64,000 bases of DNA from Frankia sp. AgB32. Its GTDB lineage: Bacteria; Actinomycetota; Actinomycetes; Frankiales; Frankiaceae. The stretch covers positions 1 to 64,000 of the forward strand of contig NZ_JALKFX010000017.1 of the NCBI RefSeq assembly GCF_023243045.1. Reading direction: 5' to 3'. The position numbers and the translations under genes were made by a program. Of the stretch, positions 1-64,000 are shown piece after piece (the stretch's first letter is position 1; each line of letters starts with the position of its first letter). The notes below the pieces were generated by a model. That model was given only the letters and a program-made list of their open reading frames with translations. It was not told where the DNA came from and did no database searches.

Positions 1-46
1 ACCGCGGCCGGACCCCGGGGCGCGGCCGCGGTCGCGGGGCCTTCGC

Positions 47-859
47 TCAGTCGGTCACCGCGTCGGCGGCGGTCGGGGTCGTGGCCGCGAGGCGGCGTAC
101 GCCGGCGAGCCAGCGGTCGGGGTCGGCGGCCTTGCGGGCCCAGTACTTCCCGACCTCGGGGTGCGGGAGGATGAGGAACCGCTCGGCCGCCAGCCCGTCG
201 ATCACCGCCGCCGCCACCTCCTCGGCTGTGATCACCGCGCCGGACGCGGCGACGATGGACGCCGCCGAGCGGCCCTCCCGCAGCGGGTCGAGCAGCAGCG
301 GCGTCGAGACCCCCAGCGGGCACACGACCGCCACCCTGATCCCGCGGTCCCCGTAGGTGACGGACAGCCACTCGGCCAGCGCCACCGCGCCGTGCTTGGT
401 CACGGTGTAGGGGGCGTCGCCGGGAGTGGTGAGCAGCCCGGCGGCCGAGGCCACGTTGAGCAGGCAGCCGCTGCCGCGTTCCAGCATCGACGGGAGCACC
501 GCCCGCGCCGCGTACACGTGGGCCAGCACGTTCACGGCGAAGCTCTGCTGCCACGCCGCCGTGTCGACCTCCACGCCGCCGCCCGCGAAGACACCGGCGT
601 TGGAACAGAACAGGTCGATCCGCCCGTGCTGGTCCAGGGTCCGTTCCACCAGCCCCGCCACGGCCGCCTCGTCGGTGACATCGGTGACGTCGGCGGTGGC
701 GGAGGCGCCGATGTCGGCGGCCACCGCCTCGGCGAGGGCCTTGTCCCGGTCGCTGACGACGACGGCGGCCGCGCCCTCGGCGGCGAAGCGCCGCGCCAGC
801 GCGGCGCCGATCCCACTGCCCGCGCCGGTCACGACGGTGACGGCATCACGCACGTCCAT
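47..859 (-). CDS. Short-chain dehydrogenase/reductase (SDR)
   Basis: NAD(P)-dependent oxidoreductase of the classical SDR family; the substrate cannot be read from sequence. The Rossmann motif TGAGSGIG is at residues 11-18, Asp37 after beta-2 favours NAD over NADP, SNAG is at 86-89, and the catalytic residues are Asn110, Ser138, Tyr151 and Lys155 (YTVTK). At 270 residues it is full length. It is the last of four closely packed minus-strand genes and its ATG lies 3 bases beyond the FAH-family stop codon, so it is probably co-transcribed with the amidohydrolase, cyclase and FAH genes. Oxidation of an alcohol intermediate of that route is an inference. Confidence 0.9.
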   Translation of the reverse strand: MDVRDAVTVVTGAGSGIGAALARRFAAEGAAAVVVSDRDKALAEAVAADIGASATADVTDVTDEAAVAGLVERTLDQHGRIDLFCSNAGVFAGGGVEVDTAAWQQSFAVNVLAHVYAARAVLPSMLERGSGCLLNVASAAGLLTTPGDAPYTVTKHGAVALAEWLSVTYGDRGIRVAVVCPLGVSTPLLLDPLREGRSAASIVAASGAVITAEEVAAAVIDGLAAERFLILPHPEVGKYWARKAADPDRWLAGVRRLAATTPTAADAVTD

Positions 860-862
860 CGT

Positions 863-1804
863 TCACACCCCCAGTCCGATGCGTCGCCGCCCCGCCGGGA
901 CCTCGACGGCCGCCGGGCCGGCGACCAGCCGATTCTCGATGAAGCCGAGCTCCTCGACGTCGATGCGCACGACGTCGCCCGCCGTCAGCCAGTCCGGCGC
1001 GGTGTCCGGGTGGGTCCGGCGGATCTCCGCCAGGCAGCCCGTGCCGCACGTCCCCGACCCGAGAACGTCCCCCGGGCGCACGACCGTGCCCCGGGAGGCG
1101 TGGGCGACGAGCTCGGCGAACGACCAGGACATGTTCGACGTGACGTCGCCGCCGGTGCGCACGCCGTTGAGGTGCACCTCGGTGCGCAGCGCCAGCAGCC
1201 CGTCCTCGACGCGGTCGGCGAGCTCGTCGGCGGTGACCAGCCACGGCCCGAGGGTGATCGCGGAGTCCTTCGACTTCGACGGGCCCATCGGGAAACGCAT
1301 CTCGCGGACCTGCAGGTCCCGTCCCGACCAGTCGTTGAAGATCGTGTAGCCGAGGATGTGGTCGGCGGCGGCCCGGGGCGTCAGGTCCGAGCCGGCCCTG
1401 CCCACGACGACGCCGACCTCGAGCTCGTAGTCGAACTCCCGGACCCGCGGCGGCATCCGGACGTCGGCGTACGGGGCGGTGATCGCCGCCGGGTTGGAGA
1501 AGTAGAACAGCGGCTCGTCGTACCACTCGTCCGGCACCGAGCCGGCGAGCTCCGCCAGGTGCCGCTCGTAGGTGAGGAAGTCCCGCACGCTCGGCGGCGC
1601 GAGCAGCGGCCCGAACGTCGCCGCCGCCGCGGGCACCGCGTCGCCGTGGCGCACCCGGCGCGCGACGTCGTCGAGGGCCTCCGCGCCGCCGTCGATGACC
1701 TGAGCCATGGTGGGGCCGCCGGCGTCGAGCAGGCGGATGACGTCGTCGTCGAGGACACCGACGCGGGGGCGGCCGTCCGTGTCCAGCAGGGTCGTCAGCC
1801 GCAT
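863..1804 (-). CDS. Fumarylacetoacetate hydrolase (FAH) family protein
   Basis: FAH-fold enzyme of 313 residues; the family hydrolyses C-C bonds of acylpyruvates or hydrates and decarboxylates 2-oxo acids using one Mg2+ or Ca2+. The family signatures are visible: FDYELEVG with metal-binding acidic residues near 125-130, NDWSGRDLQ, KSKDSAITLGPW and the C-terminal GSGTCGTGC. It sits between the cyclase gene (1-base gap) and the SDR gene in one operon. This is the pattern expected for late steps of aromatic ring-cleavage product degradation. The exact substrate is not predictable. A second, truncated FAH C-terminus lies at 6085-6381. Confidence 0.9.
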   Translation of the reverse strand: MRLTTLLDTDGRPRVGVLDDDVIRLLDAGGPTMAQVIDGGAEALDDVARRVRHGDAVPAAAATFGPLLAPPSVRDFLTYERHLAELAGSVPDEWYDEPLFYFSNPAAITAPYADVRMPPRVREFDYELEVGVVVGRAGSDLTPRAAADHILGYTIFNDWSGRDLQVREMRFPMGPSKSKDSAITLGPWLVTADELADRVEDGLLALRTEVHLNGVRTGGDVTSNMSWSFAELVAHASRGTVVRPGDVLGSGTCGTGCLAEIRRTHPDTAPDWLTAGDVVRIDVEELGFIENRLVAGPAAVEVPAGRRRIGLGV

Positions 1805-1805
1805 G

Positions 1806-2804
1806 TCACTTCACCGCCACGGGGTTGACCGGGGAGCCGACCGCGCCGGTGAACGGCAGCGGCTGCGCGGCGAGGAGGAACTCGTGGACGCCGTCGCGGG
1901 CACAGTCGGCGGCCAGCTCGTCGAGATCCCACATCTCGCCGAGGAGCAGCCCGAGGTGCGGCAGCGCCACCTGGTGCAGGGGTTGCATGGCGCCCGGCCA
2001 CTCGTTGGGCCGGACCTCCACCCCCCAGGTGTCGGTGGCGATGGCGGCGACCTCGGTGTCGTGCAGCCAGCCGAGGGTCTCGAACGACAGGCCCGGCGCG
2101 GGCCCGCCGGCGTAGGCGCCCCAGCCGTCACCGGCGGTGACGCCGCGCCGGGCCCGGGTGAGCTGACCGGTGCGGATCAGCAGGATGTCGCCGCGGCCCA
2201 CGGCCGAGGTCGGTCCCTGCCTCTCGATCGTCTCCCGCAGCTCGACGCTGGTGATCGCGAAACCGTCCGGGAGTTCGCCGTCGTTGCCGAAGGCCCGGCC
2301 GACGTCGAGCAGCACCCCGCGGCCGACCAGGGGCGCGGCGACATGCTGGATGCCGGTGACGAGATCGCCCTCGCTGGTGACGGTCTCGCGGGCGACCCGG
2401 CCGTTCCACGCGACACCGTGGTCGAAGCAGTGGCCGAGGCCGTCCCACTGGGTGCTGCACTGCAGCGGCATGAACACCATGTCGTCCGCGACCGACAGCC
2501 CGTGCGGCAGCCCCATCTGCTCGGCGGTGTCCATCCCCGTCGAGCTCATGGTGTGCACGGGGTTGACCCGGCGCTTCCAGCCGAACTGCGGGCCGTTCTC
2601 GTCGAAGGGCAGGGACAGGCTGAACGACCGGCCGTGGCGCGCGAGCCCGGCGGCCGCGGCACGTAAGGACTCGTCGAGGAAGTTCACGGTGCCGCGGGCG
2701 TCGTCGGTGCCCCAGCGGTTCCAGTTGCTGAAACGCTTCGCGGACGCGGCGATGGCCGCCTCCGGATCGGTGCCGAACTCGGCGGTGATGTCGTGCGTCG
2801 TCAT
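1806..2804 (-). CDS. Cyclase family protein (kynurenine formamidase-like fold)
   Basis: Protein of 332 residues in the cyclase/KynB superfamily, metal-dependent hydrolases acting on amides or cyclic esters. The metal-site region reads CSTQWDGLGHCFDHG, a known variant of the HxGTHxDxxxH motif in larger actinobacterial members. The frame stays open far upstream, but the start is fixed by an ATG at 2804 that overlaps the upstream amidohydrolase stop as ATGA. That implies translational coupling. Substrate is unknown; ring opening of a lactone or lactam intermediate in this operon is plausible. Confidence 0.85.
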   Translation of the reverse strand: MTTHDITAEFGTDPEAAIAASAKRFSNWNRWGTDDARGTVNFLDESLRAAAAGLARHGRSFSLSLPFDENGPQFGWKRRVNPVHTMSSTGMDTAEQMGLPHGLSVADDMVFMPLQCSTQWDGLGHCFDHGVAWNGRVARETVTSEGDLVTGIQHVAAPLVGRGVLLDVGRAFGNDGELPDGFAITSVELRETIERQGPTSAVGRGDILLIRTGQLTRARRGVTAGDGWGAYAGGPAPGLSFETLGWLHDTEVAAIATDTWGVEVRPNEWPGAMQPLHQVALPHLGLLLGEMWDLDELAADCARDGVHEFLLAAQPLPFTGAVGSPVNPVAVK

Positions 2805-3841
2805 CGCTGCGCTCCAGGGACGGTGAGATCGAGAGGGACGGTGAGACCGAGCAGCCGCGCGGCGTTGGCGCCGCGGATCGCCTCGGTGGTGGCGGGGTCG
2901 AGTCCGGCGGCCTCCAGGCGGTCCACCGGATCCTCGACCCCCATGTCGAAGGGGTAGTCGCTGCCGAGGGTGACCTGGCCGGCGCCCATGACCCGGACCA
3001 GGTGCCGCAGCTGGTCGGGGTCGTAGACCAGGGAGTCGACGAAGGTGCGGCGCAGCAGCGCCGACGGCGGCTCGGCGGTCGTGCGGGCATCCGCGTGGCG
3101 CACGGCCCAGGCATGGTCGGCGCGCACGACGTAGCTGGGCAGGTAGCCGCCGCCGTGCGCCGACCAGATCCGCAGGTCCCGGTGGCGTTCCAGAACGCCC
3201 GAGAACAGCAGGCGGGACAGCGCGAGCGCCGTCTCGGTCGGGTTGCCGACGCTGTTGAACAGGTAGTAGGCGTTGAGCCGCTCGCCGAGCGTGCAGCCCC
3301 ACGGATGGATCAGGACGGCCGCGCCGAGCCGCTCCGCCGCCGCCCAGAACTCCGCCAGCGACGGGTCGTCGAGCTCGCGGCCCGGCCCGGCGGACGTGGA
3401 GATCTGCACCCCGCGCATCCCCAGCTCGCCGACCGCCGTCTCCAGCTGGCGCACCGCCAGGTCGGGATGCTGCAGTGCGACGGTGCCGATGGGCAGCAGC
3501 CGGGCGGGGTCCTTCGCGCAGAAGGTCGCGACGGACTCGTTGCTCGCCGCCACGATCCGCTCGGCCAGCTCCCGGTCGGCCCAGGCGTGCGGCAGCGGCA
3601 CGGCGCTCACCGCCTGGATGTCGACCCGCGCGGCGTCCATGGCCGCGAGCCGCGGCTCCAGGTCGGTGAGTCGCGGCGCGAGCTCGCCGATGAGCGCCAG
3701 GTTGGCCCGCAGCGACGCGGGGCCGAGTGTGGCCGCGTCCACCGCGCGCTGGCCTCCGAGCCCCGGGTGGCCCTCGATCAGGGCGTCGACCTCGGGGACG
3801 GCGACGTGCGCGTGGACGTCGATGGCGGGTACGGAGGGCAC
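2801..3841 (-). CDS. Amidohydrolase 2 family (ACMSD-like decarboxylase/hydrolase)
   Basis: TIM-barrel metalloenzyme of 346 residues from the family that includes aminocarboxymuconate-semialdehyde decarboxylase and gamma-resorcylate decarboxylase. DVHAHV at residues 8-13 supplies the HxH metal ligands, HPWG and SAHGGGYLP carry later histidines, and GSDYPF carries the catalytic Asp. The start is GTG at 3841 behind an AAGGAG site. It is the promoter-proximal gene of the four-gene operon and is transcribed divergently from the LysR regulator. The likely reaction is non-oxidative decarboxylation or hydrolysis of a ring-cleavage product. This is family inference, not proof. Confidence 0.85.
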   Translation of the reverse strand: MPSVPAIDVHAHVAVPEVDALIEGHPGLGGQRAVDAATLGPASLRANLALIGELAPRLTDLEPRLAAMDAARVDIQAVSAVPLPHAWADRELAERIVAASNESVATFCAKDPARLLPIGTVALQHPDLAVRQLETAVGELGMRGVQISTSAGPGRELDDPSLAEFWAAAERLGAAVLIHPWGCTLGERLNAYYLFNSVGNPTETALALSRLLFSGVLERHRDLRIWSAHGGGYLPSYVVRADHAWAVRHADARTTAEPPSALLRRTFVDSLVYDPDQLRHLVRVMGAGQVTLGSDYPFDMGVEDPVDRLEAAGLDPATTEAIRGANAARLLGLTVPLDLTVPGAQR

Positions 3842-3961
3842 CGGTTCACTCCTTGCGGGTCGGCGGGGGGGACGGGCGAACAGCCCCGGGGCAAACGGGA
3901 TTTGACAGTCGCTTCCTCACGTTTCAGGGTGTGACCGGCATCACCGAGTTGTGGAGGGTCT
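3842..3961. promoter_or_regulatory. Divergent promoter/operator region between amidohydrolase operon and LysR gene
   Basis: The 120-base gap separates divergent genes, a common LysR arrangement. It contains the palindrome GTGA-N6-TCAC at 3931-3944 and a TTGACA hexamer at 3902-3907 on the plus strand, with no convincing -10 at standard spacing. The palindrome is the best candidate LysR site. The ribosome binding sites AAGGAG (for the minus gene) and GGAGG (for the plus gene) lie at its edges. Confidence 0.45.
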
Positions 3962-4906
3962 GTGAATCTTGGACAGCTGGATCTGAACCTGCTGGTCGTG
4001 CTCGACGCGCTGTTACGCGAGAAGAACGTGACCCGGGCGGCGGAAAGCCTGCACCTGTCCCAGCCCGCCACCAGCACGGCGCTGGCCCGCCTGCGGCGCA
4101 CCCTCGGCGACGAGCTGCTCCGCCGCAACGGCCGCTACCTGGAGCTCACGCCGCGCGCGGAGTCGCTCATCGCACCGGTGCGGGAGGTGCTGGCGACCAT
4201 CGAGCAGACGATCGTCCGGCCGCGGACCTTCGAGCCCCTCACCGACTCGCGCCATTTCGCGGTCATCGGCAGCGACTACATCGGCACGACCCTGCTGCGG
4301 CCCCTGATCGCCCGCCTCGTCGGGCTCGCCACCGGGCTGCAGGTCGACGCCGCCCCGATCGGCGTGCGCTTCGTCGAGGCGCTCAACCGCGACGAGGTCG
4401 ACATCGCGATCCTGCCCGACCGGATCGTCGGCGCCGGCGCGCTCCCGGACTGCTCGCGTCGGCCCGTCATCCTCGAACGGTTCGTCGGCGTGGTGTGGCG
4501 CGAGCACCCGCACGCCGGCGACCGTCTCACCGCCGACCTGCTGGCCCACTCGCCCTATCTCGGCTATGTCGCGTCGGGCGCGCGTTGCCTCGTCGAAAGA
4601 GACCTCGACGCCGCCGGCTGCCCGCGCCGGGTCGCGGCGACCTCCAGCAGCATGGTGACCATGGCCTTCCTCCTCGCCGGCACGGACCTGGTGGCGCTGC
4701 TGCCGGAACGGCTGGCCCGCCGGGTCGCGGCGGCGGCGGAGATCCGCATCCTGGAGCCCGAGATGCCGCTGCCGCCGTTGCGCGAGTCGGCGTTCTGGCA
4801 CGCGCGCCGCGACCGGGACCCGGGGCATGTCTGGCTGCGCCAGCAGCTGTTCGCGGTCGCCCGCGACGAGTTCCCGGACGCCGACGGCGGAGCCGTGGCG
4901 GCGTGA
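3962..4906 (+). CDS. LysR-family transcriptional regulator (NodD/NahR-like)
   Basis: DNA-binding regulator of 314 residues with the N-terminal winged helix-turn-helix of LysR proteins (LDLNLLVVLDALL, then AAESLHLSQPATSTALARL at about 25-45) and a C-terminal effector-binding domain. The pattern (LDLNLL start, PLxxxRHFAVIGSDY region) resembles the NodD/NahR branch, which often senses aromatic compounds. The start is GTG at 3962 with GGAGG four bases upstream. It is divergent from the amidohydrolase-cyclase-FAH-SDR operon, which it most likely controls. Effector unknown. Confidence 0.9.
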   Translation: MNLGQLDLNLLVVLDALLREKNVTRAAESLHLSQPATSTALARLRRTLGDELLRRNGRYLELTPRAESLIAPVREVLATIEQTIVRPRTFEPLTDSRHFAVIGSDYIGTTLLRPLIARLVGLATGLQVDAAPIGVRFVEALNRDEVDIAILPDRIVGAGALPDCSRRPVILERFVGVVWREHPHAGDRLTADLLAHSPYLGYVASGARCLVERDLDAAGCPRRVAATSSSMVTMAFLLAGTDLVALLPERLARRVAAAAEIRILEPEMPLPPLRESAFWHARRDRDPGHVWLRQQLFAVARDEFPDADGGAVAA

Positions 4907-4932
4907 GGCCGCCGGCCGTGACCCGGGGGCCA

Positions 4933-5095
4933 TCAGGCGGCCTGCCTGGTGAGCGCGGCGATGCGGCCCATGAGTGCCGGAACGTCCGCCCTGCTCGTGG
5001 GTCAGCCGCCAGCGCGCGAGCTGGGTCGAGGCCGCGACGACGGCCGCACCCGCGGTGCCGGCCCCCACGACCAGGACGCTGTCCACAGCGGACAC
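4933..5095 (-). pseudogene. Remnant of an FAD-dependent oxidoreductase
   Basis: From the ATG at 5095 the first 25 codons encode an FAD/NAD-binding start (SVLVVGAGTAGAAVV). The dinucleotide-binding fold is then lost. Near 4985 a shift into another frame gives VPALMGRIAALTRQAA and a TGA at 4933-4935, which looks like the tail of such an enzyme. Only about 55 codons of an expected 400-550 remain. I read it as a large internal deletion with a frameshift. It lies immediately upstream of nothing intact on its strand and flanks the VOC gene. Confidence 0.5.
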
Positions 5096-5149
5096 CTCAG
5101 GACTCCTTCATCGGCGGGCAGGAAACGGACCGCGCACTGCGCCGCGGGT

Positions 5150-6088
5150 TCACAGGGGCGGCGCGACGAACACGCCGCGGTCGGGATCGTTGAAGCTTTC
5201 CTTCGCCAGCTGTTCGTCGAACGGGTTCGCCGTCCCCCACTGGTCCTGGTTCTGCTCCTGCGAGACGTCGTAGACGGTGGGATGCCAGCGGTCCTCGTCG
5301 ACGACATCCAGCTCGGTGGTGTATTCGACCGTGTTGCCGTGCGGATCGAGAAAGTAGCTGAAGGTGTTGTCGCCGGCCATGTGCCGGCCCGGACCCCAGA
5401 TCATCCGGGTTCCGGCGCGCAGTGCCCGGCCCGTTCCGCGCATGTACTCGTCCAGGCCGCGCAGCTCGAAGGAGGCGTGGTGCAGCGAGACGTGCGGGCC
5501 CTTGGCGATGGCCAGGCTGTGATGCTGCGGACTGCAGCGCATGAACTTCATCAGGTCACCGGCGTACGGGTGGGAGAGCTCGTCGGACAGCGCGAAACCG
5601 AGATGCTGTTCGAAGAACGCCTGGGTGCGCGCGATGTCGGGGGAGTTGACGACCACGTGGGAAAGGCGGACCGGAATGGACTCCCCTTCCTCGATCGCGC
5701 GGTGCTGGCGGGTCGCGACGTCGGCGGAAACCTCGATGGTGCGGCCGTCGACGTCGAAGAAACGGAAACCGTAACCGCCGCCGGCGGTCGCCAGCGCGCC
5801 CGGCTCGTGAACGAGGTGGACGCCCGCGGCGCCGAGCCGTTCGGCGAGCGTATCGACGTCCGCCGGTGTCGCGGCGCCGAACGCGAGAAGATCAAGGCGC
5901 TTCTCCGTGTCCCGGCGCAGCCGCACGATGAACTGCTCGGGCGATCCCTCGGCGGCGAGAAACGCGACGCCGTTGTCCTGTGCGACCGGGGTGAGGCCCC
6001 ACACCGAGGTGAAGAAGTCGAGCTGGCGGTCGTAGTCGGGCACCGCGAGGGCGACGTGCCGCAGGTGCGTGATCAGGCGGGTGGTCAT
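5150..6088 (-). CDS. VOC-family extradiol dioxygenase-like protein
   Basis: Protein of 312 residues with two glyoxalase/VOC repeats, the layout of type I extradiol (catechol 2,3-) dioxygenases. The N-terminal repeat starts HVALAVPDYDR near residue 11. The C-terminal repeat carries the probable Fe ligands: His in LSHVVVNSPD near 144, His in SLHHASFEL near 200 and Glu in GNTVEYTTEL near 262. The ligand triad appears complete, so ring cleavage of a catechol is plausible. Its ATG at 6088 overlaps the TGA of the truncated FAH gene as ATGA, so it was once part of a longer operon. The substrate is not predictable. Confidence 0.8.
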   Translation of the reverse strand: MTTRLITHLRHVALAVPDYDRQLDFFTSVWGLTPVAQDNGVAFLAAEGSPEQFIVRLRRDTEKRLDLLAFGAATPADVDTLAERLGAAGVHLVHEPGALATAGGGYGFRFFDVDGRTIEVSADVATRQHRAIEEGESIPVRLSHVVVNSPDIARTQAFFEQHLGFALSDELSHPYAGDLMKFMRCSPQHHSLAIAKGPHVSLHHASFELRGLDEYMRGTGRALRAGTRMIWGPGRHMAGDNTFSYFLDPHGNTVEYTTELDVVDEDRWHPTVYDVSQEQNQDQWGTANPFDEQLAKESFNDPDRGVFVAPPL

Positions 6089-6381
6089 CGCCGGGTTCCG
6101 TTCTGCTCGAGCGCGCCGGCCTCGGCGACGCGGCGGTCGGACTGGGCGCCGAGGCCAGTGATGGTCGAGTTCATGACGTCGCCGGCGCGCGGCAGGCGTC
6201 CGCGTGGCAGGCCGTTGCCCGCGGGGCTGCCGGTCAGCACGAGGTCACCGGGCAGCAGCGTCGACACCGTCGAGCAGTACGCGACGATGCGGGCGACGAG
6301 CGCCGGAAAAGGGCCGCCGCCGGGATCGGCGAGGCGGGCCAGTGCCCACGGCCCCGCATGGTCGATCGTCGGGACAGACAT
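6085..6381 (-). pseudogene. Truncated FAH-family C-terminal fragment
   Basis: Only the C-terminal third of a fumarylacetoacetate hydrolase-family protein can be recognised. LVARIVAYCSTVSTLLPGDL followed by TGSPAGNGLP and GDVMNSTITGLG match the conserved LIAYxSxxxTLxPGDxxxTGTPAGxG end of the family. Upstream residues show no FAH homology and the metal-binding N-terminal motifs are missing. An ATG at 6381 could start a 98-residue product, but this would lack the active site. The stop overlaps the VOC start (ATGA). It was probably the partner hydrolase for the extradiol product before 5' deletion. Confidence 0.6.
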
Positions 6382-6588
6382 CACGATCGCGTCGACTCCT
6401 TCGTTGGGCGCGTCACCACGTGTCGCCTCGCCAGGATTTGCCGACAACGGTCTCCGGCGGAAACTCGCGCTGTGAATACCGGCAATCGACGCGACGAATA
6501 TCCGCCCTTCTCTTGACGTCCCGCCGGGGGGCGGACAGTGTTCTTCCCACAGTGGCGCTCGCCGCTGTTTCACCGATGAGGTGCCATC

Positions 6589-7800
6589 ATGAGCAGCGCA
6601 ACCAGTTCGACCGCGCCCGCCGGTCGGGTCGCGGTCCTGGGCGCCGGCCCCGCGGGTATGGCGGCGGCGCTCGGCGCGATCAGGTCCGGGCACGTTGTCG
6701 TCGTCTACGAGCGTTACCGCGAGGCCCGTCCGGCCGGGAGCATTCTGAATCTCTGGCCACCGCCGCTGAAGGCGTTAGAATTACTCGGCGCCGATATCCA
6801 CGATCTCGGCGCGCCGACGGACTCGCAGTTCCGCAATGCGCGGGGCAGGGTGCGGGTGGACGTGAAGCAGGACGAGGCGGTCCGGGCCGCCTACGGCGGT
6901 GGATTCATCGGCCTGTTGCGACCCGAGCTCTACGAGCGGATGCTGAACGCGCTTCCGCCGGGGGTCATCCGGTTCAACCAGCAGGTGGTCGGCATCGCGC
7001 AGGACGAGCGCGCCGTCACCCTCACGTTCGACGACGGCACGACCGCCGAGCACGATGTGCTGGTCGGCGCCGACGGTATCGATTCACTGGTGCGCCGCAC
7101 GCTCTGGGGTGACGCGCCGAAACGCGAGCACCGTTTACATGTCTTCGGCGGCTTCACCTTCGCCGACGTCGCCGGCGTCGAACCAAACATGTGCGTCATC
7201 AGCCACGGCCGTACCGTCCAGGGCAGCTGGACGTCGATTCGGCACCAGGGCCGCGACGGCCACCAGTGGTGGGTCCTCACCGCCACCGACCCCGACGCTC
7301 CGGCGCCGCCGGATCTGCGGGCCGCGGCGGTCGGGCTCGCCGCGCAGTTCCCGGCGCCGCTGTCCGGGCTGGTCGCGGCTACCGAACCGGCCGATGTGCA
7401 GCGCTGGGTGCTGCGCGACCGCAAGCCGCTCAAGCAGTGGTCGAAGGGCCGCATCACGCTGGCCGGCGATGCCGCGCACGCGACCTCGCCGTACGCCGCC
7501 TACGGCGCCGGGATGTCCATCGAGGACGGCTACTTCCTCGGCCGCGCGCTGCGCGGCGTCGACCTCACCGACCACGCGGCCGTGCGTGCCGCGCTGCAGT
7601 CCTACGAGGATCCGCGCAAGCCGCACACCGCGCGCCAGGTCCAGCAGGCGTGGATGCTCGGGAAGGTCTTTCACCACGCCCCCGCGCCGCTGCGCCCGAT
7701 CCGCGACCTCATCTTCGACCACACGCCCTTCCTGCAGAAGGTCGTCGGCGACAGCAACCCGCGAGCGATCAACCGGCAACTCGCCCTGATCGGCGACTGA
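6589..7800 (+). CDS. FAD-dependent monooxygenase (class A flavoprotein)
   Basis: Flavoprotein hydroxylase of 403 residues. VAVLGAGPAGMAAALGA near 14-30 is the FAD-binding GxGxxG fold, VGADGIDSLVRR near 158 is the DG motif, and GDAAHATSPYAAYGAGMSIED near 297 is the GD motif with the flavin-binding helix. The start ATG follows GAGGTGCCATC. This family hydroxylates aromatic or related substrates with NAD(P)H and O2. It is divergent from the VOC/FAH remnant operon and convergent with the large kinase gene. Upstream 6382-6588 holds no gene that I recognise. The substrate is unknown; hydroxylation to a catechol for the VOC enzyme is an inference. Confidence 0.85.
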   Translation: MSSATSSTAPAGRVAVLGAGPAGMAAALGAIRSGHVVVVYERYREARPAGSILNLWPPPLKALELLGADIHDLGAPTDSQFRNARGRVRVDVKQDEAVRAAYGGGFIGLLRPELYERMLNALPPGVIRFNQQVVGIAQDERAVTLTFDDGTTAEHDVLVGADGIDSLVRRTLWGDAPKREHRLHVFGGFTFADVAGVEPNMCVISHGRTVQGSWTSIRHQGRDGHQWWVLTATDPDAPAPPDLRAAAVGLAAQFPAPLSGLVAATEPADVQRWVLRDRKPLKQWSKGRITLAGDAAHATSPYAAYGAGMSIEDGYFLGRALRGVDLTDHAAVRAALQSYEDPRKPHTARQVQQAWMLGKVFHHAPAPLRPIRDLIFDHTPFLQKVVGDSNPRAINRQLALIGD

Positions 7801-7831
7801 CGCCCGCGGCCCGGCCACCCCGCGCATCGCG

Positions 7832-10800
7832 TCAGGGCGCCAGCCCGTTCCCGGTGGCACCGCCAGGGTCGTCCTTGGGCGTCGCCGCCTCGACCTGGTC
7901 GCGCCCGTGCCGCTTGGCCCGGTACAGCGCCTCGTCGGCGAGATCGACCAGCCGCTGCTGATGGTCCTCGGCGGTGGGAGTGAGCGACGTGAAGCCGACG
8001 CTGATGGTGACGATGCGTGTCCGGACCGCCGGGTGCGGCTCGGCGAGGTCCGCCACGGCGCGGCGCAGCCGCTCGGCCCGGCAGCGGGCATCCTCGGCAT
8101 CGGTGCCAGGCATCACGACGGCGAACTCCTCACCGCCGTAACGGGCGGCCAGGTGCCCGGCACCGGTGTTCTCCGCCAGGCAGGCGGCGACCTTCTCGAG
8201 GCAGCGGTCGCCGGCCGCGTGCCCGAGGTGGTCGTTGTAGCGCTTGAAGAAATCGATGTCGATCATCACGAGGGCGATCGGGGTGCCCTGGCGCTGCGCG
8301 CGCTGCCAGGCAGTGCTGAGGAAGTCCTCGAGGTGGCGCCGGTTGGCCAGCCCGGTCAGCGGATCGGTCAGGGAGAGCAGTTCGAGCCGGTGGTTGGCGG
8401 TGGCGAGCTGGTGGGTGCGGTCGGCGACCTTGTTCTCCAGCGAGGCGTACAGCTGGGCGTTGTCGAGGGAGACCGCCAGCTGCTTGGCGATCATCAGGAT
8501 GCCGTCGAGGCGCTCGACCGAGAACGCGTCACGGATCATCCGGTTCTCCAGCAGGAGCACCGCCCGCGCCGCGCCGCGGATCACGATGGGAACGGCCAGG
8601 ACGGAGCAGCGGTCGAGGTCGGTGAAGTACGGATCGCGGTGGAACCGGTCGTCACCAGTGGCATCAGCGGCGACAACGGCCGCCTGCGTGCGTTCGCAGT
8701 ACCGGACGACCGAGGACGGCAGGAGGCGCCGCCGGCTGGCCTCGCCGAGGGAGATCACCTCGCCGGAGCCGGACGGGACGGACCAGCCGTCGTCCTCCTC
8801 GTCGCGGAGCACGAGGTGGACCGCGGTCGCGCCGGTCATCTCCGAGAGGATTCCCACGACCCGCGCGCGCAGGCCGTCGATGCTGGTCTCGGAGCTCAGG
8901 GCCTGGGAGGCGGCGACGATGCCGAGCAGGTCGATGCTGCCGGCGGCGAGGGTCTGGCTGGCTGCGGGCGCCGCGGCGGACGCCACGTCGTTCAGTGCCG
9001 GGTACGCCCAGTCGAGCTGGTTGACCTTCGCGTGCGCACCCCAGGCGAGGTATTCGCGCCGCGCCGCGGCGAGCAGCCGACCGCCGACGTCCCGAAGTCC
9101 GTGGGCGAGGTAGAAGCGGGCCGCGTGCTCGAGAATCAGCGCCCGGTGCCACGGCCGGCGCAGCGCGAGGGACTCGCTCTGCGCCGCGTCGAACAGGTAG
9201 GCCGCCTGCCGGAAGTCACCGACCGTCCAGGCTCGTTCGGCCTCCATCAGCCGCAGGAGGTGGCGGAAGTTGGCGGGCGCGTCGGCCGCCAGTTCGGACA
9301 CCCGGCTGACCAGCTCGTCCAGCGTGGTGAGCAGGGCGTCGTGCTGGGCGCGGTCCACCACCCGGCGGGCCCGCCCGGCCAGCGAGAGGGCGCGCAGCAC
9401 CCGGGTCACCGACATCGCGTAGCTCGTCTCGACCGTCGGCGGGGCCGGGAACACCGCCTCGGTGTGCCGGGCCAGGTCCTCGGGCTGGGCGAGGACCGCC
9501 GCCTCGAAGGCCCGGGTGACGTGCAGGGAGAGGGTGGCCTGCGGATCGTCGGCGACCAGGCTGAGCGTGGTCGCCTGGTCCGCCGCCGTCTCGGTGCACT
9601 CGCCCCGCAGGATCCGCACCAGGTGGCGGTACGCCCGGAAGGTGTCGGCGGCGTGGGTGTTGCCGGTCCGCGCGCTGAACGTCAGTGCGTCCTCGACCTC
9701 GGCGGCGACCAGGTCGAGGGAGGGCGCGCAGTCCAGCAGGTTCTGGATCAGCGGGTAGTGGGTCCAGCAGGCGAGTTGCAGGTCGCCCGTCTGGATCAGG
9801 CCCTCCAGGGTGCGCCGCGCCGCGGCCACGTTGTCCTCGAGGGAACCGAACCGGTGCCCGGCGCCGACGGTGTACAGGAACTCCAGTCGCCAGGTGTCGG
9901 CCGTGTAGCCGCGTGCGCGGCCGACCTCGAGGACGCGCCGCATGATGCGGTAGCCGGTGTGGTAGTCGTTCCTGCGGGTCTCGGTCACGATGGGAATCAG
10001 GCCGGCGGGGACAAGCAGGTCGGGCGCGGGGCCGCGCTGCGCCCACAGCTGCATCGACCGGACGCTCAACCAGGCCATCGTCTCCAGGTCGCCGAAGTAC
10101 GCCGCACGCGAGAGGCTGCTGATCACCCTGGTGATGTCGGTCTGGACGGCGTCGTAGTCGGATGCCCGAGCCAGGTCGTCGGCCGCGCCGGTCTCCTCCG
10201 ACCAGCGGTAGAGCTCGTCGAGGGCGCGGTCGACCTCGGCGCCGAGGTCCGCCGGGGCCGGAATGGCCAGGCCGAGGCTCGCCAGGTGGTCGAGACCGAT
10301 CCGCATCGCCTCGTCGACGAGGCCGCGGTTGTTGAGGCTGGTGATCTGCACGGTGACGGCCGCCGTGTACTGGCGCGCCGGCGGGCCGAGCCGGCTGATG
10401 TCGTGGAACACCCCGTCGGCTTCCTCCAGCCGGCCGAGGTTGGTCAGGGCGACGTGTCGCCGCAGGTACAGCTCGATGAGCTGGGCCGGGTCCGCCCGGT
10501 CGGCGAGCCGCACCGCCGCGCTCAGGAACCGCTCGGCCAGCGCGTGATTGGCTACCACCACCGACTCGTCCGCGGCGCGCCGGAACAGCCCGGCCACCAC
10601 GCGCCGCTCCGCCGGGGCGAGCACCGCGTCGGTGACGTGCAGGTACTGCTCGGCGGCGGCGGCGAAGTACGCGGGGCGCCGCGCGAGGCGCCGGGCCAGG
10701 TCCAGCCGCAGGACGCGCCGTTGCTCCGCGGTGAGTGCGCCCAGCAGGGCCTCGTGCGTCCGGTCGTGGTGAAAGCGCACGCTCTGATGGCTCTCGGGTT

Positions 10801-12748
10801 CGAGAACCAGCAGGCCTTCGGCGAACGCGGGAGCGAGCCGGCGCTCCACCTCGCCCGGTGTCAGGCCGGTCGCCGCCGCGAGGAGGTCCGCCTCCACCCG
10901 GCCGGCCAGGCAGGCGAGCACGCTGAGGACCTCCGTGGTGGCCGGCGGCAGCGCCGCCAACCGGGTCGCCAGCAGCGCCGTCATGTCCACCGAGTCCAGC
11001 CGGGCGCGCAGCTCGGCCGGATCCCATCCCCACCCGCGCTCGTCGGCGGCGAGAAGCCGGTCGTGACGAAGCGTGTTGACCAGCTCGACCGTGTCGTACG
11101 GGTTGCCGTGGGTGGCGGGCGCGATCAGCCGGGCCAGCTCGGCCGCGGGCCGGGGATCCAGGTGCAGCAGGTCGGCCACCAGGCCCGACTGCCCCTCGGC
11201 TGCGAGGCCGCCCAGGCGCAGGTGACGCGGCCCGAGGGGCTGGGAACGCCAGCGGGCGAGCATCGGCGCCAGCGGATGGGTGGCGTCGACGTCGTCTTCC
11301 CGGTAGGCGGCGACGAGGAGCAGACCGTCGATCCGTTCCTCGCCGCCGAGGATCTGCTCGACGGTGCCCAGCGGGGTGCGGTCGGCCCACTGCAGGTCGT
11401 CGACGAAGAACACCACCGGTCGCTTCTGGCTCGCGACGGCGCGCAGCATCTCTACCGCGCCGCGCTGGATACGCCCGGGAGCCGTCATCGGATCGCCCGG
11501 TTCCGGGGTGACTTTCAGTAACGCCTGCAGTTCGGGCACGAGGGCCGAGACCAGGCCGGCGTTGGGCCCGAGCGAGGCGAGCAGCCGTTCGCGGGCCTCG
11601 GCCAGGTCACTGTCGGGTTCGGCCAGTAACGGGCGGATCAGCGCCCGGAACGCCTGCCGGACGCCGTCGTAGTCCAGGTCGCGGCGGTACTGGTCGAACT
11701 TGCCGGCGACGAACCAGCCATCGGCCCCGGCCACGATCGGCCGCAGCTCGTTGACCAGGGCGGTCTTGCCCACCCCGGGTGCGCCGCTGACGAGCAGCCC
11801 GGTGCACCGGCCGGCGAGCGCGTCGAGGAACGCCGTCCGCAGCTCGCCGATCTCCTCGTCGCGCCCGGCCAGCCGGGACGGCGCCATCGTCCGCGCCGGG
11901 ACGTCGTGCGTGCCGGGACGGGCCAGCGTCTCGCCGCGGCGCAGCACGGCGAGATCACGCAGCAGCCCGTCGGCGCTCTGGTACCGGTCGTCCGGTTCCT
12001 TCTCGAGCAGATGCATGATGATCGCCGACAGGCTGGCGGGCACCGCGGGATTCAGCTTCGTCGGCGCGACGGGCACCCGGGCGAGGTGATCGTGGATGAT
12101 GCGCAGCGGCTCGCCCGTGCCGAACGGGGGCGTTCCGGTCGCGAGCTCGTACAGGGTGGCCCCGAGCGCGTACAGGTCGGCGCGCTGATCCACCGGTCGA
12201 GCGGTCCGCCCGGTCTGCTCCGGCGCCAGGTACGCCAGCGTGCCGGCGACCTCGCTGGGATGGACGAACCCCGGCTGGACGGACACCAGGGTGGTCGCGA
12301 GCGCGAAGTCGATCAGGTGCGGTCTGCCGTGGTCACCGCGCATCACGATGTTCGCCGGGCTGATGTCGCGGTGCACCACCCCGCGCTGGTGGATCTCGGC
12401 CACCGTGCGCGCCAGTGACTCGGTCGTGGTGATCAGGGTGGCCTGGGCCAGGGGAGTCGTCCGTTCGGACAGCGCCGGTCCGCCGACATCGGCCAGCAGG
12501 ATCGCGTTGTCGTCCTGGTCGGGGCCGGCCGCCGGCTGTGCGACGCCCTCGACGCCGGTCAGGCGGTCGAGGATCTCGGCCTCATGGCGGGACCGTTGCG
12601 GTCCGCCGGCCGCCAGCGCCTCCTTGCGGATCACCGTGTGCGTCGAAAGGACCAGTCGGGTGACCCGGGACCGCGCCGACTCGTGCACCCGCTCGGTTCT
12701 CAATACCACCGCCGGATCGGGATCCGCCGCCCTGCCCTGTAAACCCAT
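7832..12748 (-). CDS. Ser/Thr kinase - AAA ATPase/TPR - GAF - GGDEF multidomain signalling protein
   Basis: A 1,638-residue sensor. An N-terminal protein-kinase domain (about 20-270) has Lys42, HRD at 126-128 and APE at 175-177, but the DFG position reads DFA (147-149). A predicted-ATPase domain has Walker A GAPGVGKT at 322-329 and a VVFFVDDLQWAD Walker B. A long helical, TPR-like region (about 650-1200) is followed by a GAF domain (about 1230-1400), a coiled segment near 1430-1455 and a GGDEF domain with intact GGEEF at 1538-1542. The inhibitory RxxD site five residues before GGEEF is absent (GAGH there). Related kinase-ATPase-GAF proteins usually end in a histidine kinase; here the output should be c-di-GMP synthesis. 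It appears to be transcribed alone. Confidence 0.9.
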   Translation of the reverse strand: MGLQGRAADPDPAVVLRTERVHESARSRVTRLVLSTHTVIRKEALAAGGPQRSRHEAEILDRLTGVEGVAQPAAGPDQDDNAILLADVGGPALSERTTPLAQATLITTTESLARTVAEIHQRGVVHRDISPANIVMRGDHGRPHLIDFALATTLVSVQPGFVHPSEVAGTLAYLAPEQTGRTARPVDQRADLYALGATLYELATGTPPFGTGEPLRIIHDHLARVPVAPTKLNPAVPASLSAIIMHLLEKEPDDRYQSADGLLRDLAVLRRGETLARPGTHDVPARTMAPSRLAGRDEEIGELRTAFLDALAGRCTGLLVSGAPGVGKTALVNELRPIVAGADGWFVAGKFDQYRRDLDYDGVRQAFRALIRPLLAEPDSDLAEARERLLASLGPNAGLVSALVPELQALLKVTPEPGDPMTAPGRIQRGAVEMLRAVASQKRPVVFFVDDLQWADRTPLGTVEQILGGEERIDGLLLVAAYREDDVDATHPLAPMLARWRSQPLGPRHLRLGGLAAEGQSGLVADLLHLDPRPAAELARLIAPATHGNPYDTVELVNTLRHDRLLAADERGWGWDPAELRARLDSVDMTALLATRLAALPPATTEVLSVLACLAGRVEADLLAAATGLTPGEVERRLAPAFAEGLLVLEPESHQSVRFHHDRTHEALLGALTAEQRRVLRLDLARRLARRPAYFAAAAEQYLHVTDAVLAPAERRVVAGLFRRAADESVVVANHALAERFLSAAVRLADRADPAQLIELYLRRHVALTNLGRLEEADGVFHDISRLGPPARQYTAAVTVQITSLNNRGLVDEAMRIGLDHLASLGLAIPAPADLGAEVDRALDELYRWSEETGAADDLARASDYDAVQTDITRVISSLSRAAYFGDLETMAWLSVRSMQLWAQRGPAPDLLVPAGLIPIVTETRRNDYHTGYRIMRRVLEVGRARGYTADTWRLEFLYTVGAGHRFGSLEDNVAAARRTLEGLIQTGDLQLACWTHYPLIQNLLDCAPSLDLVAAEVEDALTFSARTGNTHAADTFRAYRHLVRILRGECTETAADQATTLSLVADDPQATLSLHVTRAFEAAVLAQPEDLARHTEAVFPAPPTVETSYAMSVTRVLRALSLAGRARRVVDRAQHDALLTTLDELVSRVSELAADAPANFRHLLRLMEAERAWTVGDFRQAAYLFDAAQSESLALRRPWHRALILEHAARFYLAHGLRDVGGRLLAAARREYLAWGAHAKVNQLDWAYPALNDVASAAAPAASQTLAAGSIDLLGIVAASQALSSETSIDGLRARVVGILSEMTGATAVHLVLRDEEDDGWSVPSGSGEVISLGEASRRRLLPSSVVRYCERTQAAVVAADATGDDRFHRDPYFTDLDRCSVLAVPIVIRGAARAVLLLENRMIRDAFSVERLDGILMIAKQLAVSLDNAQLYASLENKVADRTHQLATANHRLELLSLTDPLTGLANRRHLEDFLSTAWQRAQRQGTPIALVMIDIDFFKRYNDHLGHAAGDRCLEKVAACLAENTGAGHLAARYGGEEFAVVMPGTDAEDARCRAERLRRAVADLAEPHPAVRTRIVTISVGFTSLTPTAEDHQQRLVDLADEALYRAKRHGRDQVEAATPKDDPGGATGNGLAP

Positions 12749-13134
12749 CCGCGCTCCCCCGGTTTCGGATCACGGCCCACGTGTTCCAGTCTGCCCGCGA
12801 TCATGGCAATGCCAACCATTGCCCCGGGCGCCGCATTCGGCGCCGGTTTCTGTGGTTTGGGCCCGTTACGACGCCATTATCCCGACGGCAATCCACGGTG
12901 AAGCGGTGGGGTTGATCTGGTGGACACGTCGCGGTGCGTGGGCGCGGATCCGGAGTGGGCCTGGACATGCGGGAGGCGTGCTATATTATCGTGACCTTTC
13001 TGGGTGTTTGTGACGTCTCCGCGAGCCCCGTAATCACCCTGAGTGCACGCCGGAGGGAATGAGTCGATGTCCAAATTCAGGATATCTATGAACATTCGGC
13101 CGTCGTCACGTCCGACCCGTCGCTTACGCGCGCG
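12749..13134. promoter_or_regulatory. Divergent intergenic region, candidate promoter for the IclR gene
   Basis: This 386-base gap lies between the divergent kinase and IclR genes and is less GC-rich than its surroundings. On the plus strand TGGACA at 12962-12967 and TATTAT at 12984-12989 are 16 bases apart, a reasonable sigma-70-type promoter with a leader of roughly 140 bases before the IclR start. I see no protein-coding signal in the gap. Confidence 0.35.
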
Positions 13135-13959
13135 ATGACAGTGGCCGCCGACCTGCGGGCGCCGGACGTACGACGAGCCGGTGACGGCGCCGCGAGCCGC
13201 CGGCGAGGCGAGACCGGACCGGTGATCCGACGGGCCACCCAGCTGCTGACCGCGTTCACCCCGGACCGGCCGGCGCTGACGCTGACCCAGCTCGCCCGCC
13301 GCGCCGGACTGCCACTCACCACCACGCACCGCCTCGCCGGCGAGCTCGTCGAGAACGGTCTGCTGGAACGCGACGTCGCCGGCGCCTACCACATCGGCCT
13401 GCGGCTGTGGGAGATCGCGTCGCTGGCGCCCCGCGGGCTTGGGCTGCGTGAACTCGCGCTGCCCCACATGGAGGATCTCTTCGCGGTCGTCCAGAACAAC
13501 GTCCAGCTCGCCGTGCGCGACGGCGTCGAGTCCGTCTGGATCGAGCGCATCGGTGGCCGCAACGCGGTCCCGCTGCTCACCCGCGTCGGCGGGCGGTTCC
13601 CGCTGCACCCGACCGGTGCCGGTCGGGTGCTGCTCGCCCACGCCCCGGTCGACGTGCAGGAGGAGGTGCTCGCCTCCCCGCTCGCCCGGTACACGCCGCG
13701 CACCATCACCGGGCCGAGGGAGCTGCGGCGGCTGCTCGCCGACGTCCGGGCCCACGGCTTCGCCGTCAACGACCGGCAGGTCTGCCCGGACACGCTCTCG
13801 GTCGGCGCCCCGGTGCGCTGCGTGACCGGGGAGGTCGTCGCGGCCGTCTCGGTGGTGGTGCCGGCCAGCTCGGCGTCCGCGGCGGCGCTCGCGCCGGTCG
13901 TCCAGGCGACGGCGCGCGGCATCTCGCGGGCGGTGTGCGCGTCGGCGCCCAGCGACTGA
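13135..13959 (+). CDS. IclR-family transcriptional regulator
   Basis: Regulator of 274 residues with an N-terminal winged helix (LTQLARRAGLPLTTTHRLAG near 51-70) and the C-terminal IclR effector domain (HPTGAGRVLLAH, VSVVVP). Members control aromatic and beta-ketoadipate catabolism among other pathways. The ATG at 13135 precedes about 25 poorly conserved residues; a later start is possible. It is convergent with the CoA-transferase genes and separated from them by a hairpin. A role as regulator of the CoA-transferase genes, as with PcaR-type IclR proteins, is an inference from proximity. Confidence 0.85.
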   Translation: MTVAADLRAPDVRRAGDGAASRRRGETGPVIRRATQLLTAFTPDRPALTLTQLARRAGLPLTTTHRLAGELVENGLLERDVAGAYHIGLRLWEIASLAPRGLGLRELALPHMEDLFAVVQNNVQLAVRDGVESVWIERIGGRNAVPLLTRVGGRFPLHPTGAGRVLLAHAPVDVQEEVLASPLARYTPRTITGPRELRRLLADVRAHGFAVNDRQVCPDTLSVGAPVRCVTGEVVAAVSVVVPASSASAAALAPVVQATARGISRAVCASAPSD

Positions 13960-13961
13960 CG

Positions 13962-13986
13962 ACCGCCGGCACCGCGATGCGGCGGT
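13962..13986. terminator. Candidate bidirectional terminator hairpin
   Basis: ACCGCC at 13962-13967 and GGCGGT at 13981-13986 form a 6-base stem around a 13-base loop. It is between the convergent IclR and CoA-transferase genes. There is no T-run, as is usual in high-GC actinomycetes. Confidence 0.35.
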
Positions 13987-14016
13987 GAGCGGGCGTGGCG
14001 CCGAGCGGCGCGAGGC

Positions 14017-14700
14017 TCAGCTCCCGGTGCCGTCGAGGAGGGACAGTCCGGTCAGCTCGCGCAGCTCCTCGACCGTGGCGTCGAAGGCGGCGGTGACGGT
14101 CACCGTCGGTGCCTGCGCGTCGCCGGCGAGGACGAAGACCGCGAGGTCGGTGTACACGCGGCGTACGCAGCCCACCCCGGTGAGCGGATACGTGCAGGCC
14201 TGGACGAGTTTGGCGTGCCCCTGCCGGTCGAGCAGGGTCATCATCACGAAGGTCTGCTTCGCGCCGATCGCGAGGTCCATCGCCCCGCCGACGGCGGGAA
14301 TGTCCTGCGCCCGCCCGGTGTGCCAGTTCGCCAGGTCGCCCGCGACCGACACCTGGTAGGCGCCGAGCACGCACACGTCGAGATGGCCGCCGCGCATCAT
14401 GGCGAACGAGTCGGCGTGATGGAAGTACGAGGCGCCGGGCAGCTCCGTGACCGGCACCTTCCCGGCGTTGATCAGGTCGGGGTCGACGTCGTCGCCCGTC
14501 GCCTCGGGCCCCATGCCGAGCATGCCGTTCTCGGTGTGCAGCGTGACCTCGTCCTGTGGGCGCAGGTAGGCGCTGACCGTCGTGGGCAGGCCGATCCCCA
14601 GGTTGACGTAGGAACCGCGGGGGATGTCCCGGGCGACCGCCCGCGCGATGCCGGCGCGGTCCAGGCCGCGCCGGCTGGTGGTGGAGCCGGCCTCGCTCAC
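14017..14700 (-). CDS. 3-oxoacid/3-oxoadipate CoA-transferase, subunit B
   Basis: Beta subunit (227 residues) of a family I CoA-transferase, which moves CoA from succinyl-CoA to a 3-oxo acid such as 3-oxoadipate or acetoacetate. The catalytic glutamate is Glu57 in TENGMLG; NLGIGLPT near 33-40 and the GGAMDL segment are family signatures. The start is GTG at 14700, overlapping the stop of subunit A as GTGA, with GGAGAGGAG upstream. Both subunits have the usual length of split PcaI/PcaJ or ScoA/ScoB enzymes. Choosing between 3-oxoadipate and acetoacetate as substrate is not possible here. Confidence 0.9.
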   Translation of the reverse strand: MSEAGSTTSRRGLDRAGIARAVARDIPRGSYVNLGIGLPTTVSAYLRPQDEVTLHTENGMLGMGPEATGDDVDPDLINAGKVPVTELPGASYFHHADSFAMMRGGHLDVCVLGAYQVSVAGDLANWHTGRAQDIPAVGGAMDLAIGAKQTFVMMTLLDRQGHAKLVQACTYPLTGVGCVRRVYTDLAVFVLAGDAQAPTVTVTAAFDATVEELRELTGLSLLDGTGS

Positions 14701-15407
14701 GTCGCCGCTCCTCTCCCGTGCCGCGCGGCGTCTCGTGCGCCGCTGGCGGGTTCGACCGCGACCACGCGGTCGACGTAGATGCCCGGGGTGACGACGTTCT
14801 CCGGGTCGATGCCGCCGGCCGGGACGACGCGGGTGACCTCGGCGATCGTCGTCGTCGCCGCGGTGGCCATGATGGGGCCGAAGTTGCGGGCGGTGCGGCG
14901 GTAGGTGAGGTTCCCGCGCTCGTCGGCGAGGTGCGCCCGGATGAGGGCGAAGTCGGCCCGCAGCGGGTGTTCGAGGACGTGGTGGCGCCCGTCGATCTCC
15001 CGGGTCTCCTTGCCGGCGGCGAGCAGCGTGCCGTAGCCGGTCGGGGTGTAGAAGGCGCCGATGCCGGCGCCCGCGGCGCGGATCCGCTCGGCGAGGTTGC
15101 CCTGCGGCACCAGTTCGAGCTCGATCGTTCCCGCGCGGTACTTCTCGTCGAAGTGCCACGAGTCGGACTGGCGGGGGAAGGAGCACACGACCTTGCGGAC
15201 GCGGTCCGCCGCGATCAGCAGGGCGAGGCCGACCTCGGCGCTGCCGGCGTTGTTGTTCACCACGACCAGATCCCGCGCGCCGTGCTCCAGCAGCGCCTCG
15301 ATCAACGCCACCGGCTGGCCGGCCTCGCCGAACCCACCGATCATCACCGTCGCGCCGTCGGGTATCCCGGCCACCGCGTCGAACGGTGACGTCACGAATG
15401 CGACCAC
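14697..15407 (-). CDS. 3-oxoacid/3-oxoadipate CoA-transferase, subunit A
   Basis: Alpha subunit (236 residues) of the same family I CoA-transferase. It shows the CoA-binding glycine motif MIGGFGEAGQP near 22-32, NNNAGSAEVGLALL and the GAFYTPTGYGT segment. It starts with GTG at 15407 behind GGAGGG and is translationally coupled to subunit B. The ABC importer genes follow upstream on the same strand (61-base gap to the binding-protein stop), so the transferase may be co-transcribed with the importer. That would link uptake of a substrate to its CoA activation. Confidence 0.9.
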   Translation of the reverse strand: MVAFVTSPFDAVAGIPDGATVMIGGFGEAGQPVALIEALLEHGARDLVVVNNNAGSAEVGLALLIAADRVRKVVCSFPRQSDSWHFDEKYRAGTIELELVPQGNLAERIRAAGAGIGAFYTPTGYGTLLAAGKETREIDGRHHVLEHPLRADFALIRAHLADERGNLTYRRTARNFGPIMATAATTTIAEVTRVVPAGGIDPENVVTPGIYVDRVVAVEPASGARDAARHGRGAAT

Positions 15408-15468
15408 ACTGATCCCTCCGGTCTCTCCTCGGTTGGGGCCGGCGGCCGACCGGCGGCCGGCGCAGCCG

Positions 15469-16635
15469 TCAGGACGGCAGTCCCCACGCCGCCCGGAAGA
15501 CCTTGCTCCAGGTGTCGCCGCCGCTGAGCGTGCCGTCGTCGATCGCCACCTGGGACGGGTCCACGCTGTGAATGTTCGTCTCGTCGAAGATGCGGTACGG
15601 CGCGTTCAGCCGCACCCACGGCGTCGCTCCGGCCAGCACCCGGATGGTCTGGTCGAGCACGGCCCACGCGCAGTAGTTCGGGCTCACCTGGACCTCGGCC
15701 CGCTGGAACTGCCCGCTCGACACCCGCTGCAGCGCGGCCAGGTCACCGAGGGCGCTGGCCAGCTTGATGTGCTTGCCGCGCGGCGAGTTCTGCAGCCCGG
15801 GGACGATGTACTGGACGTTCGCGTCGAACTCGGAGAGCACGTATTTGATCTTCTTGTTCCTGAGTAGCGCGGTACTCACCTGCGTGCCGAGGCCACCGAG
15901 CTGCGCGGAGGTGACACCGATGATCTGGACCCGGCAGTCCGGGCAGTTCCTGGCGAACGTCGGCATGACGTAGTCCGTGATGTACCTGGTCTGCAGCGGC
16001 GTGTCGTTCTGCTGCACGAGCAGAACGTTCGCCTTGCCGTCGGAATCGGCGATCACCCAGTTCGCCGCGGCCTGCATCATGACCGGACCGCCGGTGCTGG
16101 CGTAGGTGACGCCGTTCGCCGGGGGAAGAGCCTCCGCCTCGGCCGAGATGATCTGGACGCCCGCGCTCCTCAGCGCGACGGCGCCCTGACCGATGAGGTC
16201 GACGGGAATGTTGTCGAGCACGATCACGTCATAGTGCTGGCTGATCGCCCGGGTCACGCACGCGCTGATGTTCGCGGGGGTGAGGTTGCCGTCGCAGCCG
16301 TCGATCGTGACGCCCGGGTCGGTCGCCACCGACAGCATCGTCCTCAGGACCGTCTGGAAGAAGGGAACCCTGAGGCTGATCGCCGTGTAGAGGACCTTCT
16401 TGCCCTTGGCCTTCTCGATCTGCGCGATGGGCGTCAGATCCGCGGCGAAGGTCTGCTTTCCGAGATGGGTGCTGATGGCCTGCCGGGCGGCGGCATCGGA
16501 GGCGCTGGTGGACCCGGCCGCGGCGGCGCTCGAGCCGGCGGACGACGAGTCGCAGCCGACCGCGGTGAGCAGCACCGCGAGTGGTAACGCCACGGCGGCG
16601 AGGGACCGGCGCAGCCGGCGGGAAACTGGCGACAT
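15469..16635 (-). CDS. Sugar-type ABC transporter substrate-binding lipoprotein
   Basis: Secreted binding protein of 388 residues with a twin-arginine-like/basic N-terminus, a hydrophobic stretch and a lipobox (LLTAVGC, Cys28). It belongs to the RbsB-like periplasmic-binding family (type I fold). An Ala/Ser-rich linker follows the cysteine. The start ATG is 6 bases after AAGGAG. It is the third gene of an importer operon (ATPase, permease, binding protein). RbsB-type systems normally take up sugars, but actinobacterial catabolic clusters often use them for other small molecules. The neighbouring CoA-transferase fits an organic-acid substrate (inference). Confidence 0.85.
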   Translation of the reverse strand: MSPVSRRLRRSLAAVALPLAVLLTAVGCDSSSAGSSAAAAGSTSASDAAARQAISTHLGKQTFAADLTPIAQIEKAKGKKVLYTAISLRVPFFQTVLRTMLSVATDPGVTIDGCDGNLTPANISACVTRAISQHYDVIVLDNIPVDLIGQGAVALRSAGVQIISAEAEALPPANGVTYASTGGPVMMQAAANWVIADSDGKANVLLVQQNDTPLQTRYITDYVMPTFARNCPDCRVQIIGVTSAQLGGLGTQVSTALLRNKKIKYVLSEFDANVQYIVPGLQNSPRGKHIKLASALGDLAALQRVSSGQFQRAEVQVSPNYCAWAVLDQTIRVLAGATPWVRLNAPYRIFDETNIHSVDPSQVAIDDGTLSGGDTWSKVFRAAWGLPS

Positions 16636-16666
16636 GGACCACTCCTTGTGGGGGCCGGGGGCCTGC

Positions 16667-17710
16667 TCAAACGGCGCTGACCCGGCGCCGCAGCAGGGTG
16701 GACACGGTCACCGCGAGAACCAGCGAGGCCCCGAAGAAGAAGTCGCTGATCCACCCCGAGAGGCCGATGATCTGCAGGCCGACGATACCCGTGTAGAGAA
16801 AGAACACGGCGACCCACGTGCCGACCGGGTTGAAACGGCCGGGCACTATGATCGCGGTGCCAAGGAAGGTCGCGGCGAGCGCGGGAAGCAGGCTCGCGGT
16901 CGAGCTGACCGGGTCGAAACCGCCGAGGTTCGCGGCCATCAGCATGCCGCCGAGCCCGGAGAGCAGGCCGGAGAAGACGAACGCGCCGAAGCGGATGCGC
17001 TTCACGTTGACGCCGGCGAGCCGCGCCACCTCGCTGTTCGCGCCCACGAACGTCATGTGCTTCCCCAGCGGGGTGGCGAACAGAACGTAGGTCAGCACGA
17101 CCACCAGCGCGACGCCGTAGAAGAACAGCAGCGGCAGGCCGCCGACCTGCGTCGTGGCGATGTCCGAGAACCCGAACGGCAGCCCGTTGACCGACGTCAG
17201 ATGGGAGATCCACAGCGCCACCCCGATCAGCGCCGTGGCCATCCCGAGGGTGGTGATGATGGGGTCGACGCCGAGCAGAACGATGATCACGGCGTTCAGC
17301 GCCCCCGCGGCCACGCCCAGCGCCAGCCCGAACACGGCCGCCGCCGCGATCGGCCAGCCGTGGGTGACGTACATGACCGAGGTCGCCGTCCCGCTCAGGC
17401 CCATGATCGAGGCCACCGAGAAGTCGAACTCGCCCACCGAGAAGACGCAGACCAGTGCCATGCCCAGAAAGATCAGCTCGCCGTGGCTGCCGAAGATGAT
17501 CTGGAAGGTGCCCCTGGTCAGGAACAGGTTGGGGGAGGCGGCGGCGAACGTGAGGACCATCAGGGCCCAGACGATGACCACCGCCCCGCGCCGGTTCAGG
17601 TCCGCCAGCCGGGCCCGGCTCCACCAGGACGTCGCCGGTGTCGCCGGTCCCGGCGGGCGGGCGGTTTCGTCGGTGCGGATGTGGCCGGTCTCGCCGGTCG
17701 TGGTGCTCAC
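16667..17710 (-). CDS. Sugar-type ABC transporter permease (RbsC-like)
   Basis: Integral membrane permease of 347 residues with about 8-10 hydrophobic helices and the RbsC-family signatures GEFDFSVASIMGLSG, LGVDPIITTLGMA and GANSEVARLAGVNVKR. The start is a GTG at 17710 that overlaps the ATPase stop as GTGA and follows GGAGG; the longer open frame upstream is inside the ATPase gene. It forms the membrane channel for the adjacent ATPase and binding protein. Confidence 0.88.
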   Translation of the reverse strand: MSTTTGETGHIRTDETARPPGPATPATSWWSRARLADLNRRGAVVIVWALMVLTFAAASPNLFLTRGTFQIIFGSHGELIFLGMALVCVFSVGEFDFSVASIMGLSGTATSVMYVTHGWPIAAAAVFGLALGVAAGALNAVIIVLLGVDPIITTLGMATALIGVALWISHLTSVNGLPFGFSDIATTQVGGLPLLFFYGVALVVVLTYVLFATPLGKHMTFVGANSEVARLAGVNVKRIRFGAFVFSGLLSGLGGMLMAANLGGFDPVSSTASLLPALAATFLGTAIIVPGRFNPVGTWVAVFFLYTGIVGLQIIGLSGWISDFFFGASLVLAVTVSTLLRRRVSAV

Positions 17711-19302
17711 GAGTGTTCCTCCAGCGCCCCGAGGCGGTTGCCGACGGCGTCGATGACGTCCGCGGCGGTGAAAGGTGCGGTCAGCTCCGCCGAGGGGCGT
17801 CCCGCGGCGAGCACGACGACCCGGTCGCAGACGCTCGCGAGGTCCTCCTCGTCGAGGGAGACGACGACGACGGCCGCACCCGCCGCCGCGGCCCGGCGGA
17901 TGTTGCGCAGGATGTCGCGGCGGGCGCCGACGTCGACGGCCTGTGTGGGCTCGTGGAGCAGCAGCACGCGGGGCCGCGCGACCATCCATTTCCCGACCAG
18001 GAACTTCTGCTGGTTCCCGCCGCTGAACGCGCCCATCGGCAGGTCCGCCCGCGCCGGCGTGATCCCGAAGTCCGCGATGACGCGGCGTGCCTCGTCCTCC
18101 TGCCAGTTCTTCGACAGCCAGTAGCGGCTGTTGCGCGACCGCATCCTCGGCAGCGAGAGGTTGTCGGACGCGGTGAGGCCGAGGGCGAGGCCGGCGGTGG
18201 TGCGGCCCTGGGGAACGAGGGCCACGCCGAGGTCGATCAGCGCCCGGGCGTTCGCGGCGGCGAGGTCGACCCGGCGGCCGTCGCAGGCGACGTGGCCGCC
18301 GCCGGGGCGGGTGCCGGCCAGCAGGTAGGGCAGCTCCTCGTGGCCGGACTCCGTCGCGCCGGTCACGCCGAGGACCTCGCCGGCCCGCAGCGCCAGGTCG
18401 ACGCCGCGCAGGCGCCGTCCGGTCAGCCCGGTGGCGGTCAGGACGACATCGGCGGGCGCCCCCGGCACCTCCTCGCGCAGCGGATGCGTCTGCGCCTCGA
18501 CGCCGAGCATCAACCGGGTCAGCTCGCGCACACTCGTCGCCGCCGTGGGTAGCGCCGAGGCGACGACCTGGCCGTCGCGCAGCACGGTGACGGCGTCGGA
18601 GAGCGCCATGACCTCGTCGAGGCGGTGGCTGACCAGCAGGATCGCGGTGCCCTGCACGGCGAGGTCGCGGACCGTCGCGTAGAAGCCCGCCAGCACCGCG
18701 GGCGGCAGCGACTGGGTGGACTCGTCGAAGACGATGACCCCGTCACCCCCGCGCAGGCTCTGCACCGCGCGGGCGATCGCCACGATCGAGCGCTGTGCCG
18801 CGCTGAGGCCACCGACGGGCGCGTCGACGTCGATCGACGATCCCAGCCGGTCGAGGGTGCGCCGCGCCGCCGACCGCTCCGTGCGCATGTCGATGCGACG
18901 GCTGAAACGCCCCCGGCTGAACCGGCCGATCCGAATGTTGTCCACGACCGAGGCGCTGTCGACCAGGCCCAGATCCTGGTGCACGAAGGCGATGCCGAGC
19001 TCGTCGAGCTGACGGGCCGTCAGCGGAAAGGAATACTCTTTTCCGGCCCGCGCCAGGATGGCACCGGAATCCGGCCGGTGAAAACCGGAGAGAATTTTGA
19101 CGATCGTCGATTTCCCGGAGCCGTTCTGGCCGATCAGCGCGTGAATGTCGCCCGGCACCAGGTCGAGGTGCGCGTCACGCAGGACGGTTGTCCGGCGGAA
19201 GGTCTTCGTCAGGCCCGTGAGGCGCACGCCCTCGAATCCCGGCGCGGCTGACGGCGGGCGGGGTGCCGCGACGGGCGGCGAGTCGCCGGTGATGTGGCTC
19301 AC
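17707..19302 (-). CDS. Sugar-type ABC transporter ATP-binding protein (two NBDs)
   Basis: Tandem ATPase of 531 residues in the RbsA/MglA class. The first NBD has Walker A GQNGSGKST, a GGLSAAQRS signature and Walker B VIVFDEST. The second NBD has the usual degenerate Walker A (GVTGATESGHEE), a good FSGGNQQK signature and a Walker B that reads LLLHEPT, with His instead of the Mg-binding Asp. The start is GTG at 19302. It is divergent from the Rieske operon across a 208-base gap. It energises the importer formed with the next two genes. Confidence 0.88.
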   Translation of the reverse strand: MSHITGDSPPVAAPRPPSAAPGFEGVRLTGLTKTFRRTTVLRDAHLDLVPGDIHALIGQNGSGKSTIVKILSGFHRPDSGAILARAGKEYSFPLTARQLDELGIAFVHQDLGLVDSASVVDNIRIGRFSRGRFSRRIDMRTERSAARRTLDRLGSSIDVDAPVGGLSAAQRSIVAIARAVQSLRGGDGVIVFDESTQSLPPAVLAGFYATVRDLAVQGTAILLVSHRLDEVMALSDAVTVLRDGQVVASALPTAATSVRELTRLMLGVEAQTHPLREEVPGAPADVVLTATGLTGRRLRGVDLALRAGEVLGVTGATESGHEELPYLLAGTRPGGGHVACDGRRVDLAAANARALIDLGVALVPQGRTTAGLALGLTASDNLSLPRMRSRNSRYWLSKNWQEDEARRVIADFGITPARADLPMGAFSGGNQQKFLVGKWMVARPRVLLLHEPTQAVDVGARRDILRNIRRAAAAGAAVVVVSLDEEDLASVCDRVVVLAAGRPSAELTAPFTAADVIDAVGNRLGALEEHS

Positions 19303-19510
19303 AGGCCGGAGATTAGGCCGGTTGACCCGTTCCCGACCAGCGCAGTTCCGGGATGCCAGCTATTCACCCCGGCGATGTCCGGAACGCCCCCGCGGATTCG
19401 CCGAGGGAGAACTTCCGCTATTCGGAAGGACGTCGCCGCGGCCGCCGTCGGACCCGGCACGCTGACGCCGTCCCCCCCCGCCGTCCCCGCCGTCCGTGAA
19501 GGAGCATTCC

Positions 19511-20596
19511 ATGACCTCGATCGTGCGCGATCAGTGGTACGTGGCCGCCTACGGCCACGAGATTCCGCCGCGCGACGGCGGCGGCGGGACCGCGTTCGGG
19601 CGGACGATCTGCGGCGAGCCGATCTCGTTCTGGCGGACCAGCGGCGGGGAGGTGACCGCGATGAGCGACCGCTGCGTCCACCGGCGCTTCCCGCTCTCGC
19701 AGGCGCCCTCGCGGCTCGTCGAGGACACCGTCGTCTGCGGCTACCACGGGTTCACCTACGGCGCGGACGGTGTCTGCGTCGCCGTCCCGGGGCAGACCCG
19801 CGTCCCGCGCGCGGCGCGGCTTCGGCGCTACCCGGTCGTCGAGCTGGACGGCTTCGTCTGGGTCTTCATCGGTGATCCTGACCGGGCCGACGCGGGCAGC
19901 GTGCCGCGCGCCCCCTGGCTGGCGCTCGAGGGCTGGACGACCGTGTGCGGCAGGGAGCCGCTCGCCGCGCGGGCCAGCCTGCTCGTCGAGAACCTGCTCG
20001 ACCTGTCCCACGAGACCTACCTGCACAGCGGCCACATCGGTACCCCCGAGGTCGCCGAGACATCGATCACCGTGGACGTCGACGAACAGGCCGGGACGCT
20101 GCGCGTCTCCCGGCACATGGCCGACGCCGGCTGCCCGCCGTTCTACGCCCGCAGCACCGGCATCACCGGGCGGATCACCCGCTGGCAGGACATCGAGTTC
20201 ACCCCGCCGTGCCTCTACCGGCTGCACTCCCGGGTCGCCCCGGTCGGTGTCGTGCCGAACGCCGACGGCGGCGACCCCGACGGCTTTCACGTCAAGGTGG
20301 TCTACGCGATCACTCCCGAGACGGAGACGTCCACCCACGACTTCTGGGCCGTCGCCCGCGACTTCGCCCTCGACGACGCGTCGGTCTCGGCCTACCTGCG
20401 CGAGAGCAACCGCACCGTCGTCCTGCAGGACGTCACGGCCCTCGGCGTGCTCGAACGGGTCGTCGCCAGCGAACCCGACGGCTACCAGGAACTCTCCATC
20501 AACATCGACACCGGCAGCCTCGCCGCCCGCCGTCTGATCGCCAGGCTCGCCGGCAGCGCCACCCTCGCCTCGCCACCCGTCGCCTCGCGCCGATGA
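19511..20596 (+). CDS. Rieske non-heme iron oxygenase (VanA-type)
   Basis: Terminal oxygenase of 361 residues. The Rieske cluster ligands are Cys55-x-His57 and Cys76-x2-His79. The mononuclear iron region ENLLDLSHETYLHSGHIG shows Asn161, Asp164, His167 and His172. The architecture matches single-component-alpha O-demethylases such as vanillate demethylase VanA and sulfonate monooxygenases. The ATG at 19511 is chosen over an in-frame GTG 15 bases upstream because GAAGGAG lies just before it. The stop overlaps the reductase start (ATGA), so the two subunits form a coupled pair. Demethylation or hydroxylation of an aromatic acid is the probable role. Confidence 0.9.
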   Translation: MTSIVRDQWYVAAYGHEIPPRDGGGGTAFGRTICGEPISFWRTSGGEVTAMSDRCVHRRFPLSQAPSRLVEDTVVCGYHGFTYGADGVCVAVPGQTRVPRAARLRRYPVVELDGFVWVFIGDPDRADAGSVPRAPWLALEGWTTVCGREPLAARASLLVENLLDLSHETYLHSGHIGTPEVAETSITVDVDEQAGTLRVSRHMADAGCPPFYARSTGITGRITRWQDIEFTPPCLYRLHSRVAPVGVVPNADGGDPDGFHVKVVYAITPETETSTHDFWAVARDFALDDASVSAYLRESNRTVVLQDVTALGVLERVVASEPDGYQELSINIDTGSLAARRLIARLAGSATLASPPVASRR

Positions 20597-21552
20597 GTGG
20601 CGTGGACCAGGAGGTGGACCTGCGCCTGACGGTGCACCGGCGGTGGATCGGCGCCGACGGTGTCGTCGTCCTCGACCTGCGCGACCCCGCCGGCGCGCAG
20701 CTGCCGTGCTGGTCGCCCGGCGCGCATGTCGACCTGACCCTGCCTGGCGGCCTGACCAGGCAGTACTCGCTGTGCGGGGAGCCGGGGGAGCGCCGCGCCT
20801 GGCGGATCGGGGTGCTGCGGGAGCCCGCGGGCCGGGGCGGCTCGGCGTACGTCCACGACCACCTGCCGCAGGGCGCGACCGTGGAGGTCCGCGGGCCGCG
20901 CAACCACTTCGCGCTCGTGCCCGCGGCCCGCTACCTGTTCCTCGCCGGCGGCATCGGGATCACCCCGATCCTGGCGATGACCACCGCCGCGGCGCGCGCC
21001 GGCGCCGACTGGGAGCTGCACTACGGCGGGCGCGCCCGGGCGTCGATGGCGTTCCTCGACGACCTGGGGGCCGCCGGCGACCGGGTCACCCTGTACCCGC
21101 AGGACGAGGTCGGCCTGATGGACCTCGACGGCCTGCTCGCCGCCCCCCGGCCGGACACGGCGGTCTACTGCTGCGGTCCCGAGCCGCTGCTCGCCGCCGT
21201 CGAACGGCACTGCGCCGCCTGGCCGCCGGGATCGCTGCACATCGAGCGGTTCACCCCCCGCGACGTCGGCGCGCCGGTGCGGGCCGGGTCGTTCGAGATC
21301 ACGCTGGCGGCCTCCGGGCGCACCCTCACCGTCCCGCCGGACCGGTCGATCCTCGAGGTCGTCGAGGCCGCCGGGGTGAGCGTGCTGTCCTCCTGCCAGG
21401 AGGGCACCTGCGGGACGTGCGAGACGGCCGTCCTCGCCGGCGAGGTCGACCACCGCGACAGCCTGCTGACCCCGGACGAACGGGCGGCCAACGACACCAT
21501 CTTCCTCTGCGTGTCCCGGGCCGCGTGCTCCCGGCTCGTCCTCGACCTCTGA
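20593..21552 (+). CDS. Rieske oxygenase reductase (VanB-type, FMN and 2Fe-2S)
   Basis: Electron-transfer partner of the preceding oxygenase, 319 residues. Order: flavin-binding barrel (RQYSLCG near 59-65), NAD-binding domain (LAGGIGITPILAM near 116-128, CCGPEPLL), and a C-terminal plant-type ferredoxin with CQEGTCGTC and a fourth Cys in LCVSRAAC. This matches phthalate/vanillate dioxygenase reductases, which pass electrons from NADH to the Rieske centre. The ATG start overlaps the oxygenase stop. It is followed after 35 bases by a P450, for which it could also serve as reductase (inference). Confidence 0.92.
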   Translation: MSGVDQEVDLRLTVHRRWIGADGVVVLDLRDPAGAQLPCWSPGAHVDLTLPGGLTRQYSLCGEPGERRAWRIGVLREPAGRGGSAYVHDHLPQGATVEVRGPRNHFALVPAARYLFLAGGIGITPILAMTTAAARAGADWELHYGGRARASMAFLDDLGAAGDRVTLYPQDEVGLMDLDGLLAAPRPDTAVYCCGPEPLLAAVERHCAAWPPGSLHIERFTPRDVGAPVRAGSFEITLAASGRTLTVPPDRSILEVVEAAGVSVLSSCQEGTCGTCETAVLAGEVDHRDSLLTPDERAANDTIFLCVSRAACSRLVLDL

Positions 21553-21587
21553 ACCGCCGAACCGCGGGAAGCCGCCGGGAGCCCACC

Positions 21588-22799
21588 ATGACCACGCACA
21601 CCGACCTGCCCGCGACACTGCCGTCCTTACCGGACGACCCGTTCGACGCGGGCGTGCTCACCGACCCGTACCCGTTCCACCAGAGGCTGCGCGACGCCGG
21701 CCCGCTCGCCCTGCTGCCACGCCACGGCCTGCACGCGATGGGCCGCTTCGACGAGGTGAAGGCGGCGCTGGGGGACTGGGCGACGTTCGTGTCCGGCCGT
21801 GGCGCCGGGCTCGCCGACTTCGCCCGGGAGAAGCCGTGGCGCCCACCCAGCCTGCTGCTCGAAGCGGATCCGCCGGAGCACACCGCGGTGCGCTCGGCGA
21901 TGAACGGCGTCCTCGCGCCGCGGGAGATCCGGACGCTGCGCGCGGGCTTCGCCCAGGTCGCGGAGGAGATCGCGCGGCGCCTCGTCGAACGGGGCACCTT
22001 CGACGCCGTGCGCGACCTCGCCGAGGTCTACCCGCTGCGGGTCTTCCCCGACGCGGTCGGCCTGCCGGTGGCCGGCCGGGAGAACCTGCTGCCGTACGGG
22101 TCGCTCGCGTTCAACGCCTTCGGCCCCGACAACGCGCTGCGCCGTGGCGCGCTCGCCGACGCGGCGCCCGTCCAGGACTGGATCCTCGCGAGCTGCCAGC
22201 GCGACGCCCTGGCCCCCGGCGGTTTCGGCGCCCGGATCTGGGCGGCGGCCGACCGCGGCGACATCACCCACGCACAGGCCCCGATGCTGGTGCGCTCGCT
22301 GCTCAGCGCCGGCGTGGACACCACCGTCCACGGCCTCGCGAACACGATGTACGCGCTCGCGTCCCACCCGGCGCAGTGGGAACTGCTCCACGAACAGCCG
22401 CGCCTGGCCGCGTTCGCCTTCGACGAGGCGTTGCGCTGGGAGTCGCCGGTGCAGACCTTCTTCCGCACCACCGTCCGCGACGCGCCGGTGGCGGGGACCG
22501 TCATCCCGGCGGGCTCGAAGGTCCTGCTGTTCCTGGGGTCGGCGAACCGCGACCCGCGGCACTGGGGGGCCGACGCCGACCAGTTCGACGTGCGCCGCCG
22601 CGCCGCCGGGCACGTCGCGTTCGGCATGGGCATCCACCAGTGCGTCGGCCAGCCACTGGCCCGGTTGGAGGCCGAGCTCGTCCTGGCCGCGCTCGCCCGC
22701 CGGGTCCGCCGGGTGGAGCTCGCCGGGACGCCGGTGCCGAGGCTGAACAACACGCTCAAGGGCTGGGCGAGCGTCCCCGTCCGTGTCGAACCCGCCTGA
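21588..22799 (+). CDS. Cytochrome P450
   Basis: Soluble bacterial class P450 of 403 residues. The heme-binding motif FGMGIHQCVGQP places the axial ligand at Cys352; the K-helix reads EALRWE (ExxR present) and the I-helix SAGVDTT carries the usual acid-threonine pair. The PSLLLEADPPEHTAVR segment resembles CYP199-type enzymes that oxidise para-substituted benzoates. That assignment would fit the VanA-like neighbour but is tentative. It starts with ATG at 21588 after GGGAGCCC. There is no dedicated ferredoxin gene next to it, so electrons may come from the VanB-type reductase. Confidence 0.9.
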   Translation: MTTHTDLPATLPSLPDDPFDAGVLTDPYPFHQRLRDAGPLALLPRHGLHAMGRFDEVKAALGDWATFVSGRGAGLADFAREKPWRPPSLLLEADPPEHTAVRSAMNGVLAPREIRTLRAGFAQVAEEIARRLVERGTFDAVRDLAEVYPLRVFPDAVGLPVAGRENLLPYGSLAFNAFGPDNALRRGALADAAPVQDWILASCQRDALAPGGFGARIWAAADRGDITHAQAPMLVRSLLSAGVDTTVHGLANTMYALASHPAQWELLHEQPRLAAFAFDEALRWESPVQTFFRTTVRDAPVAGTVIPAGSKVLLFLGSANRDPRHWGADADQFDVRRRAAGHVAFGMGIHQCVGQPLARLEAELVLAALARRVRRVELAGTPVPRLNNTLKGWASVPVRVEPA

Positions 22800-22838
22800 G
22801 CGACCGCGGGCCCGCGGTTCACGAGAGCAGGAGATCGC

Positions 22839-23936
22839 ATGGTGGAGACGCTGACGGACAGCACCCGGCTGCTGGCCGGCCTGCTGCGCGACGCGGTCGA
22901 GCTGGCCGAACGGCGGGTCGCGACGCCCGCCGACATCGACGTCGCGATGCGCCTGGGTGCGGGCCATCCCTGCGGCCCGTTCGAGGTCCTGGCCGCGCTA
23001 CCGGACGGTGAACGCGCCGAACTGGGCCTCCCGGACGTCGCGAGCCTGCCTGGCCCCGCCGACGCGACGGACGATGCCGAAGCCGGGACGCCGCGCTGGA
23101 CCGGTCCGGTCGGGGTCGTCGGCACCGGTCACATGGCCGGCGGGATCGTGGAGGCCGTCGCCCGCAGCGGCCGGCCGGTGCGGGTGCTCGGCCGTGGTGC
23201 CGCACGCGCGACCGGCCTGCTTGACCGGGTCGCCGGCAGTCTCGACCGGGCGGTCACCCGTGGCCGGCTGCCGGCGACCGAGCGGTCCGGGATCCTTGCC
23301 CGGGTCACGACGACCCTCGACCCGGCGGACCTCGACGGCGTCGACGTCGTCATCGAGGCCGTCGCCGAGGACCTCGACGTCAAGGCCGGCGTCTTGCGCG
23401 ACCTGAACGGCGCCCTGCCCGGTGGACTGCCGCTGGCGACCAACACCTCGTCCCTGCGGGTGTCCGACCTGCGCCCACACGTCGGCGCGGGCCGGCCGCT
23501 GCTGGCGCTGCACTTCTTCAACCCGGCGCCGGTCATGAAGCTCGTGGAGGTCGTCGCACCAGGCCGGCCGGCGCTGGCCGCAGCGGCCCACAGCTGGGTC
23601 CGCGACCTCGGCAAGACACCCGTGACCTGCGCGGACACCCGAGGGTTCGTCGTCAACCGGCTGTTGATCCCCTACCTCAACGACGCGGTCCGCTGGCATG
23701 AGGCCGGCACCCCCGCCGCCGAGATCGACGAGATCATGACGGTCGGCGCCGGCCATCCGATGGGACCGCTCGCGCTCGTCGACCTCATCGGCCTGGACGT
23801 GACGATGGCCGCCCTGGAGGCGATGGCCGCCGTCTCGGTCGACCCGCGCCTGTGCCCCGCGCCGCTGCTGCACCGGCTGGTGGCCGCCGGCCGCCTCGGC
23901 CGCAAGACCGGACACGGCCTGTACGACCATGGCTGA
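22839..23936 (+). CDS. 3-hydroxyacyl-CoA dehydrogenase with an extra N-terminal 3HCDH-like segment
   Basis: Beta-oxidation-type dehydrogenase of 365 residues. The NAD-binding motif GTGHMAG is at 95-101, NTSSL near 202, the catalytic pair is His225 (LHFFNP) and Glu237, and the C-terminal 3HCDH domain holds TVGAGHPMGPLALVDLIG (301-318). Residues 16-55 (LRDAVELA ... LGAGHPCGPFEVLAAL) repeat that C-terminal segment, but placed in front of the Rossmann domain. In PaaH/FadB-like enzymes the second 3HCDH copy follows the first at the C-terminus. The order here is therefore permuted and the repeat is partial. The gene is within the Rieske/P450/CoA operon and overlaps the next gene by 8 bases. Confidence 0.85.
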   Translation: MVETLTDSTRLLAGLLRDAVELAERRVATPADIDVAMRLGAGHPCGPFEVLAALPDGERAELGLPDVASLPGPADATDDAEAGTPRWTGPVGVVGTGHMAGGIVEAVARSGRPVRVLGRGAARATGLLDRVAGSLDRAVTRGRLPATERSGILARVTTTLDPADLDGVDVVIEAVAEDLDVKAGVLRDLNGALPGGLPLATNTSSLRVSDLRPHVGAGRPLLALHFFNPAPVMKLVEVVAPGRPALAAAAHSWVRDLGKTPVTCADTRGFVVNRLLIPYLNDAVRWHEAGTPAAEIDEIMTVGAGHPMGPLALVDLIGLDVTMAALEAMAAVSVDPRLCPAPLLHRLVAAGRLGRKTGHGLYDHG

Positions 23937-24471
23937 GCGCAACGGAGCCCTTCGCGCCGTGGACCTCACCGATCCCGCGACGGCGGACGATCCGAGCGCG
24001 GCCTGGACCGCGCTGATCACCCGCTACTACGACGGGTGCGGCGCCGGCGACGTCGACCTGATGTTGACCGCCCTGCACCCGGACGTCGTCCACTGGTTCC
24101 TCGCGCCGAACGTGGGGTCGACGGCCGTCGCCGGCGGGGAGCACCTGGCCCGCTACTGGCGCAAGGTCACCCGCCGCATCGAGGCCCGCTGGGTCGTCGA
24201 CACGATCTGCGCCACGCCGGCGCAGGCCGTCATCGAGTGGACGATGTGGTGGGTGCCCCAACCCGGCGCCGAGCGGGTCGCCACCCGCGGCGCCGAGTGG
24301 TTCACCTGCGCCGACGGCCTGATCCGCGAGATCCGCTCCTACTACCAGATGCTGCCGCGCGACACCGGCCTCGACGGCTTCCCCTACGCCGAACGCGGCT
24401 ACTCGATGCCCGGCCGCGAGCACAGCGCCCTCCACCCCGCAGGCGCCGTCCACCCCGGAGGTACGTCGTGA
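23929..24471 (+). CDS. SnoaL/NTF2-like protein
   Basis: Protein of 180 residues with a SnoaL-like (NTF2-fold) domain: AWTALITRYYDGCGAGDVDL, then HPDVVHWFLAPN, a conserved GGEHLARYWRKVT segment and the AEWFTCADGLIREIRSYYQ strand pair. This fold hosts isomerases, cyclases and dehydratases. The predicted role is conversion of a CoA-linked or hydroxylated intermediate, without further precision. The ATG at 23929 overlaps the dehydrogenase stop by 8 bases and the stop overlaps the next GTG (GTGA), so it is translated as part of the operon. Confidence 0.75.
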   Translation: MAERNGALRAVDLTDPATADDPSAAWTALITRYYDGCGAGDVDLMLTALHPDVVHWFLAPNVGSTAVAGGEHLARYWRKVTRRIEARWVVDTICATPAQAVIEWTMWWVPQPGAERVATRGAEWFTCADGLIREIRSYYQMLPRDTGLDGFPYAERGYSMPGREHSALHPAGAVHPGGTS

Positions 24472-25232
24472 ACGCCGTGGAAACCCACCGCGACGGCCCG
24501 GTCGCCACCGTTGTACTGGCCCGCCCGGACAAGCTCAACGCCCTGGACCGACCGACCCGCTGGGAGCTCGTCGACGCGCTGCGCGCCCTCGGCGCCGACA
24601 GGTCCGTGCGCGCGGTGGTGCTGACCGGCAGCGGCCGGGCGTTCTGCGTCGGCCAGGACCTCGCGGCCACCGAGGAGCTCGTGCACGCCGAGGAGACCGT
24701 CGCCGGCTCCTACAACCCGATCGTCCAGGCGATCGCCTCCCTGCCGCAACCGGTGATCGCCGCCGTGAACGGGCCCGCCGTCGGCGCCGGCCTCGGCCTG
24801 GCGCTCGCCTGCGACCTGCGCCTGGCAGCGGACACGGCGGTGTTCGCCTGCGCGTTCGCCAAGGTGGGCCTGGTCCCGGACTCGGCGGCCTCCTGGTACC
24901 TGGTCCGCGAGCTCGGCTACGCCCGCGCGTTCGCGCTCGCCACCACCGGCCGGGCCCTGCCGGCGGCGCAGGCTCACGACCTCGGCCTGCTCAACGAGGT
25001 CGTCCCGGCCGCCGACCTCGCCGCCCGCGCCCACGAGCTGGCCCGCTCGCTCGCCGCGGGACCGGCCTGGGCCCTGGAACTGACCAAACGCCAGTTCCGC
25101 GCCGTCCCGGACCTGTCGTTCGAGGCGGCCCTCGCCCTGGAGGCCCGCCACCAGGGCGAAGCCGCCGCCCACCCCGACCACGCCGAGGGCCGAGCCGCGT
25201 TCACCGCGAAGCGCGCACCGAAGTGGGCGTGA
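24468..25232 (+). CDS. Enoyl-CoA hydratase/isomerase (crotonase, PaaG-like)
   Basis: Crotonase-fold protein of 254 residues. The oxyanion-hole motifs are GSGRAFCVGQDL near 56-67 and NGPAVGAGLGLALACDLRLA near 99-118. FAKVGLVPDSAASWYL carries an Asp at the position used by PaaG-type ring epoxide isomerases, where hydratases have Glu. This hints at isomerase or ring-handling chemistry rather than plain hydration. The start is GTG at 24468 behind CCGGAGG and overlaps the upstream stop. Its stop overlaps the GTG of the hydrolase gene. All of this supports one translationally coupled operon. Confidence 0.87.
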   Translation: MNAVETHRDGPVATVVLARPDKLNALDRPTRWELVDALRALGADRSVRAVVLTGSGRAFCVGQDLAATEELVHAEETVAGSYNPIVQAIASLPQPVIAAVNGPAVGAGLGLALACDLRLAADTAVFACAFAKVGLVPDSAASWYLVRELGYARAFALATTGRALPAAQAHDLGLLNEVVPAADLAARAHELARSLAAGPAWALELTKRQFRAVPDLSFEAALALEARHQGEAAAHPDHAEGRAAFTAKRAPKWA

Positions 25233-25963
25233 GCGACGTGCGCGGGGAGGAAGCGGGCGTGCAGCCCGGGGTCGTCCTGGTGCACGGGCTGTGGAACGGG
25301 GCCTGGACCTGGGACGACGTCCGCGGCGGGCTGGCCGGGCGGGGCGTGGACAGTGTGGCGGTCGAGCTGGCGCTGAGCGAACTGGCCGCCGACGTCCGCG
25401 CCACGGAGGAGGCGCTGACGGCGTTCGGCCGGCCGGCGGTGCTGGTCGGCCACTCCTACGGCGGGGCGGTGATCACGGCGGCCGGCGCGCATCCCCTGGT
25501 CCGTCATCTCCTCTACGTCGCGGCCTTCCAGCTCGACGCCGGCGAGTCGGTGAGCCGCGTACTGCCCGGCCGCGACTTCCCGTCGACCCGGCTGCCCGAG
25601 GCGCTGCGCGTCACCGACGACGCCGTGGGCCTGGATCCGGCGCTCGGCCCGGAGCTGCTCTACTCGGACGCCGAACCGCCGGTCGCGGCGGCGGCCGCCG
25701 CCCGGCTGCGCCCGGTGGGACGCCTGCTCTTCCGCGGCGTCCCCGAACGGATCGCCTGGCGGCAGCGGGCCTCGACCTACGTGATCTGCGCCGATGACCG
25801 CGTGGTGCACCCGGACCTGCAACGCGCCATGGCCCACCGGGCCACCCATGCCCTGGAATGGCCCGGCGGCCACAGCCCCGCCGTCACCCGACCCGACGCG
25901 CTCGCCGACCTGATCGCCGCCCTGGTCCGAAGTCTGCCGTCGGTCCCGAGCGGGTCTGGGTGA
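25229..25963 (+). CDS. Alpha/beta hydrolase
   Basis: Hydrolase of 244 residues with oxyanion motif HGLWNGAWTW, nucleophile elbow GHSYGG, acid in CADDRVVHP and catalytic His in GGHSPAV. It resembles the esterase/hydroxynitrile-lyase-like group. It may hydrolyse an ester, lactone or thioester made by the operon. GTG at 25229 is preferred over a GTG 6 bases upstream because it overlaps the enoyl-CoA hydratase stop (GTGA). A 170-base gap follows before the CoA-transferase gene. Confidence 0.87.
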   Translation: MSDVRGEEAGVQPGVVLVHGLWNGAWTWDDVRGGLAGRGVDSVAVELALSELAADVRATEEALTAFGRPAVLVGHSYGGAVITAAGAHPLVRHLLYVAAFQLDAGESVSRVLPGRDFPSTRLPEALRVTDDAVGLDPALGPELLYSDAEPPVAAAAAARLRPVGRLLFRGVPERIAWRQRASTYVICADDRVVHPDLQRAMAHRATHALEWPGGHSPAVTRPDALADLIAALVRSLPSVPSGSG

Positions 25964-26133
25964 TCGTGCGTCGATCTGTGGGGTTCGGCGCCCGGCACCG
26001 GTGGCTGAACCGGGGCGGCGGCCGATCGCTTGTGTCGCCGCCCCCGTTCATCTAGACAAACGGGGGCGAGGTTGGCGGGTCCGCGACCCGGCCCGCACCC
26101 GCCCTGCCTGTCGCCGTCCGTCGGGAGAACACC

Positions 26134-27234
26134 ATGAGCACCGGATCCTCCAGCCGCGGCCCGCTCGCCGGTCTGCGGGTCGTGGAACTCGCCGCGATGG
26201 GCCCGGCGCCGCACGCGGCGATGGTGCTGGCGGACCTGGGCGCCGACGTCGTCGAGGTGCGCCGCCCCGGCGGGGGCGGGCGCACCGACCACGTGCTGCG
26301 CAACCGCCGCTGGATCAGCCTGGACCTCAAGGACCCCGCCGGCCTGGACACGGTGCTGGACCTCATCGCCCGGGCGGACGTGCTCATCGAGGGTTTCCGG
26401 CCCGGCGTCGCGGAGCGGCTGGGCCTGGGCCCGGACACCTGCCAGGCCCGCAACGCCGGGCTGATCTACGCCCGGATGACCGGCTGGGGGCAGAGCGGGC
26501 CGCTGGCCGACCGGGCCGGGCACGACATCAACTACCTGTCCCTGACCGGCCTGCTGCACGCGATCGGCCCGGCGGACGCGCCGCCGGTGCCGCCGCTGAA
26601 CCTGGTCGGTGACTTCGGCGGCGGGTCGATGTTCCTCGTCGTCGGCGTGCTCGCCGCGCTGTGGGAACGGTCGGTGTCGGGCCGCGGGCAGGTCGTCGAC
26701 GCGGCGATGGTCGACGGCGCGACCGTACTCGGCCAGATGATCTGGTCGTTCCGCGCGGCCGGCATCTGGTCGGACGAGCGCTGGTCGAACATGCTCGACG
26801 GCGCCGCGCCGCACTACACGACCTACACCTGCTCCGACGGTCGCTATGTCGCCGTCGGCGCGCTCGAGCCACAGTTCTACGCGCAGCTGCTCGCCGGACT
26901 CGGCCTCGCCGGCGAGGACCTGCCGGCCCAGCTGGACCGGGCGGGCTGGCCGGTGCTCCGGGCCCGGTTCGCCGGGGTGTTCGCGAGCCGCCCGCGCGAC
27001 GAGTGGGCGAAGGTCTTCGACGGCACCGACGCCTGCGTCACCCCGGTGCTGTCCTTCGGCGAGGCCGCCGCGCATCCGCATCTCGCGGCCCGTGCCAGCA
27101 TCGTGACCGTCGAGGGCGCCGAGCAGGCGGCACCTGCCCCCCGGTTCTCCCGCACGCCCTCGGCGCCGCCCACGGCACCGGAACCCACCCAGACCGACGT
27201 CTCGGCCGTCCGCACCGGATGGGCCACCCGGTGA
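26134..27234 (+). CDS. Family III CoA-transferase / alpha-methylacyl-CoA racemase-like
   Basis: CaiB/BaiF fold protein of 366 residues. [20 protein letters not shown] is the N-terminal CoA-site signature. [13 protein letters not shown] and [11 protein letters not shown] supply the His and Asp pair used by alpha-methylacyl-CoA racemases, which interconvert 2-methyl branched acyl-CoA epimers. The short length (360 rather than 400+) also favours the racemase branch over formyl-CoA-type transferases. It lies in the same direction as the catabolic operon. With the acyl-CoA dehydrogenase it suggests a branched, isoprenoid-like or side-chain acyl-CoA (inference). Confidence 0.85.
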
Positions 27235-27342
27235 GCGGGCCCGCCGCCCGGTGCCGGGTCCATGACTCGGCCGGCCCGCGGATCGACCACGAACTCGATC
27301 TGTAGTCCACGGCGTCGGCCCGGACACGCGCAAGGACGAAGC

Positions 27343-27555
27343 ATGGCCGCGCCGCGACACCAGCTGCTCACCGAGGAGATGGCCGGGGCCCTCGACGCCG
27401 AGCCGCGCTCGGCGTCACTGGTGCTCACCCGCCGCCACCTTGACCGGGACGGCCGGCTGGCCCGTGTCGGCATCCACACCCATCCCGCCGACCGCTACCG
27501 GATCTCGACCCGCGGATGCGTGCGCGACGCCGGCGCGACCTGGAGGAACCGTTGA
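27343..27555 (+). pseudogene. C-terminal (UTRA-like) remnant of a GntR-family regulator
   Basis: An open frame of about 70 codons from the ATG at 27343 reads LLTEEMAGALDAEPRSASL, then TRRHLDRDGRLARVGIHTHP and ADRYRIST. This matches the tail of the UTRA effector domain of HutC-type GntR regulators (typically xxRxxxDxDGRPVxxxxxxYxxDRYRF). The helix-turn-helix part is missing and no GntR-like N-terminus is found upstream in any frame. The stop overlaps the TTG start of the next gene as TTGA, so the truncated frame may still be translated and coupled. The family call is moderate. Confidence 0.45.
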
Positions 27556-29711
27556 CCATCGCCCTCACCGACGAGCATCGTGAGCTGGCCGGCGTCGCCG
27601 CGTCCTTCCTGGCCTCGGTCGGGGCGCGGGCGCAGACCCGCGTGCTTCTCGACGCGCCGCGGGACGCACCGCCCGCGTTCTGGGGCGCGCTGGCCGAGCT
27701 CGGCTGGCTCGGCCTGCACGTCGAGGAGGAGTACGGGGGCGCCGGGGCCGGGCTGGCGGAACTGGTGGTCGTGCTGGAGGCGCTCGGCCGCGCGGTGGCG
27801 CCGGGACCGTTCCTGCCGACCGTGATCGCGTCGGCGGTGATCGGCGCGTGCGCCGCGCCCGCCGAGCGCGCGGCGCTGCTGCCGGGACTCGTCGACGGCT
27901 CCGTCGTCGCGGGCGTCGGGTTCGGCGGGTCGGCCCAGGTCGCCGGCGAGGTCGTCACGGGTGACGCGGGGGTGGTGCTGGGGGCGCCGGGAGCCTCTAT
28001 CCTCGTCGTGCCCGCCGGCGCGGACATCCTCGTCGTGGCGCGCGGGGCCGTCGGCGTCGTCGTGTCGACCGAGCGCAACCTCGACCCGTCCCGCCCGTGC
28101 GGACGCGTCCGGTTCGAGGACGTCGCGCGCGCGGACGTGACGGTCCTGCCCGGCGCGGCGGCCACGGCACTCGCCCACGCCCGCACCCTGGCCGCGGCCG
28201 AGGCCGCCGGTGGCGCGCGGGACTGCGTCGACATGGCGGCCGGGTATGCGAAGCTGCGCCGGCAGTTCGGCCGCGTCATCGGCACGTTCGGACCGGTCAA
28301 GCACCACTGCGCCAACATGGCCGTCGCCGCCGAACTGGCGACCGCCGCCGGGTGGAACGCGGCGCGCGCCGCGGCGGAGGACGCCGAGCAGTTCGCGCTC
28401 GCCGGCGCGGCCGCCGCGGCGCTGGCGCTGCCCGCCTACCAGCGCAACGCGCAGCTCAACATCCAGGTCCACGGCGGCATCGGGTTCACCTGGGAGCACG
28501 ACGCCCACCTGCACCTGCGCCGGGCGGCCGTGCTCAGCGCGCTGGTCAGCCCGGCGAGCAGCGCGCAGGAGGTGACGACGCTGGCGGAGTCCGGGGTGAC
28601 CCGGCGCTACACCCTCAACCTGCCACCGGAGGCCGAGGTCCTCCGCGGCGAGATCCGCGACCTCGCCGCGGAGATCAGCGCCGTCGACCCCGCCGAGCAG
28701 CCGCATCGCCTGATAGACGCCGGGCTCGCCATGCCGCACTGGCCGCGCCCGTGGGGCCGCGGCGCGAAGGCCGTCGAACAGCTCGTCATCGACGAGGAAC
28801 TGGCCCGGGTGGGTCTGCGCCGACCACAGCTCGCCATCTCCGGCTGGATCCTCATGACGCTGATCCAGCACGGCACCGAGGAGCAGGTCGACCGGTGGAT
28901 CCGGCCGTCGCTGCACGGCCAGGTCACCTGGTGCCAGCTGTTCAGCGAACCGGACGCGGGCTCCGACGCGGCCGCCGTGCGCACCCGGGCGCACCGCGTC
29001 GAGGGCGGCTGGCTGGTCACCGGGCAGAAGGTCTGGACGACTGGCGCCCAGCACGCGCGGTTCGGCCTCGCGACGGTCCGGACCAGCCCCGACGCCCCCA
29101 AGCACGCCGGCATCTCCGCGATGGTCATCGACATGGCGGCGAAGGGGATCGAGGTCCGGCCGCTGCGCGAGGCGATCGGCAGCGCCCTGTTCAACGAGGT
29201 CTTCTTCGACGACGTGTTCGTGCCCGACAGCGACGTCGTCGGCGCGGTCGACGGCGGCTGGCGGGTCGCCCGCTCGACGATCGGCAACGAGCGGGTCACC
29301 ATCGGCGGCGGGGACGGGCTCGCGATCGGCATCGATCCGCTACGGGCCTGGCAGGGACGCGCGGTCGACCTGCCCGGCGGCCGCGTCCGCGTCGGCGAGC
29401 TGCTCGCCGAGGCGCAGGCGATCCGCGCGCTGAACCTGCGCCGGGCGCAGCGGGCGGTCCTCGGCGCCGAAGCGGGACCGGAGGGCAACATCACCAAGCT
29501 CGTCAGCGCCGAGCACGGCCAGCGTTCCCTCGACCTCGCGATGGACCTGCAGGGTCCCCAGGCCGCCCTCGCCGCCGGTGTGGCCGGTGAGATCAGCGGC
29601 CTGTACATCTTCGCCCGGCAGAACACGATCGCCGGCGGCACCTCCGAGATCTCCCGCAACCAGATCGGCGAACGCATCCTCGGCCTGCCCCGCGACCCGC
29701 TCACCGCCTGA
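27552..29711 (+). CDS. Double-length acyl-CoA dehydrogenase (two fused ACAD domains)
   Basis: Flavoenzyme of 719 residues made of two complete acyl-CoA dehydrogenase units. The first (about 1-355) has LGWLGLHVEEEYGGAGAG and HGGIGFTWEHDAHL. The second (about 370-719) has CQLFSEPDAGSDAA, GWLVTGQKVWTTGAQHA and a C-terminal IAGGTSEISRNQIGERIL. Fused or heterotetrameric ACADs of this kind (as in mycobacterial FadE34-type enzymes) often act on steroid or other bulky side-chain CoA esters. The start is TTG at 27552 behind GGAGG, overlapping the upstream stop. It would introduce the alpha-beta double bond ahead of the hydratase and dehydrogenase in the same operon. Confidence 0.88.
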   Translation: MTIALTDEHRELAGVAASFLASVGARAQTRVLLDAPRDAPPAFWGALAELGWLGLHVEEEYGGAGAGLAELVVVLEALGRAVAPGPFLPTVIASAVIGACAAPAERAALLPGLVDGSVVAGVGFGGSAQVAGEVVTGDAGVVLGAPGASILVVPAGADILVVARGAVGVVVSTERNLDPSRPCGRVRFEDVARADVTVLPGAAATALAHARTLAAAEAAGGARDCVDMAAGYAKLRRQFGRVIGTFGPVKHHCANMAVAAELATAAGWNAARAAAEDAEQFALAGAAAAALALPAYQRNAQLNIQVHGGIGFTWEHDAHLHLRRAAVLSALVSPASSAQEVTTLAESGVTRRYTLNLPPEAEVLRGEIRDLAAEISAVDPAEQPHRLIDAGLAMPHWPRPWGRGAKAVEQLVIDEELARVGLRRPQLAISGWILMTLIQHGTEEQVDRWIRPSLHGQVTWCQLFSEPDAGSDAAAVRTRAHRVEGGWLVTGQKVWTTGAQHARFGLATVRTSPDAPKHAGISAMVIDMAAKGIEVRPLREAIGSALFNEVFFDDVFVPDSDVVGAVDGGWRVARSTIGNERVTIGGGDGLAIGIDPLRAWQGRAVDLPGGRVRVGELLAEAQAIRALNLRRAQRAVLGAEAGPEGNITKLVSAEHGQRSLDLAMDLQGPQAALAAGVAGEISGLYIFARQNTIAGGTSEISRNQIGERILGLPRDPLTA

Positions 29712-30237
29712 GCACCGGCGGGTCAGGGCCGGATGGGTGTGGTCGCGCCGTGGGCTCGTAGCCAGCGACCATGCCGTCGGCCGCGGGGAGAGGAGGTGCC
29801 CGAAGCAAGGGCGGGCGATGTCCACGGCTTTCCTGCCCGCAGTGAGCCTGGACGCTCTCCGGAAGGGGGCGTGATCCGCCGGTGGCGGATCCATCTGAGC
29901 ATCGCCGCTGAACGCCGACCGGGCCATTTCACCCGCTCCCCGGTCAGAAATGACCGGCCGTGCGCCGGGCCGATGGTTTGGCGAGAAGCCGCGACCTGTG
30001 GTAATCGTCAAGCGGTGCGACAGCGAGCGCGCTGAACAGGGCGAGCGGGAGAACCCCAGGATGCCGGAGCGCCTGACGGGACCGGCGCGAAGAAGCGCCT
30101 CAGGTAGAGGGATGCACCGCCTCGCGGCAGCGTTCAGGGCCTCCTTGCCTTGAACATGGTTGGTCGGTAACGTGGCCCGGAACGTGCAGCAGGTCACTGC
30201 GGGTTGATCCGGACGACCGTCACCAGGAAGTAGGCAG
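29712..30237. other. Non-coding gap with no recognised gene
   Basis: About 525 bases with open frames on both strands but no product I can recognise and no convincing ribosome binding site. A weak stem (CCGGC/GCCGG, 8-base loop) just after 29711 might terminate the catabolic operon. Base composition drops towards the 3' end, where the lower-GC island begins. Confidence 0.4.
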
Positions 30238-30295
30238 ATTAAAGAGATCCGAGAAACTCCCCGACATCGAGGCGGCGCAGTTTTTTTCTCTTGAC

Positions 30296-30592
30296 ATGCG
30301 CGTCGGCCAGATCGTGCGGGTTGAGGATTTCCCCGAAGCCCGTCGGCCGGCCTGGAAGCTTTTCGTCGAGTTCGGGGATGGTATTGGTCTGCTTCCCACG
30401 AGTGCCCAGGTCACGAACTACTCGGCCGAGGAACTTCAAGGTCGGCTGGTGGTCGCCGCGATCAATCTGGGAACGAAGCAGGTCGGGAATTTCCTAAGTC
30501 AATGCCTGGTCCTCGGCGCAATTACCGATGACGGTTCGGTCGCTCTGCTGGAGGTTCCGAAAACGGCACGGCCGGGAGACCCGATCGCCTGA
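30296..30592 (+). CDS. csaA: CsaA-like tRNA-binding-domain protein (start uncertain)
   Basis: From the ATG at 30296 the product has 98 residues: MRVGQIVRVEDFPEARRPAW, then KLFVEFG, SAQVTNY, GRLVVAAINLGTKQVGNF and CLVLGA. This is the CsaA (EMAP/tRNA-binding OB-fold) pattern; CsaA is a small dimeric export-related chaperone of about 110 residues. Homology continues upstream in the same frame (AAQFFSLD before MRVG), but no ATG or GTG exists there for over 100 bases and a run of seven T lies at 30281-30287. Either the protein starts late and lacks its first strand, or the 5' end is damaged. It is convergent with the HDO gene. Confidence 0.65.
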   Translation: MRVGQIVRVEDFPEARRPAWKLFVEFGDGIGLLPTSAQVTNYSAEELQGRLVVAAINLGTKQVGNFLSQCLVLGAITDDGSVALLEVPKTARPGDPIA

Positions 30593-30753
30593 CCAGGGGC
30601 CCGGCGGTCCAGGCCGCTGCGCGTCCTGGGAACTCGTTGTTCGCCAGCCGTGCACCACCTGGCATCATCGGCCGGCCCGATGGCTGGCCCGGCACTCCTG
30701 GGCCAGCCGCCGGCCGCTGCGGCGCGACCATCCGAAAACGGGCGGATGGTCCG

Positions 30754-31236
30754 CTACGAGAGCAGTGCCGCGCACCATGTAACGTGGCGCCGGTAGGAGG
30801 CAAGCAGTGTCTCCGAAAACCCGGAGAGGTCGCTCGTCACAATTTTGTCGAACATGCTCGCCGTCGTCTCGACGTGGTATTTCTCCGCGGGGTCGGCACC
30901 GCCGACGTGCGCCGAGAAGTACCGCAGCTCCTCCGGCGAGCAGTCGAAGACCCTCGCCACCGAGGCCCACAGTGCGGCTATCATCCTCTCCGCGTGTGCC
31001 TCAAACGAAATCATCCAGGCGCAGCGAGTGGCGCCGTTCTTGCTCGACAGGCCCCGGTACAGTTCCAGGAGGTATTCGCGGGTGGGAGCGCTGAACTTCG
31101 GCGGTATCTCCTGTCCGAGGAGCCTGGAGATATCCTCCCGCAACATGTTGGCGTGAAATCTCTGTCTCTGCAGGATCGAGGGCAGGCCCGCGTTCCCCTG
31201 GTTGAGAACGTGATGCTCATGGTTGGATACCTCCAT
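30754..31236 (-). CDS. Short heme-oxygenase-like (HDO/PqqC-TenA-fold) protein, possibly 5'-truncated
   Basis: Helical protein of 160 residues. FHANMLREDISRLLG, APTREYLLELYRG, SFEAHAERM and YFSAHVGGADPAEKYHVE follow the order of motifs in heme-oxygenase-like diiron oxidases (a histidine after helix 1, a Glu near the centre, then His...Asp...His). Such enzymes include alkene-forming UndA and the lyase BesC and usually have 210-260 residues. Here the first helix is mostly missing and the expected first Glu ligand is not clear. GGAGG lies 9 bases before an ATG at about 31220 in a different frame, so a start-proximal frameshift is possible. It is downstream of the MFS exporter on the same strand and likely in the FAAL operon. 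Confidence 0.5.
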   Translation of the reverse strand: MEVSNHEHHVLNQGNAGLPSILQRQRFHANMLREDISRLLGQEIPPKFSAPTREYLLELYRGLSSKNGATRCAWMISFEAHAERMIAALWASVARVFDCSPEELRYFSAHVGGADPAEKYHVETTASMFDKIVTSDLSGFSETLLASYRRHVTWCAALLS

Positions 31237-31350
31237 CCAGATGGTTCAGGGCGCTCCGTAGAAATCCTGCCGGACGGGCCGCCGCTGGCCTGCGCCAGTC
31301 CTTACCCCAGCGAGACAGGAATCGCTGTCACCGCCGGGCAATTCCGGCCC

Positions 31351-32976
31351 CTAACCGCGGGGCGTCGGCCCCGTTTCTGGGACCATGACAGCCGGCTGGG
31401 CGGCACGGGCCTCCCGCACGTCACGCACCGAGGCAAATCCGACCAGGGCCGCCGCGCCAGCCGCAGCCGCAGCCAGCCAGAGAATGTGATGCAGGCCGTC
31501 CACCGTGGCCTGTCGGGCTGTTGACGCGACGGCATCCTTGAACGGCAGGGGGACGGCGCCCGCGACTCTGGGCCCGGAACCCGACGCGACCGCGGCGGCC
31601 AGCCGGTCTGTCTGACTATCGGTAAACGGCAGCCCCCGCAGTCCGACAGTCACCCGCGCGGTGATCACGTGTGCGTAGAGAGCGCCGAGAATCGCCACAC
31701 CGGAGGCGACACCGAGCTGGCGCAGGGCCATGACCGTGCCGCCGGCCAGCCCGGCCCGGCTCCGCTCGCTTCCTACCAGCGCGACCTGATTGAGGATCGT
31801 CGTGCTGGAACCAAGCCCCACGCCAGCGACAACGAAGCCGGGAACAAGCACGGTCCAGCTCGATCCCACGTCCAGCCGTGCCAGAAGCATCAGCCCGGCG
31901 GACGTGAAGGCGGCGGTGAGGCCCACCATCCACCGGGTGGCCACGCGAGTCACCAGCGGGACGGCGAGCAGCGCAGCGCAAAAACCGCTGAGGCTGAACG
32001 GCAGGAACCGCAGACCGGTCTGGAAAGGAGTGAGACCCAGAACGTTCTGCGCGTACAGGGACAGGTAGGTGGTGGACGCCACCAACGTTCCCTGAATGGT
32101 GAACGCGACCAGCGCGTTGGCGCTGTAAGTGATGTTCCTGAAGAGCCCCAGGTCGACCATCGGGTCCGCCTTGTGGAACTCGACCACGGCAAAGAGGATC
32201 AGGAGGACCGCGCCGCTCCCCAGTAGGCCCAGGATGCGCCCGGAGCCCCACCCGTCATTGTTGCCTCGAATGAGGGCGAGGACCAGGGCGAAAAGCCCGC
32301 CGGCAAGCAGCACGGTCCCGGGCACGTCGATGACGCTCTGCCTGCTACGAGCGGAAGGCACCAGTCGGCCGCGTGCGAGCACGAGCGTGGCGAGTCCGAT
32401 CGGAACGTTGATGAAGAAGATCCACCGCCAGCCGAAGGAATCAGTGAGGGCGCCACCGATCAACGGCCCGAGCGCGATCGCGCTCCCGGTCACCGCACCG
32501 AAGATCCCGACTGCCAGATTGCGGCTCCGGCCGCCGGGGTACGCATCCGCGATCATCGGCAGGCCGATGCCGAACAGCATGGCACCACCCACACCCTGGA
32601 GGGCACGGGCCACGTTCAGCAGGCCAGCCGTGTTGGTCAGGCCGCAGGTGAGCGATCCGACCGTGAAGATGCCCGTGCCCAGAAAAAACAGGGTGCGGCG
32701 GCCCACCCGGTCGCCGAGGGTCGCCGCGGTGAGAAGGAGGGCGGCAAGCGGCACCGAATATGCGTCGACCATCCACTGCAGATCACTCAGGTCGGCGTTC
32801 AGGCTACGTTGGATGTCAGGGATCGCCACGGCGACGACGGTCAGGTCGAGCACGAGCATGAACGTGATGACGCAGACCAGGGTCAGTGTCCAGGTCCGTC
32901 GCGTCACCAGTTCCGTGTCGCCGGAGAACAAGGCCCCCGCCGCTGCGGTCGGGTCCGTCTGTTGTGGGTCAGCCAA
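31351..32976 (-). CDS. MFS exporter, DHA2 (EmrB/QacA-like) family
   Basis: Membrane transporter of 541 residues with about 14 hydrophobic helices. Motif A is GDRVGRRTLF after helix 2; GALTDSFGWRWIFFINVP is the hallmark segment before helix 6 of the DHA2 group. These proton-driven antiporters export drugs and natural products. The ATG at 32976 overlaps the FAAL-ACP-C stop by 8 bases, so the two are co-translated. Export of the product of that synthetase, or self-protection, is the natural inference. Confidence 0.9.
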   Translation of the reverse strand: MADPQQTDPTAAAGALFSGDTELVTRRTWTLTLVCVITFMLVLDLTVVAVAIPDIQRSLNADLSDLQWMVDAYSVPLAALLLTAATLGDRVGRRTLFFLGTGIFTVGSLTCGLTNTAGLLNVARALQGVGGAMLFGIGLPMIADAYPGGRSRNLAVGIFGAVTGSAIALGPLIGGALTDSFGWRWIFFINVPIGLATLVLARGRLVPSARSRQSVIDVPGTVLLAGGLFALVLALIRGNNDGWGSGRILGLLGSGAVLLILFAVVEFHKADPMVDLGLFRNITYSANALVAFTIQGTLVASTTYLSLYAQNVLGLTPFQTGLRFLPFSLSGFCAALLAVPLVTRVATRWMVGLTAAFTSAGLMLLARLDVGSSWTVLVPGFVVAGVGLGSSTTILNQVALVGSERSRAGLAGGTVMALRQLGVASGVAILGALYAHVITARVTVGLRGLPFTDSQTDRLAAAVASGSGPRVAGAVPLPFKDAVASTARQATVDGLHHILWLAAAAAGAAALVGFASVRDVREARAAQPAVMVPETGPTPRG

Positions 32977-35900
32977 TGTCGCCTGCCTTCAGCAGACCAT
33001 TGCGCAGCACGTCGAGGTAGTCCTCTACAAGGGAGGTGATCGAGGCCGCGTCGAACAGGGCCGCCCGGTACCGGCACTCGACCGCGATCCCGGAGCCGAA
33101 CTGGTACGCATAGAACATCATGTGGAAGCGAACGTCGACCGGAAGGTCACGGGCGAACGGTGCCGTGCCCACGGGCAACGGCATGTCCCCGCCCACCTCC
33201 ATGGTGGTGAAGAAGGTGTTCGTGAACGGGAAGAGATGCGGCTGCCGGTCGACACCGATCTCCTGTGCCATCCGGTCCAGTTGCCAGCGCTGATGTACCA
33301 CGGCCCCGAGCAGTTTCAGCTGTACCTGGGCGGCCAGGTCCGCGAACACCAGCTCCGGCTTGACGCGGAGCCTTATCGGCACCAGGTTGATAAACATGCC
33401 AACCATGTCCCTGATGTCGGATCGATCGCGGCCGGCCAACGGCGTCCCGATGATCAGGTCCTCGTTGCCGGTGTATCCACTGACCGCGGCGAAGAAGGCT
33501 GCGTACAGCACCGCAGAAATACCGACCCGCTGGTTCGCCACCGCGGCCCGAACCGCGTCCACCAGATCGGCGGGCAGGGCTGCGACGACGCTGGCGCCCG
33601 CGGAACTGCCGTACCTGGCGATCGTGTCGTCGACCGGCATCGTGACCGGCAGTTCTCCGCTGAGCTCGCTCCGCCAGTACCGTCGGGACTCGTCCAGCAG
33701 CCCGGATGCCTCCAGCCGGTTCATCCAGGCCGAGTAGTCGCGGTAGCGCAGCCCGTCCCGGTCTCGCCCGCGAGGGCCTGCCGGGGACGTCGGATCCGCC
33801 ATCGGAGCCTGATCCGAGGCGGCGAACTCGACGTCGATCTGCTTCGCGACCGCCAGGAAGGACCAGCCATCGGCGATCATGTGGTGGGCGGTCAACAGGA
33901 GCAGCGAGGACTGTGCGTCCGTGCGCACGAGCGTTGCCCGCGTGAGTGGACCGTTCGCCAGATCGAAGACGTGGCCGGCGGCCTCGCGCTCGATCCTGGC
34001 GATGGCGGTGCCGCGTTCCTCGGCAGTCCGGTCGCGTAGATCGTGGACATCGATCGGTACGTCGCAGTCCGGCCTGATGACCTGACGAAGCTCACCGTCC
34101 AGCTCGGGAAAGACGGTCCGCAGCGACTCATGCCGTAGCCAGACGGCCCGGCTCGCCGCGGCGAGCCGTTCCACGTCGACCTCGCCAAGCTGGAGACGCT
34201 GGCTGATGTTGCCCCAGGTCCGCTCCCGGTCGACCAGGTAGTCCCCAGCCCAGCGGCGCTGGATCGAGGAGAGCGGATAGCTTTCCGCGTCCCCGACCCG
34301 CGCGATCGGACTGCGTAGCACGGCAACGGCCGTAGCCGAGCGCGCAGGCCCATCCGCATCCGGCGACTGGGTGATGGCCTCGGTAAGTTCGCGTACCGAC
34401 GGATGGGAATAGAGCAGGCTCGCCTCGAACGAGACACCGAGTTCCGCGGCTATGGCGGTTGCCTCCACGGCGCGAAGCGAGTCGCCGCCGACGGCGAAGA
34501 AGTCGACATCGGGACCGATCGTATGCAGCCCGAGCGCGGCGGCCAGGGCCTGGGAGACCTTGTCCGAAATGGTGCCCAGAGGTTCGGACGGGACCTGTGC
34601 CGCAGGAGTATGCGCCGCGGCGCCGTCCGCCACATCGCTGCGTGCGATGACCGACAGATCGTCGTGACGATAGGCTGTCGCGGTCACCGACCGACGAATC
34701 TTCCCGCTACTCGTCTTGGGAATGCTTCCGCGCTGCAGAAGTACGACGTCATGCACGACGACGCCGAACTTGCGAGAAATAGCGGCGCGTATGTTGCGTG
34801 AGATCTCCGCGATGGCCGACGCATCAGCTGGGGAGCCACATTCCGCCGCGACGACGAGCTGCTCCTGCTCGTCGGTCGTCACGCCGAACGCTGCCACACA
34901 GCCTGGCCGGACCCGGGAGTCTGCCGACCAGGCCGCACTCTCCAGGTCCTGCGGGAAATAGTTCCGGCCACGAATCACGATCATGTCTTTGAGGCGGCCC
35001 GCGATATATAGTTCTCCCGCCTCGACCAGGCCGAGGTCTCCCGTCCGCAGGAAGTTTCGATCGTGTCCCGGCAGGGTGGCTCGGAACTCGAGCTCCGTCT
35101 CCCGCGGCCGATTCCAGTAGCCCTGCGCGACCCCCGGTCCGGAAATCCAGATCTCTCCGATCTCACCGTCCGGCACTGCCGCTACGCGCTGCGGATCGAC
35201 AATGCGCACGTGGGTGTCGGCGATCTCGCGTCCCACGGACACCAGCGCACTCGTCGGTGTATCCGGCGCGGTGATTCTCCGGCGGGCTGCGCCTGGGGCC
35301 GGCGCGGAGACCAGCAGCGTGGCCTCGGCAAGGCCGTACACGGGCCGAAAGCTGTCCGGACTGAATCCGCACGGACCGAAGGTTGCCTCGAAGTCGGCCA
35401 GTGTGGCGGTGCGGACCGGCTCAGCTCCGTTGAGCGCGACCTTCCACCGGGATAGATCGAGATTCCGCGTGCGGGTCGCGTCTGCCTTTCGGGTACACAG
35501 CCCGTAGGCGAAGTCCGGAGCAACACTGTAGGTAGCGCGAAAATGGGAGATGGCCTCGAGCCAGCGTAGTGGATCCCGCAGGAAGTCGGCCGGTGAAATC
35601 AGGATGGTCTCGACTCCGGCGCAGATCGGCGTCAGAATCGCCCCGATCAGTCCCATGTCATGATATGGCGGCAGCCATGACACGAGACGCGACGCGGCTT
35701 CGACGCTGGTCAGCTCGGCGATCGCACCAATATTGGCGAGCAGGTTGGCGTGGCTCACCATCACGCCCCGCGGATCACCGGTAGACCCGGACGTGTACTG
35801 CAGGAAGGCGAGTGATTCGCAGCCGATGCCGTCGGGTGACACGAATTCTTCCGGGCTTGCATCGACGGTGTCGGTGGCGAGCCAGGAGCCGGGCGGAACA

Positions 35901-36355
35901 TCGCCCTCGAGGGCAAGGCCAACCCGACATAGGTCAAGAATATCGCTGCTGGTCAGAAACACCGTCGGCTGCGCGTCGCGCACTATCCCTAGAAGCGTCG
36001 AGAGCGATCTGCCGGCATCCGGCGGATAGGCCGGAACGGCGACTACTCCGGCGTACAAGCAGCCAAAATACGCTGCTATGTACTGGGGCCCGGGAGCGTA
36101 AAGGAGCAGCGCCCGGTCCCCAGGCTGGGTGCGCCGGCCGAGCGCTGCGGCGATCGTCCTGGCCTGCGTGTCCAGCGCGGCATAGGTGACCACGTCACCG
36201 GCTGAGCCGTCCTCGAACCGGGTCGTCCCCGTCAGGAACCGGAACGCGTACTGCTCCGGCTGGGACTGCGCCTGGGCGCGCAGGGCGTCACCCAGCGTCG
36301 CAACGCTGGGCAGTCCGAGCACAGACGCGCCGGTCTTCGGAACAAACGTGGTCAC
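32969..36355 (-). CDS. FAAL - acyl carrier protein - condensation domain protein
   Basis: Lipid-initiating synthetase of 1,128 residues. The fatty acyl-AMP ligase (about 1-575) has YTSGSTGDPRG at 187-197, WLPPYHDMGLIG, NGAEPV, YGLAEATL, GYWNRP and the distal lysine in PKTSSGK (K552). WLPPYHDMGL and the RGRNYFPQDLE region are typical of FAALs, not acyl-CoA ligases. The carrier domain has GGDSLRAVE with Ser626. The condensation domain (about 690-1120) has an intact HHMIADG at 824-830. There is no adenylation domain for an amino acid and no thioesterase. It should load a fatty acid on its own carrier and transfer it to a free or separately carried amine. MFS and HDO genes follow; the broken oxygenase gene precedes it. 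Confidence 0.9.
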   Translation of the reverse strand: MTTFVPKTGASVLGLPSVATLGDALRAQAQSQPEQYAFRFLTGTTRFEDGSAGDVVTYAALDTQARTIAAALGRRTQPGDRALLLYAPGPQYIAAYFGCLYAGVVAVPAYPPDAGRSLSTLLGIVRDAQPTVFLTSSDILDLCRVGLALEGDVPPGSWLATDTVDASPEEFVSPDGIGCESLAFLQYTSGSTGDPRGVMVSHANLLANIGAIAELTSVEAASRLVSWLPPYHDMGLIGAILTPICAGVETILISPADFLRDPLRWLEAISHFRATYSVAPDFAYGLCTRKADATRTRNLDLSRWKVALNGAEPVRTATLADFEATFGPCGFSPDSFRPVYGLAEATLLVSAPAPGAARRRITAPDTPTSALVSVGREIADTHVRIVDPQRVAAVPDGEIGEIWISGPGVAQGYWNRPRETELEFRATLPGHDRNFLRTGDLGLVEAGELYIAGRLKDMIVIRGRNYFPQDLESAAWSADSRVRPGCVAAFGVTTDEQEQLVVAAECGSPADASAIAEISRNIRAAISRKFGVVVHDVVLLQRGSIPKTSSGKIRRSVTATAYRHDDLSVIARSDVADGAAAHTPAAQVPSEPLGTISDKVSQALAAALGLHTIGPDVDFFAVGGDSLRAVEATAIAAELGVSFEASLLYSHPSVRELTEAITQSPDADGPARSATAVAVLRSPIARVGDAESYPLSSIQRRWAGDYLVDRERTWGNISQRLQLGEVDVERLAAASRAVWLRHESLRTVFPELDGELRQVIRPDCDVPIDVHDLRDRTAEERGTAIARIEREAAGHVFDLANGPLTRATLVRTDAQSSLLLLTAHHMIADGWSFLAVAKQIDVEFAASDQAPMADPTSPAGPRGRDRDGLRYRDYSAWMNRLEASGLLDESRRYWRSELSGELPVTMPVDDTIARYGSSAGASVVAALPADLVDAVRAAVANQRVGISAVLYAAFFAAVSGYTGNEDLIIGTPLAGRDRSDIRDMVGMFINLVPIRLRVKPELVFADLAAQVQLKLLGAVVHQRWQLDRMAQEIGVDRQPHLFPFTNTFFTTMEVGGDMPLPVGTAPFARDLPVDVRFHMMFYAYQFGSGIAVECRYRAALFDAASITSLVEDYLDVLRNGLLKAGDIG

Positions 36356-36484
36356 AGATCCTTCTCTCTGAGCTCACTACCACCGAGATCACGCGCTAGA
36401 TGGTGGGCCGTCTGCCGCGCAGGTCCGGTATTCACCTCGAAGGACACCGACGGACCGCCGCGGCCGTCGACCCGGGCTGCCCGG

Positions 36485-37108
36485 TCAGCCGTTGACCAGA
36501 TATTCTGTCCCCGAGATGAAATGTTCACCGTGGCGGGCCAGGTTATCGACGTTGACCGACTTTATGATCCATCTCTGGGCGAGGGACGCCGGGTTCCCGA
36601 TGGAAGCGATCTCCTTCGCATGAATCGCGTAGTTGTTGAAGGCCGCAACGAAGTCCCCCGGGCCGATGAACACCCGCTCCTTGACCTCGTGCAGGGTCTT
36701 CTTCAGCTTCTGGCTGAGCTCCTCGGCTGCCGGAGTGAGGCCGGAGGTCCGGTTCTCGAAGTAGCGGATGTCGTTCTCGCCGGTAAGGATCGGGTGTGGC
36801 TCTGCCTCACCGAGCTGACGAGCGCCGCCGTAGACCGTGAGATCGTCGAAAGGGGTGTGGAAGGAAACCTCGCGCAGGCGGTCGAGTTCTTCGTCCGAAA
36901 ATGCGGTCATAATGTCGGCGTTCCGCGCGAAGGTCGTGAACACCTGGTTGGCGGGATCGCTCCGCATTCCTAGCATGTAGACATGGTCAGGCCGGACGAA
37001 ATGATTTGCCAGGTCCTTGTGGAAGTAGATCTCGTTGAGTGCCTTCTGGGACTGGGAGTTGAAGAGCTCCCGCTTGGGGTAGATATCCTGGAAGACATCA
37101 GGCCGGGG
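36485..37108 (-). pseudogene. 5'-truncated clavaminate-synthase-like Fe(II)/2-oxoglutarate oxygenase
   Basis: An ATG-started frame exists from 36976 (163 residues), but homology extends in frame to 37108, where a TGA lies at 37109-37111. That upstream part contains the iron-binding HxD motif in IYFHKDLANHF, so the ATG-started product would miss two metal ligands. The C-terminal part shows the distal His in FNNYAIHAKE and the 2OG-binding Arg in AQRWIIKSVNVDN. No ATG, GTG or TTG occurs between the TGA and the HxD motif. Family members are about 320-350 residues and hydroxylate free amino acids such as Arg or Asn. About 110 N-terminal residues are lost. The IS630 element begins 115 bases away. 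Confidence 0.7.
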
Positions 37109-37133
37109 TCATCCCTGTTTACCGGGGTGGCAG

Positions 37134-37211
37134 TTACCCGGGGGAGCTCCCGCCGCACCCGAAATGGCTGGCTGCGGCAAAGTCGGCCGTGACGGAATCG
37201 GCGGAATTCAT
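37134..37211 (-). CDS. 25-codon open frame between IS630 and the oxygenase remnant (doubtful)
   Basis: ATG at 37211 to TAA at 37134 encodes a 25-residue peptide whose C-terminal part reads AAASHFGCGGSSPG, with one Cys and a Gly/Ser-rich tail. It has no strong ribosome binding site because the insertion sequence ends only 12 bases upstream. It could be a small precursor peptide or simply chance in debris. I list it because it sits on the same strand just ahead of the oxygenase and FAAL genes. Confidence 0.15.
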   Translation of the reverse strand: MNSADSVTADFAAASHFGCGGSSPG

Positions 37212-37225
37212 GATTGCCGAGTCTA

Positions 37226-38352
37226 GTGTCCTGAGTCGTAGATTCGTGCGCAGATAGAATGGGCTGGTGCCTGGCCCGAGCGCGGAACCCATCGAGTTGT
37301 CGGCTGCCGAGCGTGCGGTGCTGGAAGGGTGGGCCCGGCGGCGCAAGACCGCGCAGGCGCTGGCGTTGCGCTCGCGGATAGTGCTGGCCTGCGCGGACGG
37401 CGGGACGAACTCGGGGATAGCGACCGAGCTCGGGATCACCCGGGGGACGGTTGCGAAGTGGCGGAGCCGGTTCACGGTCGACCGGCTGGAGGGCCTGTCG
37501 GACGAGGCGCGTCCAGGGGCGCCGCGGAAGGTCACCGACGTGCAGGTCGAGGCTGTGATCGCGAGGACGCTGGAGGAGAAGCCGCCGAACGGCGACACGC
37601 ACTGGTCGTCGCGGTCGATGGCGAGGGTCAGCGGGTTGTCGCAGTCGACGGTGTCGCGGATGTGGCGGGCGTTCGGGTTGAAACCGCACCTGGTCGAGAC
37701 GTGGAAGCTGTCCACCGACCCGCTGTTCGTGGACAAGGTCCGTGACGTGGTCGGGGTCTACCTCGACCCGCCGGAGAAGGCGATCGTGCTCTGCGTCGAC
37801 GAAAAATCCCAGGTGCAGGCACTGGACCGCACCGCACCGGTGCTGCCGATGATGCCGGGTACGCCGGAGCGGATGACCCACGACTACGTCCGGCATGGCA
37901 CGACCAGCCTGTTCGCCGCCCTCGACCCGACGTCGGGGTCGGTGATCGCGCAGACCTACCGGCGGCACCGCCACCAGGAGTTCCTGCGTTTCCTCAAGCT
38001 GATCGATTCCTCGGTGCCGAAGGGCTACGACCTTCACCTGGTCCTGGACAACTACGCCACCCACAAGACCCCGGCGGTGAAGAAGTGGCTGTTGCGCCAC
38101 CCCCGCTTCCACCTGCACTTCACTCCGACGTCGGCGTCGTGGATGAACCTGGTCGAGCGCTGGTTCGGGGAGCTGACCAACCGCAAGCTGCGCCGATCCA
38201 CGCACCGGTCGGTCGTCGAACTCGAAGCGGACATCCGTAAATGGATCAACTCCTGGAACAAGGACCCGAAGCCGTTCGTCTGGGCCAAGACCGCCGACGA
38301 GATCCTTGAAACCCTCGCCGCGTACTGCCAGCGAATCAGCGACTCAGGACAC
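37226..38352 (+). mobile_element. IS630-family insertion sequence, intact
   Basis: The 1,127-base element is bounded by perfect 13-base inverted repeats: GTGTCCTGAGTCG at 37226-37238 and CGACTCAGGACAC at 38340-38352. TA flanks both ends (37224-37225 and 38353-38354), the target duplication typical of IS630/Tc1 elements. It carries one transposase gene with an apparently intact catalytic triad. The last codon of the transposase is completed outside the element. A degraded copy of its right end lies at 58572-58742, so the family has moved in this genome more than once. Confidence 0.9.
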
Positions 38353-38355
38353 TAG
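37267..38355 (+). CDS. IS630-family transposase
   Basis: DDE transposase of 362 residues. The N-terminal helix-turn-helix region (GIATELGITRGTVAKWRSRF) binds the ends. The catalytic acids are in LCVDEKSQ, LVLDNYATHK and SWMNLVERWFGEL (D, D, E). The start is GTG at 37267, 29 bases inside the left repeat. The TAG stop at 38353-38355 is made of the duplicated target TA plus the next G, so termination depends on the insertion site. The frame is intact and the element may be active. Confidence 0.92.
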   Translation: MPGPSAEPIELSAAERAVLEGWARRRKTAQALALRSRIVLACADGGTNSGIATELGITRGTVAKWRSRFTVDRLEGLSDEARPGAPRKVTDVQVEAVIARTLEEKPPNGDTHWSSRSMARVSGLSQSTVSRMWRAFGLKPHLVETWKLSTDPLFVDKVRDVVGVYLDPPEKAIVLCVDEKSQVQALDRTAPVLPMMPGTPERMTHDYVRHGTTSLFAALDPTSGSVIAQTYRRHRHQEFLRFLKLIDSSVPKGYDLHLVLDNYATHKTPAVKKWLLRHPRFHLHFTPTSASWMNLVERWFGELTNRKLRRSTHRSVVELEADIRKWINSWNKDPKPFVWAKTADEILETLAAYCQRISDSGH

Positions 38356-38634
38356 GTGAGGGGATCGAGTGCGACAAGGAGTTTCATGATCGGCGGTCTT
38401 GGCAGTCGCACTTGGCGTCACGCTCTGTGTCCGTTGATTGCTTTACAGTCAAGGAAGGTCGGCGGTAATCGCCGGTGACGGGTGCCTGCGGCTACGTCGC
38501 AGCGTGATCCTGGGCAGGGCGGCCCGGCCGTTCGTTCGTGCAATCCCAGCCCAAAGAGATGGTATTTGCCCGCGGAACTAATCACAGCCAGTAATCATCC
38601 GCGCATGTCCGTGAGGGTCGTCACATCTGGCTGC
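38356..38634. other. Gap after the IS element, no recognised gene
   Basis: These 279 bases contain no product I recognise. The minus strand has an ATG reading MKLLVALDPLT that runs into a TAG at the IS boundary; removing the IS and one TA leaves the same stop, so it is not a gene split by the insertion. The missing N-terminus of the Fe/2OG oxygenase is not found here either. Confidence 0.4.
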
Positions 38635-39060
38635 TCATCCATGGCTCTCCGCCAGGATCGCCAGGGTGGCCGGGCTGGGATTGATGTCGCTCCAGGCGAG
38701 GTACTCGGAGCGGGTGGGGCCATCGGTGATGGCGAGGACGGCGAGTCGCGGATCGGGCTGGACGTGGCGGGCGGCCAGCAGGGTGACGGCGAGGTTGTGC
38801 CGGACGAGGCCGAGCATGAAATCGGGCGCCAGGGCCTCGAACGCTACGTGCCGGCGCAGGCCGGCCGCGGCGAGAGCGCTGTCGCTCTGCGGCCGTCCGG
38901 GGGTGCCGGCGGGAAAGTCGGTGAAGGCCTCCGCGGCCAGATCGCTCAGCTGCACCCTGCCGGCCGGCAGGGTGTGCCGCGCGCTCGGCACGGCGACCAG
39001 CCGGTCGATGACCAGCAGGCGCCATGGCACCCCGCTGTCCCAGGTGTAGCAGGTCATCCC
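38635..39060 (-). pseudogene. C-terminal remnant of a LysR-family regulator
   Basis: The C-terminal half of a LysR effector domain is recognisable: LSDLAAEAFTDFPAGTPGRP, FEALAPDFMLGLVRHNLAVT, then LAITDGPTRSEYLAW and NPSPATLAIL. The helix-turn-helix domain is absent; the frame upstream runs into unrelated, arginine-rich shadow sequence. An ATG near 39057 could initiate it, but no DNA-binding function would remain. It is part of a patch of gene fragments next to the IS630 element. Confidence 0.6.
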
Positions 39061-39390
39061 GAAGGCGGCGTGGCCGTCGCGCAGGAACAGCGGAAGCGAC
39101 GGGCCGTCGGCGAGGTAGTGCCCTCTGTCTGGGCGACGCGCAGGATCGGGCGGTCGCCGGTCAGCTCGTCGACGCGGGCCCCCGCCCCGAGGGCGAAGCC
39201 GTCGTTCATCAGGTTGTACAGGGTGTTCACGCCGACGTCGGGGCGGCGGGAGCCGCGGGTCCGGTAGCGCACCGAGCCCCAGCCATCGCCCGACAGCCTG
39301 AGGAACGGCTGCCCGCCGGCGACGGGGCTGGTGAGCTCGGCCCATGCGCCGGTAGACCCGCCGGTCGAAGATTCGGTTCTCCTTCCTGAT
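39061..39390 (-). other. Unrecognised gene debris
   Basis: One minus-strand frame across this stretch reads VGVNTLYNLMNDGFALGAGA and DELTGDRPILRVAQTE, which looks like real protein rather than shadow sequence. I cannot name the family. It is joined out of frame to the LysR remnant on one side and the AAA-type remnant on the other. Confidence 0.3.
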
Positions 39391-39604
39391 CGAGCGGGGT
39401 GACCAGCATGTCCTCGAGGGTGGAGGCGATGCCGTGGTCGTCGAGCGGCAGGTCGGCGCTGAGCTCGAGGAGGAGTCGGGCGCGAGCGCGCGGGCCGACG
39501 GTGAGATCGATGCCCCGCTCGGCACGCACGCGGGCGACGAGCCGGCCGACGAGCAGATCGACGATCCGCTCGACGCCTGCCCGGTCATGGTGGTTCGGCA
39601 CCAC
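39391..39604 (-). pseudogene. C-terminal remnant of a Clp/AAA+-type ATPase
   Basis: About 63 codons read ERIVDLLVGRLVARVRAERG, IDLTVGPRARARLLLEL and GIASTLEDMLVTPL. This resembles the small C-terminal domain of Clp-type (class 2) AAA+ ATPases (pattern: long helix, ERGIxLxVTxxARxxL, then GxxxRxLExxVxxPL). Walker motifs are missing and the frame then breaks. The assignment is by pattern only. Confidence 0.4.
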
Positions 39605-39810
39605 GTCATTGTGGATAGGCGGCGGTGAGGGTCGGCCGGATCGGGCCAGCTCGCGGGAGACATGCCGCGGGCCGGCTGCTGGCGATGTGCCTCGATCTCC
39701 ACGACGACAAGGCCGCCCAGCTCGACCGCCTGGCCGCCTGGCTCCCTGACTCCTGGCGCCTGTCGATCGCGCCGTCCAGGACTACCGGTCCCGGGGCCGG
39801 GCCGGGGACA

Positions 39811-41484
39811 CTAGCCGAAGGTGAAGGAGTATGCCTGGAGGCCGGGGCTGAGGCGGACGTCGAGTGTTCCGGTGACGGATTTTGGCTCGCTGACGAGGGT
39901 GTAGATGTTGGGCGCGCCGCCGACGTGCTGGCTGGTGGTGTGCCCGTCGAGGGTGGTCGTGATGGTGCCGGTGCCGGCGAGGTCGAGATAGACGTTGTCG
40001 GCGTCGAAGTTCAGCTCGATGCCGGCCCCCTCACCCGCCGTCAACGCCTCGGGGCTCGCGGTCCAGCTTCCGGTGAGCGCGAAGGTGTTCGACGGGAGTG
40101 TGCTCGGGTATTCGTAGGTGGACGCGGTGGCGCGCAGAGGGCCGTCGCCGGCGTAGGCCTGCTGCCGTTCGGTGCCGAGGTAGGTCTCCGGTGACTGGTT
40201 GACGTCGGTCGGCGTGGTGTCGGCGACGTCGGTGGCCCTGGGCAGGGAGACACCCGGGTGGGCCGCGGTGAGCAGTTGGCGGATGAGGCTCTCGGTCTCG
40301 CCGTAGCTGCCCTCGCCGATGGCGATGTGGCGGATCTGGCCGTTGGCGTCGATGAGGTACTCGGCGGGCCAGGACTCGTTGGTGAAGGCGTTCCAGGTCG
40401 CGTAGCCGTTGTCGATGGCGACGGGATAGGTGATGTGCAGCCGCCGGGCGCCGGCGGCGACATTCGACGGGACGTGCTCGAAGGCGTATTCAGGGGTGTG
40501 CACGCCGATCACCTGGAGTCCGGCCCCCGCGTAGTTGCGATACCAGCCCTCGACGTGCGGGATCGCCCGCTGGCAGTTGATGCAGGAGTACGCCCAGAAA
40601 TCGACGATGGTGACTTTTCCCGCCGTCGCCGCGGGCTTTCCGCCCGGCGTGTTGAGCCACTGCTGGATACCGGTGATCCCGGGCGCCTTCCCACAGTCGG
40701 AAAGCGTCAGTGCCGGTTCCTGGGAGCAGCTGCCCGGACTGTTGCTCTGCGCGGCGAGATCGGTCTGGCCGGCATGGTCGAGGTCGCGGTTGAGGGCGGC
40801 GGTGTAGTCCGGGACCGCGCGTTGCAGGGCGTCGGTGACGTTGAAACTGAGCGCGACGGCGAGGCCGATCAGCACGACGCCGGCGACGATCTGCACCCCA
40901 CGCTGCCGGCGCCGGAAGGACTGGACCCGTTCGGCGACCCGCTGACCCGCGAGCGCGAAGATCATGAGCGGGACGCTCGCCCCGACGGCGAAGGCAACGG
41001 TCAGTTCCACTGTGTGCACACCGATATGGCCGGTGGCGCCGGCGACGGTGATCGCGGCCAGCACCGGCCCCGCGCAGGGCACATAGACCGCGCCGAGGGC
41101 GAGGCCGAGCACGAACCCGCGATGGCGCCCGTCGACCCGGAACCCACGCAGCCGGGCGAAGGGCCGTTCCAGCAGCTCCTGCACCCGGGGAACGAGCATC
41201 CCGATGCCCAGCAGCACCAGCACCACCAGTCCGGCCCACCGCAGGGTGTCCTGCGGAATCGGCAGGGCGTCGACCACGACGGTACCCAGCAGCGTGATCA
41301 GACTGAAGCTGATCGCCAGCCCGAGGACGACCAGAAACGGACGACCGCCAGCCCGGGCCTGACTGTCCGCGCCGCGCGGCCCGGCCGCACCCCCGGACAT
41401 GAACACCACGGGCAGCACGGGCAGGACACAGGGCGAGATTCCGGTGATCAGCCCGCCGACCAGGCCGATCAGCAACTCCCGCAC
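39811..41484 (-). CDS. dipZ: DipZ-type cytochrome c biogenesis/thioredoxin fusion protein
   Basis: Membrane redox protein of 557 residues. Residues 1-240 are a CcdA/DsbD-like domain with six or so helices (GLITGISPCVLPVLPVVF and AVYVPCAGPVLAA hold its two cysteines). A thioredoxin-like domain follows with the redox centre in FWAYSCINCQRAIPHVEGWY (CINC). A beta-rich C-terminal domain of about 130 residues completes the protein. This is the domain order of mycobacterial DipZ, which carries reductant across the membrane. I chose GTG at 41484 because the hydrophobic domain begins there; the long open frame upstream has no homology. Confidence 0.9.
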   Translation of the reverse strand: MRELLIGLVGGLITGISPCVLPVLPVVFMSGGAAGPRGADSQARAGGRPFLVVLGLAISFSLITLLGTVVVDALPIPQDTLRWAGLVVLVLLGIGMLVPRVQELLERPFARLRGFRVDGRHRGFVLGLALGAVYVPCAGPVLAAITVAGATGHIGVHTVELTVAFAVGASVPLMIFALAGQRVAERVQSFRRRQRGVQIVAGVVLIGLAVALSFNVTDALQRAVPDYTAALNRDLDHAGQTDLAAQSNSPGSCSQEPALTLSDCGKAPGITGIQQWLNTPGGKPAATAGKVTIVDFWAYSCINCQRAIPHVEGWYRNYAGAGLQVIGVHTPEYAFEHVPSNVAAGARRLHITYPVAIDNGYATWNAFTNESWPAEYLIDANGQIRHIAIGEGSYGETESLIRQLLTAAHPGVSLPRATDVADTTPTDVNQSPETYLGTERQQAYAGDGPLRATASTYEYPSTLPSNTFALTGSWTASPEALTAGEGAGIELNFDADNVYLDLAGTGTITTTLDGHTTSQHVGGAPNIYTLVSEPKSVTGTLDVRLSPGLQAYSFTFG

Positions 41485-41648
41485 GTTCGCAGCGTAATGC
41501 CGGCTCCGGGCGGTCGGACCCACGAATTCTTCGGACTTGATAAAGATCGGCCGTCCTACCGGGACGGCAGCTCGACCGGCCGGCGGGTGCCCGGGCGACT
41601 CTGGCGACGGCCGGCCACCTCCACGAAGCAGGTGGCCTTCATCCGCGG

Positions 41649-42833
41649 TCAGGTTGGCTCGGGACCCGTCTCGCGGCTTGGGGTGGGATCGGCCGGGTCT
41701 GCCGGCGCGGTGGGACCGCGTGCGGCGAGTGCTGCCGCCACGGAGGCGACGGCGATCGTGACGAGGGCGCCGAGGATGAGGGCGGCGGGTTCGCCGGTAG
41801 CCAGCAGATGCGACTGCGCACCGAGCGTCGCGGCCGCGACCGGCACTCCGAGTTGCGCGGCGGCCAGCGCACCGAGCGTTGCCGGCTGGCCGATCAGGCG
41901 GTTGACGAGGTGACACAGACCGGCCCCGAGACCGAGCGCCAGACCGAGCCCGATCAGGGCGGGGCGCCGGGCGAGAGCCGCCAGGTCCAGGGACGCCCCG
42001 AGCCAGATGAAGAACAGCGGGCCGAAGAAGCCTTCCGTGATGGCGAAGAGCTGGCGGGCCAGGCGGCGCGGTTCGCCGACGGCGGCGACGGCCAGACCGA
42101 AGGCGAACCCGGCCAGCATGATCGACACCCGGGAGGTCTGGGCGACGGCGGCCAGACCGAACAGCAGGGCGAGATTGATCCGCAGCTCCAGGGCGAACTT
42201 GCGTCGTTCCGACAGGTGGTGGAGCTTTTTCTGCCACCCACGGCGTTCGGTCTCGCGCAGGATGGCGAACAGCGCAACGGCGCAGACCACCACCACGACG
42301 GCCCCGATGGCCGCGCGGGCCGCCCTGGAGGGGTCGATCGCCAGAGGCAGGGCGACGATGCACGCGGCGTCGGCGATGGCCACCTGGGGCAGCAACTGCA
42401 GGATCGCGGTGCCTTCGAGCTGTAGTGCGTCGAGGATGGGCAGGACGAGGGCGGCGGAGGACGAGGACAGCAGCACGGCGTACAGGGCGGCGTGGCCGGT
42501 GCCGAAGACCGTGGAGACAGCCAGGGCGACGGGAACGGACGCCGCGACCACGGCGGCGGCGTGCAGCAGCCCGACCGGCAGCGCGTGCCGAAGGCCACGG
42601 TCACCCACCGGGACATGTGAGCCGGCGACGAACATCACCAGCGCGAACCCGACGTTGGCCAGGAACGCGAAGGTGGATGCTGTCGGGTCCAGGCGTCCCA
42701 CGCCCATCGGGCCGAGGATGATCCCGGCCAGGAGTTCACCGACCACGACGGGCAGTCGCCAGCGGCGCGAGAGCGCCAGCAGCGGACCGGTGATCCCGGC
42801 CAGGCAGACCAGCGCCAGGAGAGCGAAGCTCAC
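41649..42833 (-). CDS. Kef-type cation/proton antiporter
   Basis: Integral membrane protein of 394 residues with about 11-12 hydrophobic segments. VVGELLAGIILGPMGVGRLDP near 31-51 is the hallmark of CPA2/KefB-like Na+(K+)/H+ exchangers. ITEGFFGPLFFIWLGASLDL marks the second half. It has no C-terminal NAD-binding (TrkA-N) regulatory domain, unlike KefB/KefC. The GTG start at 42833 overlaps the stop of the preceding hypothetical gene as GTGA. That suggests the small protein works with it. Confidence 0.85.
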   Translation of the reverse strand: MSFALLALVCLAGITGPLLALSRRWRLPVVVGELLAGIILGPMGVGRLDPTASTFAFLANVGFALVMFVAGSHVPVGDRGLRHALPVGLLHAAAVVAASVPVALAVSTVFGTGHAALYAVLLSSSSAALVLPILDALQLEGTAILQLLPQVAIADAACIVALPLAIDPSRAARAAIGAVVVVVCAVALFAILRETERRGWQKKLHHLSERRKFALELRINLALLFGLAAVAQTSRVSIMLAGFAFGLAVAAVGEPRRLARQLFAITEGFFGPLFFIWLGASLDLAALARRPALIGLGLALGLGAGLCHLVNRLIGQPATLGALAAAQLGVPVAAATLGAQSHLLATGEPAALILGALVTIAVASVAAALAARGPTAPADPADPTPSRETGPEPT

Positions 42834-43246
42834 TGGTGCTCCGCTGCCGGGGCTGGCAGCGCCGGGCCGGCGCTGGGGGCCGCCAGTCGACAGGGGATGT
42901 CGGTGTTCTCGTCGGTGTGGTAACTCGCGCAGACCCGGTGGTAGCCGTCGGCGACCTGGAGCGCCCGTCCCGACGTCAGGTCGCCGCGGATCAGCAGCAC
43001 CGGAGACAGCGCCCTGCGATGGGCGATCTTGTGCAGATCCGCGGCAACGTGCGGGTTGTCGACCGGCAGCAGCGGCAGCGCGGACGCACGCAGGATGTCC
43101 TTGGCCTTCCAGCGCCGGGTCTCGGCCGCGCGCAGCAGCCCAACCAGGGCGTCGACCTCCGCAGGCTCGGACAGGAGCCCGAGATAGGCCACCGCCGCGG
43201 GGTAGTCATGGTCTTCGGGGTCGCTCTTCCACAGGACGTCGGGCAT
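42830..43246 (-). CDS. Conserved-looking hypothetical protein, coupled to the antiporter
   Basis: Protein of 138 residues with no transmembrane segment or signal. The C-terminal half (LSPVLLIRGDLTSGRALQVA then DGYHRVCASYHTDENTDIPC) resembles the ParB/sulfiredoxin-like pattern in which a DGxHR motif follows a parameter-like strand. The N-terminal half (AVAYLGLLSEPAEVDALVGL) is helical. I do not recognise a named family. The GTGA overlap with the antiporter gene argues for a shared operon. It is divergent from the TelA gene. Confidence 0.65.
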   Translation of the reverse strand: MPDVLWKSDPEDHDYPAAVAYLGLLSEPAEVDALVGLLRAAETRRWKAKDILRASALPLLPVDNPHVAADLHKIAHRRALSPVLLIRGDLTSGRALQVADGYHRVCASYHTDENTDIPCRLAAPSAGPALPAPAAEHQ

Positions 43247-43439
43247 CCGTTCATGCTCCTCCTCTCACCCGCCGACCTGGAACGTCGACGACTGCCGAGC
43301 GGGCGTCCCCGGGTCCCGATCCGGTGCCGTCCGCGACTCCCGAAGGTCTGTGGGCAGGTCGCCGCGTAGGGTCGAGAGTGCTGGTCACGCCGTACGGCGC
43401 TGGCGCCGCCCGGAGCGGCGGGGTCAGGAAGGGGCGTAG

Positions 43440-44675
43440 ATGTCGGATTCGCTGGACCTGAGCGGGCCGCTGACGCCGCCCGCGAACCCGGCCACCACGA
43501 CGGAATCCGCGGGCGGCACGCTCGTGCTCACCCCACCGGCGCCCGTCCCGGTCGTCGCGGACGACCAGGTGGACAGCATGGTCCCGCTCGACGAGTCGAT
43601 CCGCGCCCAGCTGCGCACGCGCGCCGCGGCGTTCGCCGACGACCTCGCGACGCAGGACCCGCGAAGCCCGGCATTCCAGGAAAAAATCAACGACATCCTG
43701 CGTATGGGCGAACGGGAGATCGTCGCGAGCGCCCGGGTGTCCAACCGGATGCTCGAGCGCCCGGCGGCCGCGCTCAGCGGCGCCCGCGGCCGCGGGGGTC
43801 GCGGCGGCGATGCCCAGGCACGCGTCGCCGCCACCCTCGTCGACCTGCGTCAGACGGTGACCGAGCTGGACCCGGGGAAGGCCGATCTGACCGGTGGCCG
43901 CAAACTGCTGGGTGTGGTGCCGTTCGGAAACAAGATCTCCCGCTACTTCCAGCACTACCAGTCGGCGCAGAAGCAGCTCGACGCCATCATCCGGGCGCTC
44001 GACTCCGGTCAGGACGAGCTGCGCAAGGACAACGCCGCCGTGGACCAGGAGAAGGCGAATCTCTGGGCCGCCATGGGCAAGCTCACCGAGTACGCGACTC
44101 TCGCGAAGGCCCTCGACGGCGCCGTCGCGGACAAGATCGATCGGCTGCGGGCCGGCGATCCGGCGACCGCCGACGCGCTCACCTCGGACGCGTTGTTCCC
44201 CATCCGCCAGCGCCAGCAGGATCTCCTCACCCAGCTGGCGGTGAGCGTGCAGGGCTACCTCGCCCTCGACCTCGTCCGCAAGAACAACATCGAGCTCATC
44301 AAGGGCGTCGACCGGGCGCAGACGACGACGGTGGCCGCCCTGCGCACGGCGGTGATCGTGGCGCAGGCGCTGGCGAACCAGAAGCTCGTCCTCGACCAGA
44401 TCAACGCGCTGAACGCCACGACGAGCAGCATGATCACGTCGGTCGGCGAGATGCTCCGCCAGCAGTCGGGTCAGCTCCAGGAGCAGGCGTCGTCCAGCAC
44501 GGTCAGCGTCGAGGCGCTGCAGAAGGCGTTCGACGACGTCTTCGCGACCATGGACGCCCTCGACACGTACAAGGCCAAGGCGGTGGAGAGCATGGCGACG
44601 ACCGTGGCTGCCCTGGAGACCCAGGTCGGACGCTCCAGATCGTATCTGGAGCGGGCCCGCGCCGACGAGCGCTGA
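43440..44675 (+). CDS. telA: TelA-family toxic anion resistance protein
   Basis: Cytoplasmic, strongly helical protein of 411 residues in the TelA/KlaA family, linked to tellurite and other toxic anion resistance and found with TerD proteins. A disordered Pro/Thr-rich start precedes the family core: KINDILRMGEREIVASARVS near 80, VPFGNKISRYFQHYQSAQKQ near 161, and LRTAVIVAQALANQKLVLDQ near 300. The ATG at 43440 follows GAAGGGGC. Two genes follow closely in the same direction. Together they form a TelA - unknown - TerD module, thought to act in stress or membrane-associated signalling, biochemically poorly defined. Confidence 0.88.
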   Translation: MSDSLDLSGPLTPPANPATTTESAGGTLVLTPPAPVPVVADDQVDSMVPLDESIRAQLRTRAAAFADDLATQDPRSPAFQEKINDILRMGEREIVASARVSNRMLERPAAALSGARGRGGRGGDAQARVAATLVDLRQTVTELDPGKADLTGGRKLLGVVPFGNKISRYFQHYQSAQKQLDAIIRALDSGQDELRKDNAAVDQEKANLWAAMGKLTEYATLAKALDGAVADKIDRLRAGDPATADALTSDALFPIRQRQQDLLTQLAVSVQGYLALDLVRKNNIELIKGVDRAQTTTVAALRTAVIVAQALANQKLVLDQINALNATTSSMITSVGEMLRQQSGQLQEQASSSTVSVEALQKAFDDVFATMDALDTYKAKAVESMATTVAALETQVGRSRSYLERARADER

Positions 44676-44713
44676 GCGCACACTCCACCCGACCGGGACG
44701 AACAGGAGGCGCC

Positions 44714-45223
44714 GTGATCTTCCGGCGGCGTTCCGGCACCGCGACGGACGAGACCACCTCGGCGGCCGATCCCGGGCGGGCGCCCGGGACCGAGGCCGTC
44801 CGCCAGGTGCGGCAGCTTCAACAGGAGCTCGCCGGGATCGTCGCGAAGGCGAACGCGGCCGGCGGGCGCCTGCCGGCCGGGGCGGTGCCGACCGTGCGTG
44901 ACATCGACGATGTCCTACGACCGTTGCTGCGCTACCTCGAGGTCCAGTCGGCGAGTGAGGAGGAGCTGAGGCACCTCACCGCGATGATCAACGAGTACCT
45001 GCCGCAGGCCCTCGACGACTTCCTGGCGTTGCCCGTCCAGTACACGATGCGTCCCGGCGTCACGGGCACCACGCCCGCCGACGACCTGATCCGCCAGCTT
45101 CAGCTGCTCGACGAGGGCGCGGGCGAACTAGAGGACCTCGTCTACACCGGGGACGCCGCCCGGCTGGCGATCCAGGCCCGCTTCCTGGACGCCAAGTTCC
45201 GCCGCTCCGACCTCGATCTATGA
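44714..45223 (+). CDS. Hypothetical protein between telA and terD-like gene
   Basis: Protein of 169 residues, GTG start at 44714 with an excellent AGGAGG site. It is mostly alpha-helical, with RQVRQLQQELAGIVAKANAA, a central LLRYLEVQSASEEELRHLTA segment and a C-terminal LIRQLQLLDEGAGELEDLVY region. There is no membrane segment. It looks like the five-exon-like, XpaC/YceG-type helical partner often found beside TelA, but I cannot name it. Its stop overlaps the TerD-like gene start (ATGA), so the stoichiometry of the products is probably linked. Confidence 0.7.
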   Translation: MIFRRRSGTATDETTSAADPGRAPGTEAVRQVRQLQQELAGIVAKANAAGGRLPAGAVPTVRDIDDVLRPLLRYLEVQSASEEELRHLTAMINEYLPQALDDFLALPVQYTMRPGVTGTTPADDLIRQLQLLDEGAGELEDLVYTGDAARLAIQARFLDAKFRRSDLDL

Positions 45224-46815
45224 CCGTCACCCTGCCGGGGGGCGGCAACGTGCTGCTGCCGGCCGCGGCGCCCGGTGTCGAACAGGTGCGCGTCAGCCTC
45301 GGGTGGAACGACGGGCCCGGCCTGGCCGACGTCGAGCTCGACGGCGTCGTCATCCTCGTCGACGCCCCCGGCACCCCGGACGGCGGGACGACGTCGTCGC
45401 GGGTGCTCCTCGCCGATCAGGTACCGAACCCGACGGAACGGCTCGGCGGTCCACCGGCCCCGCGCCCGCTCCTCGGAGACGCGGAGAGTCATGTCGTCAC
45501 GCTGGCCGCCGTGCCGGCGGCGGTCAGCCGGTTGCAGTTCGGCGCGGCGATCTATGACGCGGCCGGCCGCAGGCAGACGTTCCGGCCCGTGCACGGCCTC
45601 CACATCCACGTGCGCAACCACGCCGACGGCGTCGAGATCGCCCGCTATGCCTTCGAGGCGGAGACCGGGCTGGAGACAGCCATGATCTTCGGCGAGCTCT
45701 ACCGCCACCCGAGGGGATGGAAGTTCCGCGCCGTCGGGCAGGGCCGCACCGACGGCCTACCGGGACTCGTCGGCGCCGCCGCCGGCATCGCGGACACCGG
45801 CGGCGCCAGCGGCGGCGGTGCCACCGGTCGTGGTCGTGACGTCGCGACGGCGCGCCCCCGCGACGTGGCCGCCTTCCTCACGCGGGCCTCGCGCTCCCGG
45901 ACCCGGCGCAACGTGGCCGAGCACCTCCACCCGCCGCGCGCCAGCGCGCCGAGCGCTCCACCGGCCGCTCCACCGGCCGCTCCACCGGCCGCGGCGCCGC
46001 CCCGGGCGGCACCGACACCTCCGGTCTCGCCCGCGCGGTCGGCGCCCGTGCCCGCCGCCGCGCGTTCGCCGCTCGACCTCGGTGGGCCGCCGGTGACCGC
46101 CCCGGCCGGCGCGCCTCCCGCGACGGCCGCCCGCGCCCCTCGCCACCGGTCATCGGCCCGCATCGACTTCGGCGAACGGTCCTCCCACCACCGGCAGCGG
46201 TCGGAGCACGTCGACGCGCTCGACGACGATCATCCGGCCACCGTGTGGACGGCCGAGAAGCGTGGCTCGGGTGCCATGACCGTGACCCTTCGGTGGTCAC
46301 CGCTGAGGACCCGCACGGGACTGCCCCGCCCGAGCAACATCCATCTCGGCTGCCTCTGGCAGGCGAACGACGGGGCGGCCGGCGTCATCCAGATCCTCGG
46401 CAACGTCCCCGGCGCCACCAGCGCCCCTGGGCACGGAGCCCCCCACCAGGTGTTGCGGCTCGGCACCCGGGACGAGCGGGAGGGCGAGACGATCTTCGTT
46501 CATCTGGGTGCGCTCGCGACGTTCAAGCGCTTCTTCGTGTTCGCCTACGGGCTGCGCGCCGCCCCGGAATGGTCGCCGCTCCGATCGGTTCTCACCGTCG
46601 CCGCGCAGACCGGCGAACACCTCACCCTTCGCCTCGGCGACGCACCACCCAACGCCCGGATCTGCGTCGTCTCGTCGTTCCACATGGTGGGAGACGACTT
46701 GGTCATCCGACGGGAGAACGACTTCATCGAGGGAACCCAGGCCGACGCCGCCGAGCGGTACGGCTGGTCACTGGACTGGAACCCGGACCGGATGACACCG
46801 CGCGAGAGCCGGTAG
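45220..46815 (+). CDS. TerD/TerA-like tellurium resistance domain protein (two domains, Pro/Ala linker)
   Basis: Protein of 531 residues. Residues 1-190 are a TerD-type calcium-binding stress domain (VRVSLGWNDGP, LAAVPAAVSRLQFGAAIYD, GETGLE-like FEAETGLETAMIFGELYRH and WKFRAVGQG). Residues about 200-330 are a low-complexity Ala/Pro/Arg linker; a 12-base unit is repeated three times at 45956-45991. Residues about 340-531 form a second beta-rich, TerA/TerD-like domain (IHLGCLWQANDG, VIQILGN, FVFAYGLRAAPEWSPL). It overlaps the previous gene (ATGA) and completes the TelA operon. The role is inferred from the family. Confidence 0.82.
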   Translation: MTVTLPGGGNVLLPAAAPGVEQVRVSLGWNDGPGLADVELDGVVILVDAPGTPDGGTTSSRVLLADQVPNPTERLGGPPAPRPLLGDAESHVVTLAAVPAAVSRLQFGAAIYDAAGRRQTFRPVHGLHIHVRNHADGVEIARYAFEAETGLETAMIFGELYRHPRGWKFRAVGQGRTDGLPGLVGAAAGIADTGGASGGGATGRGRDVATARPRDVAAFLTRASRSRTRRNVAEHLHPPRASAPSAPPAAPPAAPPAAAPPRAAPTPPVSPARSAPVPAAARSPLDLGGPPVTAPAGAPPATAARAPRHRSSARIDFGERSSHHRQRSEHVDALDDDHPATVWTAEKRGSGAMTVTLRWSPLRTRTGLPRPSNIHLGCLWQANDGAAGVIQILGNVPGATSAPGHGAPHQVLRLGTRDEREGETIFVHLGALATFKRFFVFAYGLRAAPEWSPLRSVLTVAAQTGEHLTLRLGDAPPNARICVVSSFHMVGDDLVIRRENDFIEGTQADAAERYGWSLDWNPDRMTPRESR

Positions 46816-47156
46816 CCGACGATGGGCGCGGGTCGCCGACTGCGACCGCGTACTCGCCCGCCATCGTGCCGCCCTCGAGGCGGGCGCGTAGCGGCGTCCG
46901 CTCGTCCATCGGCTCCGGCCGGGCCGCGTACTCGGTCGACGAGCCGAGCCGGACCACGGCCCGGCACCCGCGCGGGACGGCGTCGATCAGCCAGGCCCGC
47001 GAGGGTGTTCACCGTCGCGGTGGCCGTTCGCTCGGCCGCTGTGGCGGCCTGCCGCGCGGCGGCCAGGTGCGGCACGACGTCCGGGCGGGCCGCGGCGGCG
47101 ACGGCCTCGACCTCGCTCCGGCGGCCAGGTCGCACCTGGATTGCACCGGTGTTCAT
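46815..47156 (-). pseudogene. Frameshifted remnant of an NAD-dependent epimerase/dehydratase
   Basis: Two minus-strand frames together give the centre of an extended SDR: RPDVVPHLAAARQAATAAER then TATVNTLAGLAD in one frame (compare PDVVxHLAA...VN), and after a shift near 46970, VVRLGSSTEYAARPEPMDE (compare LGSSxEYG) in another. The N-terminal GxxGxxG and the YxxxK region are missing. Only about 110 codons remain. The rest of 46816-47322 holds no intact gene and must contain the promoter of the histidine kinase. Confidence 0.5.
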
Positions 47157-47322
47157 GGCTGTCTGTCGGGGTTCCTGAACGCGGATGTGCCCGGGGTGCC
47201 ACGTAGCGTGGCATGATGATCAACCTGTCCGGGGGCGCGGCTTTGCCGACGCGCTCAACGCCGGGAACACCGATGCGGTGTGATCGACCAGCGCCGACGA
47301 AGGATCTTGCGGGGGATGGGAT

Positions 47323-49287
47323 ATGACGTGGTGGCAGGTCAGCGCCGTGGCGAACGCCGTGATCATGGCCGCGTACATGGCGATCTCCTACGCGATCGGG
47401 CGGGCGCTGTGGCGGTCGGGACAGTGGCGCAAGAACCGGCTGGGGCTCGCCACCACGGCGATCTTCTTCACCTGCGGCGTCCACCACGGATGGCACACCG
47501 TGCACCTGTTGCTGCCGGACCACGCGATGAACCACATGACCGGTGAGGGCGACATGCCAGGTACGGACATGGGCAGCGGCTCGGATCCCGATCACACCAG
47601 GGTCAACCCGATGCGGCTCGCGTTCGATGACCCTCGCACCACGGCCTGGGACATCTTCACCGCGGCGGCCGCGGTCTGGTACTGGACGCTGCGAAGCCGG
47701 TTCCCCGCGCTGGTTCGCGGGGCCGCCGTGTTCGAGGACCTGAAGCTTCGCCAGGTGGCGGAGCGGACGTTGCGTGAAAGCGAGGAGCGGTACCGCGGCA
47801 TCGTCGACACCACCAGCGAGGGGGTGGCCCTGCTCGACCAGGACGGTCGGATCGGGTACGCCAACGCGCAGCTGGCCGACCTCGTCGGGCGCGGCGGCCC
47901 GGAGCTGCTCGAGGTCGATCTCGTGGACCTGGTTGTCGACGAGGACCGTTCGAAGATCATCGATGGGTTGGCGCGTACCCGCCGCGACGGGACCCAACGC
48001 GTCGAGGTCGGACTGTGCCACTCCGCCGGGCGCCCGGTGTCCGCCCAGGTCGCCCTGACCGCCCGGGCCGGCGCGACCGGCGAGGTCGAGGGGGTCCTCG
48101 CCATGGTCGCCGACGTCACCGACCAGAAGGTCGCCGAAGCCCAGCTACGCCAGGCGCAGCGGCTCGACGCGGTCGGCCAGCTCGCCGGCGGTGTCGCCCA
48201 CGATTTCAACAACCTGCTCACCGTTATCGACGGCTACGCGGAAATGCTGCTGGCCCAGACCGACGGACCGGCGCGGGCCGATCTGACGGCGATCCGCAAC
48301 GCGGCCGACCGGGCCGCCGGGCTGACCCGCCAGCTGCTCGCCTTCTCCCGCAACCAGACGGCGAAGCCACGGGCCGTCGATCTCAACGATCTTGTCGGCG
48401 GCATCGAGGAGATGCTGCGTCGCCTGATCCGCGAGGACGTGGATCTGGAGGTCCAGGCCGCAGCCGCCCCGGCCACGGTCTGGGCCGATCACGGGCAGCT
48501 CGAACAGGTGATCGTCAACCTGGCCGTCAACGGCCGGGACGCGATGCCGGACGGCGGCCGACTGACGATCGCCACCGATCACGTCGACCTCGATCCGGAC
48601 GAAGCCGGCCGCCTCGGCCTCTCACCGGGTGGCCAGGTGGTGCTGACCGTCACCGACACCGGTCACGGCATGCCCCCGGAGGTGCAGGCCCGGGCCTTCG
48701 AACCGTTCTTCACCACCAAGGACCACGGCAAAGGCACCGGCCTGGGACTGTCGACCGCCTACGGCATCATCCGGCAGGTCGGCGGCCACATCACCGTCGA
48801 CTCGGCGCCCCACGCCGGCAGTACGTTCCGGGTCTACCTGGCCGCGGTCGCCGCGGTCGCCGACCAGCGCCGGCCCGACCTGGGCGCCGAACACCTCGCC
48901 GGCGGCGACGAGACCATCCTGCTGGTCGAGGACGATCCCGCGGTCCGTGAGCTGACGGAACGCATTCTCACCTCCGCCGGCTACCGCAGCCTCGTCGCCG
49001 CGAACGGCCAGGAGGCGATTGACCTGGTGCGGCACCATCCCACCATCGACCTGCTCCTCACCGACGTCATCATGCCCGGCCTGAACGGCCGCCAGGTGGC
49101 CGACCGGCTCACGGAACTCATCCCGGACCTGCCCGTCGTCTTCACCTCGGCGCACACCCACGGCATCATGGACCAGCAGATCGACGAATCCGCCGTGGCC
49201 TTCCTCGACAAACCCTTCACCGCCGCCACCCTCACCCGAACGATCCGCGAAACCCTCGGCCCCCGCATGCCCTCCGGCCCGCCCTGA
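47323..49287 (+). CDS. Hybrid sensor histidine kinase (TM - PAS - HisKA - HATPase - REC)
   Basis: Membrane sensor of 654 residues. The first 125 residues contain two or three hydrophobic helices with a His/Met-rich segment (six His between 54 and 71, several Met to 83). A PAS domain covers about 150-270. The phosphoacceptor is His293 in [11 protein letters not shown], followed by an HATPase with [21 protein letters not shown] and [14 protein letters not shown]-terminal receiver has [11 protein letters not shown], the phospho-Asp in [13 protein letters not shown] and Lys in LDKPF. No separate response regulator is adjacent, so output is unclear. The His/Met segment could bind a metal such as copper (inference). 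Confidence 0.88.
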
Positions 49288-49948
49288 TCCGAGACGGGAC
49301 GCGGGAGGTCAGCCCGTTGGTGAGGTGAACAACTTCAAGCGGTGTCCGCGGTAATTCCTCCACCCCTATCCGGTGTTGGAGGTCGGTTCGCTTGGCGCCG
49401 GAGCCGCTGGTGGGACGGGGCAGGAATGCCCCGCCAGGAGTCGCGAAGGCGGGTGAGCGCGAACGAGTTTGATCGTTTCTGCGCCGCTAGATCATGAACG
49501 CCCCGGTCGGACATCGCCGCGCCCCGGGCCGGCTCGCCGCGTGTCCGGTGTCAACCTTGGGGTATCGCTGCCCCGTTGCCGATGCCGGCCCGTTTGGTGA
49601 ACCGTTCCGTGCGCTGCAAGATGGCGTCGCGGTCCTGGCGGGCGAGCTGGCGGCCACGGCCGGGACGGCGGGCGCGGAAGTAGTCGGCGCGCGATCGCAG
49701 CATGGCCAAGGATCACCTGGGACCACTCGGTCGCGAGGAACTCCGCGGTCCACCGGGTCTCCCCGAGTTCCAGGAGCATCGCCGCACGGCGCGCCATCCC
49801 TCGTCGGCGAAGATCTGGACCCGGTCGAAGCGGCGGTAGTCGCGCAACGCGGCGATCAGCTTCGGCGGCGACCAGCGTGAGGTGACCGACGGCGCGGCGC
49901 CGCTGCCGCACGGCGGCCTGGACAGGATCGGAGGTCGACGCGGACCGA
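49288..49948. other. Degraded region, no intact gene
   Basis: This 661-base stretch has fragments on the minus strand that look once-coding (KLIAALRDYRRFDRVQIFAD in one frame, LELGETRWTAEFLATEWSQV in another) separated by frame changes. I cannot assign a family. They may be the decayed continuation of the gene fragment at 49949-50311. Confidence 0.35.
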
Positions 49949-50311
49949 TCATCGAACTCCCCGCCACCGGGTGCTCCCGGCGTGCTGTCGGGTCGGCGTC
50001 GTTCCCGCTGCTGCCGCTGTCACCGGCAGAGACAGGCTGCGCGGCGCTGTGGTCCGCTGGAGCCCGCAGTGGCGCGGGCAGCGCAGCACCGCCAGACCAA
50101 GGTCCCACTCGCACTTCGTGATGAACTCCGACAGCCGCCTGCGGTCCGGCGCCAGCCGCCGACGATGGTACTCGTCGAGCAGGAACGCGTGGAACGAGAA
50201 GTAACGAGCGCGCTGGGACAGCTCCAGAATGCCGGGCAGCCGGCCTGGCATCAGCCGGTCGGTGGTAATGGTGGTCAGTCCCAGCGGGTCGCGACCAGGC
50301 TTCACGTTCAA
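49949..50311 (-). pseudogene. N-terminal fragment of an unrecognised actinobacterial protein
   Basis: The first 75 codons read as genuine protein: RDPLGLTTITTDRLMPGRLP, ILELSQRARYFSFHAFLLDE and RLSEFITKCEWDLGLAVLRC. The pattern (DPLGL, LLPGI, LTxRARYFSF) is one I associate with a large conserved protein of unknown function in actinobacteria, but I cannot name it. After CPRHCG the sequence turns into low-quality shadow-like coding and stops. I read it as a 3'-decayed gene. The start GTG/ATG near 50311 is divergent from the repeat-containing gene at 50393. Confidence 0.35.
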
Positions 50312-50392
50312 CGACGGGGTTCACCCTCGGCGGTCCGGCGAACCGGGTGCAGTGGGATCATTACCGGCGGGCCAGCCACAGGGAGGATCACC

Positions 50393-50919
50393 GTGTCCAA
50401 TGCCCCGACCGACCCCGGCCCCGACCGACCCCGGCCCCGACCGACCCCGGCCCCGAGCAGGCCCCCGACGCCGACCGGGACCCCGCCCCGCCTGCGCCGG
50501 ACGCCCACGCCGGCACCGATCCGGAGTCGGCCAACCCGTCGCCGGACGGCTCCGCGGAACCGTCGGACGCGCCGTCCGGGGGGCGCCCGCCGCTGCGTCC
50601 GGTCGACTGGGACGGCTCGTTCAGCCGCGCCTGGCAGTCCCGCGACGACAACGAGTTGACGAATCGCCTGGCCGCGGAGCATGAGTTCGAGTCGGACCAG
50701 CAAGAGCTTGATCAGATGATGCGGGAGTTTCGGGACAAGGCGAACGCGTCGGCGGACGCACGTGCCCGTGAGGAACGGGAGCGTGCGGCGGAGAGGCCAG
50801 AGGCTGTCGACGATGCGAGGTCGCATCTGTTCGACAGGCTGGAGGGGTTCGGCCGCCTGTCCGACGAGGCGGAGGCGTCCCCGGACGGTGACGGCGACGG
50901 GTCCTCAGCCCCACGCTGA
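50393..50919 (+). pseudogene. Acidic coiled-coil protein gene with its frame broken by a 16-bp repeat
   Basis: GTG at 50393 has an ideal GGGAGG site 6 bases upstream and begins VSNAPTDPGP. The downstream protein, rich in Asp/Glu and predicted coiled coil (SFSRAWQSRDDNELTNRL, FESDQQELDQMMREFRDKA, RLEGFGRLSDEAEASPDGD), is in a different frame. Between them lie three copies of a 16-base repeat. With one copy, or four, the start and the body join in frame; with three they do not. An in-frame GTG at 50347 exists but has no good binding site. The gene is either switched off or dead in this genome. I do not recognise the family. Confidence 0.5.
50407..50454. repeat. Three perfect copies of a 16-bp tandem repeat
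   Basis: The unit GACCGACCCCGGCCCC occurs at 50407-50422, 50423-50438 and 50439-50454, followed by a partial GA. Sixteen is not a multiple of three, so each copy gained or lost shifts the reading frame of the overlapping gene. It lies 12 bases after the GTG start codon of that gene. Confidence 0.95.
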
Positions 50920-51806
50920 CGGGCTGGCCGTGATCGGGACCCGACGGTTCGGCTGGTCACGGGCCGACGCGCAGGTTCCTGGTTGGTCGTTCGGGTGCGG
51001 GTGGCCGTTCGGTCGCAGGCGGCTTTTCGGGTGGGGCCGGTCTGTCGGCGTCTGGGTGGTGGGTGGTGTCGGCAAGAGCGCGGCGGGCGCGGATGGTGTC
51101 CGGGTGGTGCGGGCCGTGGTCGGGCGTGGCGTTGGTGAGGGCGTCGCAGGACGGTCTCCCCGGCGCGACCACGCCCGTGTTGGGACCGGTCTTCCCGGGC
51201 CGATTCCGGAAATGGTGGAGGGCCTGTACCGGTACGGAACGAGTTTTTTCACCGGCCGGGAGCAGGCCATGGCCGAACTACATCGGCCGCCGATCGTAGT
51301 TGTGGACCCCGATGAACCACCGGTGTCCGCGCCGAAGTGCGAATTGACATCAATGTCACACAGGGTCGGCGTGCCACGCCCGAAAGATTGGCCGCTAGGT
51401 TACCCGGGCGCCGGCAAGCTGGATATATCCGGGGTCGGTGAGCGGAGCGGCGCTTCATCTCCATCAACTTCACCAACACCACGACGCAACCCGCACCCTA
51501 CGGGGCTTCCCGGGCCAGGTCCTCGACATCCACCATCATCGGACCGGCTGTGCGGGCGTGCGCCCGGCGTATCCGGGGTGCGGGCGTATTTCCGACGCGT
51601 CTACGTTCTGATATAACGTCAGACCTGTTCGGAGAGACAGCAGAACCGCCGTATCCGAGCGCTGAGCAACGTAGCCCGGCGCCCGGTCAGAACGCCGTCG
51701 GGCCCTCGTCGGCGCGCGAGTCGCTCCGCGGGCCGCGCCGTGATTCTTCTCCCCATACATCCGTCAGTCACCGACACACGCCCACGATCAGACCAAGGTT
51801 CTGCGA
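50920..51806. other. Long non-genic stretch upstream of the conservon
   Basis: Nearly 890 bases without an intact gene. Apart from the P-loop remnant at 51190-51440 I see only shadow-like open frames. The last 200 bases are less GC-rich (TCTGATATAACGTCAGAC near 51607) and probably carry the promoter for the conservon. Confidence 0.4.
51190..51440 (+). pseudogene. Remnant of a P-loop NTPase (NACHT/STAND-like) gene
   Basis: One plus-strand frame reads EGLYRYGTSFFTGREQAMAE, then PIVVVDPDEPP and later LGYPGAGKLDISG. This resembles the start of actinobacterial STAND-type ATPases, where an FxGRxxxLxxL motif precedes VTGxPGxGKS. The Walker A serine/threonine is replaced by Leu and there is an insertion between the two motifs. 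No further domains follow. The call is weak. Confidence 0.3.
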
Positions 51807-53339
51807 ATGACACGCAAGCGACCGTCACCTCGTGGCACGCAAGGCGGCGACTCCGTCGTCTCCAGCGCCCTGCTACCGCCAGCCCTGACCGCGCTCTGTA
51901 CGGTCGCGGCTCTCCGCTTCGTCACCCCGGACGCCCGGCCCGCTGTCGCCGTGTGCGGCCTCGTCGCGGTGATCGCGGTCGGCCTGGTCTGCGCCGAGGT
52001 GCGCCGCCGCGGGTACGAGATCGTCCAGCTGCGCCGTGAGCAGGCCGCCACCGAGCGGGAGCTGGTGCGCCGGTTGGAGCTGCAGGAGGCCGAGACCAGC
52101 CGCCTCGCCATCGAGGTGCTGCCCGCCGCGATCAGCCGGCTGCATCGCGGCGACTCGGTCGAGGAGGCGCTGTCCGGCTCGAGCCAGTCGCCCGACCTCG
52201 GCGCCGCCTTCATCAAGGCGCACGACGACGTGGTCCGCTCGGTCCTCGATGCGGTCAAGGCGGAGGAGGACCTGCGTGACTCGGCGCAGCGCGCGTTCGT
52301 CAACGTCGCCCGCCGCGTCCAGGCCATCGTGCACCAGCAGTTCCAGGATCTGCGCGAGATGGAGGAGCGACACGGCGCCAGCCCCGACGTCTTCGACGAC
52401 CTGCTCCGCCTCGACCACGGCACCGCGCTGATCGGCCGGCTCGCGGACTCGCTCGCCGTGCTCGGCGGATCCCGGCCCGGTCGGCAGTGGCAGCATCCGG
52501 TGCCGCTGTTCAACGCGCTGCGCGGCGCGATGTCCCGGATCATCGACTACCAGCGCGTCGACCTGTACTCGGTGGTCGAGGTCGCCATCTCCGGACCCGC
52601 CGTCGAGCCGCTCGTCCACGCGGTCGCCGAGCTGCTGGACAACGCCACCCGGTACTCGCCACCGCAGACCCGCGTGCACCTGACCGCGGTCGAGGTGCAG
52701 TCCGGGATCGCGGTCGAGATCGAGGACGGCGGCGTCGGACTCGGCGAGGAGGCCCGGCTGCGTGCCGAGCGGGTGCTCGCCGAGGTCAGGTCGGACCTCG
52801 ATCTCGCCGACCTCGGCGAGAACCCGCGCCTTGGCCTCTCCGTGGTCGGCCGGCTCGCGCAGACCCACCGTTTCCAGGTCTCGCTGCGGCCCTCGGCGTA
52901 CGGCGGCGTGCGCGCCGTACTGATCATCCCCCGCGACCTGGCCACCGCTGTGCCGCTGGCCGCGTCCACCCCGGGCGCCGCGGTCAGGACGAACCGGAAC
53001 ATGCCGGTGCCCGCCGTCGCCCCGCGGCCGGAGGAGCCACGCACCATCAGGACCAACAACAACGGCCTGCCGCAGCGCAGACGCGGCGTCACCGCCTCGC
53101 TCGGCGAAAGCCAGAGCCAGATCCTGAGTCAGCAGAGCCTGACCGGGTCGCGCGGGCCGCGGTCGGACCCGTCCCCGCTCCTGTCGACTGTCGCACCCGC
53201 ACCCGCACCCGCACCCGCCGCGCCACCCTCGCCGCCGCCTGGACTGTGGCTCGCCGCGTTCCAGAACGCGGTCTCCGGCGAGGGCACGAGCACCGAGCAC
53301 GCCATCGCTGACGACGTGTCGAGGAAGGAAGGCGAGTAG
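51807..53339 (+). CDS. cvnA: Conservon sensor ATPase CvnA (histidine-kinase-like)
   Basis: Membrane-associated sensor of 510 residues, first gene of a conservon. Two hydrophobic helices (about 19-38 and 46-63) are followed by a coiled-coil signalling helix and a histidine-kinase-type ATPase domain with VAELLDNATRYSPP and DGGVGLGEEA. As in other CvnA/nitrate-sensor-like proteins, the ATPase N-box is clear but the phospho-His region is unusual. The C-terminal 130 residues are Pro/Ala-rich and disordered, with an APAPAPA run. By analogy with Streptomyces cvn systems it should form a membrane complex with CvnB, CvnC and CvnD. Confidence 0.88.
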   Translation: MTRKRPSPRGTQGGDSVVSSALLPPALTALCTVAALRFVTPDARPAVAVCGLVAVIAVGLVCAEVRRRGYEIVQLRREQAATERELVRRLELQEAETSRLAIEVLPAAISRLHRGDSVEEALSGSSQSPDLGAAFIKAHDDVVRSVLDAVKAEEDLRDSAQRAFVNVARRVQAIVHQQFQDLREMEERHGASPDVFDDLLRLDHGTALIGRLADSLAVLGGSRPGRQWQHPVPLFNALRGAMSRIIDYQRVDLYSVVEVAISGPAVEPLVHAVAELLDNATRYSPPQTRVHLTAVEVQSGIAVEIEDGGVGLGEEARLRAERVLAEVRSDLDLADLGENPRLGLSVVGRLAQTHRFQVSLRPSAYGGVRAVLIIPRDLATAVPLAASTPGAAVRTNRNMPVPAVAPRPEEPRTIRTNNNGLPQRRRGVTASLGESQSQILSQQSLTGSRGPRSDPSPLLSTVAPAPAPAPAAPPSPPPGLWLAAFQNAVSGEGTSTEHAIADDVSRKEGE

Positions 53340-53342
53340 TCG

Positions 53343-53756
53343 ATGGACCACCTGCAACCCAGCATGGACTGGATGCTCAAGGACCTCGCGGACAGCGTGC
53401 CGGGCACCCGGCATGTCATCGTCCTGACGTCGGACGGCCTGCGCATGGCCCAGTACAACACCTCGGTGGACACCGCCGACCGGCTCGCGGCCGCGTGCGC
53501 CGGACTGCAGAGCCTGTCCGCCGCCGTCGCCACCGAGTTCCCGCTGGGGGACAGGCGGATGCGGCTCGTGGTGATCGAGGTGGGCGGGGGATTCTTCTAC
53601 CTCATGGCGGCCGGCGCGCGCGCGTACCTCGCGGTGCTGGCCGACGAAGGGGTGGACGCGGGGCTGATGGGGCAGCAGATGCGCAGCCTGGTCGCCCGCA
53701 TCGGGGAGCATCTCACCAGCCCGCAGCGGATGGAGGAGAGGACGGCGGCCGGGTGA
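53343..53756 (+). CDS. cvnB: Conservon roadblock/LC7 protein CvnB
   Basis: Roadblock/LC7-fold protein of 137 residues: MDWMLKDLADSVPGTRHVIV, LTSDGLRMAQ, FPLGDRRMRLVVIEVGGGFF and YLAVLADEGVDAGLMGQQMR. These small proteins bind and regulate Ras-like GTPases such as MglA; in conservons the partner is CvnD. It starts 3 bases after the cvnA stop and its own stop overlaps the cvnC start as GTGA. Confidence 0.92.
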   Translation: MDHLQPSMDWMLKDLADSVPGTRHVIVLTSDGLRMAQYNTSVDTADRLAAACAGLQSLSAAVATEFPLGDRRMRLVVIEVGGGFFYLMAAGARAYLAVLADEGVDAGLMGQQMRSLVARIGEHLTSPQRMEERTAAG

Positions 53757-54127
53757 GGCCGCCCCCGGTCAACGACGCCTCCTCCGCCTGGGCACAGGGC
53801 GGCCCCGAGCGCCTGTACGTCATCACCGGGGGGCGCAGCGCCTCGGGCCGCCGGGCCGACCTCGACCTGGTCACCCTCGTGGTGACGCGGGCCATGGCCC
53901 GGCCGGAGATGCAGCCCGAACACGCGGCCATCCTGCGCATGTGCGACTACCCTCTGTCGATGGCGGAGATCACGGCGTACCTGAGGCTGCCGTTCAGCGT
54001 GGTCGCCGTCCTGGTCTCCGACCTGCTCAGGGACTCGTTCGTCGAGGTGCGTGCCGCGGTGCGCGCGGGCGGAACCTCCGACCCCGAACTTCTCAAGGCG
54101 GTGATGTATGGGCTCCAGAGGCTCTGA
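53753..54127 (+). CDS. cvnC: Conservon DUF742 protein CvnC
   Basis: DUF742 protein of 124 residues with GGRSASGRRADLDLVTLVVT, EHAAILRMCDYPLSMAEITAYL and LPFSVVAVLVSDLLRDSFVEV. The second half looks like a winged helix. The GTG at 53753 overlaps the cvnB stop. The longer open frame upstream is a shadow of cvnB. It is a structural member of the CvnA-D complex; the biochemical role is not established. Confidence 0.9.
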   Translation: MRPPPVNDASSAWAQGGPERLYVITGGRSASGRRADLDLVTLVVTRAMARPEMQPEHAAILRMCDYPLSMAEITAYLRLPFSVVAVLVSDLLRDSFVEVRAAVRAGGTSDPELLKAVMYGLQRL

Positions 54128-54752
54128 GCCGGCTATCGGACCGGCACACGAGAACACGCTGCCCGCCTCGGTCACCGCCGCGGTCAAGATCGTCGTGGTC
54201 GGCGGGTTCGGCGTCGGCAAGACGACCCTGGTCGGCTCCGTCAGCGAGATCAGACCGCTGCGGACCGAAGAGACGATGACCGAGGCCAGCGTCGGCGTGG
54301 ACGACGTCCGCGGGGTCGAGCAGAAGGGCGCGACCACCGTGGCCATGGACTTCGGCCGCATCAGCATCAACGAGGAACTGGTGCTCTACCTGTTCGGCAC
54401 GCCCGGACAACAGCGTTTCTGGTTCCTGTGGACCGGCCTGTTTGAGGGAGCCCTCGGCGCGGTCGTCCTGGTCGACACCCGGCGGCTCGAGGCGAGCTTC
54501 GACGTCATCGGGCGGCTCGAGGACGGCGGCGTGCCGTTCATCGTGGCCGTCAACGTCTTCCCCGACTCCCCGACCCACCCGCTGGACGAGGTGCGTGCCG
54601 CGCTGGACCTGCCGGCTGCCGTACCGATCGTCGCGTGCGACGCGCGCAGCCGGGCCTCGAGCCGGGACACCCTGCTGGCCCTCATGCGCTACCTGTACTG
54701 GCTGTCCACCCGATCCGCGGCCCCCGTGGCCGCCTGCGCCGCCACGGAGTAA
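54108..54752 (+). CDS. cvnD: Conservon small GTPase CvnD
   Basis: Ras-superfamily-like GTP/ATP-binding protein of 214 residues. Walker A is GGFGVGKTT at 32-40, the switch II/G3 region is LFGTPGQQRFWFLW, and VNVFPDS lies at the position of the NKxD specificity loop, which is degenerate as in other CvnD proteins. The ATG at 54108 overlaps cvnC by 20 bases. In Streptomyces the state of CvnD controls secondary metabolism and development. Its direct neighbours downstream are a P450 and a terpene synthase. Confidence 0.9.
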   Translation: MGSRGSEPAIGPAHENTLPASVTAAVKIVVVGGFGVGKTTLVGSVSEIRPLRTEETMTEASVGVDDVRGVEQKGATTVAMDFGRISINEELVLYLFGTPGQQRFWFLWTGLFEGALGAVVLVDTRRLEASFDVIGRLEDGGVPFIVAVNVFPDSPTHPLDEVRAALDLPAAVPIVACDARSRASSRDTLLALMRYLYWLSTRSAAPVAACAATE

Positions 54753-54754
54753 GC

Positions 54755-56179
54755 GTGTCACCCTCCACACCCGAATCAGGCGCCGCGATCCCGCCGCAGG
54801 AATGCCCCGCGCGGGCGGTCTTCGCGCAGGGAGCGACCCTGACCGCCCTGTACGGCCCGGCGGCGCGGCGCGATCCAGGCGCGGTGTACGAGAAGCTCCG
54901 CGCGGAACACGGCGGGATCGCCCCGGTGGAGCTCGAGGGCGGCGTCCCGGCCTGGCTGGTGCTCGGCTACCAGGAGAACACGCAGGTCGCGCGCACCCCG
55001 AGCCGGTTCACCCGGGACGCCCGGCTCTGGCGGGACTGGAACGAGGGCAGGATCGCCGCGGACGACCCGCTGCTTCAGCTTCTCGGCTGGCGTCCCGACG
55101 TCGTGTCCTACGACGGCGAGGAGCACCGGCGGCTTCGCGCCGCGGTCAACGAGTGCCTGACCAGGTTCGACCGGCACGGCACCCGACGGCACGTGCAGCG
55201 CTACGCGAACCAGCTGATCGACGGCTTCGTCGAGGACGGCGCCGCGGACCTGGTGACCCAGTTCGCCGCGTACCTGCCGATGCTCGTGCTGAGCCGGCTG
55301 GTCGGCCTGGATGAGGAGCACGGCCCGAAACTGGTCGAGGCCATCGTCGGCATGGTGAGCGGCGGAGAGAAGGCATTCGCCCACAACCAGTACATCATCG
55401 GCACCCTGCGGGCACTGACCGAGGAACGGCGCAGGGCCCCCGTGCACGACCTGGCGTCCTGGTTCATCCAGCACCCCTCGGGGCTCAACGACGACGAGGT
55501 GTGCGCGCACCTGCGCCTGGTGATCGTGCTGGGCTACGAGGCCACGACGAACCTGGTCTCGAACACGCTGCGGATGGTGCTGACCGACCCCCGCTTCCGT
55601 GCGTCGCTCGCCGGCGGGCTCATGACGCTGCCGGACGCGGTCGAGCAGATCCTCTGGGACGACCCGCCGCTGCTGGTGTGCCCGGCGCGGTTCGCCACGC
55701 ATGACATGCGGTTCGCCGACAGGGAGATCCGCAAGGGCGACATGCTGCTGCTCGGTATCGCGGCGGGCAACGCGGATCCGCAGGTCCGCCCGGACCCGGG
55801 CGCGCCGATCCACGGCAACCGCTCGCACCTGGCGTTCAGCCGGGGCCCGCACGAGTGCTCGGGACAGGAGATCGCCCGCGCCATCACCGACACCGGCGTC
55901 GACGTGCTTCTCAACCGGCTGCCCGACCTGCATCTCACGGTGCCGGAGGACCAGCTGACCTGGACCGCGTCGACCTGGTCCCGGCACCTTGACGCGCTCC
56001 CGGTCACGTTCGCCCCGCGGCGGCGCCCCGCTCCGCAGTCCGCCCCGGCCGCCCGAGTCGAGCGGAGCGCCGCGACGGACGCACGGGCGGCAATGGCCGA
56101 GGCGGACGCGCAGGCCGAGGCGGACGCCCGCCGTGGCTTCTGGGCCTCGCTGGTCGACCTGGTCCGCGGTCGGCGTTAG
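54755..56179 (+). CDS. CYP157-like cytochrome P450 without the ExxR motif
   Basis: P450 of 474 residues, the usual fifth gene of a conservon. The heme motif is FSRGPHECSGQ with Cys368. The K-helix, normally ExxR, reads EQILW (Glu297-Trp301); loss of this arginine is the known peculiarity of Streptomyces CYP157 enzymes. The I-helix reads LGYEATTN. A C-terminal tail of about 45 residues is Ala/Arg-rich and ends in a short amphipathic helix (FWASLVDLVRGRR), perhaps a membrane or partner contact. GTG at 54755 is 3 bases after the cvnD stop. It may oxidise the product of the neighbouring terpene synthase (inference). Confidence 0.9.
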   Translation: MSPSTPESGAAIPPQECPARAVFAQGATLTALYGPAARRDPGAVYEKLRAEHGGIAPVELEGGVPAWLVLGYQENTQVARTPSRFTRDARLWRDWNEGRIAADDPLLQLLGWRPDVVSYDGEEHRRLRAAVNECLTRFDRHGTRRHVQRYANQLIDGFVEDGAADLVTQFAAYLPMLVLSRLVGLDEEHGPKLVEAIVGMVSGGEKAFAHNQYIIGTLRALTEERRRAPVHDLASWFIQHPSGLNDDEVCAHLRLVIVLGYEATTNLVSNTLRMVLTDPRFRASLAGGLMTLPDAVEQILWDDPPLLVCPARFATHDMRFADREIRKGDMLLLGIAAGNADPQVRPDPGAPIHGNRSHLAFSRGPHECSGQEIARAITDTGVDVLLNRLPDLHLTVPEDQLTWTASTWSRHLDALPVTFAPRRRPAPQSAPAARVERSAATDARAAMAEADAQAEADARRGFWASLVDLVRGRR

Positions 56180-56197
56180 GGGAGACGGCCGGCCGAC

Positions 56198-56228
56198 GTG
56201 GCGCCCGGCAGCGATTCCCGGGCGCCAC
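56198..56228. terminator. Strong bidirectional hairpin terminator
   Basis: GTGGCGCCCGG at 56198-56208 pairs perfectly with CCGGGCGCCAC at 56218-56228 around a 9-base loop. It stands between the convergent P450 and terpene synthase genes. No long T-run follows, as is common in this group. Confidence 0.75.
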
Positions 56229-56249
56229 TGCTGTCTTGCCGACCCACTG

Positions 56250-57269
56250 TCACGCCGCCTGCGGCGAGGTCAGCAGGCGGGATATCTCCTCGCGCGGCGG
56301 ATCCGTGTCCATCAGCAGCTCGTTGGCGGCGGCCCACGCCTGGTAACCCCAGTTCCAGTCGTCGGCGATCCTGGCACCCATCCGTGCCTGGGCGCGTTCC
56401 GCGCCGGTGAACCGAAGCACGTCGCAGGCTGTGTCAAGGCGCTGCTTCGTGGTGTGTATCGACTGGTCAAGCGCGCGCATCTCCTGCTCGCAGCGCGCTC
56501 TCGCCGCGTGCCAGTCGCAGCCCTCCTGGTCGCGGATGATCGTGATCAGGTTGCGCGGGTCGGCGCGCTTCGCGTCGCGGACCGAGGAGTAGACGTCGTT
56601 GCAGTACACGATGATGTCGCTGGTCAACGTGCGCAGCAGTCGCAACTGGGTGCAGTGGTGGACGTGCGGCGCCAGGTAGGTGCGGTTGGCCTTCTCGCCG
56701 AACACCAGGCACAGCGGCACCGCGCCGTTTCCCAGGCGCAGTTCCAGGTACTCCTCGACCGTCGTGTCCAGCCGCCGGTCCCGCATCGCGGCGTAGGCCG
56801 CCTGCGTGTTGAAATACCATTCCCAGTGCTCGCGGACCCGAGCCACCCACTGGTCCGGGGAACTGGTGATCTGCCGCGTCCACAGATCATCGAAGATCAT
56901 CCCCAGGTGGGACCTCGCGGGTCTACCGTAGAGAATCCCGGTGAGTTCCGCGCCGATGACGTTGATGCGGCCGATGTCCGCCGCCAGGTCGTCGGTGAAG
57001 TCGTCGTAGATCCGGAAGAAGGCGTGGATGTCGTAGGCGAGTTCCAACTCCGGCAGCGGGGCCAGCGGATACGCCCAGGCAGAAAGTGTGGCGTACCTCT
57101 CGGCGCGGGGTGTGTGGACCTGGAGGCGGGTGAGCCATTCGACGGTGTGCGCCAGGGCTTCGGGCGCGTTCCTGTTCGGCTGCCAGGATCGCGCGGCTTC
57201 GTGCACGGTGAGGATCTGCTCGCCATTCATCACGTCTTGGCCTGTCTCCTGGTGACGGATCGGGATCAT
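56250..57269 (-). CDS. Class I terpene synthase
   Basis: Bacterial terpene cyclase of 339 residues. The aspartate-rich metal motif is DDFTD at 89-93, followed by D94. The NSE triad reads NDVYSSVRD at 224-232 (Asn224, Ser228, Asp232), with a basic residue at 231. The effector Arg region precedes it (RTLTSD). The usual RY pair near the C-terminus appears as WGYQAW. The size fits a sesquiterpene or diterpene cyclase; the product is not predictable. The start could be 57269 or an internal ATG near 57230, since neither has a perfect binding site. It converges on the conservon P450. Confidence 0.88.
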   Translation of the reverse strand: MIPIRHQETGQDVMNGEQILTVHEAARSWQPNRNAPEALAHTVEWLTRLQVHTPRAERYATLSAWAYPLAPLPELELAYDIHAFFRIYDDFTDDLAADIGRINVIGAELTGILYGRPARSHLGMIFDDLWTRQITSSPDQWVARVREHWEWYFNTQAAYAAMRDRRLDTTVEEYLELRLGNGAVPLCLVFGEKANRTYLAPHVHHCTQLRLLRTLTSDIIVYCNDVYSSVRDAKRADPRNLITIIRDQEGCDWHAARARCEQEMRALDQSIHTTKQRLDTACDVLRFTGAERAQARMGARIADDWNWGYQAWAAANELLMDTDPPREEISRLLTSPQAA

Positions 57270-58116
57270 GGATCGCCCGCGCCTACCTGCGGCGCGGCGT
57301 CGGGCATGCCTGGAGTCAAGGGGCCTGCGGGCCGCTGCGCGGGGGCGCGCAGGACGGGCAAGGAGAAGCCGTGCTCACCGCTCGTGAGGCCAGATCCGAT
57401 ACAGGGCTACGCCCGCGCGCCATGGGCCTGGAAAGCCCCGCCTGACCAGCACGTGTGACTTCTCCCCAGCCCTAAGAGGCGTTCGATCGCCTTGGCGATG
57501 AGCACGTCTGGACCTTGTCGACAAGCGCGCCGTCGCTGCGGCCAGGGAACGCCACCGATCTGTCGACGATCTACAGCGCCCCCGCGGGATTCCACGCCGT
57601 TGATGATGGCAGCAAGGACACCCGGCATGCGACTGATTGGCCCAAATACGCTCCTGGTCCCGACCGTCTTGTTCGCAGCCTCGCCGCGGAGCGGGCGACC
57701 TACCGGCTGCACATGCGACTCGGCCTTTGGGACGCACACAGCACATGACGTCGCCTTCTGCGCGTTACCGAGGATGGAAGGTCAGGGACCAGCAGGCCTG
57801 ACCCCTGGGCGGTGATTCCGGCTCAAGCAGGCGGGGGCCCGGAAGAAGGTCGCGCCGCTCCGCCTCACCCGCCAAGAGATCAACTACATGGTCGAGGGCC
57901 CTGCGCAGGGATCATCCCCGCCCTCCTGAGCACGTTGGCGCGACCATCGTTTTCGCTCTGTCAACCGCGGCCGCGTCCACCCATCGTCTCGCCTCCAGGG
58001 ACCGCCGACCGCTCTCGATCCCGACCCGGGCGTGGAAGTCGGCGACGGCGACCGCGACCTCGTTCCCCGACCGCACCACCGCCGGGGACGCGCCCGGGTG
58101 CAGCAGCACCTTCCTG
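57270..58116. other. Degraded intergenic region
   Basis: About 850 bases without an intact gene. I see no family in any of the short open frames. A plus-strand stretch around 57835-57900 (KKVAPLRLTRQEINYMVEGP) and a minus-strand stretch around 57915-58115 may be once-coding. The start must hold the terpene synthase promoter. Confidence 0.35.
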
Positions 58117-58571
58117 TCAGCCGTGCCGACCGCCGAATCCACGCGGGCCATCAGACGCTCGGTGGTGCGTGAGACGAGTGCCATCCGCTTCTGCCGGGCC
58201 CACGCCCAGGGCCGATCCGAGCCTGGGCAGTCCGAGATCCTTCGACGGCAGTCCTTCGGAGACGAGGAAGCGTTCGACAGCCGCCGGCCTCCCGATGACC
58301 GCCAGGCCGTCGCCGTCGCTGATCAGCTCGATGTCGTCATCGTCGCCGGTCCATCCGTGGGCCTGCGGGCCGGTGGGATCCTCGGCCAGGGCCAGGGCCA
58401 GGGCCCGGGGGAGGTACGCGATGCCGTCGATCGGTCCGATTCGCTGGGCGACGCCGTCACCGGCGATGATGGTGGCGGGTGCGGTGCGGGCGACGGTGGT
58501 GCGCAGCTGCGGGTCGGCGAGCCGGTAGTTGATGGGGACGAACGGCCGGCCGGTGATCGCTGCGGCATCCC
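58117..58571 (-). pseudogene. Chimeric pseudogene: acyl-CoA synthetase N-terminal piece fused to another gene start
   Basis: One open minus-strand frame first reads AAITGRPFVPINYRLADPQL and TVARTAPATIIAGDGVAQRI, the N-terminal region of an AMP-binding acyl-CoA synthetase, up to GDDDDI, where the synthetase would continue into its TSGTTG core. Instead it continues ELISDGDGLAVIGRPAAVER then FLVSEGLPSKDLGLPRLGSA, which looks like the N-terminus of a conserved actinobacterial protein of unknown function, and stops at 58117. The junction preserves the frame. The 5' end is cut by the IS630 remnant at 58572. No start codon fits. Confidence 0.5.
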
Positions 58572-58742
58572 AGGTTCCACCTGCGCTTCACCCCGACCTC
58601 GTCCTCGTCGAGGCCGACATCCGTAAGTGGATCAACGCCTGGAACAAGGACCCCAGGCCGTTCGTCTGGGCCAGGACCGCCGACGAGATCCTCGAGACCC
58701 TCGGCGCCTACTGCCAACGAATTAACGACTCAGGACACTGGT
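58572..58742 (+). mobile_element. Degraded right end of an IS630 element
   Basis: The plus strand encodes FHLRFTPTS joined to VEADIRKWINAWNKDPRPFV, then WARTADEILETLGAYCQRIN and DSGH. This matches the last part of the intact transposase at 37267-38355 with an internal deletion of about 100 bases. The 13-base right repeat CGACTCAGGACAC is exact at 58726-58738. The flanking TA of the intact copy is TG here, so the stop codon is lost and no left end exists nearby. It is dead. Confidence 0.85.
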
Positions 58743-58802
58743 GCCTTGGCCGACGGTGCTGCCGCACAGGGCCTGTTTCTAGTGCCAGGACCGAACGAGT
58801 GT

Positions 58803-60014
58803 TCAGGGTGCGATCTCCTTGCCGCAGAGCTGCGGGCCCATCACGTTGTACCCGGTGCCTGTGGGATTGACCTGAACGAACGTGTAGCAGGTCACCGGCC
58901 GGCCGAGGTTGGTCTTGAAGTTGACCGGGCTGATCAGACCGCCGGCGTCATAGTTGGTGACAGACCGAAGGCCATTGATGAAGCTCTGCCGGGTGGGGCA
59001 GTCGCCAGCGGCCTCCAGGCCGCGGACGAACGTGTCCGCCACGATGTAGGACAGGACGGCAATGTCCTGGTTGGGCTGGGTGATCTGGGGTGCGTAGCGT
59101 GCCATCGCGGCGGAGTAGGCGTCGATCGCGGGGCCACCGGCCTCGAAGGGAAGGTGGAAGACCGGCGTAATGATGCCGGCCACCTGGGGACCGTAGGTTC
59201 GCAGTAGTTGCTGGTCATAGCCGCCGGAGGAAATCATGACCTTTGGATTCTTTCCGGCGGAACGCAGCAGGTTCAGCAGCTGGACGGTCTCAGGGTTCCC
59301 CATCATGCTGACGACGGTGTCCGGACCAAGGGCGATCACCTTCGCCGCGAGCCCCTGGATGCTGTCGGTGCTCGTGTTGAAGTTCAACGTGTTGAGGATG
59401 GGAATGCCGGCGGCTTCCAGGCTCTGGTAGTACTGCGCTGCCGGATTGGTAAGGCCCGCGGAGAGCGCCGGCTGAACGATGACGGCTCGGGTGCCGCCCT
59501 GCGACTTCACGAACTGCCCGTAGGTGTCCACGGCCGCGGAGCTGTCGTAGACGAACGAGAACATGTTCCGGTACTGCGACCAGATCTTCTCGATTGCCAG
59601 ACCGGAGACGGGTACTCCTTGGTCAGCCAGGTACTGCGCGCTTCCGCTCGCGGTGAGTGACGTTTCGAGGAGGCCAAAAACGTGTTGCTGCTCGACAAGA
59701 TCTCGGGCGCCCACGTAGTTCGCCACCGTCGATCCCCGATCGTCTCGCCACTCCAGGGTGATTTTACGACCGTGGACGCCGCCCGCCGCATTCGTGACTC
59801 CGAAGCGAGCGTCGATGGCGGAACGGACGGAGAGGAATCCGGAGGCGAGTGGCCCGCTGTCGGGAAGGAGCAGGCCGGCCTTGATTTCGTTCTGCGTGAC
59901 TCCTGGGCTGGAGCAGGCGGGCGTGGCCGGGGTGTCCGAACTGGAGCAACCGACCGCGGCCACCAGGAGCAACACTGCGGACACTAGGCGTAAAGCATGG
60001 TGACGTGAAGACAC
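58803..60014 (-). CDS. Branched-chain amino acid-type ABC substrate-binding lipoprotein (orphan)
   Basis: Secreted binding protein of 403 residues of the LivK/Peripla_BP_6 family. A short basic start and hydrophobic stretch end in a lipobox LLVAAVGC (Cys23). KAGLLLPDSGPLASGFLSVR, NAAGGVHGRKITLEWRDDRG and VQLLNLLRSAGKNPKVMISS are family hallmarks. GTG at 60014 follows GGGGAG. No LivHMGF permease or ATPase genes are adjacent, so it either works with a distant transporter or acts as a sensor component. In actinomycetes such proteins often bind aromatic or steroid-like compounds rather than amino acids. Confidence 0.87.
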   Translation of the reverse strand: MSSRHHALRLVSAVLLLVAAVGCSSSDTPATPACSSPGVTQNEIKAGLLLPDSGPLASGFLSVRSAIDARFGVTNAAGGVHGRKITLEWRDDRGSTVANYVGARDLVEQQHVFGLLETSLTASGSAQYLADQGVPVSGLAIEKIWSQYRNMFSFVYDSSAAVDTYGQFVKSQGGTRAVIVQPALSAGLTNPAAQYYQSLEAAGIPILNTLNFNTSTDSIQGLAAKVIALGPDTVVSMMGNPETVQLLNLLRSAGKNPKVMISSGGYDQQLLRTYGPQVAGIITPVFHLPFEAGGPAIDAYSAAMARYAPQITQPNQDIAVLSYIVADTFVRGLEAAGDCPTRQSFINGLRSVTNYDAGGLISPVNFKTNLGRPVTCYTFVQVNPTGTGYNVMGPQLCGKEIAP

Positions 60015-60716
60015 AGCGCTCCCCGAAGGCCGGCCCGGCTGGAAGATTTATCCGCATTTAAGGTGGAACGTAGGTGATGCCATCGGCTTGCGGGTCACCG
60101 GAGGACGGTTGGCCGCGTGGTAATGGAGCGCGGCCATGTCCTCGAACTCTGGCCGACAAGGGGATATTAGCCAGATGATCCTCGATGGATAATGACAGTC
60201 AGGCAGGTCCGTCTTGTCCTGCCATGTCGCCGATGTCGGCGTCGTCGTTGGTAGTGGGGACCTCGGACTGTCGGTATCGTTACCTCCCCCTGATCGTCAT
60301 GTCGGATTGGATCTTTGATTATCCTTCTGCATGTGTTGCGGGTCACAAATGTTGCGGCGAGGCTCACCGCCTTCGATGCCAACGTCAACAACGGGTGGGA
60401 CGTGGCGGCCCGCCGCTGCCGCGCCCTCGCTGTGCTGGTCGTGGGCCGCGTCCATGGGTTGGTGTTGGCCGGCACGCCGGACGTTCGCCCTGTCTGGCGC
60501 GGAGGTTGGCGACCGGGCAATATTGACGTCGATGTTAATAGAACGCTATGTTGCCCGTCGTGGCTGAGGCGCCGCGTGCAGTCCCCAAGGCTGGAGGCGA
60601 CATGTATCCAGATAGCTATTCGATTCCGCCGCGAATCGGACGAGTGCGGTGACCGCGGAACCATGGCGTCGGCACCCAGGAACGACGTTCACGCAACCGG
60701 GCGTCGGGCTGGAGCC
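60015..60716. promoter_or_regulatory. Divergent region with promoter for the phosphotransferase gene
   Basis: About 700 bases between divergent genes, with lower GC than the average. TTGACG at 60523-60528 and TATGTT at 60547-60552 are 18 bases apart and form a good promoter reading towards the phosphotransferase. Its -35 box lies inside a palindromic operator (60519-60540). I see no intact gene in the region, though one plus-strand frame stays open through it. Confidence 0.5.
60519..60540. promoter_or_regulatory. Palindromic operator, copy 1
   Basis: AATATTGACGTCGATGTT at 60519-60536 is an imperfect palindrome around GACGTC (14 of 18 positions symmetric). It overlaps the -35 box of the promoter at 60523-60552. 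A second copy, 16 of 18 identical in reverse orientation, is at 63343-63360 in front of the cupin gene. A TetR-family gene lies between them and is the obvious candidate binder. Confidence 0.6.
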
Positions 60717-61835
60717 ATGAGCGGGGAGCCTGACGTGGGCGGGTCGGCCCACCCCTTCGGCGCAACCCGGGTCGTCGACGACCCGGCCGAGATCACGCCG
60801 GCGTGGATGACCGACGTCCTCCGTGCGGGCGGGAGCGACGTCGAGGTCACCGGCCTGCGCTACGAACCCGTCGGCACGGGACAGACCGCCGTCAGCTACC
60901 GCTTCCACCTCGATCTCAAGCCGGGCCAGACCAGCCGCGGGCCGCGGAGCGTGGTGGTGAAGATGGCCGCCGGCTCCACGGACGTCCGCCGTCGGCTGCG
61001 GCGCGCCTACCGCAGCGAGGTCGGCTTCTACGTCGCCTTCGCCTCGCGCGCGCTGATCCGGGTGCCCCACTGCTGGAGCGCCGCGCTCAGCGAGGACCGG
61101 CTGCGCTTCACCCTGGTGCTGGAGGACGTCCGGCCGGCACGGGCCGGCAGGCAGGTCGAGGGCTGCACGCTCGCCGAGGCGACCCTCGCCGTCGAGAACC
61201 TCGCGGGCCTGCACGCACCGTTCTGGAACGAGACGGACCTCGTGGCGCAGGCCGACTGGCTGATCGAGCTCGACGACGCCGGCCTGGCGATCCTCGGCAA
61301 GACGGCCGTCGCGGCCGCCGCCGACTTCACCGCGCGGTACCACGCCGATCTCGGGCCGCGCGACGTCGGCGTCCTTCGGCGCGCGGCCGAACTCGTCGCC
61401 GGCTGGGGGAATCGCATGTCGTCCCACCGGTCCCTGGTCCATGGGGACTACCGACTGGACAACCTCCTGTTCCTGGGCGACGGCGAGCAGCGGACAGTCG
61501 ACTGGCAGACCGTCGAGGTCGGCCTGCCCGGCCGCGATCTCGCCTACTTCCTCTCCACCGCCCTGGCACCCGCCGACCGGCGGTCGCACGAGGCAGGGCT
61601 CGTTGCCGCCTATCACCGGCGCCTGCTGGCACACGGGGTCACCGGCTATTCCGCGGACGACTGCTTCGAGGACTACCGCTGCGGCATGCTGCAGGGACCG
61701 GTGATCACGATGATCGGCTGCGTCTTCGCGAGCGCCCCACGGACGGCCAGTTCCGACCGGATGTTCCTGTCGATGGCAGCCAACGTGTCGGCCGCCATCG
61801 ACGAGCTGGGAGTGCTGGACCTGCTCGCGGCCTAG
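60717..61835 (+). CDS. Aminoglycoside phosphotransferase (APH)/EcKL-like kinase
   Basis: Small-molecule kinase-fold protein of about 372 residues. LRYEPVGTGQTAVSYRFHL is the nucleotide loop, SVVVKMAAGS holds the ATP-binding Lys, HGDYRLDNLLF is the catalytic Brenner loop (Asp and Asn), and TVDWQTVEVG is the DFG-like metal-binding Asp. It resembles the ecdysteroid-kinase-like APH group often found in actinobacterial lipid and xenobiotic catabolic clusters. ATG at 60717 is chosen at the start of homology; an ATG at 60663 is also in frame. A second family member is at the window end. Substrate unknown. Confidence 0.83.
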   Translation: MSGEPDVGGSAHPFGATRVVDDPAEITPAWMTDVLRAGGSDVEVTGLRYEPVGTGQTAVSYRFHLDLKPGQTSRGPRSVVVKMAAGSTDVRRRLRRAYRSEVGFYVAFASRALIRVPHCWSAALSEDRLRFTLVLEDVRPARAGRQVEGCTLAEATLAVENLAGLHAPFWNETDLVAQADWLIELDDAGLAILGKTAVAAAADFTARYHADLGPRDVGVLRRAAELVAGWGNRMSSHRSLVHGDYRLDNLLFLGDGEQRTVDWQTVEVGLPGRDLAYFLSTALAPADRRSHEAGLVAAYHRRLLAHGVTGYSADDCFEDYRCGMLQGPVITMIGCVFASAPRTASSDRMFLSMAANVSAAIDELGVLDLLAA

Positions 61836-62088
61836 CTACACGATGGCCTGATGGGCGTGACGACCGCGTCACACCGTGGTGAGAGCCCTTGGTTCTACCG
61901 AGACGAGAAATACCGTACCCCGAGTAGTGAGGGTATCGTTCTACCGAGGCGGTGACGCCGAGCCACGGACGATCGGCTGAGAGGCGCGCGGGCGGGTGCG
62001 GGCGGGTGCGGGCGAGCCTGGCACGTCTCGTGTTGGGTGTCGCTTCACGTCTCGGGACTTTGATGCGGGTGAGGACGGGTGCACTGTC
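61836..62088. promoter_or_regulatory. Upstream region of the TetR gene with repeats
   Basis: GTTCTACCGAG occurs twice as a perfect 11-base direct repeat (61892-61902 and 61938-61948). Between them TACCC at 61916-61920 and GGGTA at 61931-61935 form an inverted repeat with a 10-base spacer. Further on, a GGCGGGTGCG unit is repeated about 2.5 times near 61991-62013. The first set is a plausible operator or promoter region for the TetR gene. Confidence 0.45.
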
Positions 62089-62769
62089 GTGAGTGCTGAC
62101 AACGTCTCGACGGTGCCCTGGGTCGAGCGAGCCGTTGACCGATCGCCGACGGTGCAGCGTTCGCGGACGCGCAGCATGCAGCAGGCGACGAATCTCGTCG
62201 AGGCCGCCGAGCGGTTGATCGCGACGAAGGGCGCCCGGTTCACGACCCAGGAGCTCGTGAAGGAGGCCGGTGTCGCGATGCAGACCTTCTACCGTCACTT
62301 CGCGGGCAAGGACCAGCTACTGCTGGCCGTGGTCGAAGATCTGATCACCCGTGAGGTCGCGGGCTTCCAGGAGGCCGCGAGCGGCATAGCGGACCCGCTC
62401 TCCCGACTGCGCAGCTACATCGTGGCCGCGCTGACCACCCTGGGCACCCAGAGCAGTGAGAGCGCCGGATCGCAGTTCATCACGACCGAGCACTGGCGGC
62501 TCCACCAGCAGTACCCGGAGGAGATGGCCCACGCCACCCGGCCGTTCGCGGACCTCGTCGCAGGTGAACTCGACGCGGCCAGGCAGGCAGGTCTGCTCGA
62601 CCCGAGCGATGTGGAGCAGGACGCGGAGTTGGTGGCCAGGCTGGTCATGTCCGTTTATCACCACTACGCCTTCGCGACGGCCGCGGAGCCGATGGAGGTG
62701 ATCGGCGAACGTCTGTGGAGGTTCTGCCTCCGAGGTCTTGGTGGCAACCCCAGCGGGGACGGTGCCTGA
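62089..62769 (+). CDS. TetR-family transcriptional regulator
   Basis: Regulator of 226 residues. The N-terminal DNA-binding domain reads LVEAAERLIATKGARFTTQE, LVKEAGVAMQTFYRHFAGKD and QLLLAVVEDL, with an arginine-rich lead. The all-helical C-terminal part binds the ligand; it contains TTEHWRLHQQYPEEM. GTG at 62089 is preferred, though the frame is open from 61996. It lies between the phosphotransferase and cupin genes, whose promoters share a palindrome. Repression of both, lifted by a small molecule, is the simplest model (inference). Confidence 0.88.
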   Translation: MSADNVSTVPWVERAVDRSPTVQRSRTRSMQQATNLVEAAERLIATKGARFTTQELVKEAGVAMQTFYRHFAGKDQLLLAVVEDLITREVAGFQEAASGIADPLSRLRSYIVAALTTLGTQSSESAGSQFITTEHWRLHQQYPEEMAHATRPFADLVAGELDAARQAGLLDPSDVEQDAELVARLVMSVYHHYAFATAAEPMEVIGERLWRFCLRGLGGNPSGDGA

Positions 62770-62870
62770 CCGGGGTCGTGGATCGAGGCGGTCCCGTGCG
62801 CTGACGGCGGGAGTTCGCGCGACCGTACCGGCACCGGACAACGGAATGTCCGGTCATGGCCGAAGGAGGG

Positions 62871-63287
62871 TCAGCCGGCGGATTCGCCCGAGACCACGTC
62901 GCCTGTCCAACCCTGGGCGATCATCTTCTCGAAATGATCCATCACCATCTGCAGCGGTGCCGCTGGATTGAACTCGAGGCACTCGCTGTCCTCCTCGTAG
63001 ATCAGCGAGTGACCGGCCGGGAAGAAGTACACATCTCCGGCCACCGCGACTTCCTCCGGCAGGTCGCTGCCCGGATACACCGCACGCAACCGACCGCTGA
63101 AGACGTAGCCGTAGTGCGGGCACGGACAGAGACCGTCCGGTAGTCCCTGATACGCCGGCGTGCAGTCCACTGCCCCGGTGACCGTGTAACCGACCTCCAT
63201 CTCGCCCCACTGCACGGAACGAAACCCGGTACTCGGCCACCGGCCGCCACCGTTCGCCGGCAGTTCCGTCGCTCGGCTCACAGGCAT
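62871..63287 (-). CDS. Cupin-domain protein
   Basis: Small beta-barrel protein of 138 residues. CPHYGYVFSGRLRAVYPG and VAGDVYFFPAGHSLIYEEDS correspond to the two cupin motifs, with potential metal ligands in CPCPHYGYV and AGHSLIYEE. It may be an enzyme or a ligand-binding protein. The ATG at 63287 follows GGAG at 8 bases; the frame is open to 63383. A palindromic operator lies about 55-75 bases upstream. It is convergent with the TetR gene. Confidence 0.72.
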   Translation of the reverse strand: MPVSRATELPANGGGRWPSTGFRSVQWGEMEVGYTVTGAVDCTPAYQGLPDGLCPCPHYGYVFSGRLRAVYPGSDLPEEVAVAGDVYFFPAGHSLIYEEDSECLEFNPAAPLQMVMDHFEKMIAQGWTGDVVSGESAG

Positions 63288-63342
63288 TGCCACTACTCCA
63301 TCGTCGGGTGGTGGGCGGAATCTGGCGATGGGGCCGATATCT

Positions 63343-63360
63343 ATATCGACGTCAACATTA
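63343..63360. promoter_or_regulatory. Palindromic operator, copy 2
   Basis: ATATCGACGTCAACATTA matches the reverse complement of the site at 60519-60536 at 16 of 18 positions, centred on GACGTC. It lies in the promoter region of the cupin gene and overlaps a possible -10 (TATAGAT on the minus strand). Confidence 0.55.
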
Positions 63361-63408
63361 GCAACTATGGTGTTGGCCGGCAACCGGTGTTGGACGCCAC
63401 CGGCCCGC

Positions 63409-64000
63409 TCACGGCGTGGGGATCGGGTCGACGGCGGTGAACGCGTGGTGGTCGGCGGCCGCGGTGCCGAGGCGTTCGAGGAGCACGCTGGTCACCTCCG
63501 GGTCGACCAGCTGGGTGATGCCCCACAGGTAGAAGCCGTACAGGATGCCGCGGCGAAGACCCAGCAGAGCGTCGTCCCACGAGGGTGCGGCGATGCCGGC
63601 GGCGCTCAGCCGGTCGAGATAGTGGCGCAGCAGATCCCCCTCGGTGCGTCGGCGGTCAGCCACCGTGAGGGCGGACGCGATGTGGTAGCCGACGTCGAGG
63701 TACCACGGACCACGCTGCACGAGCTGCCAGTCCGCGAAGGACGGCCGGCCGTCGCCGTCGAGGTAGAGATTGCCGACGTGCGGATCGCCGTGGATGACGC
63801 TCCACACCGGCGACGTCCGGGTGCCCTCGGCGAGGGCGCGGAAGGCGCTGACGAGCCGCTCGGCATCCCGCGTCCGCTCGGGGACGGCGGCTCCCACCCA
63901 GCTCTCGAAGTTGCCGCGGATCTCCCTGACCCCCCTGCCCGCGAGGAGTCCGGTCAGCCGTGGGTCGAGCCACCCGGCGCCGGCAAGCGAGGGATCACCC
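63409..64000 (-). CDS. Aminoglycoside phosphotransferase-like protein, partial (5' end outside window)
   Basis: C-terminal 196 codons of a second APH-fold kinase; the frame is open to the end of the window and the start lies beyond it. VIHGDPHVGNLYLD is the Brenner catalytic loop and SFADWQLVQRGPWYLDVGY the metal-binding Asp segment. It resembles the intact phosphotransferase at 60717-61835 in motif order and C-terminal features (RGILYGFYLWGITQL compares with RCGMLQGPVITMIG). The two may act on related substrates in one regulon. Confidence 0.85.
   Translation of the reverse strand, partial: GDPSLAGAGWLDPRLTGLLAGRGVREIRGNFESWVGAAVPERTRDAERLVSAFRALAEGTRTSPVWSVIHGDPHVGNLYLDGDGRPSFADWQLVQRGPWYLDVGYHIASALTVADRRRTEGDLLRHYLDRLSAAGIAAPSWDDALLGLRRGILYGFYLWGITQLVDPEVTSVLLERLGTAAADHHAFTAVDPIPTP

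Follow-up and report, generated by a model that had tools for sequence, protein, structure and literature searches.

What can a bacterium make with one protein that joins a fatty acyl-AMP ligase (FAAL), a carrier domain and a condensation (C) domain, when no amino acid adenylation domain or thioesterase accompanies it? The question is raised by a locus of Frankia sp. AgB32, found in a stretch of 64,000 nucleotides (contig NZ_JALKFX010000017.1, positions 1 to 64,000) that we refer to as the window. A sequence-only reading had proposed that this protein forms an undescribed lipo-amide pathway with an exporter and two iron-oxygenase-like proteins, the expected product being a fatty acyl amide.

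The locus and the synthetase

The four minus-strand genes of that proposal lie where it had placed them, in a region that also contains an insertion sequence:

30001-38500, no strand: low-GC island with 60-70% GC; flanks at ~74% (left) and 70-73% (right)
30754-31236, minus strand: putative heme-oxygenase-like (HDO) protein, C-terminal remnant with the first ~100 residues missing (homology to L011:14765-15556)
31351-32976, minus strand: predicted MFS exporter of the DHA2/EmrB kind, 541 aa (MFS_1, E 7e-46)
32969-36355, minus strand: FAAL-ACP-condensation protein, 1128 aa, intact (Pfam domains)
36485-37102, minus strand: clavaminate-synthase-like Fe(II)/2OG oxygenase, C-terminal remnant, residues 136-339 of 339 (homology to intact relatives)
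37223-38355, plus strand: IS630-family insertion sequence with 31-nt inverted ends, transposase 37267-38355 (NF033545, E 7e-81)

The FAAL-ACP-condensation protein, hereafter the synthetase, starts at a GTG codon preceded by AGAAGGA. Pfam places AMP-binding (residues 26-414), PP-binding (599-661) and Condensation (691-1119) domains on this one polypeptide. Ser626 in GGDSL is the carrier serine, and the HHMIADG motif occupies residues 824-830, as first read. Among solved structures, FAAL-type entries and FadD32, FadD23 and FadD28 head the list of those nearest to the first domain, and the best NCBIfam ligase models are also FAALs, with scores under their cut-offs. The first domain is accordingly classed by its sequence neighbours, which are FAALs rather than acyl-CoA ligases, as a FAAL.

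The MFS gene starts within the last codons of the synthetase gene, confirming the overlap that had been described, and its product scores just under the cut-off of the efflux_EmrB model. The absence of an amino acid adenylation domain beside the synthetase was also borne out, the 64-kb window containing no adenylation-type open reading frame besides the synthetase itself. On contig C88 the synthetase query has a single other match, an acyl-CoA-synthetase-like gene of 552 aa at a distance of 44 kb.

Proposed reaction

On balance we lean towards the synthetase being a self-contained fatty acyl amide synthase, in which the FAAL-loaded chain is passed by the C domain to a small soluble amine and the product is exported by the MFS protein. 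The FAAL domain would convert a free fatty acid to the acyl-AMP and then load it onto the adjacent carrier at Ser626. From the carrier the C domain would transfer the acyl chain to the amine, for which the likeliest candidate is a free amino acid, unmodified or after hydroxylation by the 2OG oxygenase encoded next to the synthetase. The N-acyl amide would be released and then exported by the MFS protein; the synthetase would need neither an A-PCP nor a thioesterase. We infer all four of the soluble acceptor, its identity, the order of hydroxylation and acylation, and the export.

Relatives of the synthetase

Relatives were found by a scan of genome contigs with the synthetase; the counts given for them are lower bounds. 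Among the matches listed there are two kinds, a few at 46-63% identity and many at 31-38%. The first kind are stand-alone FAAL-ACP-C proteins of ~1120-1180 aa without A or TE domains, and the second are mostly the N-terminal part of longer FAAL-ACP-C lipopeptide synthetases. At least four stand-alone proteins are known, from the window, Candidatus Frankia meridionalis (locus L022), a Streptomycetaceae MAG (L013) and Nocardia transvalensis (L025). The F. meridionalis copy, which has an assembly gap of Ns inside, is 63% identical to the window synthetase over the FAAL-ACP part, and the Nocardia copy is 46% identical. The family occurs in at least two of 394 genomes of the class and in at least one of 150 Nocardia genomes. 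Our best reading of these comparisons is that FAAL-ACP-C proteins would constitute a rare actinobacterial family, present in Frankiaceae, Nocardia and a Streptomycetaceae MAG, and not an NRPS fragment.

Homologues confined to larger NRPS clusters would have spoken against the amide pathway; the closest relatives among the matches listed are stand-alone and have no A-domain gene nearby. In the 13-24 kb around the relatives no adenylation-type open reading frame was found besides the synthetases. This bears on a different explanation, in which the synthetase is a split NRPS initiation module, its C domain joining the acyl chain to a PCP-held amino acid and the A-PCP being encoded elsewhere and acting in trans. 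The next-closest proteins, at 31-38%, are mostly the N-termini of longer lipopeptide synthetases among the matches listed. The genome also has NRPS fragments, multimodular pieces among them, on further small contigs (C33, C46 and C51), which makes a partner in trans possible. Against a split module stand the lack of an A-domain gene in the vicinity of all four synthetases and the changes in the C domain described below; we regard such a module as unlikely.

The condensation domain

In a tree of 137 C domains those of the four stand-alone FAAL-ACP-C proteins are monophyletic (support 0.995), and a fifth stand-alone protein, from a Paucimonas MAG, joins this clade (support 0.997). The HHMIxDG motif is kept in the C domains of all four relatives. 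The earlier description of an active-looking C domain thus holds in the alignment, where the catalytic motif HHxxxDG is intact and not disrupted.

The clade differs from other C domains at positions that are otherwise nearly fixed. Residues 1025-1026 are QL where other C domains have P (99%) and F (89%), residue 1078 is H where D is found elsewhere (90%), changing KFDL to RFH, and residue 714 is W in place of Y (94%); these frequencies refer to a comparison set drawn from the same search, which is an unbalanced sample of C-domain classes. These changes hit positions that hardly vary among the set's PCP-dependent C domains, which weighs against the split module. They are compatible with an acceptor other than a PCP-bound amino acid, a fit that falls short of proof.

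VibH and SgcC5 are stand-alone enzymes of the C fold that use a soluble acceptor and a carrier-bound acyl donor. Unlike the C domain of the synthetase they are not fused to a FAAL. Compared with solved structures, the synthetase C domain matches VibH at an E-value of only 0.014 and SgcC5 at ~1e-20. The latter match (1.3e-20, to structure 4znm, which we take to be SgcC5) would suit a C domain whose soluble acceptor is no amino acid, for example a diol as in SgcC5, and which forms an ester or amide with it, or one that uses an aromatic amine from a neighbouring pathway. The Nocardia transvalensis copy (L025:2131-9911) lies beside a class II DAHP synthase, a DeoC/LacD aldolase and a class V aminotransferase, genes that are a possible source of a different amine and would fit an aromatic one. 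The 2OG neighbour resembles hydroxylases of free amino acids, which points away from such acceptors, and we hold this explanation to be improbable.

The Fe/2OG oxygenase

The reading in which the synthetase makes an acyl amide of a free amino acid draws on the gene upstream. The genome has no match to the 2OG oxygenase other than the remnant in the window. With homology over 36488-37102, the remnant keeps the C-terminal 204 of 339 residues and lacks the N-terminal 135. It is 73% identical to an intact 339-aa protein from Candidatus Frankia meridionalis (L022:8162-9181) and 67% identical to another from the Streptomycetaceae MAG (L013:7709-8728). The HxD...H facial triad is conserved in both intact proteins and the Arg is also present. 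An intact relative had been predicted to exist elsewhere, and in both of these genomes it was found directly upstream of the synthetase. The 2OG gene occupies this position in three of the four loci among the matches listed (window, L022 and L013); in the Nocardia transvalensis genome, which has the synthetase, no 2OG relative was found. Because the intact gene adjoins the synthetase in two genomes other than that of the window, the sequences identify the 2OG gene and the synthetase as a conserved pair, a statement based on three genomes, of which one is a MAG.

By sequence the 2OG protein shares its Fe/2OG fold family with L-lysine 3-hydroxylase, clavaminate synthase, GntD and VioC, although it scores far under every equivalog cut-off, and its structure model was of too low confidence to be useful (pLDDT 40). 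The intact relatives have HxD where clavaminate synthase and AsnO have HxE. Most of these four named enzymes act on free amino acids. This relationship therefore suggests that the amine may be a hydroxylated amino acid. A second 2OG dioxygenase, of the PF10014 family that includes isoleucine dioxygenase, lies upstream in the Streptomycetaceae MAG (L013:6286-6972), hinting at a doubly hydroxylated amino acid there.

More distant relatives of the 2OG oxygenase (30-35%) are found in a recurring cluster at four loci (L107, L108, L109 and L110). Named from sequence, this cluster contains isopropylmalate/homocitrate-synthase-like, LeuC-like and FAD/NAD(P)-type proteins, LysR and ArsR-like regulators and an MFS protein; its Frankiaceae copies also hold a GAPDH gene, possibly for self-resistance.

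The MFS exporter is less constant than the 2OG gene. Its overlap with the synthetase stop recurs in the Streptomycetaceae MAG as an ATGA overlap (12186-12189), giving two of the four loci among the matches listed, and the F. meridionalis locus has no MFS gene after the synthetase. The window and L013 exporters are only 36% identical.

The HDO-like gene

The HDO-like remnant is 50% identical to residues ~102-252 of an intact 264-aa protein (L011:14765-15556) from another genome of the same genus (G011). Against PF14518 the remnant reaches E 0.0052 and 17.1 bits, below the cut-off of 28.9. The intact homologue matched no Pfam or NCBIfam oxygenase model, and a profile-profile comparison with PF14518 relatives was not significant. 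A possible ligand order is E, then H, D and H, with a D-to-H spacing longer than in PF14518 relatives. The fragment was modelled as all-helical, at a confidence too low to support a fold (pLDDT 50). The heme-oxygenase-like identity of this gene is therefore putative, and of the two iron-oxygenase folds first assigned to the locus only the Fe/2OG fold is secure.

We considered the HDO-like gene as a conserved pathway partner and rejected it. Among the matches listed it adjoins the synthetase at one of the four loci, that of the window, and the one intact homologue found lies in a different, unrelated cluster without a FAAL-ACP-C gene. The co-occurrence expected of both oxygenase genes thus holds for the Fe/2OG gene and fails for the HDO-like gene. 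The proposed fatty acyl amide pathway is partly supported, by the stand-alone synthetase family without A or TE domains, its intact C-domain motif, its 2OG neighbour and the exporter overlap shared with the Streptomycetaceae MAG, but not by the HDO-like gene. The G011 cluster (L011:14765-15556 to L012:10859) comprises a tryptophan-halogenase-like flavoprotein (PF04820) and radical SAM, PhyH-like, ATP-grasp-like and P450-like proteins, and is followed by ThrRS and CsaA.

Genomic setting and decay of the window copy

Both oxygenase genes had been described as truncated. Since each remnant matches only part of an intact homologue, both truncations are real. In the window a stop codon lies just ahead of the start of 2OG homology, and the first usable ATG (position 36976, open reading frame 36485-36976) lies past the HxD iron ligands, so that a protein started there has no HxD and a working 2OG oxygenase is unlikely. 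The remaining frame is open and conserved (dN/dS ~0.12 against F. meridionalis), and for this reason the loss of the gene was probably recent.

The IS630-family element has inverted repeats (37223-37253 and 38325-38355) that are 84% identical. It lies ~120 bp upstream of the start of 2OG homology, and the truncation point is therefore not the end of the element itself. The C-terminal part of the open reading frame at 58529-58870 resembles the end of the transposase at 37267-38355 and is probably the remnant of a second copy.

Next to the island is a gene (30296-30592) for a CsaA-type tRNA-binding protein, the only copy found in the genome; in the Streptomycetaceae MAG such a gene (L013:7237-7578) immediately precedes the 2OG gene. 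CsaA is present in seven of 35 Frankiaceae genomes, and it was left out of the pathway because its contexts there are mostly unrelated. Further to the left, positions 27516-29711 encode 731 aa with two acyl-CoA dehydrogenase units in a single frame.

The window copy of the cluster is decaying: the synthetase and exporter are open, but the N-terminal parts of the 2OG and HDO-like genes are gone. This copy can therefore be expected to yield no more than an unmodified product. It is quite possible, if short of probable, that the region has gone further and is a non-functional relic of horizontal gain and later damage, with the synthetase and exporter unexpressed or useless. The truncation of two of the four genes, the upstream IS630 element and the foreign GC content would all agree with a relic; the fully open frames of 1128 and 541 aa speak against it. 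So does a dN/dS of ~0.30 for the synthetase against the F. meridionalis copy, a value averaged over the whole divergence, to which a recent loss is invisible. A relic would concern the window copy only and is compatible with amide synthesis by the family.

Comparison with known systems

In gut bacteria a fatty acid ligase, an ACP and a C domain make amides from soluble amines (PMC13142362). In Coprococcus eutactus the stand-alone C domain of the OaaA-OaaACP-OaaC system joins the acyl-ACP to free aminovaleric acid (PMC13142362). Like the synthetase, this system combines an adenylating enzyme, a carrier and a C domain without an acceptor PCP, A domain or TE, and the expected product is likewise a fatty acyl amide of a small amine. 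OaaA, OaaACP and OaaC are discrete free-standing proteins, whereas the synthetase has all three domains in one polypeptide; it is also actinobacterial, with a 2OG oxygenase gene and an MFS gene as neighbours. C domains of the OaaC type have (D/H)HxxxDS/A more commonly than HHxxxDG, with glycine in only 17% (PMC13142362), so the HHxxxDG of the synthetase is not in itself a pointer to a soluble acceptor. In contrast, all four members of the synthetase clade have HHMIxDG. Because it is fused and has the canonical motif, the synthetase was not placed in the OaaC-type family.

The lipopeptide initiation modules of cyanobacteria and myxobacteria (FAAL-ACP-C-A-PCP) have the same first three domains in the same order and are 31-38% identical over nearly the whole length. 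Unlike these modules, the synthetase ends just past the C domain with no A-PCP directly downstream, and its clade is altered at the PF and KFDL positions.

The literature was searched for a described cluster of the same make-up and none was found. The novelty of principle claimed for the pathway was overstated, amide formation by a ligase, an ACP and a C domain being known from gut bacteria (PMC13142362). The principle is known; new are the fusion of the three domains, the altered residues of the C domain and the pairing with a 2OG oxygenase.

Implications

We tentatively suggest that the C domains of FAAL-ACP-C proteins could be a new subtype, recognisable by QL in place of PF and RFH in place of KFD, in which the product is released directly onto a free hydroxylated amino acid. 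Frankiaceae and other Actinobacteria would then have a route to secreted N-acyl hydroxyamino acids that needs one protein. The C-domain changes would provide a sequence mark separating such synthetases from lipopeptide initiation modules. The intact three-gene unit of the Streptomycetaceae MAG, together with the intact F. meridionalis 2OG gene, is small enough for direct testing. If the proposal is true, soil and plant-associated actinomycetes would need a single polypeptide to produce secreted fatty acyl amides, compounds of a class known from gut bacteria as signals.
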